Source: an uncultured Opitutales bacterium
Lineage (GTDB): Bacteria; Verrucomicrobiota; Verrucomicrobiia; Opitutales; Seribacteraceae
Assembly: GCA_905612515.1 (NCBI GenBank)
Contig: CAJQSI010000023.1
Span: forward strand, 1 to 32,465
DNA length: 32,465 bases
Reading direction: 5' to 3'
A model generated the notes under the pieces. The model had not been told where the DNA came from. It made no database searches and saw only the letters and a list, made by a program, of their open reading frames with translations. This document shows, in pieces, positions 1-32,465 of the stretch. Each line of letters begins with the position of its first letter. Within the stretch, counting starts at the first letter, position 1. Made by a program: the position numbers and the translations under genes.

Positions 1-1877
1 TGCTGGATCTTATCAACAGGAAGGTGCTCCACTCATTCGTCGGGCACGACGGGGAAGTGACCGCGCTGGCCTTTTCGCCAGACGGCACACGGCTGGCGTC
101 GGCCAGTCATGACCGGACGGTTAAGGTCTGGGATTCGTCCTCCGGTAAAAAACTGCTGACCCTGCCCGGGCATTCCGGGCCGGTAGAAGCTGTGGCCTAC
201 TCTCCAGACGGCAAGAGCATCGCCAGCGCAATCGACAAGAGCCACATTCGGCTGTGGGACGCGAGCACCGGCAAGACGCTGCGCACGCTCGATTCCCGTG
301 TCGCCCCTGTCGAGGATATCGTTGTAGAGACGCACAACTATATCCCCTATCTTGATGAGTTCTACGAGGGCATGCCGGGCCGGGTCTTGTCGCTGGCCTT
401 CTCGCCGGATGGCAAACGACTCGCTTCGGGAAGCCAGGAGGGTTTCATCAACCAATGGGACCTGGCGTCGGGAAAGAAACAGACGATGGTCCCGCGGCGG
501 AGCGTGTACGACACCGATGATCGCGCGCTCAAGGCGATGTACAGTGGCGACGGCAAAAAGTTGATTTCTGTCCACGCAGGCAAAGGGTATGCCCAAAAAT
601 GGGATAGCAAAACCGGCCAAGGCGGCGAGCGCTTTGCCCTTTTGGGTAACGGGCGCTTCAAATTTGTCCCTTGGCTACCACCCGTGAAAGGCCCGAACCG
701 CCCGGCGATTGGTTTTGAAAACTATCCGGTCGGGCTCTACGTCACCAAGGACTGCGAAGAGCCAGGAATGAAGGTTGCCAGTTACGATGGCCGGTGGGAG
801 AAACTGCCGGACTTCGATGCGCTGAAACCGGCCAGGCAGGGGGTCATCAGGCACATTGACCAGGAGCATCTCAGTGGCACCACATGGCGGCTAGAGCCCC
901 CGAACGAGGATGGTATCCGCATACTCCGTTACCGTTTTCGGGGTGGAGGGTCTCATCTCACTTCCATTGCCGAGGAGCATCTCAGTGATGCTCTGCTTCC
1001 CTACTGGAAGTCCACCAAGAAGAAGGACGGCTCTGATCAGTGGGCCGCTCACCCCTCTGGCGTGAAGGCCACCGGCTATCTGAAGGTCGAGAAGTCGGGT
1101 GATTACACGTTTTCCTTGCACTCGTACGAGAATATTAGCCAGTTGATGGTCGGTTCGGAAATCGTGGTTCATCACGACGGGCATGGAAAAGCCGCCAAGA
1201 AAGTAAAACATGGCACGGTGCATCTCGAACCGGGCGTGCATCCGGTAACGCTGACTTTTCTCAACGCTCGACAGCGAAGTCACCCTCATCCTCAACACGG
1301 ATCTGCCAATGGGCTGCACGTCGGTTTCCCTAAAGAGTTCGTCCGCTCCTTGACAGCGGGCGACATCGCCAGCATCCGTCTCCAGGCAGGTGCCTTGTTG
1401 GCAGAAGGGAAGCGCGAGGAAGCGAAAGCCTTGCTCACTAAGCTGCACCGCGGCGGATGGCCCTTGTCGGAGAGGGATCAAGAGTACGTCGAGCAGGCAC
1501 GGATGCGGATTCGGCGAATGGCCAAAGCGTCCGCCAACGACCGCTCGCATGCCTTGGCTCTGATCGAGTCCTCGCTGGTCACCTATCCGATGTTACGTCT
1601 GGATCCGGAGTTCATGGTCAGCGTGATCTCCGTCTACGCCAATTTGGGCGACCCGAGAGCAGCCATACTCGCCGAGCAGATGCTCGAGGCAGAGATGAAT
1701 GATGGGCAGCGCCGCCTGCTGATCCTGACCCAGGTCAAAGTCAAGCTCAACGAAGGCGATCTGCCCGGTGCCGGCAAAGTCTACCGGAAGCTGAAGGAGC
1801 TCGCCCCGCAGAGTGAAGAAGTGATCGAAGCCCGCGAACTGATCAAGGCAGCGGTGATTAAGAGAAAGGGAGACTGA
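1..1877 (+). CDS. WD40 repeat / PA14 domain protein, 5' end missing
   Basis: The frame is open to the left window edge, and the residues before the first possible start (GTG at 24) already read as the end of a WD blade, so the true start lies outside. Counting from that GTG, residues 1-60 and about 115-150 carry WD40 units with the SPDG and VWD/LWD/QWD signatures. Residues about 276-425 resemble a PA14-like beta-sandwich, with a GYLKVEKSGDYTFSL core and an H-x-V-x-L-x-x-G tail. Residues about 440-617 are helical and TPR-like. In PVC bacteria such proteins often carry a cytochrome or kinase module at the N-terminus, which cannot be seen here. A role in binding carbohydrate or protein at the cell surface is an inference. 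It ends 167 bp before the glycosidase block and may belong to a different transcription unit. Confidence 0.85.
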   Translation, partial: LDLINRKVLHSFVGHDGEVTALAFSPDGTRLASASHDRTVKVWDSSSGKKLLTLPGHSGPVEAVAYSPDGKSIASAIDKSHIRLWDASTGKTLRTLDSRVAPVEDIVVETHNYIPYLDEFYEGMPGRVLSLAFSPDGKRLASGSQEGFINQWDLASGKKQTMVPRRSVYDTDDRALKAMYSGDGKKLISVHAGKGYAQKWDSKTGQGGERFALLGNGRFKFVPWLPPVKGPNRPAIGFENYPVGLYVTKDCEEPGMKVASYDGRWEKLPDFDALKPARQGVIRHIDQEHLSGTTWRLEPPNEDGIRILRYRFRGGGSHLTSIAEEHLSDALLPYWKSTKKKDGSDQWAAHPSGVKATGYLKVEKSGDYTFSLHSYENISQLMVGSEIVVHHDGHGKAAKKVKHGTVHLEPGVHPVTLTFLNARQRSHPHPQHGSANGLHVGFPKEFVRSLTAGDIASIRLQAGALLAEGKREEAKALLTKLHRGGWPLSERDQEYVEQARMRIRRMAKASANDRSHALALIESSLVTYPMLRLDPEFMVSVISVYANLGDPRAAILAEQMLEAEMNDGQRRLLILTQVKVKLNEGDLPGAGKVYRKLKELAPQSEEVIEARELIKAAVIKRKGD

Positions 1878-2044
1878 CCGGACGATTTTATGTCCAAATT
1901 GTCCAACCTTGGGAGTGATAGGGCATGTTTCTACTAGGCGAAAGCAAAAAAATCATTTCCTATCAATCCTCCATTCTTGTGATGCATGTTACCACGAATA
2001 AAGGCAGGTAAACGATAACGAAAAAAAAGACAGAAGATGATAAT

Positions 2045-5000
2045 ATGAATGGGAAACTCTTTATGAGTAGTGTTTTGGCGGGAGTGTTCGCGCTGACGCA
2101 CACATCGTTTTCGGCGGAGTGGAAGCCGGTGGCAGGATCTATGTTGACGGAGTGGGGAGAAAATATTTCCCCGGACAATGCCTGGACGGAATATCCGCGT
2201 CCTCAGATGGTTCGGAAAAATTGGACGAATCTGAATGGAATGTGGGAATACTCAATTACGCGCCAAAGCGACAAAAGAGCAGGAACTTGGGACGGGGAGA
2301 TCCTCGTGCCGTTTGCCATCGAAGCGCCGTTGTCCGGCGTGGGGCGTTCGCTGGAGCCGTACGAAGCTCTTTGGTATCGCCGCAACTTCAAACTTCAGAA
2401 GGAACCTAAGGAGCGGCTTTTGCTGCATTTCGAGGCGGTCGATTACCAATCCATAGTTTGGGTAAATGGAAAAGAAGTCGGAGGGCATGTCGGCGGAAAC
2501 CTGCCCTTCAGTTTCGATATTACGGATCAGGTGAAGGCTGGTAAAAACACCCTGGTCCTGAAGGTGGTCGATCGAACGAATATGGACGATTCATTCCAGC
2601 TGCGCGGCAAACAGAGACTCGTTAATCGAGGGATTTTCTATACCCGCGTATCCGGGATCTGGCAGTCCGTCTGGTTGGAGCCGGTGCCGGAAAACCATAT
2701 CAAATCGCTCAAGGTCGGCACGAAGATGAACGGCGAGATCCGAATTGAACCCTCTTTTGTCGGCCAGGGAAACATCCGGACTGAGGCCTGGTTGGATGGC
2801 CGGAAAGTGGCGGAGGGATCGACGGTGGTGAAGGTGGATCAACCCAAGCTATGGTCGCCTGCTTCCCCGACGCTTTATCAGCTGAAGGTTTTCATGCAGG
2901 ATGAAAGCGGACAGGATCTCGACCGCGTGGAATCCTATGCGGGCATTCGCGAGGTCGGCAAGATCAAGGATAAGGACGGCAACTGGCGTTTCACGCTCAA
3001 TGGCAAAACCATCTTCCACTGGGGGCCGCTGGATCAGGGCTGGTGGCCGGACGGACTGCTGACGCCGCCTTCCGAGGACGCCATGCTCTTCGAGATTAAT
3101 TTCCTCAAACAAGCCGGATTTAACATGATCCGCAAGCATATCAAGGTCGAACCGAGGCTTTACTATTATCACTGCGACCGTCTCGGAATGCTGGTCTGGC
3201 AGGATCAGGTTTCCGGAGGTCCGAACCCGAATTGGTATCGCCTCGATCCCTCGAGAAACAAAAAACACAGGTCGCCCGAACCGGGCGATCCGATCGATGC
3301 CGAGTGGCCGGATGCCGCGCACGAACAATGGATGGCCGAACTCAAGGGGATGATCGACCATCTCTATAATTATCCTTCGATCGTTTCGTGGGTGCCCTTC
3401 AACGAAGCCTGGGGACAGCATCGGACGATGGAAGTGGGCGAGTGGGTTATGAAGTACGATCCGTCGCGCTCCATCAATATTGCCAGTGGCGGCAACTTTG
3501 CGCCCGTGGGGGATATTGCCGATATGCACAGCTATCCGCATCCAGAATTCCCGTTCCACATGAACGAATATGATGACTACATCAAGGTGGTCGGCGAGTT
3601 TGGCGGGCATGGCTGGAAAGTGGACGGCCATGAATGGGATCCCAAGAAGAAGAACTTTATCTATGGCGGCATGCCGAATACCATTGATGAATATGCGCAA
3701 CGGTATGCCGAATCGATTCGGCTTCTTGGCGAACTGAAGACGCAGGGGGTTTCCGGGGGCGTCTATACGCAGACGACGGATGTCGAGGGGGAAATCAACG
3801 GGCTGATGACGTACGACCGGAAGGTGATCAAGATTTCAGCGGAAGAACTCAAAGCGCTCCAATCCCAAAATGGCTTGTTGGGCCATTTGGCCTCTAAAGG
3901 GAAAATTCCGACGAATACATCGACTACAGTTAACATGGACCCGATCTATCAAGAGGTTCATGCGGCTCCTGATGTCGCCGGGTGTTCTCTGCAGATTGTA
4001 GTGGAAGCTACCCAAAGAAATGCGGTTGCGGATGGAGTGCTGCTGGCACACGGCGGGAACGTAACCGGCTACTCGCTGCATGTGGAACAGGGGATTCCGG
4101 TCTTTGAAGTAACCTGGAAAAAAGAAATTTTCCGGATCGCCTGGTCGGAGCCAGTGAAAGGGAAAATGCGCATTGTCGCCGATCTGGGCGAAAATGAAAT
4201 GAGTCTTTCTGTGAATGGAGAGCCTAAGGTGTCCGCAATATCTCCGGGACTGCTGCGCACGCAGCCCAAGATCGGGTTGTCGGTGGGCTACGATGCCCTC
4301 AGTAATGCCGGGTTCTATGAGGTGCCGAATCCGTATAACGGCACGATTCTTTCCACGCGCATCGATGCGGGCGGAACGCTTCCGGCTGTGGCGAAAGTGA
4401 TGCCGCGCAGTGAAATTGAAGCGGGTCTGGCTTCGCATGATCAATCGCTCTTCATCAAAGAAGGCTGGATTCGCGATCCATACGTTATTCTTGGTCCGGA
4501 TGACTATTATTATCTCACCGGAACCACCCCGAATCCGGGAGATTCGCGCGAGCAGTCCGATCCGTATAATACCGGACTGGGTAACGAGTCGATCGTTGGG
4601 TGGAAAGCACAGGTCTGGCGCAGTAAGGATTTGATTGATTGGGTATCGCTCGGCACGCCGTTTACCTTGAAGGAGGGTATCTGGTTTGAGAAACGTCCTA
4701 AACGTTTTGAGGACGTGCCGGAAAAACTATGGTTCCTCTGGGCGCCGGAAGTGCATTGGCTGGGCGACCGCTGGGCATTGACGCATACCAGTCCGTCGCC
4801 GGTTCGAGGTGCCAATCTCGCATTAACTGAAGGTGCTGATCTGAAGGGGCCGTGGACGCATCCCATGGGGGCTAAAATCGGGCACCGGCACGATCCTTCG
4901 CTATTTAAGGATGATGGAACCTGGTACCTCCTTTATGGGAACACGCAGGTCGTTCCGTTGAATGCGGATTTCAGTTTGACCACGGCCGAGCCGGTTCAGA

Positions 5001-5476
5001 TTGATCCTTCCGGCAGCCGCACGACGCCCGCAGGCGAAACCGTTTCGGTGATCGGCCATGAAGGTGCCACCATGCGGAAGATCGGCGATAAATATGTTCA
5101 TATGGGTACCGCCTGGTCGACGGATACTGGCCGCAAGGGCTCCTACAATCTCTATTATTGCACGGCGGATAAAATCACAGGACCCTACGGCGAACGTAAG
5201 TTTATCGGGCGCTTCCTGGGGCATGGCACGCCGTTTCAGGACAAGCAGGGCCGCTGGTGGTGCACCGCCTTCTACAACGGAAACATTCCGCCGGTTGAGC
5301 GCAAGGGCATTGAGGCACGTGACTTGAGTGCAACGGCCCAAACCATCAATCAGCGTGGCGTTACGATTGTTCCGCTCGATGTGAAAGTGCTTGAAGACGG
5401 TGAAATCTACATCCGCGCCAAAGATCCGGCCTACGCCAACCCCGGTCCGGATGAAGTCCAGCAATTTGCTAAGTAA
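2045..5476 (+). CDS. Exported GH2-GH43 bifunctional glycoside hydrolase
   Basis: The protein has 1143 residues. A signal peptide (about 1-23, ending SFSA) precedes a GH2 enzyme (about 30-620): sugar-binding jelly roll, Ig-like domain and TIM barrel. The acid/base is Glu454 in PFNEAWG and the nucleophile Glu518 in VVGEFGG. A LamG-like beta-sandwich (about 640-785) links to a second enzyme of the GH43 type (about 800-1130), a five-bladed propeller with Asp811 (RDP), Asp950 (HDP) and Glu1006 (HEGA) in the expected order. The activities could be beta-galactosidase/glucuronidase or similar (GH2) plus arabinofuranosidase, xylosidase or galactosidase (GH43), which the sequence does not settle. The start is supported by AGAAGA at 2032-2037. 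No SusC/D or transporter is adjacent. Both catalytic sets look intact, so it is probably active. Confidence 0.9.
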   Translation: MNGKLFMSSVLAGVFALTHTSFSAEWKPVAGSMLTEWGENISPDNAWTEYPRPQMVRKNWTNLNGMWEYSITRQSDKRAGTWDGEILVPFAIEAPLSGVGRSLEPYEALWYRRNFKLQKEPKERLLLHFEAVDYQSIVWVNGKEVGGHVGGNLPFSFDITDQVKAGKNTLVLKVVDRTNMDDSFQLRGKQRLVNRGIFYTRVSGIWQSVWLEPVPENHIKSLKVGTKMNGEIRIEPSFVGQGNIRTEAWLDGRKVAEGSTVVKVDQPKLWSPASPTLYQLKVFMQDESGQDLDRVESYAGIREVGKIKDKDGNWRFTLNGKTIFHWGPLDQGWWPDGLLTPPSEDAMLFEINFLKQAGFNMIRKHIKVEPRLYYYHCDRLGMLVWQDQVSGGPNPNWYRLDPSRNKKHRSPEPGDPIDAEWPDAAHEQWMAELKGMIDHLYNYPSIVSWVPFNEAWGQHRTMEVGEWVMKYDPSRSINIASGGNFAPVGDIADMHSYPHPEFPFHMNEYDDYIKVVGEFGGHGWKVDGHEWDPKKKNFIYGGMPNTIDEYAQRYAESIRLLGELKTQGVSGGVYTQTTDVEGEINGLMTYDRKVIKISAEELKALQSQNGLLGHLASKGKIPTNTSTTVNMDPIYQEVHAAPDVAGCSLQIVVEATQRNAVADGVLLAHGGNVTGYSLHVEQGIPVFEVTWKKEIFRIAWSEPVKGKMRIVADLGENEMSLSVNGEPKVSAISPGLLRTQPKIGLSVGYDALSNAGFYEVPNPYNGTILSTRIDAGGTLPAVAKVMPRSEIEAGLASHDQSLFIKEGWIRDPYVILGPDDYYYLTGTTPNPGDSREQSDPYNTGLGNESIVGWKAQVWRSKDLIDWVSLGTPFTLKEGIWFEKRPKRFEDVPEKLWFLWAPEVHWLGDRWALTHTSPSPVRGANLALTEGADLKGPWTHPMGAKIGHRHDPSLFKDDGTWYLLYGNTQVVPLNADFSLTTAEPVQIDPSGSRTTPAGETVSVIGHEGATMRKIGDKYVHMGTAWSTDTGRKGSYNLYYCTADKITGPYGERKFIGRFLGHGTPFQDKQGRWWCTAFYNGNIPPVERKGIEARDLSATAQTINQRGVTIVPLDVKVLEDGEIYIRAKDPAYANPGPDEVQQFAK

Positions 5477-5483
5477 AAAATAA

Positions 5484-5636
5484 AGCAGGGCGCAGTATGA
5501 ACTCCACGATTACAAGAAGGATGCGCTCGAAAAGAAAAACATCGCCGCGTCCAATCCCGAAGTGCTCTCCCGTATGAAAGCCATTTTGGCGAGACATCCC
5601 GAAGCCGTACCCGTAGGGACGGTAAAGCGCAAGTAG
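5484..5636 (+). pseudogene. 3' remnant of a sulfatase gene
   Basis: After the GH2-GH43 stop, a frame open from 5484 to a TAG at 5634-5636 encodes about 50 residues. It begins with QYELHDYKKD, then EKKNIAA, NPEVLSRMKAIL and a basic end. This is the typical C-terminal tail of type I formylglycine-dependent sulfatases (Y-E-L-Y-D, then L-E-x-x-N-L-A, then a helix before the end). The frame is uninterrupted, but the whole catalytic part, including the C-x-P-S-R motif, is absent, and a TAA at 5481-5483 closes it upstream. It is therefore the surviving end of a deleted gene, suggesting the locus once encoded a sulfatase here. The alternative is a chimeric assembly join. Confidence 0.75.
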
Positions 5637-5662
5637 GTAGAGACGGATTAAGGTAATGTTCC

Positions 5663-7027
5663 ATGAATGTATCAAACTTTTCACTTTCACTAATTATTCA
5701 AACGCTACTGTTCTTTTGCACGACTGCGGCAATGGCGGAACAACACATAAGGCCGCTCGACTGGAGCAAACTCGACGGCGGCGTCGGAGACGACGAGCTG
5801 GGAGCCCTGTGCAAAACAGTGCTTGAACATACACAAAAAGGCATGGGGCAAGAGTGGGTGGACAAAGTAGAAAGCGCAAGGCGCGTGGGAGAATTGCTGG
5901 ATTTCGGATACATTGAGCCCTCTCGCAAGAAGGGCAGACGCCGCGCAATGGAGGACTGCATCCGCCCCGTTACTACCGCATCGCGCACCTTGATTCTGGC
6001 CATACAAACCGGTCAGTACCGGGAAGAAATTGCCGGTGCTCCTGTAGCAAAGATAAAGGAACTTCTTCCTCTGGTGATCCGGTCAGTCGCCAAGGACCAC
6101 AAGATTAACGGCGGTATTGGCAGAGACACCTGGGGGGATACCTGGCAGTCGGCCATGTGGGCGGGGAACCTGGGACAAGTTGCCTGGATGGTCTGGGATG
6201 AGCTGAGCCTCGAGGATCGCTCGCTGGTCACGAATGTATTAGTTCACGAGGCCGACCGGTTTCTGAAAATTCCTCCCCGTACGTCGGATGCTAACAGTGT
6301 TAAAGACACTAAGGGCGAAGAAAATGTCTGGAATTCAACCTGTCTGCTGACAGCGTCGACGATGTTCCTTGATCATCCCCATGAACAGGCGTGGCGCGAA
6401 CAGGCTATTACCTATTTCCTCAACGCAGTTGCTACGCCCCACGACCTGAAGAGTAACCAGATCGTCGATGGAAAGCCCCTGGCCGAGCGGCTGATGGGGT
6501 ACTGCATTACCGAAGACTACGCTGTGGGTAATCACGGAGTGTATCCTCATCCCGGCTATACCTCATCGAGCTACCTTAATACAAAAGGGGTATTTTTCTG
6601 TGCTCTGGCCGATGTAAAACCGCCCGAAGCATTATTCTATAACGCCGCACCGATCTATCGCATGTTCATTGACCACCAGTGGTCAGCACCTCCTTGTACA
6701 GCCCCTGGCGGTACAATCTACAAAGCGGATGGCGGCATCTACTGGCCGATCAAAAAAGAGACCGAACGTGCCGGCCGCTACTACAAGTGGTTCGAACAGG
6801 ATATCATGGCGGCCACCTATGGCTTTGATGAAAAGTGCTCGACCAAAGGCAGAGATTGGGCACTGCAACACGGGCAATTAATTGTCGATGCACTCACAGG
6901 TAAACCTATACTGGTAGAGTTGGAGTCATATCACAAAGGGGCCTTCTTCAAGACCGCTCTCTCCTGCTATATCATCCGCGTTTTACATGTTAACAATCAA
7001 AGATACCTGAAATCCCAAAAGCGGTAG
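5663..7027 (+). CDS. Exported protein of unknown function, alpha/alpha-toroid-like
   Basis: The protein has 454 residues with a signal peptide (about 1-25, ending AAMA). AAGG at 5650-5653 supports the ATG. I cannot assign a family by motif. The body is helical and rich in W and H: a G-x-D-T-W-G-D-T-W-Q-S-A-x-W-A segment near residue 155, GEENVWNST near 215, a stretch like VDGKPLAERLMGYC near 270 and NHGVYPHPGYTSSSY near 290. Repeated helical pairs with conserved His, Tyr and Asn recall (alpha/alpha) toroid polysaccharide lyases and related hydrolases, and the position between glycan-active genes fits such a role. This is an inference from general appearance. It could also be a non-catalytic relative. 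It starts 26 bp after the sulfatase remnant and ends 62 bp before the next gene. Confidence 0.8.
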   Translation: MNVSNFSLSLIIQTLLFFCTTAAMAEQHIRPLDWSKLDGGVGDDELGALCKTVLEHTQKGMGQEWVDKVESARRVGELLDFGYIEPSRKKGRRRAMEDCIRPVTTASRTLILAIQTGQYREEIAGAPVAKIKELLPLVIRSVAKDHKINGGIGRDTWGDTWQSAMWAGNLGQVAWMVWDELSLEDRSLVTNVLVHEADRFLKIPPRTSDANSVKDTKGEENVWNSTCLLTASTMFLDHPHEQAWREQAITYFLNAVATPHDLKSNQIVDGKPLAERLMGYCITEDYAVGNHGVYPHPGYTSSSYLNTKGVFFCALADVKPPEALFYNAAPIYRMFIDHQWSAPPCTAPGGTIYKADGGIYWPIKKETERAGRYYKWFEQDIMAATYGFDEKCSTKGRDWALQHGQLIVDALTGKPILVELESYHKGAFFKTALSCYIIRVLHVNNQRYLKSQKR

Positions 7028-7089
7028 CACCCACCGAACCGACGGCTAAGGCAGGCCCCTTCAAAAAGCAAATTCAGAAATTCAGTCAC

Positions 7090-10008
7090 ATGAGAAATAT
7101 ACCTATCCTGACAACGGCCGCTGTGCTTGTGTTTGTAGGCTTCGCGACCTTGCAGAGCCTGAGCACCGCGGAGCCTTCCGCCGAGACAACGAAATCTTTC
7201 ACCATCGCGGTTTTGCCTGACACCCAGTATTACTGCGATATACGGCACCAGCTATCTGCCAAGTGGGGCAATGGAGACTTACGGCGCTACTTCTTTGAGC
7301 AAACGGAATGGGTGCGCGACAATCAGGAGCGACTCAATATCGCTTTTCTCGTACACGAAGGAGATATCGTGCAGGCCGACGTCCCCGAGGAATGGGCCAT
7401 CGCCAAGGAAGCCATGTCGATTTTGGATGGGAAAGTCCGCTACTGCATGTGCCTGGGAAATCATGACATGGGCTACCAAAAGACCGATAAGAACAAGTAT
7501 GGCTTCAATATCGCCGTCAACCGGACCACTCTGTTCAATCAATACTTTCCACGCGAAAAATTTGCAAAACGTCGCGAGTTTGGCGGCACCTTCGATCCGG
7601 ATCGCCATGACAATTCCTGGTACCACTTCGAGACCGCAGGACTGAAGTTTCTTATTGTCGCTCTTGAGTACCACCCCCGCGACGAAGTTCTGGATTGGGC
7701 GAACAGAATAGTCACCGAGCATCCTGACCACCGTGCCATTGTCCTGACGCACTCCTACCTGAGAGGGAACAATACGAGAACCACCAATAGGCTGAAACTC
7801 AAAGGCAACAACGGCGAGCAGATGTGGCAAAAGTTCGTCAGGAAGCACAAGAACGTGTTCATGGTTCTCTGCGGTCATTTCAGTGGAGAGGCCGTTCTTA
7901 CGTCGACCGGAGATCATGGCAACCCGGTCCACCAGATTTTGAGCGACTACCAGGAGATGAACAACGGGGGAGAATCATGGCTGCGTTACATGGTCTTCAA
8001 GCCAGAGTCGAACAAGATCAGCATCCACACCTACAATCCCGCACTCGACAAATTCAGGAACGGCCCTTCCAGCAGGTTCGACCTGGACTATCCAATGACG
8101 CTGCTTCCCAAAGCTATTGCTGCCAATGCTCCGGATAAGACTAATCCGGTCAAAGCATTGGCGGATCGCGTTCGCGGGTATGTGAATAGTCAGCCGCTCA
8201 GATTTCCGAATCAGCACTGGGTTCGAGGCGCGTATTATGCGGGGCTGATGGCCATGTATGAAAGCACGTCGGATCGTGCCTATCTGGATGATTGCATGGC
8301 ATGGGGGAAGCAGGTTTCCTGGAGGATTAAGGAACAGGGGGGCGGGCCGTATGAAAGCGGGGCCTATCCGCTGATTTGTGGCCAGATTTGGTATGGGTGT
8401 TATCGGGCTGAGAACGATGAAATGATGATGCGGCCCACCCTTGCGTTTCTCGAAGACCCAAAGGTTGAGAATCCTGTGTCCGCCCCTGGGAAATGGTATT
8501 TGGAAAACACGGGACATCGCTTTGTGGATGGGCTGTTTACCGCACCTCCGGTGCTCGCGATGCTGTATCAAATGACGGGGGATGAAAAATACGTGGATTG
8601 GATGGATGCCTGCTTTTGGGATGTGCACAAAGAAATCTTTGACCACGATGCGGGCCTGTTCTATCGGGACGCACGTTCGAAACCCAGGAAGACGAAGAAC
8701 GGGAAAAAAGTGTTATGGTCCCGGGGCAACGGGTGGGCGTTTGGCGGTTTGACCCGAATCCTGAAACACCTCCCCGAGCATCATAAAAGCTATGCCCGCT
8801 ATAAGGCATTGTATGTTCAAATGGCGGAGTCGCTGGCGAAGCGCCAACAAGCCGATGGGTTCTGGCGAAGCAACCTTGATGATCCTGAACAATATGCAAT
8901 GAAGGAAAGTAGTGGAACCGGGTTCTTCTGCTACGGCATCACCTGGGGAATCAATAATGGGATCTTAAACAAAGAGCGCTTTATTCCGATTGCAAGGAAG
9001 GCATGGACTGCGCTTGCTTCGGTTGTAAACGAAGACGGTAAGGTCGGATGGAGTCAACCCGCCGGCGGTGGTCCCGGCAAAGTTGCGGAAGCAAACACCT
9101 CGAAATTTGGTACCGGTATCTTCCTTCTAGCCGCTAGCGAAATGTTTCTATTGACGAAGAGTCCGGCTGGGACCACGAAGTCAAAGGGCAAGGGGGTCTT
9201 CTTTACCGGGCACAGCTTTTTCATCCTCGGAGGCTATTCGGCGAAAAAAGTTGACCTGATTGCCAAGGCGGCGGGGAAAGAAAAGCACGAGCTTGTCGGT
9301 TGGCGCTACAGCGGCAGCCGAAGCGGCGCCGTGGATAAATGGTGGGAGAAGGGGGCGGACCAGGAACCTCGAAAGTCAGTGGCCGCGGGAAAAGTTGATG
9401 TTTTGACCGTGTGTACCTATTGGATGAAGAAGGGGTCTAAACAGGAGCGATGCGTCCGGAATTTTGTGAAACTGATGCAGGAGAGCAACCCGGACGGGTT
9501 GGTCTACCTCATTACGACCAAGATCCCGTTCGACGGCAAGTACAAGGACAAGGGGGGCTGGAACGCCCGGACAAAGGCTGAGCTCGCCGAGCTCTCCGGC
9601 TGGATTGACGAGACCCACCGGTATCAGTACCACTACAACGGCCTGGTGGACGAGCTCAACAAGGCCTCCGGAAAGACGGTGATCAAGGCAGTGCCTCTCT
9701 ACTACGGACAGGCACTGCTGCGGGCGCAGATCATTGATGGCAAGGTGCCTGGCGTTAAGAAGCAGTCGGAGCTTTACAGTGATGCCATGGGCCACGTTTC
9801 GGAGTTGGGACAAAGACTAAACGCCTACACGGTGTTCGCAGCCATCTACGGAGAGTCGCCGGTTGGCCTGCATGTTCCAGAATGGGAGAAGTCCGGCGAC
9901 ACGGTGCTACGCGCCCAGAATCTCTCCTTGCAGAAAGCCGCATGGGCTGCCGTGCAGATCGTGCCCGTGACCCGGAACACAAAGATCATTAAGGACCGGG
10001 ATGATTGA
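7090..10008 (+). CDS. Exported metallophosphoesterase-GH105-SGNH triple fusion
   Basis: The protein has 972 residues with a signal peptide (about 1-27). Domain 1 (about 36-335) is a calcineurin-like metallophosphoesterase with the metal ligands in order: Asp44 (PDTQ), Asp92 (EGD), Asn124-His125-Asp126 (GNHD), His221 (THS) and His263 (GHF). Domain 2 (about 350-690) is GH105, an unsaturated glucuronyl/galacturonyl hydrolase acting on lyase products. It has Asp480 in VDGLFTAPP, matching the catalytic Asp of the YteR group, and WSRGNGWA. Domain 3 (about 700-965) is an SGNH-like fold with Ser709 (GHS) and Asp898/His902 near the end. All three active sites look complete. The combination is unusual, and codon choice changes between domains, suggesting fusion of once separate genes. 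The phosphoesterase substrate is unknown. GH105 suggests that a lyase acts upstream in the pathway. Confidence 0.88.
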   Translation: MRNIPILTTAAVLVFVGFATLQSLSTAEPSAETTKSFTIAVLPDTQYYCDIRHQLSAKWGNGDLRRYFFEQTEWVRDNQERLNIAFLVHEGDIVQADVPEEWAIAKEAMSILDGKVRYCMCLGNHDMGYQKTDKNKYGFNIAVNRTTLFNQYFPREKFAKRREFGGTFDPDRHDNSWYHFETAGLKFLIVALEYHPRDEVLDWANRIVTEHPDHRAIVLTHSYLRGNNTRTTNRLKLKGNNGEQMWQKFVRKHKNVFMVLCGHFSGEAVLTSTGDHGNPVHQILSDYQEMNNGGESWLRYMVFKPESNKISIHTYNPALDKFRNGPSSRFDLDYPMTLLPKAIAANAPDKTNPVKALADRVRGYVNSQPLRFPNQHWVRGAYYAGLMAMYESTSDRAYLDDCMAWGKQVSWRIKEQGGGPYESGAYPLICGQIWYGCYRAENDEMMMRPTLAFLEDPKVENPVSAPGKWYLENTGHRFVDGLFTAPPVLAMLYQMTGDEKYVDWMDACFWDVHKEIFDHDAGLFYRDARSKPRKTKNGKKVLWSRGNGWAFGGLTRILKHLPEHHKSYARYKALYVQMAESLAKRQQADGFWRSNLDDPEQYAMKESSGTGFFCYGITWGINNGILNKERFIPIARKAWTALASVVNEDGKVGWSQPAGGGPGKVAEANTSKFGTGIFLLAASEMFLLTKSPAGTTKSKGKGVFFTGHSFFILGGYSAKKVDLIAKAAGKEKHELVGWRYSGSRSGAVDKWWEKGADQEPRKSVAAGKVDVLTVCTYWMKKGSKQERCVRNFVKLMQESNPDGLVYLITTKIPFDGKYKDKGGWNARTKAELAELSGWIDETHRYQYHYNGLVDELNKASGKTVIKAVPLYYGQALLRAQIIDGKVPGVKKQSELYSDAMGHVSELGQRLNAYTVFAAIYGESPVGLHVPEWEKSGDTVLRAQNLSLQKAAWAAVQIVPVTRNTKIIKDRDD

Positions 10009-10020
10009 GCCTCGTCGCAT

Positions 10021-10131
10021 AACGCAAAATCAATTTACACCGAAGGTAATAACATGAACATCCTGAAACTAAACGTGGCGGTCTTCTCGTCGCTTATCTC
10101 TCTTCTCTTCGCAGTCGTCGATACGGCTGCA
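10021..10131 (+). repeat. Leader cassette copy 1 (RBS region + signal peptide)
   Basis: These 111 bp hold the ribosome-binding region and the 26-codon signal peptide beginning MNILKLNVAVFSS and ending VVDTAA. The same 111-bp unit stands at 24626-24736, and its coding part recurs at 21091-21168. By eye the 78 coding bases differ at only 3 to 5 positions between copies. After this copy the similarity stops at once, where the GH5 domain begins. Confidence 0.9.
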
Positions 10132-11202
10132 TCGAAACCGCTCGGATTCCGCCCCGGTCCGAACGCTACCGTTATGCTGAACGGGAAACCGTACCGCGGC
10201 GTCGGTATTAACTACTTCAGTTGCTTTCTGCGCACGCTAAAAGATGGCAACGACACTAGCTACGAGTCCGGCTTCGCGACGTTGAAGGCGAAAGGCATCC
10301 CGTATGCACGCTTCTGCGCCACCGGCTTTTGGCCACGGGACATGAAGCTCTACGTCGAAGACCGGGAAGAATACTTTCGTCGACTGGATGGCGTGGTTCA
10401 CTCGGCGGAGAAACATGGCATTGGTTTGATCCCCTCGTTGTTCTGGTATTACGCCTGCGTGCCCGATCTGGTCGGAGAGCCGATGGATCAATGGGCCAAC
10501 CCAAACAGTAAGACGCATGCGTGGATGCGCCAATACGTTCGCGAAGTGGTCACTCGATATCGCGATAACCCGACGATCTGGGCCTGGGAGCTTGGGAACG
10601 AATTTTCGCTCTATGCCGAAATCCTACATGCTGTTCGTCCCAAAGCTGATAGCCGACTCGGCACCCCAGAGACTCGCAGCAAACGCGACGAACTGACGTT
10701 TGACATGGTTCGCCACGCTTTCATCTCCTTCGCGACCGCCGTCAGGGAACATGACCCAAGCCGACTGATCTTTACCGGCGACAGTTTTCCGCGGCTCGCC
10801 GCATGGAACCTAGAGCAGAAAAAGAGCTGGGACCACGATACCATGGAGCAGTTCAAGCAAATGCTGATCAAGGCCAACCCCGACCCGATCAGCGGTATCA
10901 GTCTGCACGCTTACGAGGACGATGACCAGCGCTTCGCCCACGCCATGGAAGTGTCACGACTGGTGAATAAGCCCATCTTCATCGGCGAGTTCGGCGCGCA
11001 GCACGAAACCGAACCGCAAGCCGCCAAGTTCCGACGCCTGCTAAAGGCCATTGTCGACCACGAGATTCCGCTGGCGACGGTATGGGTCTTCGATCATCCG
11101 GCCCAGAAGGATTTCAACATCACAGCCGACAATGGTCGTGCCTATCAGCTCGACCTGATCGTTCAGGCGAATCAGAAGCTAAAAGCAAGTCGAATCCCGT
11201 GA
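10054..11202 (+). CDS. Exported GH5-type (clan GH-A) glycoside hydrolase
   Basis: The protein has 382 residues. The shared leader peptide (1-26) is followed directly by a TIM-barrel glycosidase of the GH5/mannanase-cellulase type. The segment GVGINYFSCF starts the barrel, the acid/base is Glu183 in WELGNEF at the end of strand 4, and the nucleophile is Glu312 in IGEFGA at strand 7. The usual accessory residues are present: Arg in YARF, and His and Tyr in SLHAYED. The length is normal for a single-domain enzyme. It probably cuts a beta-1,4 backbone such as mannan or glucan, but the specificity cannot be read. The start is fixed by an AAGG box and by homology of the leader to two other genes. 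The stop is one base before the next gene's GTG. Confidence 0.9.
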   Translation: MNILKLNVAVFSSLISLLFAVVDTAASKPLGFRPGPNATVMLNGKPYRGVGINYFSCFLRTLKDGNDTSYESGFATLKAKGIPYARFCATGFWPRDMKLYVEDREEYFRRLDGVVHSAEKHGIGLIPSLFWYYACVPDLVGEPMDQWANPNSKTHAWMRQYVREVVTRYRDNPTIWAWELGNEFSLYAEILHAVRPKADSRLGTPETRSKRDELTFDMVRHAFISFATAVREHDPSRLIFTGDSFPRLAAWNLEQKKSWDHDTMEQFKQMLIKANPDPISGISLHAYEDDDQRFAHAMEVSRLVNKPIFIGEFGAQHETEPQAAKFRRLLKAIVDHEIPLATVWVFDHPAQKDFNITADNGRAYQLDLIVQANQKLKASRIP

Positions 11203-11203
11203 C

Positions 11204-12991
11204 GTGGTCCACGCCGACGTCTGTGTATACGGCGGTACGCCGGGCGGAATCACAGCCGCAATCTCCGCAGCTCGGGAAGGAGCATCAGTCATCCTCCTGG
11301 AGCAAACTAGGCATGTGGGCGGGCTGACCACGAGCGGCTTGAACCGCGATGAGTGCAACCACCTGGATCGCCAGACATTGGGTGGCCTTTGTGAACAGTT
11401 TCTTGAAGAGGCCGTCAAACGAAGTAACGGCAGGTGGACGGAGGGCAATAGCCGCACTTGGCAGTCCGGAATCGCCGAGCGGGTTTTCCTCGAAATGCTG
11501 AAGAAAGCCGGTGTGGAGGTGCGATATGAGCAGTTGCTGGATCAGGTAGGGAAAGACGGTACCCGAATCACTGAGCTTCACGTTCAGGGCGGTGAGATCT
11601 ACCGGGCGAAGGTCTTCATCGACGCCACCTACGAAGGCGACTTGATGGCGAAGGCCGGAGTGTCCTACAGCGTCGGGCGCGAGTCTGCGGAGCAATATGG
11701 CGAATCGATTGCCGGCGTTCGCTACCTCGACGACAAGGTCGCCATCTCGCCTTTCGATGACGAGGGCAATCTGCTCTTTGGCGTGATGCCAGGCAAGCCT
11801 CCTGTAGCCGGTTCTGCGAGCGAGGTGCCGATCTGCTACAACGTCCGCCTGAATCTTACCACAGATGAGGCCAATAGGGTCCCGATCGAGAAACCGAGCA
11901 GCTACGACCCGATGCAGCACGAATTGCTGGCACGCGCTCTCGAGGCGGGCCTGCTGAAAAATCTCAGCTCCATTATCGGTATCTACCCAATGGGCGAAAG
12001 CAGTAAGCGGGAGCTGAACAATCGCCAGTTTTCAATCGTGTCCATGAGCATCCCGGGCGCACAAACCTCATGGGCCGAAACCAGTTTCGAAGAGCGGGAA
12101 GCGATTCACCAAAAATACCGGGACTATACCCACGGCATGCTCTGGTTCCTGAAAACGGATCCCCGGGTACCCGAGCGCATTCGCGACGAGATGGCACCCT
12201 ATGGGTTTTGCAAAGACGAGTGGGTCGACAACGACCATTGGCCCCACTATCTCTACATTCGCGCGGCCCGTCGGATGCAGGGAGAGGTCATCCTCACCGA
12301 AGCGGACGTCATCGAAGACGTGGATAAAGAAGATGTGATCCACGTCGGCTCTCACTTCATCGACTGTCACCACGCGGCCCGCTACGTTTCCGACTCGGGC
12401 CACATCATCAACGAGGGACGGATCTGGAAAGTGGGGACGCGGTTCGACATTCCCTATCGCGCCATTACACCAAAGGCTGGCGAGTGTACCAATTTGTTAG
12501 TACCGGTATGTGCCTCTGCCAGTCACGTCGCCTTCTGCACCATCCGGTTGGAACCCACCTGGATGCACCTGGGCGAGGCGGCCGGGATCGCCGCGGCGAT
12601 GGCCGGCAAGTCAGGGGAATCGGTGCAGGCGGTTGGCGTCAAATCACTGCAGGCTCGCTTGCTGGAGTTAGGCATTCCACTTGAGCATCCCGTAGGGCCG
12701 ATGGCCTATGAAAAAAAGCGCGGTAAACCCAGAACGTTCTCGCCTGACGATGTGGTGAAGGAATTCTTCGCCAGTGCCGATAAGAATGGAGATGGAATGG
12801 CATCCCGGTCCGAATGGAATGCGGCGAGACCCACGTGGGAGTGGCTCTTTGACCACATGGACAAAGACAAGAACGGACAACTCGACCGGGCTGAGTACAA
12901 GGCCTGGCAAACCTACAAGAAGGAATATCCGGACTGGCACAAGTCCCTGCGGGATAGTCTCAACCAAGGCGGTGTGAAGCAGCGCAACTGA
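11204..12991 (+). CDS. FAD-dependent oxidoreductase with C-terminal EF-hands, N-terminus probably truncated
   Basis: The GTG-started protein has 595 residues. The N-terminus is a Rossmann FAD-binding fold (ADVCVYGGTPGGITAAISAAREG, with an acidic residue ending strand 2 in LLEQ, then HVGGLTTSGL), as in the FAD_oxidored family common in PVC glycan loci. The C-terminus (about 510-575) has two EF-hand loops, DKNGDG and DKDKNGQLDRAEY, which bind calcium and are typical of exported proteins. Relatives usually have a signal peptide, but none is present here. The frame opens only at 11183, so the coding sequence begins almost at the first beta-strand. No ribosome-binding site is visible, and the GTG follows the GH5 stop by one base, so translation would depend on coupling. 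The 5' end was probably lost when it was joined to the GH5 gene. Confidence 0.82.
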   Translation: MVHADVCVYGGTPGGITAAISAAREGASVILLEQTRHVGGLTTSGLNRDECNHLDRQTLGGLCEQFLEEAVKRSNGRWTEGNSRTWQSGIAERVFLEMLKKAGVEVRYEQLLDQVGKDGTRITELHVQGGEIYRAKVFIDATYEGDLMAKAGVSYSVGRESAEQYGESIAGVRYLDDKVAISPFDDEGNLLFGVMPGKPPVAGSASEVPICYNVRLNLTTDEANRVPIEKPSSYDPMQHELLARALEAGLLKNLSSIIGIYPMGESSKRELNNRQFSIVSMSIPGAQTSWAETSFEEREAIHQKYRDYTHGMLWFLKTDPRVPERIRDEMAPYGFCKDEWVDNDHWPHYLYIRAARRMQGEVILTEADVIEDVDKEDVIHVGSHFIDCHHAARYVSDSGHIINEGRIWKVGTRFDIPYRAITPKAGECTNLLVPVCASASHVAFCTIRLEPTWMHLGEAAGIAAAMAGKSGESVQAVGVKSLQARLLELGIPLEHPVGPMAYEKKRGKPRTFSPDDVVKEFFASADKNGDGMASRSEWNAARPTWEWLFDHMDKDKNGQLDRAEYKAWQTYKKEYPDWHKSLRDSLNQGGVKQRN

Positions 12992-13200
12992 CGCCTTTTT
13001 GTTGTCCATTCAGAGACTGATGAAACAACACGGGAGAGCGCTTCTGGGACATCCTCGTACTTGGAGACACTTCGGAATAATTGCTCGTAAATTGCTTTTT
13101 CACGCAGGCTTTCCCAGAACCTGTCACTGCGACCATCATCGGGAGAAATATTCGCAACGGGGATTTCAATAGAAAATAAAGTCAAAAAATCTGTCCAGAT
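12990..13200 (-). pseudogene. Possible minus-strand gene fragment, unidentified
   Basis: The 270-bp gap between the FAD and ThuA genes is the only place where the minus strand reads like protein: about 65 residues containing ISPDDGRSDRFWESLREK, then AIYEQLFRSVSKYEDVP and EALSRVVSSVSEW. The composition (amphipathic helices, varied third positions) looks real. The longer minus-strand frame (12913-13350) runs into both flanking genes, where it is only shadow. I do not recognise a family, and no start site stands out. It could be debris of an inserted or deleted gene. The remaining gap holds no clear promoter or terminator. Confidence 0.35.
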
Positions 13201-13261
13201 TCGCTGGCAGGGGGAGTGATAGACAGACGGACTGCTATTTCCCAACACAAAGAAACATACT

Positions 13262-16200
13262 ATGAGAACTCGAACTCTTTCCCTCCCCCTGATTGCCGCT
13301 GTTACGGTCGTCTTCATGGCATTGTCTGCCTTTGCCGCGCCCAAAGCCAAGGCCGAGCCGAAAGTGGGTGCGATCCGCGTCCTATTTCTCGGCCACGAGA
13401 GCGAGCATCACAACAGCAACAAGTTCTACCCTATGTTGGCCAAGGGGCTTGGGCGGGATGCCATCTACTTTGATTACGTCACGAGCGTCGAAGAGGCGCT
13501 CGGCGACGCGGCTTACCTAAACAAGTTCGACGCTTTGCTGCTTTATGCGAACCATGGAAAGATCACGACCGGGCAATGGAAGAACCTGAAGGGTTACGTC
13601 GAGGGCGGAGGAGGCTTCGTGCCGGTGCATTGCGCGAGCTGGTGTTTCGGCAACGAACCGGGTTTCGACCAGTTGGTCGGCGGCCGGTTCGCCAGCCACA
13701 AGACCGGTACCTTCACCGCCAAAGTGATTGACCCGAAGCATCCGGCGATGGCCGGTGTCAAGGAGTTCGAGGCCTGGGACGAGACCTATAAACACAAGAA
13801 CCACAACGAAAACGATCGCCAGGTACTGATGGTGCGCGAGGTGGCGGAGAAGGGTGACAATATTACCGACCCCGAGCCGTGGACCTGGGTGCGCACACAG
13901 GGCAAGGGGCGTGTCTTCTACACCGCGTCGGGCCACGACGAGAGAGTGTGGGGGCAGTCGGCCTTCCACCAGTTGCTCAAGGCGGGGATCCTTTGGTCGG
14001 TGGGCGATGCAAGGAAGCAGTCGTATGAAAAATTCATCGCTGGCCGTGTGCCACTGAAATACGAGAAGCGCGACCACATTGCCAACTACGAGAAACGCCC
14101 CGAGCCGCTGCCTTACCAGTTTCCGCTCTCAGCGAAGGACAGTATGGATTATACTCAGGCGCCGGTCGGCTTTCGGTTGGAGCTGTTCGCCAGCGAGCCG
14201 GACGTCATCAACCCCATCGGCCTCGCTTGGGACGAACGAGGTCGCCTGTGGGTCGCCGAGACCGTCGACTACCCGAACGAGATGACGCCCAACCGTGTCG
14301 GCAACGACAAGATCAAGATCCTTGAAGACACCGACGGCGACGGTAAGTGCGACAAGGTAACCGTGTTTGCCGAGGGTCTGAACATTCCCACTTCGCTGAC
14401 CTTCTCGCGCGGCGGGATTATCGTCGCTCACGTGCCCGACTTCTTATTTCTGAAGGACACCGACGGAGATGACAAGGCGGACGTGCGCGAGGTGCTGACG
14501 ACAGGGTGGGGCACGAGCGATACGCACGCCGGGCCGTCGAACCTGCGCTATGGATTCGACAACTGGATCTGGGGAACAGTCGGATACTCGGGCTTCAGAG
14601 GTGAAGTGGGCGGCAAGAAACTGGGCTTTGGTTCCGGCGTCTTTCGCATGAAGGCGGACGGTTCGCAATTGGAATTCATGCACCAGTTCAACAACAACAC
14701 CTGGGGCCTCGGTTTTAACTCCTCGGGCGACGTCTTTGGCTCGACCGCCAACAACAACCCCAGCTTCTTCTGCGGCATCCCCGCCACTGCCTACGGTAGC
14801 GGCAAGAGGGGCATGAGCGCGCGAATGATCGCCACCGATCGCTCATTCCATCCGATCACACCGAACATCCGTCAGGTCGACGCTTTCAATAACTATACGG
14901 CTGGCGCGGGTCAGACGGTGGCGACCTCGGCGGGTTTTCCTGAATCGTATCGCGACAAAGTAGCGTTCATCAGCGGTCCAACCGGGCATCTGCTCGGGAA
15001 ATATCACCTTTCCCGCGCGGGTTCGGGCTACAAGGCGAAGAACGACTTCGCGTTCCTGGCCTCGGCCGACGAGTGGTTTTCGCCGGTTGCGGCGGAGGTC
15101 GGTCCGGACGGCAACCTGTGGGTCGCGGACTGGTACAATTTCATTATCCAGCACAACCCGACACCGAGCAAAGCGCGCGCAGGCTATGACGCGAAGAACG
15201 GCAAGGGTAACGCACACATCAATCCGAACCGGGACCGTGGCCACGGTCGGATCTATCGCGTGGTGTGGGACAAGGCACCGGAGGCGAAGATCAAATCGCT
15301 GGCCGGCGCGAGCGACGCACAATTAGTGGCTGCGATGGACAGCGATAATTTGTTCTGGCGTCAGACGGCGCAACGGCTGTTGGTCGACGGCGGTAAGAAG
15401 AGCGCGCCGGCCGCGCTCAAAATGCGCGTTTCGGCTGGCGGCGCTGGCGCGATCCAGGCGCTGTGGAGCTTGCACGGCCTTGGCAGTCTCGACAAGGAGA
15501 CACACCAGCAGGCGTTGTTGAGCAAAGACCCCGCTCTGCGTCGAAACGCGATCACCGCGTTGGGCAATGACGCTGCAGCGCTGCAGTTGTTCTTCGATAC
15601 CGCGGTGGTGCAGGACGAGGACCTGATTGTGCGTCTCGCTGCGTTCAATAAGATGGTCCAGTTTGAGGATAAAGAGACAATTGTGCTTGCGGCCAAGGCA
15701 TTGATCACGGATTCGGCCAATGCCGATGACATGTGGCTGTCGCAGAGCCTGCGCAACGCGGGGGCTGGCACCGTGAAGAAAGGCCCGGCAACGTTTGGCA
15801 AGGAATTGATCGTCAATGGTTCGTTTGAGAACGTGGTCGGCGACATGCCCGTCAGATGGACCGAACGAGCGTATCGTGGCACGGCACAACACCGGGTGGC
15901 GAACATTTCTCATACAGGCAAGCGGTCGATCGAGATCTCGGCTGACAAGGCGGCCGAGTACGGGGTCTATTTTAAGGTCCCGGTGGAAAAGCACTCAGAA
16001 TACGAACTCAGCGTCTGGATCAAGACGGAGAATGTGGCCGGTGGAGGGCGTGGCGCAATGCTCTACATTAGTGGCAACGACACGCCGGGCAGTAAGTCTG
16101 TGAAAGGCACGAAAGACTGGACGCAGGTGAAGATGCGTTTGAAGTCGGGCCTGGACACCTCGATGAACATCACCTGCCTGTTCGGCGGTTGGGGCATTGT

Positions 16201-16567
16201 CACGGGCAAGGCGTGGTGGGACGACGTCAGTCTGCGCAAGGTCGAGTATGAGGTCATCAGGAGCGACGAATCGGAGGCTGTGGTCAAAGGCGATGTGGGA
16301 CGCGGCAAGAAGATTTTCATGACGCATCCGATCGCAGGTTGCATCCGCTGCCACGTCGTGAACGGCGTGGGTGGCCCGGTCGGCCCGGCTTTGGACACCA
16401 TCGCATCGCGGAAGCAAGAAGATTATATTTTGCAGAGCCTCGTCGATCCGGGGGCGACGATCGCTGAGGGTTACGTGGGGAAGGTATCCCCGATGCCGCC
16501 GATGGGAGTGCTGTTGAAGCCTCAAGAGTTGGCCGATGTGTTGGCCTACATATTGACGTTGAAGTAA
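13262..16567 (+). CDS. Exported ThuA / PVC-type dehydrogenase / CBM / cytochrome c protein
   Basis: The protein has 1101 residues with a signal peptide (about 1-25, ending AFA). Residues about 38-265 form a ThuA-like domain (a glutamine-amidotransferase-like fold; FLGHESEHHN start, VPVHCASWCF centre). Residues about 290-680 form the PVC-type membrane-bound dehydrogenase propeller, with repeated D-x-D-G-D-x-x-D loops (DTDGDGKCD, DTDGDDKAD) and a VADWYNF segment. Residues about 680-830 are HEAT-like helices. Residues about 845-1000 are a CBM4/9-like sandwich beginning NGSFENV. Residues about 1005-1101 are a c-type cytochrome with the heme motif CIRCH at 1027-1031 and a likely axial Met in the VSPMPPMG segment. 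It probably oxidises a sugar and passes electrons to the heme. The ThuA role is uncertain. Such fusions are a hallmark of Planctomycetota and relatives. Confidence 0.9.
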   Translation: MRTRTLSLPLIAAVTVVFMALSAFAAPKAKAEPKVGAIRVLFLGHESEHHNSNKFYPMLAKGLGRDAIYFDYVTSVEEALGDAAYLNKFDALLLYANHGKITTGQWKNLKGYVEGGGGFVPVHCASWCFGNEPGFDQLVGGRFASHKTGTFTAKVIDPKHPAMAGVKEFEAWDETYKHKNHNENDRQVLMVREVAEKGDNITDPEPWTWVRTQGKGRVFYTASGHDERVWGQSAFHQLLKAGILWSVGDARKQSYEKFIAGRVPLKYEKRDHIANYEKRPEPLPYQFPLSAKDSMDYTQAPVGFRLELFASEPDVINPIGLAWDERGRLWVAETVDYPNEMTPNRVGNDKIKILEDTDGDGKCDKVTVFAEGLNIPTSLTFSRGGIIVAHVPDFLFLKDTDGDDKADVREVLTTGWGTSDTHAGPSNLRYGFDNWIWGTVGYSGFRGEVGGKKLGFGSGVFRMKADGSQLEFMHQFNNNTWGLGFNSSGDVFGSTANNNPSFFCGIPATAYGSGKRGMSARMIATDRSFHPITPNIRQVDAFNNYTAGAGQTVATSAGFPESYRDKVAFISGPTGHLLGKYHLSRAGSGYKAKNDFAFLASADEWFSPVAAEVGPDGNLWVADWYNFIIQHNPTPSKARAGYDAKNGKGNAHINPNRDRGHGRIYRVVWDKAPEAKIKSLAGASDAQLVAAMDSDNLFWRQTAQRLLVDGGKKSAPAALKMRVSAGGAGAIQALWSLHGLGSLDKETHQQALLSKDPALRRNAITALGNDAAALQLFFDTAVVQDEDLIVRLAAFNKMVQFEDKETIVLAAKALITDSANADDMWLSQSLRNAGAGTVKKGPATFGKELIVNGSFENVVGDMPVRWTERAYRGTAQHRVANISHTGKRSIEISADKAAEYGVYFKVPVEKHSEYELSVWIKTENVAGGGRGAMLYISGNDTPGSKSVKGTKDWTQVKMRLKSGLDTSMNITCLFGGWGIVTGKAWWDDVSLRKVEYEVIRSDESEAVVKGDVGRGKKIFMTHPIAGCIRCHVVNGVGGPVGPALDTIASRKQEDYILQSLVDPGATIAEGYVGKVSPMPPMGVLLKPQELADVLAYILTLK

Positions 16568-16609
16568 GGTGGATAGGATCGTTTTGTTAGGATGATCAAT
16601 CTGCAGAAA

Positions 16610-16614
16610 AAGGA
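16610..16614 (+). promoter_or_regulatory. Ribosome-binding site that sets the GH127 start
   Basis: AAGGA stands 7 bases before the ATG at 16622. The upstream ATG at 16592 has no such box and would place ten charged residues before the signal peptide, so 16622 is preferred. Confidence 0.65.
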
Positions 16615-16621
16615 AATAAAG

Positions 16622-19018
16622 ATGATGAAACGCATGGCGCTACTTCTCGCAACCTTGATGATCGGCCTGCCCTGGGCAGCTGCCGAGGGCGACGGCTATT
16701 ACGGAAAGACGAAGGTTGCCCCCAAAGCGCAAGTGAAGGCCTATCCTTTCGATCTCGGCCAAGTGAAACTGCTCCCGAGCGCATTCGAGAGAGCGATGAA
16801 GGTCAACCAGAAGTACCTGCTGGATCTCGACGCCGACCGGATGCTCTGGCCGTATCACGAACGCGCCGGCCTGCCGATCAAAGGCGAGCGCTATGGCGGC
16901 TGGGCACGTAAGGACGTCGTGGGCCAGATCAGCGGCCACTACATGAGCGCCCTGTCCCTGATGTACGCCAGTTCTGGCGAGCAACGCTTCAAGGAACGTG
17001 TCGATTACATGGTCAGCGAAATCGCCAACGCCCAGCAGAAGCATGGCGATGGCTACACCGGCCCCGTCCGCACCGAGGTTTGGGAAAAGGTCTACAGTGG
17101 CGACTTGAAGGCTCACAAATGGGGGGTCGGCGGTGGCTATGTCCCGTGGTACGTCATGCACAAAACCTTCGCCGGCCTGATCGATGCCTATATCCACACC
17201 GACAACAAGCAAGCCCTGAAGGTGGTGCTCAAGCTCGCCGACTGGGCCAGGAAGGGGACTGGTAACCTGGACGAAGCGCAGTTCCAGGACATGCTCCGGG
17301 CGGAGCACGGCGGGATGTCCGAGTCGCTCGCACATCTTTATGCCATCACCGGCAATAAGGAGTATCTCACCCTTGCCCAGCGCTTTGACCACAAAGAGAT
17401 TCTTGATCCGCTGGAGAAGAAAGAAGACAAGTTGGCGGGCTACCACGTCAACACACAACTCCCCAAGATTCTCAGCGCCGCCCGCCTCTACGAACTGACC
17501 GGCAACCCGCGTTATGGAACGGCTGTCAATTTCCTCTGGGATCGGGTGATCAACACCCGCTCGATGGCCCCCGGCGGCGTCGATCTTCGCGAGCACTTTT
17601 ACGAAGCGGGCAGCGAGTCGGAGCACCTCCACTGGAACAGCAGCGAAACCTGCTCGGTCTACAACATGTTGAAGCTGACCCGCTCGGTGTTCAGTTGGAA
17701 CCCTTCAGCCGCCACGATGGACTACTACGAGCGAGCGCTTTACAACCAGATCCTGGGCTCACAAGACCCCGACAGCGGTGGCATGACCTACTTCTACAAC
17801 CTCAAGCCGGGTCACTTTAAAATCTACAGCACGCCGTTTGATGCCATGTGGTGCTGTGTGGGCTCAGGAATCGAGAACCATGCAAAGTATGCCGACACCA
17901 TTTACGCTCACCATGCCGACACCCTCTGGGTCAACCTCTTCATCCCCTCGGTGCTCGACTGGCAGGAGAAGGATGTCCGCGTTCGCATGGAGACCAAATT
18001 CCCGGCAGAGGACATCATCACGCTCACGGTGAACACCAAAAAAGCTCAGGAACTCGACCTCAAGATTCGCGTTCCGTATTGGGCGACCCAAGGGGCCGAA
18101 GTCACCATCAATGGCAAGAAGCAGAACCTGAAATCAACTCCCGAGAGTTACCTGACCTTGTCGCGGCAGTGGAAGGACGGCGATAAAATCGCGGTCCGCT
18201 TGCCGATGAATCTTCACCTGCGCCCGGCACGGGACAAAAAGGATTTGATCACCATTATGTATGGTCCGGTTGTGCTTGCGGGCGAACTCGGCAGCGAAGG
18301 AATGCCGAACGATGTCTCCTCAAACCAGAAGGCACACAGTGGCGCCGTCGATCCCCCGGTTCCCGTGTTTCTGGTCGATGCGAACAAAGACCCCTCCTCT
18401 TGGCTCAAGCGAGTTCCCGGCGAGACCCTTCGATTCAAAACGGTCGGCGCGGGCAAGCCGAACGATGTGACCTTGATCCCTCTCTCTGATTTGCACCACC
18501 AACGCTACACCGTCTATTGGCAGTTCCTGTCCGGGGACGCATGGAAAGAAAAGCTGGCCTTGCAGGAAGCGGAGCAGCGGCGACTCAAAGTAATCGAAGA
18601 GGCGACGATCGACTTGGTCACACCCGGCACAAAACTTGAGAAATCCCACAATCAAAAGGGAGAGAACACCTATTCCGGGAGCGCTTTCGGAGGCCAATGG
18701 AGAGATGCGAGGGGAGGGGGATGGTTCTCCTACGACATGAAAGTCCTGACGGATCAGCCGGTTTTTGCCCGGGTCAGGTATTGGGGCGGTGACTCGAACA
18801 ACCGGATATTCGACATTCTGGTTGATGACCGCAAGATCGCCACCCAGGAGCTCAACGCCCCCAAGCCGGGACAGTTTATGGATGTCACCTATGAAATTCC
18901 TTCCGACCTGACGAAAGGTAAACAGCGGGTGACGGTTAAATTCCAGGCTCACCCGGGCGCCATGGCGGGCGGCATTTTTGGCTGCAGGATCATGACGTCG
19001 AATCTGACCGATAAATAG
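16622..19018 (+). CDS. Exported GH127 beta-L-arabinofuranosidase-like enzyme
   Basis: The protein has 798 residues with a signal peptide (ending WAAA). Residues about 35-650 match GH127 (formerly DUF1680), an (alpha/alpha)6 barrel with C-terminal beta-sandwiches. The zinc-thiolate active site is complete: Glu342 and Cys344 in SSETCSVYN, and Cys411/Cys412 in MWCCVGSG. These correspond to Glu338, Cys340, Cys417 and Cys418 of the bifidobacterial enzyme HypBA1. Residues about 650-798 form an extra beta-sandwich like DUF6805, often found at the end of PVC GH127 proteins. The family releases beta-L-arabinofuranose from plant hydroxyproline-rich glycoproteins or pectic side chains, although relatives act on other sugars. 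The PhyH gene follows after 7 bases, and the two are probably co-translated. Confidence 0.92.
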   Translation: MMKRMALLLATLMIGLPWAAAEGDGYYGKTKVAPKAQVKAYPFDLGQVKLLPSAFERAMKVNQKYLLDLDADRMLWPYHERAGLPIKGERYGGWARKDVVGQISGHYMSALSLMYASSGEQRFKERVDYMVSEIANAQQKHGDGYTGPVRTEVWEKVYSGDLKAHKWGVGGGYVPWYVMHKTFAGLIDAYIHTDNKQALKVVLKLADWARKGTGNLDEAQFQDMLRAEHGGMSESLAHLYAITGNKEYLTLAQRFDHKEILDPLEKKEDKLAGYHVNTQLPKILSAARLYELTGNPRYGTAVNFLWDRVINTRSMAPGGVDLREHFYEAGSESEHLHWNSSETCSVYNMLKLTRSVFSWNPSAATMDYYERALYNQILGSQDPDSGGMTYFYNLKPGHFKIYSTPFDAMWCCVGSGIENHAKYADTIYAHHADTLWVNLFIPSVLDWQEKDVRVRMETKFPAEDIITLTVNTKKAQELDLKIRVPYWATQGAEVTINGKKQNLKSTPESYLTLSRQWKDGDKIAVRLPMNLHLRPARDKKDLITIMYGPVVLAGELGSEGMPNDVSSNQKAHSGAVDPPVPVFLVDANKDPSSWLKRVPGETLRFKTVGAGKPNDVTLIPLSDLHHQRYTVYWQFLSGDAWKEKLALQEAEQRRLKVIEEATIDLVTPGTKLEKSHNQKGENTYSGSAFGGQWRDARGGGWFSYDMKVLTDQPVFARVRYWGGDSNNRIFDILVDDRKIATQELNAPKPGQFMDVTYEIPSDLTKGKQRVTVKFQAHPGAMAGGIFGCRIMTSNLTDK

Positions 19019-19025
19019 ATTCGTG

Positions 19026-19796
19026 ATGAACACGAATCCCACACGTTTTGGTCAGGATGGGTACTGCCTTTTTCGAGATGTGCTGACGTCCGAGGAGATT
19101 GGCGGAATACGGACCGAGCTCGATCAGGCCATTGCAAACCTCCCGGAGAAGCAGGTCGTCTACAAGGACGGCGAGGATCGGGAGGTGGATGCTCGGCCGG
19201 AGTACATGACGGAACCGCATCCGAAAAATCCATACTGGTTAGACCTGTGCCGGCATCCACGCGTACTCGACGCGGTGGAAGCAGTGTTGGGGCCGGATTT
19301 GATTCTGATCATGTCGCATTTGATCGTGAAGCCCCCGGAGGATGGTCTCCCGGTGGCCTGGCATCAGGACAACACCTACTGGCATTCGATTGACGGGACG
19401 GATGTGGTGACGGTGTGGTTGGCCATCGACGACGCCGACGTGTCGAACGGATGCATGCAGGTCATTCCCTGCACCCACGAAGGGTACCCCGCAATGGAAA
19501 AGGTCAGCACCGGAAAAAATGATCTGCTTGGCCTGACCGTGGAGGTATCGGAAGAGATGACGAAATCCTCCGTCGCCCTGGAGATGAAAGCCGGAAGCCT
19601 TTCGATTCATGACTCGTACGTGGTTCATGGGAGCGATGCCAATACCAGTGACCGACGGCGTGCCGCCTACACCATGCGGTATGCCAATGCGAACACCGTG
19701 ACGGTGGATGTCGACCAGCATTGGGTTCCCGTCTACCTGGTCCGGGGAAACGGTGGAGCAAACGCGGATCGTTACGTCGATGCCCGACCCGGTTGA
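19026..19796 (+). CDS. Phytanoyl-CoA dioxygenase (PhyH) family protein
   Basis: The protein has 256 residues and no signal peptide, so it is cytoplasmic. It is a double-stranded beta-helix Fe(II)/2-oxoglutarate dioxygenase. The iron ligands are His113 and Asp115 (WHQDN) and distal His201 (VVHGSD), with an Arg-rich RRRAAYTMRY segment after it for 2-oxoglutarate binding. The N-terminus FGQDGYCLFRDVLTSEE is the usual PhyH opening. A GTG three bases earlier (19023) is possible, but ATG is preferred. No ribosome-binding site is visible, and coupling to the GH127 stop 7 bases upstream is likely. The substrate is unknown. PVC genomes hold many PhyH paralogues, often beside sulfatases and glycosidases, so hydroxylation of a sugar or aglycone is possible but unproven. 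Confidence 0.88.
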   Translation: MNTNPTRFGQDGYCLFRDVLTSEEIGGIRTELDQAIANLPEKQVVYKDGEDREVDARPEYMTEPHPKNPYWLDLCRHPRVLDAVEAVLGPDLILIMSHLIVKPPEDGLPVAWHQDNTYWHSIDGTDVVTVWLAIDDADVSNGCMQVIPCTHEGYPAMEKVSTGKNDLLGLTVEVSEEMTKSSVALEMKAGSLSIHDSYVVHGSDANTSDRRRAAYTMRYANANTVTVDVDQHWVPVYLVRGNGGANADRYVDARPG

Positions 19797-19845
19797 ACCG
19801 TCGAGAAGTTTTGAATCACACGTAGATGGATAAGGAAAACTGATT

Positions 19846-20628
19846 ATGAATATTCAAAGACACCTGGGAATCGTTGGCGTGAGCCTGAGCGTGAGTCTTG
19901 CCCTGACCGTCCTTTTGGGCGCGCCGGCACATGGCGTCGAGCCGCAGGTTGAACCGGCCACGTCGGCGCCGAAGCACCAATCGGTCAACCCTGCGCCTCG
20001 GATCGCCGATTGGTGGTTCGCCCGCCAGGCGGAAAAAATCGGCCTGATGAGCAAGGGAGAGTTCGATCTGTTGATGGTAGGCGATTCCATTACGAACAAT
20101 TATGAAAATGAAAAAGTTGGTTTGAAGGCATGGGGAAAATACTTTGTGCCGCTCAAGGCCATCAACTTGGGTTTTGGCGGTGATCGCACGGAGCACGTGC
20201 TTTGGCGATTGGATCATCTTCCCGTCTTAAAAAAGGCGCCGAAGGGCGCTGTTGTACTCATCGGCACGAACAACATCTGCTGGGGCAGTGACACACCGAA
20301 GCAGGCCGCCGAAGGCGTCCAGGCGGTTGCCGGGAAACTGAAAGAGATCTATCCCGATATGAAGGTCCTGGTGCTTGGCGTATTGCCGCGCAGACGTAAT
20401 CTCGACCATCCGCATCGCAAACAGATAAACGAGCTCAACTCCTATCTGCCGGATCTGCTCAAGGGTATGAAGGGGGTAACATTCAAGGATATCGGTCCCG
20501 CTTTTCTTGATGAGAAGGGTTTCTTGTCAGAAGAGATGATGCCCGATACCACGCATCCGAGCGAGAAGGGGCACGAAGTCTGGGCCGAAGCCATTGCGGC
20601 CGATCTAAAGGAAATGCTGGGTGAATAG
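19846..20628 (+). CDS. Exported SGNH/GDSL esterase (PAF-acetylhydrolase-like)
   Basis: The protein has 260 residues. The signal peptide (about 1-27) is followed by a low-complexity linker and a complete SGNH hydrolase. Block I has Ser81 in VGDSITNN, block II GFGGDRTEHVLWRL, block III GTNNI, and block V Asp234 and His237 in PDTTHPSEKG. The pattern is that of the GDSL group near platelet-activating-factor acetylhydrolase IB subunits, common in PVC glycan clusters. It probably removes O-acetyl or similar esters from the polysaccharide. AAGGA at 19832-19836 supports the ATG. The end overlaps the GTG of the next frame by 8 bases. Confidence 0.9.
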   Translation: MNIQRHLGIVGVSLSVSLALTVLLGAPAHGVEPQVEPATSAPKHQSVNPAPRIADWWFARQAEKIGLMSKGEFDLLMVGDSITNNYENEKVGLKAWGKYFVPLKAINLGFGGDRTEHVLWRLDHLPVLKKAPKGAVVLIGTNNICWGSDTPKQAAEGVQAVAGKLKEIYPDMKVLVLGVLPRRRNLDHPHRKQINELNSYLPDLLKGMKGVTFKDIGPAFLDEKGFLSEEMMPDTTHPSEKGHEVWAEAIAADLKEMLGE

Positions 20629-20977
20629 GGCGTTGCTTTGCTCGTGGACGATTATCTTTGCCGGCCTTTTATTCGTCGCATTTCCAGAGACCGGCTTTGG
20701 GACGGAATATGACATCATCAGGGATGGTAAGCTGACCAGGCACGGGGCGATTGTTGGCCGGTTCACTCGAGCAGGCGACGGGAAAGACGGCAAGGCCTTC
20801 GTGCTGAATGGCCTGTATGAGTTTGTCTATGCCGGTGCGGGTTTCCGCAATACTGACGCGCGGATCCACGCCAGACTCTCCATGAACAAGCTCGGCAACA
20901 CCGTCGCGTGCGTGCTTGTCAACGGACACTGGTTTACCTTCGACATGGGTCCCGGCAATAAGATTGGCGTGGCATGA
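20621..20977 (+). pseudogene. 5' remnant of an exported LamG-like (sialidase-type) gene
   Basis: The GTG start overlaps the esterase stop. 118 residues follow: a signal peptide (about 1-28), then YDIIRDGKLTRHGAIVGRF, a K-A-F-V-L-N-G segment, GFRNTDARIHARLSM and VNGHWFTFD. This resembles the first half of a LamG-like beta-sandwich found at the N-terminus of PVC sialidase-type proteins (from memory of the pattern). The frame ends at a TGA (20975-20977) just inside a segment copied from a GH32 gene, so the natural continuation is missing and the join is out of frame. It may still give a short exported peptide, but it looks like a truncated gene. Confidence 0.65.
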
Positions 20978-21078
20978 ATATGACCCAAAAGACATCTATG
21001 TAAAACTGTTCAGCCAGGGAGGCGATGTTAAGGTTAAATCAATCACCTCATGGAAAATGAATTCTATTTACACAAGTA
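20966..21078 (+). repeat. Direct repeat, GH32 tail, copy A
   Basis: About 110 bp, starting at GGCGTGGCATGAATATGACC, matches 23103-23215. Copy A is followed by a stop codon and the shared leader. Copy B continues in frame into a second enzyme domain. Confidence 0.88.
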
Positions 21079-21086
21079 GGAAATAA
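20966..21086 (+). pseudogene. 3' remnant of a GH32 gene
   Basis: In the frame starting at 20967 this reads AWHEYDPKDIYVKLFSQGG, then DVKVKSITSWKMNSIYTSRK and a TAA at 21084-21086. It is nearly identical in DNA and protein to the end of the GH32 C-terminal sandwich inside the next gene (23103-23215), with a handful of base changes. It has no start and no catalytic part. The natural stop shown here indicates that a stand-alone GH32 once ended at this point. Confidence 0.85.
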
Positions 21087-21786
21087 TAACATGAACATCC
21101 TGAAACTAAACGTGGCGGTCTTCTCGTCGCTTCTCTTTCTTTTCTTCGCAGTCGTCGATACGGCTGCAGGAGACGACTACGTTAACGGCAAACTCGGCAA
21201 GGCGCTGACCCTCGGCCGCAACGCGTCCAGCGTCAAGATCCCGCACTACGCCGGACTCAAACCGGACAAGGCGATCACGATCTCCGCGTGGATCAAGCCG
21301 CAAAGAGTCGGCAAAGGCGAGTGGGATTGGCAGGAGATTTACAGGAAAGAGGATGGCAACGCCCGAGCCCTCCTGGCGATTGGCGAGTACGAGAAGAAGC
21401 ACAGCCTCTGCTTCGGCTTGGGGATCGGCGGGAAGTACGTCGACCATGGCGCACCGTTTGAGCCCGCCAAGTTGCTCGACGGGAAATGGCACTTGGTCAG
21501 CGTGACGTTTGACGGCAAGGCCATCAAATTATACGCAGACGGTCAGGAAATTGGCGCCAAGACGGTCACCGGATCGATTGATACAGGTGGTGAAGCCCCG
21601 GCCTATATCGGCTCGTATAAAGGGAGCGGTGAGTTTTTTAAGGGCGGCATCGACGATGTGCGACTCTATAACAGCGCTCTGTCCGCAGGCGAAATCAAGA
21701 CGATGGCCCTGGCTGACGGCAAGGCCGCTGTCAACGGAATCGTCGGCTGGTGGACGTTCGATGGTGACCTTAAGAACAGCGCCGCG
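21084..21786 (+). repeat. Leader + LamG module, copy A
   Basis: About 700 bp from TAATAACATG to the AACAGCGCCGC at the module's end matches 24652-25357. At protein level the LamG parts are mostly identical (HYAGLKP, AITISAWIKP, YRKEDGNARAL and KKHSLCFGLGIGGK are shared). Upstream of TAATAAC the two copies differ: copy A follows the GH32 remnant, copy B the longer 111-bp leader. Confidence 0.9.
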
Positions 21787-24606
21787 GATGCGCCGAAGAA
21801 CTTGCTTGCAACACTGGAAGGCACACACACTCCCGTCATGCCGAAGAGCCTGCCAAGCTCGTGGCTTACTTACCATCTTGCGCATCCCGGTCCAGACAAT
21901 GCCAGGCCCGCAGATCCAAACTGTGCCATCTATTATGGCGGTCTTTATCATCTTCACTATATCTATCAAAACAGAGGGCACTCTTTTGCACATGTAACAA
22001 GCAAGGACATGGTGCATTGGGAGTGGCAACCCAGTGTTCTCGCGCCGTTCAAAACTGGGCATGGTATGTACAGTGGTACTGCTTTCCTTACCAGAGAAGG
22101 TAAACCGGCCATCATCTATCACGGTGAGGGTTCCAAAAGAAACCAGATCGCTTTTGCACAGGATGATAAGCTCAACAAGTGGTCAAATCCATTTACAGTG
22201 GAGCCCAAAACAGCCGACGGTAAACCAGCAGAAAAAATGCGCCATTGGGACCCTGATTGTTGGGTTATGAACGACACCTATTACGCGCTTGGTGGGGGGC
22301 AAAACCCGACGCTGGCAAAATCAAAAGATCTCAAAACCTGGGAGTTTCTCGGCGAACTGCTGCATCCGGATTTCCCCAAAGACCTGGGCGTGCCTAAAGG
22401 CGAAGATATCTCCTGCGCCAACATGTTCAAAATCGGCGACAAGTGGATGCTCCTGTGTATCAGCCACAAGCTGGGGGCTCGTTATTACCTAGGTGATTTT
22501 AAAGATGAAAAATTCCTTCCCGATCATCACGCCATGATGAACTGGGGGGGGGGGGACTTTTTTGCCCCGGAGTCACTTTTGACTCCAGATGGTCGACGTG
22601 TGATGTGGTCATGGTGTACACCGCCCATTAAGGCCTGGGGGCAGAAAGGTAAAACAAGTGATCTCGCTTCGCTGATGGAAGGGGACAAGAAAATTCAGCG
22701 GGGTATACAGTCTTTGCCTCGCGAGCTCAGCCTTCCAGAGGATGGCGTGTTGCGCATCAAACCTTTACGCGAATTGGAAAAACTTCGTTCCAACAAGAAG
22801 CAAGAGAAAGATATTCAGATAAAAAGCGATACCGCTTACACCGTCAAGAAAATGGCCGGTGACACGCTTGAGTTGGAAGTGACCTTTAGCAACCCCGCCG
22901 CCAATGACTTTGGTGTCAAGGTCTTGTGCGCCAAAGACGGGAGCGGCGGCTTCACCATCTCTTCTGGCAAAGCGAGTAAGGTTTTGAACGTCGGGTATAT
23001 CCAGCCACCTTTTGAATTGAAAACGGGAGAAGACCTGACCTTGCGGATATTCATCGATAAAAGCATGATCGAGGTGTTCGCCAATGACAGGCAGGCCGCG
23101 GTGGCGTGGCATGAATATGACCCAAAAGACATCTATGTAAATCTATTCAGCCAGGGGGGCGATGTTAAGGTTAAGTCGATCACCTCATGGAAAATGAATT
23201 CTATCTATACATCCAAGGGTGTATCGAGGAAGTCGGACGGTGACAGCAATGGATCGGTTTCAGACAAGAAGTTGCAATCGATGTTCTACAAAGCACACCA
23301 CCAAGAAACCGGTAACATGTGGGACGTTTGGCTCCAATATCATGAAGGCACATACTACCTGTACTACCTCGCAAACGTCGGCACATACCGCTGGAGCTGG
23401 GACAATATTTCCATGGCCACGTCGCCTGATGGCGTACACTGGACTGAAAGGGGTCCGATCCTAAAAAAGACTCCGGGAGCCAAGGGGATGGGTACGGGTT
23501 CGAGCTGGAAGTCACCGACCTTCGAAAAGGACGGCAAATTCTATATGAATTTCTCCGAGCAGATGCCCGGCGAACCTCAGAACATCTATTTTGCCGAATC
23601 CGCGGACCTCCTTCACTGGAGCCGCTTAAAGGGGGAAGAATACCGATTCGTACAGAACGAACAATGGTACACGAAGAAGGGTCGCTGGGACTGCATTTGG
23701 ACCACTCCCAAGCCAGGGGGCGGACTCTACGGTTACTGGACCGCAAATCCGGATCGCTCGAAGAAGGACGCCGCTGACGGGCTATTCGGCTTCGGTGAGT
23801 CGCTCGATGGCGTGAACTGGAAAGCACTTGCGCCTCCCAGTGTTATCGATGATGAGAACAGTGGAGAGGTCGGCGCGGTGGAGAAGATCGGTGACAAGTA
23901 CTACATGTTGTTCGGCCACTATCCCGCCATGACGACACTTGTTGCAGATCGACCCGAAGGCCCCTTTCGCAAGGCAAAGAAGAATTACAAGGTCTTAACA
24001 GGGCATACCTACTTCTCTCGCTTCTTCCGTCACCCCGAGGGCATGCTGGCCTGTCATTTCACCCAGGCTCGGGACGTACAGGTCTCATTCGCACCAATAA
24101 AGGACGTGCGTATCGATGACGAGGGAACGCTGCGGTTCGGGTGGTGGAAAGGAAACGAGAAGATGAAACACCGGTCAGTCGCCGTTAAAAATCCGCTTGA
24201 TTCCAACGCCGCTGTCGCCTTGCTCGGCAATACCTTCGATACGAAACAGGGACTTATTATTGAAGGAGTCCTGCGGCTGCCGAAGACAAAGGATTCGCCA
24301 CGCTGCGGGGTGTACGTTGAATGCACGAATAATTTTGGAGCTGGCCTGTTGATTGACAGCAGCGGGGTCGCTGAGTTGGGCCTGATGAACGCGGACGGCA
24401 CAGGTTTCAAAATGGAGAAGCGCGTCGACCGGGAGATGACGTTCGATAGCCCGGCAGCATTTCGCTTACTTGTCAGAGGATCGTTAATGGAATTCTATCT
24501 TGACGATATCCTGATCGAAAGCTTCGCACTGCCAGCCAATGCTAGCGGCAGTATTGGACTGATCAACGCTGGGGATACCATCGGCACAGTGAAAGCTTGG
24601 AATTAG
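21091..24606 (+). CDS. Exported LamG-GH32-second beta-propeller glycosidase fusion
   Basis: The protein has 1171 residues. The shared leader (1-26) is followed by a LamG concanavalin-like module (about 27-240). GH32 (about 250-710) has Asp275 in ADPN as nucleophile, a WDPD segment (Asp387) in place of RDP, and Glu438 in GEDISC as acid/base, then its beta-sandwich. A second five-bladed propeller of GH43/GH32-like type (about 725-1025) has Asp745 (MWDVW), WKSPTF near 806 and Glu926 (SGEVGAVEK). A C-terminal LamG-like domain follows (about 1030-1171). GH32 enzymes hydrolyse fructosides, though PVC relatives may act on other furanosides. The second enzyme is unassigned. The GH32 part ends exactly where the upstream remnant has its stop, so the fusion looks secondary. 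A run of 12 G lies in the GH32 part at 22544-22555. Confidence 0.88.
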   Translation: MNILKLNVAVFSSLLFLFFAVVDTAAGDDYVNGKLGKALTLGRNASSVKIPHYAGLKPDKAITISAWIKPQRVGKGEWDWQEIYRKEDGNARALLAIGEYEKKHSLCFGLGIGGKYVDHGAPFEPAKLLDGKWHLVSVTFDGKAIKLYADGQEIGAKTVTGSIDTGGEAPAYIGSYKGSGEFFKGGIDDVRLYNSALSAGEIKTMALADGKAAVNGIVGWWTFDGDLKNSAADAPKNLLATLEGTHTPVMPKSLPSSWLTYHLAHPGPDNARPADPNCAIYYGGLYHLHYIYQNRGHSFAHVTSKDMVHWEWQPSVLAPFKTGHGMYSGTAFLTREGKPAIIYHGEGSKRNQIAFAQDDKLNKWSNPFTVEPKTADGKPAEKMRHWDPDCWVMNDTYYALGGGQNPTLAKSKDLKTWEFLGELLHPDFPKDLGVPKGEDISCANMFKIGDKWMLLCISHKLGARYYLGDFKDEKFLPDHHAMMNWGGGDFFAPESLLTPDGRRVMWSWCTPPIKAWGQKGKTSDLASLMEGDKKIQRGIQSLPRELSLPEDGVLRIKPLRELEKLRSNKKQEKDIQIKSDTAYTVKKMAGDTLELEVTFSNPAANDFGVKVLCAKDGSGGFTISSGKASKVLNVGYIQPPFELKTGEDLTLRIFIDKSMIEVFANDRQAAVAWHEYDPKDIYVNLFSQGGDVKVKSITSWKMNSIYTSKGVSRKSDGDSNGSVSDKKLQSMFYKAHHQETGNMWDVWLQYHEGTYYLYYLANVGTYRWSWDNISMATSPDGVHWTERGPILKKTPGAKGMGTGSSWKSPTFEKDGKFYMNFSEQMPGEPQNIYFAESADLLHWSRLKGEEYRFVQNEQWYTKKGRWDCIWTTPKPGGGLYGYWTANPDRSKKDAADGLFGFGESLDGVNWKALAPPSVIDDENSGEVGAVEKIGDKYYMLFGHYPAMTTLVADRPEGPFRKAKKNYKVLTGHTYFSRFFRHPEGMLACHFTQARDVQVSFAPIKDVRIDDEGTLRFGWWKGNEKMKHRSVAVKNPLDSNAAVALLGNTFDTKQGLIIEGVLRLPKTKDSPRCGVYVECTNNFGAGLLIDSSGVAELGLMNADGTGFKMEKRVDREMTFDSPAAFRLLVRGSLMEFYLDDILIESFALPANASGSIGLINAGDTIGTVKAWN
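22544..22555 (+). repeat. Poly-G tract (12 G) inside the GH32 coding region
   Basis: Twelve consecutive G encode the glycines of NWGGGDFF. With 12 G the frame is open, and any change by one or two bases would stop translation early. It is the longest mononucleotide run I noticed in the window. Confidence 0.95.
23103..23215 (+). repeat. Direct repeat, GH32 tail, copy B
   Basis: Partner of 20966-21078, lying inside the fusion gene at its GH32/second-propeller junction. Similarity ends at codons IYTS, after which copy A stops and copy B runs on. Confidence 0.88.
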
Positions 24607-24625
24607 GTTGAAACTCACTACCCAC

Positions 24626-24736
24626 AACGCAAAATCAATTCACATCCGAGGTAATAACATGAACATCCTGAAACTAAACGTGGCGATATTCTCTTCGCTT
24701 ATCTTTCTTTTCTTCGCAGTCGTCGATACGGCTGCA
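24626..24736 (+). repeat. Leader cassette copy 3
   Basis: This has the same length and nearly the same sequence as 10021-10131, including some 33 bp before the ATG, so here the homology includes non-coding DNA as well as the signal peptide. Confidence 0.9.
24648..24651 (+). promoter_or_regulatory. Ribosome-binding site that sets the GH31 start
   Basis: GAGG stands 7 bases before the ATG at 24659. This start matches the two other leader copies and is preferred to the TTG at 24608, which adds 17 unrelated residues. Confidence 0.7.
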
Positions 24737-25357
24737 GGAGGCGACTACGCGGACGGCAAACTCGGCAAGGGTTTGATCCTCGACGGTAGTTCGCACACCG
24801 TCAAAATACCCCACTACGCCGGACTCAAACCGGGCAAGGCGATCACGATCTCCGCGTGGATCAAACCCGAGCGCGTCGGCAAAGGCGGTTGGCAGTGGCA
24901 GGAGATTTACAGGAAAGAGGATGGCAACGCCCGAGCCCTCATGGCGATTGGCGAGCGCGAGAAGAAGCACAGTCTCTGCTTCGGACTGGGGATCGGCGGG
25001 AAATTCGTCGAACAGGGCGCACCGCTTGAGCCCGCCAAGTTGCTCGACGGGAAATGGCACTTGGTCAGCGTGACGTTTGATGGCAAGGCAATGAAGTTCT
25101 ACGCAGACGGTCAGGAAATCGGCGCTAACACCAAGGCAAGCGGCGCGATTGACACGCACGGCGAAGCCCCGGCCTATATCGGCTCGTACATGGGGAAGGG
25201 TGAGTTTTTCAAGGGCGGGATCGACGATGTCCGGATCTATAACCGCGCCTTGTCCACAGGCGAAATCAAGACGATGGCCCTGGCTGATGGAAAGGCCACC
25301 GTCGACGGCATCGTCGGCTGGTGGAAGCTTGACGGAGACGTGAAAAACAGCGCCGCC
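24652..25357 (+). repeat. Leader + LamG module, copy B
   Basis: Partner of 21084-21786. Several stretches of 40-50 bp are identical between the copies, which points to a recent duplication or gene conversion. Confidence 0.9.
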
Positions 25358-27637
25358 AAGACGGCCACCGGATCGGTGGCAGAGTTTCGCGGTGTCGACA
25401 GGAAGTGGAAGGCGACCCCCTTCAGCCTTGCCGGGGCGCGGCTAGATATCCGTGCCGCTGGTGAGGCGGCAGTTCGCGTCACGATTCGGCCGATCGATTC
25501 TAAACAGGAGTTTCCTTACACGCCTGCTTTGATTCAACGGGAGTATGCCAAGCCGGTCATCACGCTACAGAAACTCGATTCGAACTTCAAACCACGCAAA
25601 GCAAAGGTGGGCCATTTAACCGTCGAGGTGACAGCCAAGCCACTGACCGTGTTGGTGACCACGTCGGACAACAAGCCCGTGCAGAAGATCACCTTTACGC
25701 CCGATGGGAAAATGTCCTTCGCCCTGGACGGTCATCCGGTTCTGGGTCTGGGCGAAGGCGGCCCGAAGCAGAGCGGCAAATGGCGGGACGACAAGGTTGA
25801 GTTCGATCGACGCGGTCGGGCGCACGTTCTGCAACCTCGCTATGACACCATGGCCTATGGCTCACGAAGTCCCGTGGCGCTGCTCGTCGGCACGGGCGGC
25901 TGGGGATTGTTTGTTGCCACGCCCTGGGGCGACATTGATCTGACGTCCAAAGAAACCGGAACCTTTACACCCGCCGTCCCCATTGTACCGGGCACCGTGG
26001 TTTCTCGAAAGCAGCAGCGCCAGGGTCGCATCGGCTTGCCCCCAGCCGCTTGGAAAACGGACGTCTACGACGTGTTTGTCTTTGATGCGCACGAACCGGC
26101 CGCGTTCATGAAAGACGTTTCGACGATCTCGGGACCGGCCGTCCTGCCGCCGCGTTGGGCGATGGGTTACATGCAATCGCACCGGACCTTGGAAGATGAC
26201 GCGCAGATGGTCGGCATCCTCGATACCTTTCGTGAAAAACAAATCCCAGTCGACGCCGTAATCTACCTCGGCACCGGCTTCACGCCACGGGGCTGGAATA
26301 CACATCAGCCCTCGTTCGAATTCAATCGCGGTGTGTTCAAGCGTGAACCCAAGGACGTGCTCTCCGATCTGCACGCGCGCCATGCCAAAGTCGTCGTCCA
26401 CATGATCCCATGGGATCGCGGGCGTCTGGAAACACTGCACGGATCCATTCCGCCCAAGTCCGGCGAGACAGTCGACAGCCACCACATCGATTCTTATTGG
26501 AAAGAGCACAACGCGCTGGTCGACACCGGCGTCGATGCGTGGTGGCCCGACGAGGGCGACTGGTTCAGCTTCCACGAACGCATGAAGCGCCATCAGCTCT
26601 ATTACGAAGGCCCCCTCTCCAAAATACCGAACGTTCGCCCCTGGTCTCTGCATCGTAACGGCCATCTGGGCGTGGCGCGTTACGGCGGGTGGATCTGGTC
26701 GGGCGATACGCACGCTTCGTTCAAAACCCTCGAAGCGCAGATCGCCGTGGGCATCAACCACTCGCTGAGCCTTTCACCCTTCTGGGGCTCGGACATCGGC
26801 GGTTTCTATCCCACTCAGGATCTGACCGGTGAGCTCTACGCCCGGTGGTTTCAGTTCGCCGCCTTTACCTCATCGTTCCGCGGACACGGACGAACTTGGC
26901 AGATGCGACTACCTTGGGGGTGGGGCCTGGACAACATGGGGCCGAAAGAGAGCGGGACGCCTCCCTTAGAATCGGAGCTTAACAATCCCAAGATCGAACC
27001 GATCGCCAAAAAGTACGCCGAACTGCGCTACCAATTGCTGAGCTACAACTACACGCTGGCTTGGGAAGCCCGGGCGACGGGAATGCCCATGATGCGATCG
27101 ATGTGGCTGCACTATGCGGACGACAAGAAGGCGAGGGGGGTAGGCGACCAGTACCTCTGGGGGCGCGACTTGCTCATCGCACCAGTGTATAAGAAAGGCG
27201 CGACGGCCCGAGAGGTCTATCTTCCAGCAGGAAAATGGTACGATTGGTGGACCGGCAAGCTCGAGACCGGCGGCCGCACCGCTGAGCGCTCCGTAGATCT
27301 AGCCACGATGCCGATCTATGTTCGCGGAGGCGCGATCGTGCCGGTCGACCCCATCCGTCAATACACCGGACAAAAGGTCGACGAGCCCACGACACTCAAG
27401 ATCTACCGAGGCGCCAACGGTAACTACACGCTGTACGACGACGACGGCATCAGCCTTGATTACCTCCAAGGCGATTCAGTCCAGACACTGATCAAGTGGG
27501 ACGATGCAGCCAAAACGCTGAGCCTCGAACCGGCGTCAAAGCAGACGGCCACGCGCACGTTCCAGGTTGAACTTATTCCTGATGGCGTGACCAAGAAGAT
27601 TCAATACACGGGTCAACGCGTCGATCTGAAATTCTAA
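24659..27637 (+). CDS. Exported LamG-GH31 alpha-glycosidase
   Basis: The protein has 992 residues: shared leader (1-26), LamG module (about 27-235), galactose-mutarotase-like N-domain (about 240-470), GH31 TIM barrel (about 480-830), and C-terminal sandwiches ending near 992 with the YDDDG segment typical of the DUF5110 region. The nucleophile is Asp631 in WWPDEGDW and the acid/base Asp683 in WSGDTHAS. SPFWGSDIGGF and FRGHGR are further GH31 signatures. The family includes alpha-xylosidases, alpha-glucosidases and alpha-galactosidases, and the specificity is not readable here. The LamG module is almost a copy of the one in the preceding GH32 gene, implying module exchange. The intergenic distance to that gene is 52 bp, and the two are probably in one operon. 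Confidence 0.92.
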   Translation: MNILKLNVAIFSSLIFLFFAVVDTAAGGDYADGKLGKGLILDGSSHTVKIPHYAGLKPGKAITISAWIKPERVGKGGWQWQEIYRKEDGNARALMAIGEREKKHSLCFGLGIGGKFVEQGAPLEPAKLLDGKWHLVSVTFDGKAMKFYADGQEIGANTKASGAIDTHGEAPAYIGSYMGKGEFFKGGIDDVRIYNRALSTGEIKTMALADGKATVDGIVGWWKLDGDVKNSAAKTATGSVAEFRGVDRKWKATPFSLAGARLDIRAAGEAAVRVTIRPIDSKQEFPYTPALIQREYAKPVITLQKLDSNFKPRKAKVGHLTVEVTAKPLTVLVTTSDNKPVQKITFTPDGKMSFALDGHPVLGLGEGGPKQSGKWRDDKVEFDRRGRAHVLQPRYDTMAYGSRSPVALLVGTGGWGLFVATPWGDIDLTSKETGTFTPAVPIVPGTVVSRKQQRQGRIGLPPAAWKTDVYDVFVFDAHEPAAFMKDVSTISGPAVLPPRWAMGYMQSHRTLEDDAQMVGILDTFREKQIPVDAVIYLGTGFTPRGWNTHQPSFEFNRGVFKREPKDVLSDLHARHAKVVVHMIPWDRGRLETLHGSIPPKSGETVDSHHIDSYWKEHNALVDTGVDAWWPDEGDWFSFHERMKRHQLYYEGPLSKIPNVRPWSLHRNGHLGVARYGGWIWSGDTHASFKTLEAQIAVGINHSLSLSPFWGSDIGGFYPTQDLTGELYARWFQFAAFTSSFRGHGRTWQMRLPWGWGLDNMGPKESGTPPLESELNNPKIEPIAKKYAELRYQLLSYNYTLAWEARATGMPMMRSMWLHYADDKKARGVGDQYLWGRDLLIAPVYKKGATAREVYLPAGKWYDWWTGKLETGGRTAERSVDLATMPIYVRGGAIVPVDPIRQYTGQKVDEPTTLKIYRGANGNYTLYDDDGISLDYLQGDSVQTLIKWDDAAKTLSLEPASKQTATRTFQVELIPDGVTKKIQYTGQRVDLKF

Positions 27638-27718
27638 TAAGACACGAGGACTATCATCAAATCATTCACTCAGATCCAACGTAAATCATGGTCAATAATG
27701 ATCCTGCCCTAACATTGT

Positions 27719-27723
27719 GGGAG
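27719..27723 (+). promoter_or_regulatory. Ribosome-binding site that sets the DUF1593 gene start
   Basis: GGGAG lies 8 bases before the ATG at 27732. The GTG at 27717 overlaps this box, so it is unlikely to be the start. Confidence 0.65.
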
Positions 27724-27731
27724 TAAACGCG

Positions 27732-29156
27732 ATGAATGGAATCCTCTGCTGGATAGGCGGCCTGGCTTTTGCACTACCGCTGCTCAACGCCGCGCCGCCG
27801 TCGCAGGCATCCGCTAAATCGGAACGCCCGCGGGTCGTCGTCCTGACCGACATTACCAATGAGCCAGATGATGAAGAATCGCTGGTGCGTTTTCTCGTCA
27901 GTTCCAGCGACTACGACGTCGAGGCGCTGATTGCCACGACCTCCACGTGGCTGAGGAAGAAAGTACGCCCCGAAAAAATCCAGGCCCAGATCCGCGCTTA
28001 CGCGAAAGTCTATCCGAATCTGATCAAACACGACTCCCGTTACCCGTCCGCCAAATACCTGTTGTCGGTCACCCGTGCTCACTTACCGCTCTACGGCATG
28101 AGCGGCGTGGGTGATGGAAAGGACAGCCCCGGTTCCAACCTGCTCATCGCAGTCGTCGACAAGCCCGACCCTCGCCCCGTTTGGGTGACTGTCTGGGGCG
28201 GAGGCAACTGCCTGGCCCAGGCTCTGTGGAAAGTACGCAACACCCGGAGCAAGGCGGACCTGGCCAAATTCGTCGCAAAGATCCGCGTCTATACCATCAG
28301 CGATCAGGACGACACTGGCGCCTGGCTGCGCAAGCAGTTCCCCGGGCTTTTCTATATTGTCACGCCGAGCAAACAATCACATCACGAATACCACCTGGCC
28401 ACATGGACGGGCATCTCAGGTGAACGCCGGTACAAGTTTGCCGCGCCGCCGAGTTATTTCGCCTGGATCAGCAACGCATGGTTGAGCCAGAACGTCATCC
28501 AGGGTCACGGTCCACTTGGGGCACTTTATCCGAAGTGGAAGTACATCATGGAAGGCGACACGCCGGCGTTTCTAAACCTGATCGACAACGGGCTGGCCGG
28601 CGAGATAAGCCCCAGCCACGGCGGTTGGGGCGGACGATACAAGCTCCGAAAACCTTCAGGCGAATCCCGCCCGATCTGGACCAACAGCCCTGACACGCTC
28701 ACGGTAGAGGGGAAATCCTATACCAGCCCGCATGCAACCGTGTGGCGATGGCGGGAGGCCTACCAGAACGATTTCGCCGCCCGTATGGATTGGTGCATCG
28801 CAGGCAATCGCCCAGACGCCAATCACCATCCTGTGGCGGTTGTCAACGGCGCCGAGGGCAAGAGCATCATCGCGATAACCGCCAGTCCCGGCCAAACTCT
28901 CACACTCAGCGCCGCAGGCTCATCCGATCCTGATGGCAACAAGATCACTTACAGATGGTTTCAATACCTGGAGGCGGGCACCGCCAGCCGCACCGATATC
29001 GTGGGACAAGAAACCAGCAAGATCACATTCAAAGCTCCGAACGAACCGGGGCGAACCGTCCACATCATCCTGGAACTACGCGACAACGGAACCCCCAACC
29101 TGTTCGCGTACCGACGGACAGTCGTAACCCTCCGGGACAAATGTACTTCTTACTAA
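27732..29156 (+). CDS. Exported DUF1593 protein (Sde182-like, nucleoside-hydrolase-like domain)
   Basis: The protein has 474 residues. The signal peptide (about 1-20) is followed by a domain of the DUF1593/Sde182 nucleoside-hydrolase-like family: VVLTDITNEPDDEESLVRFL puts acidic residues Asp40, Asp46 and Asp47 where inosine-uridine hydrolases bind calcium. VTVWGGGNCLAQAL and YTISDQDDTGAWLRKQFP are further family segments. Residues about 375-474 form an Ig/cadherin-like C-terminal sandwich, with SSDPDGNKITYRWFQY resembling PKD-type repeats. The family occurs in PVC and Bacteroidetes glycan clusters, and one member was reported to bind cellulose. Hydrolysis of N- or O-glycosides is plausible, but the substrate is unknown. 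The upstream 94 bp show no clear promoter. Confidence 0.88.
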   Translation: MNGILCWIGGLAFALPLLNAAPPSQASAKSERPRVVVLTDITNEPDDEESLVRFLVSSSDYDVEALIATTSTWLRKKVRPEKIQAQIRAYAKVYPNLIKHDSRYPSAKYLLSVTRAHLPLYGMSGVGDGKDSPGSNLLIAVVDKPDPRPVWVTVWGGGNCLAQALWKVRNTRSKADLAKFVAKIRVYTISDQDDTGAWLRKQFPGLFYIVTPSKQSHHEYHLATWTGISGERRYKFAAPPSYFAWISNAWLSQNVIQGHGPLGALYPKWKYIMEGDTPAFLNLIDNGLAGEISPSHGGWGGRYKLRKPSGESRPIWTNSPDTLTVEGKSYTSPHATVWRWREAYQNDFAARMDWCIAGNRPDANHHPVAVVNGAEGKSIIAITASPGQTLTLSAAGSSDPDGNKITYRWFQYLEAGTASRTDIVGQETSKITFKAPNEPGRTVHIILELRDNGTPNLFAYRRTVVTLRDKCTSY

Positions 29157-29172
29157 ACCACAGGAAATAATC

Positions 29173-31755
29173 ATGATATCCAGAAGAGTTTCATCCACGC
29201 GAAAATCGAAGACAAACAAAAGTCTTTTCATCGGCCTTTTGGCGCTGTTCAATTTTGGCAGTCTTGTTTCAGAAAGTTCAGGGGCTGAGTCTTTGGTAGA
29301 CAAAGACAAGATCCTGAAGTCCATGGATTGGTTGCAAAACCAAGACTTCGATTGGTACAAGGCCAATATTCCCTTTCTGGAAACGCCGGACAAAGAAATT
29401 GACGCGACCTACTATTACCGCTGGGAACTGGTCACTCGCCACATCTGTTATGGCTCCCCCAACAGCGGGTACTCACTGACTGAATTTGCTAATCGACCTT
29501 CCTGGTCTGGCGCCTATGGGGCAATCGCTTGTCCATCGGGACACCAATTCAACGAAATACGCTGGATGCACAACCCACGCGTTGCGCGCGACTATCTCCG
29601 TTATTGGTTTAGAACGAAAGGCGCCCAACCCAGAAAATATTCATCGTGGTTGGCTGACTCTGCCTGGGCGGTTCATCAGGTTCATCCCAACAAGGCCTTC
29701 ATCATCGATCTTTTCCCGGACCTGGTCAAAAACTTCAAAGGCTGGGAAGCTCGACATTGGGTCAAGGAAATGAACATGTTCTGGCAGACCGGACATGACG
29801 ATGGCATGGAGTTCAACATCAACAGTCGTCAAACGAAGGACATCCTCAGAGGCGACCGGGCATTCCGTCCTTCATTCAACTCCTACATGTGGGCCGACGC
29901 CACTGCCCTGGCCAAAATCTCGGCATTGGATGAGGACAAGGAGTTGGAAAAGGAATATCTGGCCATCGCCGCGAATCTAAAAAAACAAATCCAGGAAAAA
30001 CTCTGGGATCCCAAACGAAACTTTTTCTTTCCGATGTCGAGTCGGGAGGAAACAGATAAAGAGGGGAATATTGTCAAAGCACACACTCTCACCTATCAAA
30101 GTGGGAAATTCGCAGGCAACCCCCATGGCCGTGAACTACATGGCTATGTACCATGGGCCTTCAATATTCCCGACCCTGCCTTTGCCGTTGCCTGGCAGTA
30201 CTTGATGGATCCGGAGTATTTCTACGCCCCTTTCGGACCCAGAACCACTGAGGTGAACGATCCTTTGTACGTACTCAAAACCGGCTGTTGCTGGTGGAGT
30301 GGGCAGTCCTGGCCATTTGCCACAGCCCAGACACTCAAGGCGATGGGCAATCTGCTGCAATTTTATGAACAGGATCAGATTAGTAAGAAGGACTACCTGA
30401 CGGTGCTGCACACCTTTGCCATCTCTCAACGAAAAGACGGCAAACCCTATATCGCAGAAGCACTGAACCCCGACGATGGCTCGTGGCGCGGTCACGATAT
30501 GCGCAATCGGAGCGAACACTACTTCCACTCGAGTTTCAATGACCAGATCATCACCGGCTTGATTGGGCTACAACCCGCAAGTGACATCAGCTTTGTCATT
30601 GATCCTCTGGCTCCAGAGTCGTGGGATTATTTTGCCATGGATTCCATTCCCTACAAAGGTCATATGATCAGTGTTCTCTGGGATAAAACAGGCGATCGCT
30701 ATGGGGCAGGCAAAGGCTTTCATGTTTTTATCGATGGCAAAAAAACCAAAAGCACTCAGTCCCCTCGAAAAGTGACGATAGCTCTACCATCCGTACAGGA
30801 AGTCCCCATGGATAAAACCATTCGCTTCAACTATGCCGTTAACAACGATGGCGACTATTACCCGCGTTACAAAGCGTCATTCATCGCGAAGGGTACGTCC
30901 CTCAGCAAAATTTATGATGGCGAGTACGTGTATGACAGACAGCCCGCAAACCGCTGGACCAGCTATGGGTCTAAACAGAAACAAGATTGGCTTATTTGTG
31001 ACCTTGGAGAAGCCAGAACCCTGGACACGCTGAAACTCTACGTCATCGACGATGGCAAGGAGGTGCTGGCACCGCTTTCCTTCACATGCGAGTACTGGAA
31101 AGATGAGAAATGGGTGACACTGCCAGGTCAAAAGCGATTTCCAGAAAAGGCCGCAGGCAAACGAGCGAACACCCTCACCTTTCCGGCACTCATGGTAAGG
31201 AAACTTCGTTTTGTTTTTCAAAATGCGCCCGACTCCGGCTCCGGTCTCACTGAACTTCAGGCCTGGGGACCGGGACGTCTCCCCTATACCCCGCCCCGTC
31301 CTCCACCAGGAAATATGGCCTTCAATCCCACCAACAAAGGCTACCCGAAAGCAACGGCCTCCTTTTCAGACCGATACGGCGGAGTCGCCAAAAGCACCAT
31401 TGATGGAAAAATCAGGTTTCAAAGGGCCCCGGTCAACCGCTGGACCTCGTATGGGTCCCCTAACAAAACAGATTGGCTGGAAGTCGACTTTGGCGAGGAG
31501 AAGGTATTCAAAAAAGTGGTTCTGCATATTTACGATGATCATGGAGGCGTACAAACCCCCAGCAGTTACACCATCCAAACCCTCAAAGGAACGGAATGGA
31601 CCGATGTGCAGAACATCCATAAAAGCCCGGCAGAACTCAGGGGCAGTTCAGAGAATACAGCCACCTTTCCCCCGCAGACCTCAACCAGGATACGCGTGGT
31701 CTTTACTCACAAGGGAAAAGCCAGATCGGGTCTAACCGAAATTGAAGTGCGGTAA
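29173..31755 (+). CDS. Exported (alpha/alpha)6 glycosidase (MGH1/GH63-like) with two discoidin-like domains
   Basis: The protein has 860 residues. AGGAA just upstream supports the ATG. A signal peptide (about 1-38, after a basic start) leads to an (alpha/alpha)6 catalytic domain (about 45-480) of the mannosylglycerate-hydrolase/GH63-like group. [10 protein letters not shown] (Asp210, Glu213) and AEALNP (Glu429) fall where clan GH-G enzymes keep their catalytic acids. A beta-sandwich follows (about 490-565). Then come two related F5/8 type C (discoidin, CBM32-like) domains, about 570-705 and 725-860, each with NRWTSYGS and W-L-x-x-D-x-G-E repeats. They probably bind galactose or similar residues. 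The base composition is less GC-rich than in the GH31/GH5 genes, suggesting separate acquisition. The exact substrate is unknown. Confidence 0.87.
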
Positions 31756-31778
31756 CTTCTCTATTAATAATTGGCCAA

Positions 31779-31946
31779 ATGATGATCAAACGAGTGTTCG
31801 CATGTGTTGCTATTATCCTCCTGGCGGCCTTGACCACACAGGCAGAAGTTCAACTCTCCGGTGTCTTCGGCGACCACATGGTGCTTCAGCGGGAACGACC
31901 CGTGCCGGTTTATGGTACGGCCGTTGGAGCTGCAGTTCCAGGATGA
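31779..31946 (+). pseudogene. 5' stub of a sialate O-acetylesterase-like gene
   Basis: The frame encodes 55 residues: a signal peptide starting [20 protein letters not shown], then [20 protein letters not shown] and VYGTA, followed by TGA. The segment G-V-F-x-D-H-M-V-L-Q-R-x-x-P-V-P-V is the characteristic opening of the sialate O-acetylesterase (SASA) family, whose members have about 500 residues with an SGNH core. Here all catalytic parts are missing. No clear ribosome-binding site is seen, 23 bp after the previous stop. It is the complement of the sulfatase and GH32 tails elsewhere: a head without a body. Confidence 0.78.
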
Positions 31947-31996
31947 ATTATTCACGCTTTGCTTGTCCGGTCGAAACGACAACAAATGGGATCACT

Positions 31997-32465
31997 ATGA
32001 AAAGTCTGTTCATTTTTTTAACTGTTTTTGCCTCTAGTTTTGCACTGACGGGAAAGCGGATTTTCGGTAAAGCAATATCTCTGTTGTTTGTTTCGGCGGC
32101 GTGTGCGCAGCGGATGTTCCATCGTTTGATCGGGATATACGCCCGATTCTTTCTGATCGCTGTTATGCATGCCACGGGCCGGATGAAAAAAAGCGCAAAG
32201 CAGATCTTCGGCTGGATACTCGCGAAGGTGCACTGGCCGATCTTGGTGGCTATCAGGCGATTGTTCCAGGGCAGCCGAATGAGAGCGAGTTGATTGCCAG
32301 GATCTTGTCTGATGATGTGGATGAAATGATGCCTCCGCCAGATTCGCATCTATCTCTCAACCCTAAGGAGAAGGCGCTTTTTCGCAGCTGGATCGAAGGA
32401 GGGGCCGAATGGGAAGGGCACTGGGCCTTTGAACCGCTCGTTAAACCGGCGCGACCCTCTTCCTT
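31997..32465 (+). CDS. Planctomycete-type cytochrome c (PSCyt1) gene, frameshifted, 3' end outside window
   Basis: From ATG 31997 the frame gives MKSLFIFLTVFASSFA and then a second signal-like stretch, KRIFGKAISLLFVSAACA. Near 32104-32112 the meaningful frame changes by one base: downstream from 32113 it reads DVPSFDRDIRPILSDRC, with the heme motif CYACHG (32161-32178), LRLDTREGAL, the D-E-M-M-P-P-P segment and W-I-E-G-G-A. This is the classical PSCyt1 module that precedes DUF1549/DUF1553 in PVC proteins. Adding one base near 32106 would join the halves as ...SAACAAADVPSF. Either the gene is broken or a base was missed in sequencing. The frame is otherwise open to the window edge. Confidence 0.8.

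Follow-up and report, generated by a model that had tools for sequence, protein, structure and literature searches.

How did two neighboring genes that encode enzymes of different glycoside hydrolase families come to share their first 700 bp? The window analyzed here, a stretch of 32,465 nt, carries a GH32 gene followed in the same orientation by a GH31 gene, and both open with a signal peptide leader and a LamG module. The preliminary description of this DNA took the arrangement for recent domain shuffling between neighbors. Our reading, to which we give a probability of about three in four, is that a single 5' module (signal peptide with LamG) became attached on one occasion to a GH32(-GH43) enzyme and on another to a GH31 enzyme, that both joinings preceded the parting of the sampled lineages, and that they took place in an island of genes that is exchanged. 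The window, which might tentatively be placed in the family MB11C04, is contig C23 of the fragmented MAG G000 (1.95 Mb, 115 contigs, 52% complete), and all of the genomes with which it was compared are fragmented MAGs. Among these, G001 is the sister of G000, G002 belongs to the same genus, and G010 belongs to another genus.

One 5' module on two catalytic families

Comparison of the window with itself using BLAST recovered one strong direct repeat, 21084-21785 against 24652-25356, with 86.4% identity over 705 bp (93 mismatches and one 3-bp indel) and a start-to-start spacing of 3568-3571 bp. The longest exact runs within the repeat are 55 bp (at 21458), 45 bp (21328), 39 bp (21134), and 34 bp (21084). 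Similarity halts at 21785/25356, where the unrelated catalytic regions of GH32 and GH31 start. The preliminary description had reported about 700 bp of shared leader and LamG, identical stretches of 40-50 bp, and an abrupt end of similarity at the catalytic domains, and it was accurate on all of these points. Both copies were identified with the Laminin_G_3 profile (PF13385) at 95.8 and 90.9 bits, compared with a cut-off of 27.6. The G000 genome contains 31 LamG matches. Among the 29 LamG domains of this genome that were compared, the repeat pair is an outlier with 83.75% protein identity; the next pair reaches 57.9%, and the rest are at most 38% identical. The two copies are therefore not as divergent as ordinary LamG paralogues, and that reading of the pair was rejected. 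The coordinates of the features discussed are listed in Table 1.

Table 1. Positions of genes, modules, leaders, and gene-tail remnants in the window
Feature	Position	Strand	Remarks
Third leader, on GH5 gene (ORF 10054-11202) without LamG	10018..10131	+	Sequence similarity
Scar: spacer downstream of FAD gene joined to 3' tail of lactonase-like gene	13027..13101	+	13033-13101 is 94% identical to L057 13785-13853
Truncated ORF with signal peptide-like 5' end, running out of frame into GH32 tail copy	20621..20977	+	
GH32 3'-end remnant (AWHEYDPKDIYVKLFSQGGDVKVKSITSWKMNSIYTSRK, then stop)	20965..21083	+	First 110 bp match 23102-23211 (94%)
Leader on GH32 gene	21084..21168	+	7 nt upstream plus 26-codon signal peptide; 96% to GH5 copy, 95% to GH31 copy
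ORF of 1171 aa: signal peptide, LamG, GH32 (N and C domains), GH43-like third domain	21091..24606	+	Pfam
LamG module of GH32 gene	21169..21785	+	Pfam LamG 21223-21699
GH32 catalytic and C-terminal domains	21892..23193	+	PF00251, PF08244; best PDB relative 7vco
3' part of intact GH32 domain, counterpart of remnant	23102..23211	+	94% over 110 bp to 20965-21074
GH43-like domain, in-frame fusion	23215..24606	+	PF04616, E 1.6e-12, partial; 90% nt identity in G001
ORF of 1009 aa: signal peptide, LamG, GH31, DUF5110	24608..27637	+	Likely start ATG 24659; Pfam
Leader on GH31 gene	24623..24736	+	36 nt shared upstream; 91% to 10018-10131 over 114 nt; relatives in G010, G032, G003
LamG module of GH31 gene	24737..25356	+	Pfam LamG 24782-25270
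Scar: GH31 gene end plus downstream spacer, behind truncated esterase-like 5' end	31918..32030	+	92% to L057 12575-12687

The first of the two genes also encodes a GH43-like third domain that went unmentioned in the preliminary description. The GH43 profile match covers only positions 11-102 of 288 (47.8 bits, cut-off 32.2), and no significant PDB relative of this domain was found. The GH32N and GH32C profiles matched above cut-off, at 128.5 and 62.5 bits. This region has the two-domain layout and DPN motif of sucrose-6-phosphate hydrolase 7vco and beta-fructosidase 1uyp but differs from both in having a LamG in front, a GH43-like domain behind, and a Ser in place of the Glu of the EC motif. 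The nucleophile Asp (DPN motif) and the Asp of the RDP motif are present, with DPN and (H)WDPD aligning to 7vco, and are conserved in relatives. The acid/base Glu is absent: the window domain and 9 of 10 relatives have Ser (D-I-S-C or D-V/L-S-C) at the aligned position, and a relative in G005 has D-F-A-C there. Given this Ser, ordinary fructosidase activity should not be assumed, and we describe the domain, from its residues, as a GH32 homologue of uncertain and perhaps different activity. The same replacement was also seen with loci L066, L067, L124, and L127.

The GH31 barrel and C-terminal profiles matched the second gene at 158 and 104 bits. Its catalytic part is nearest to alpha-xylosidases such as BoGH31A (5jou), the closest solved relative, to which the window gene adds an N-terminal LamG. 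Of the catalytic Asp pair, WSGD aligns with 5jou, and WWPDEGDW is present but lies in a weakly aligned stretch. Whole LamG-GH31 orthologues occur in G010 and G003, and of the four family members with the gene, three carry this LamG on it. In the G003 gene, identity to the window gene is 92-93% over the leader and the catalytic part, with silent-site saturation in a portion of its LamG. The N-terminal region of the G032 gene is not a LamG and gave weak F5/8- and PKD-like matches. What stands between leader and catalytic domain thus differs among relatives. This G032 gene (L057 on contig C19, 9518-12598) is itself a mosaic, with a leader 91% identical to that of G010, a saturated core, and residues 828-977 at 89-95%.

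Age and origin of the shared LamG

The two LamG copies in the window differ by a dS of 0.44, with a dN/dS of 0.25. The GH32-type LamGs of G000 and MAG CAJQKQ differ by a dS of 0.25, and the GH31-type LamGs of G000 and G010, from different genera, by 0.39. The window copies are thus no closer to each other than orthologues are, and the test for a recent segmental duplication failed. A LamG tree split the GH32-type from the GH31-type sequences with a support of 100. At 27 sites, the GH32 copy in the window agrees with the GH31 copy in the window against CAJQKQ, and at 31 sites CAJQKQ agrees with the GH31 copy. These balanced counts therefore give no sign of conversion within LamG, and recent gene conversion there was rejected on the tree and the site patterns. 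LamG distances are not fully tree-like, as G010 is nearer to the GH32 copy of G000 than to that of CAJQKQ.

CAJQKQ contains both the LamG-GH32 and the GH32-GH43 fusions at approximately 90% nucleotide identity, split over contigs L123 and L128. Homology begins three bases before the start codon. The fusion has no GH31 neighbor, other genes upstream, no GH32 tail ahead of it, and a different gene downstream. The GH43 part of G000 differs from those of G001 and CAJQKQ by a dS of 0.23-0.24. Most of the gene is approximately 90% identical in L128, and a 60-codon block (residues 537-596 of the 1171-aa ORF) is 73% identical with a dS of 1.5. The dS values, the tree, the LamG-GH32-GH43 gene of CAJQKQ, and the LamG-GH31 genes of G010 and G003 all indicate an older event for which adjacency is not needed. 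On these sequence comparisons, the LamG sharing predates the separation of the sampled lineages. What holds of the preliminary description is the domain shuffling itself, with one module on two catalytic families; its dating of the event as recent does not hold, and the exchange was not necessarily local, given the same fusion among other neighbors in CAJQKQ.

A recent duplication or gene conversion between the two neighbors in G000 would fit their adjacency in direct orientation, the exact runs of up to 55 bp, and the leader alone, in which the GH32 copy of G000 is nearer to the GH31 copy of its own genome than to the GH32 copy of CAJQKQ. We nevertheless regard such a local event as very unlikely, because LamG dS between the copies exceeds the divergence of the GH32 orthologues, the tree groups sequences by enzyme and not by genome, the shared sites are balanced, and LamG-GH32-GH43 is found elsewhere without a GH31 neighbor. 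The 110-bp copy of a GH32 tail directly upstream of the LamG-GH32 ORF, which the preliminary description had not recorded, raises a different scenario. In an ancestral order of GH32 followed by leader-LamG-GH31, a segment running from within GH32 to the end of LamG could have been duplicated in tandem, creating the in-frame LamG-GH32 gene, with the old GH32 later lost except for its last 110 bp. This scenario would account for the position of the tail and for its 94% identity to the intact copy. It is unlikely, though it deserves more weight than the other alternatives: the sequence from tail to leader is not shared with the sequence before the GH31 leader, GH43 intervenes in the second copy, and the CAJQKQ fusion lacks a preceding tail. 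Somewhat less probable again is separate acquisition of leader and LamG by the two genes, with a third LamG gene of the exchanged pool as the donor to each. That the pool is common to several genera and that the leader is also found on GH5 and on a LamG-free GH31 would suit a third donor, but among 42 genomes of the family we found no third gene with this LamG, all other matches being at most 44% identical.

Under the reading we prefer, in which the module was joined long ago to each of two enzymes, the LamG would have been copied from GH31 to GH32. This direction is slightly favored because the close non-GH32 relatives of the LamG all sit on GH31 and most GH32 relatives lack such a LamG, having either none or a different one between leader and catalytic domain. 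With only five close LamG sequences, the direction is a parsimony argument, and copies absent from a 52% complete MAG and from fragmented genomes may alter both polarity and count. Recombination in the island, homologous at shared gene ends and illegitimate elsewhere, would repeatedly place existing 5' ends on new catalytic bodies and leave gene-tail scars behind. The preliminary description had also proposed that the repeats allow deletion of the GH32 segment. Their geometry does permit a loss of 3.57 kb comprising GH32 and GH43, but no 3568-bp deletion product was seen, and the deletion scars that are present do not use the LamG repeats.

The leader and a probably exchanged island

The leader occurs a third time in the window, on a GH5 gene without LamG, a copy absent from the preliminary description. 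Similarity to the GH5 copy extends from the upstream spacer to the likely signal-peptidase site, signal peptides having been judged by eye only. The same leader is found in G032 on a GH31 without LamG. One 5' secretion end, with predicted export, is thus carried by unrelated bodies: GH5, LamG-GH32, LamG-GH31, and GH31 without LamG. Most family members lack the leader, and a search of 384 sampled genomes of the class found it in none besides G000. Silent changes in the leader are far below those in the body for G000 GH32 compared with G003 (P = 3e-6), G010 with G032 (P = 9e-9), and G003 with G032 (P = 6e-8), with the caveats that these P values assume independence of sites and that the leader offers only about 20 silent sites. 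They are not reduced for G000 GH32 compared with CAJQKQ or for G000 GH31 compared with G010. The GH5 and GH32 leaders differ by 0 synonymous changes (pS 0). The best reading of these patterns is that the 26-codon leader was exchanged separately from LamG and more recently. In the sister genome G001 (L054, contig C375), the spacer behind GH43 is shared up to window position 24651 and turns unrelated near 6946, exactly where the leader would be expected to start.

A perfect 8-bp hairpin ends the leader in all three window copies (10109-10131, 21146-21168, and 24714-24736) and in CAJQKQ, and it sits where the similarity of the GH5 copy stops. Constraint on RNA or codons, instead of exchange, could then have conserved the leader, and fold z-scores of -1.3 to -1.9 lean the same way. 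However, amino acid changes are about as frequent as silent ones in several pairs, and most family members do without the leader. Since the G010 and G032 hairpins have lost strength and nothing stands out in the folding, constraint is the weaker explanation, and we consider it improbable. An RNA element in the leader was rejected on the weak folding, the lack of hairpin conservation in G010 and G032, and the lack of an Rfam match; the window as a whole matched no known RNA family. A bolder idea is doubtful, if a shade less so than constraint: the leader might act as a recombination tag, a short conserved 5' cassette (spacer, start, signal peptide, and a hairpin where cleavage occurs) that, with the help of conserved gene ends, permits catalytic bodies and accessory domains to be exchanged among secreted CAZymes. 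Were it correct, new secreted CAZymes would arise in one step across genera from a community gene pool. Under the preferred reading, the leader presumably exports its enzyme and the LamG presumably helps bind the polysaccharide of that enzyme, in which case re-use of the module would give several enzymes the same address.

Between G000 (or its sister G001) and either G010 or G032, the housekeeping genes have reached saturation at silent sites. The FAD, GH88, and GH31 catalytic regions differ from those of G010 by a dS of only 0.23-0.35, and FAD and GH88 differ from those of G032 by 0.21-0.23. For G003, the GH31 catalytic part has a dS of 0.26, and three of four housekeeping comparisons gave 0.56-1.2; the fourth (L151-L162) gave 0.08 with a high dN and looked frame-disturbed. 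The window has a GC content of 0.552 and a 4-mer profile unlike that of most other sampled contigs of the bin. On contig C26 of G003, an island part with a GC content of 0.540 lies beside DNA of native composition with a GC content of 0.465, with P(g1) of at least 0.95 from a composition classifier that had few training contigs and misjudged one (L233). Taken together, these divergences and compositions are best read as placing both genes in a CAZyme island that has been exchanged horizontally between marine Verrucomicrobiota genera. A tRNA-linked island was rejected, as the 32,465-nt window contains no tRNA, and no recombinase was found among its Pfam-annotated ORFs. Such an exchange would be imitated by chimeric contigs, assembled across shared sequence, or by wrong binning of the clusters into G010 and G032; all genomes are MAGs, the cluster contigs are small (10.5 kb for C18 of G010 and 8.3 kb for C375 of G001), and cluster composition is unlike the rest of the bin. 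Each fusion, however, was recovered from two or more independent assemblies, G001 shares the GH43-GH31 spacer, and the joint presence of island and native DNA on C26 of G003 argues against mere mis-binning there. An artefact is accordingly the least probable of the explanations considered.

Known parallels, scars, and mosaic genes

The event is ordinary domain shuffling, of a known kind, that is unusually well resolved. As in other CAZyme domain shuffling with CBM or LamG modules, an accessory module stands in frame on different catalytic families with sharp boundaries at the domain edges. The difference is that here both products are adjacent, their shared DNA retains 86% identity, and the event can be dated from orthologues. 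The leader resembles the terminal reassortment known for the secretion signals of secreted effectors (Stavrinides 2006, as described in PMC5675462 and PMC7406222), in which unrelated proteins likewise come to carry the same 5' segment of upstream sequence plus export signal. In contrast to those effectors, the signal peptide here is of the Sec type, the proteins are marine polysaccharide enzymes, and in some cases an accessory domain moves together with the signal. CAZyme-rich MAGs of the same phylum have been described as marine Verrucomicrobiota CAZyme specialists of phytoplankton blooms (PMC8857213); the words horizontal, mosaic, and duplication do not occur in the main text of that paper. 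We found no paper describing this locus or the shuffling of LamG in Verrucomicrobiota.

Views on the origin of new CAZyme architectures in marine bacteria mostly derive from old sequences with blurred traces. At this locus and in its relatives, the two products and several abandoned gene ends can still be read at the DNA level, so the order of events, the unit of exchange (leader, leader plus LamG, or catalytic body), and transfer between genera become directly testable. The locus also calls for caution, as similarity of LamG or leader in such MAGs need not mean a recent local duplication.

Two scars lie outside the repeat region, involving genes that we named lactonase and esterase by eye from the sequence. 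FAD homology stops at 13026, and in G010 and G032 the FAD gene is followed immediately by a leader-GH31 gene. The truncated ORF ahead of the GH32 remnant (20621-20977) has no Pfam or NCBIfam match. Another window ORF (7090-10008) fuses a metallophosphatase-like N-terminal part, 74-75% identical to loci in G004, G010, and G032, to a GH88 part; the N-terminal part matches vertical-looking loci, and the GH88 part is 92% identical to other loci in G010 and G032. In G002, the start of a sulfatase-like gene with its signal peptide is fused in frame to an Sde182 tail (L214 on contig C465, 6386-6925), and this sulfatase/Sde182 joint shares CATCATGG, with its window counterpart at 28544. Finally, a 25-kb contig of G000 itself (C39) contains many LamG repeats in giant open frames of approximately 6186 and 2378 aa.
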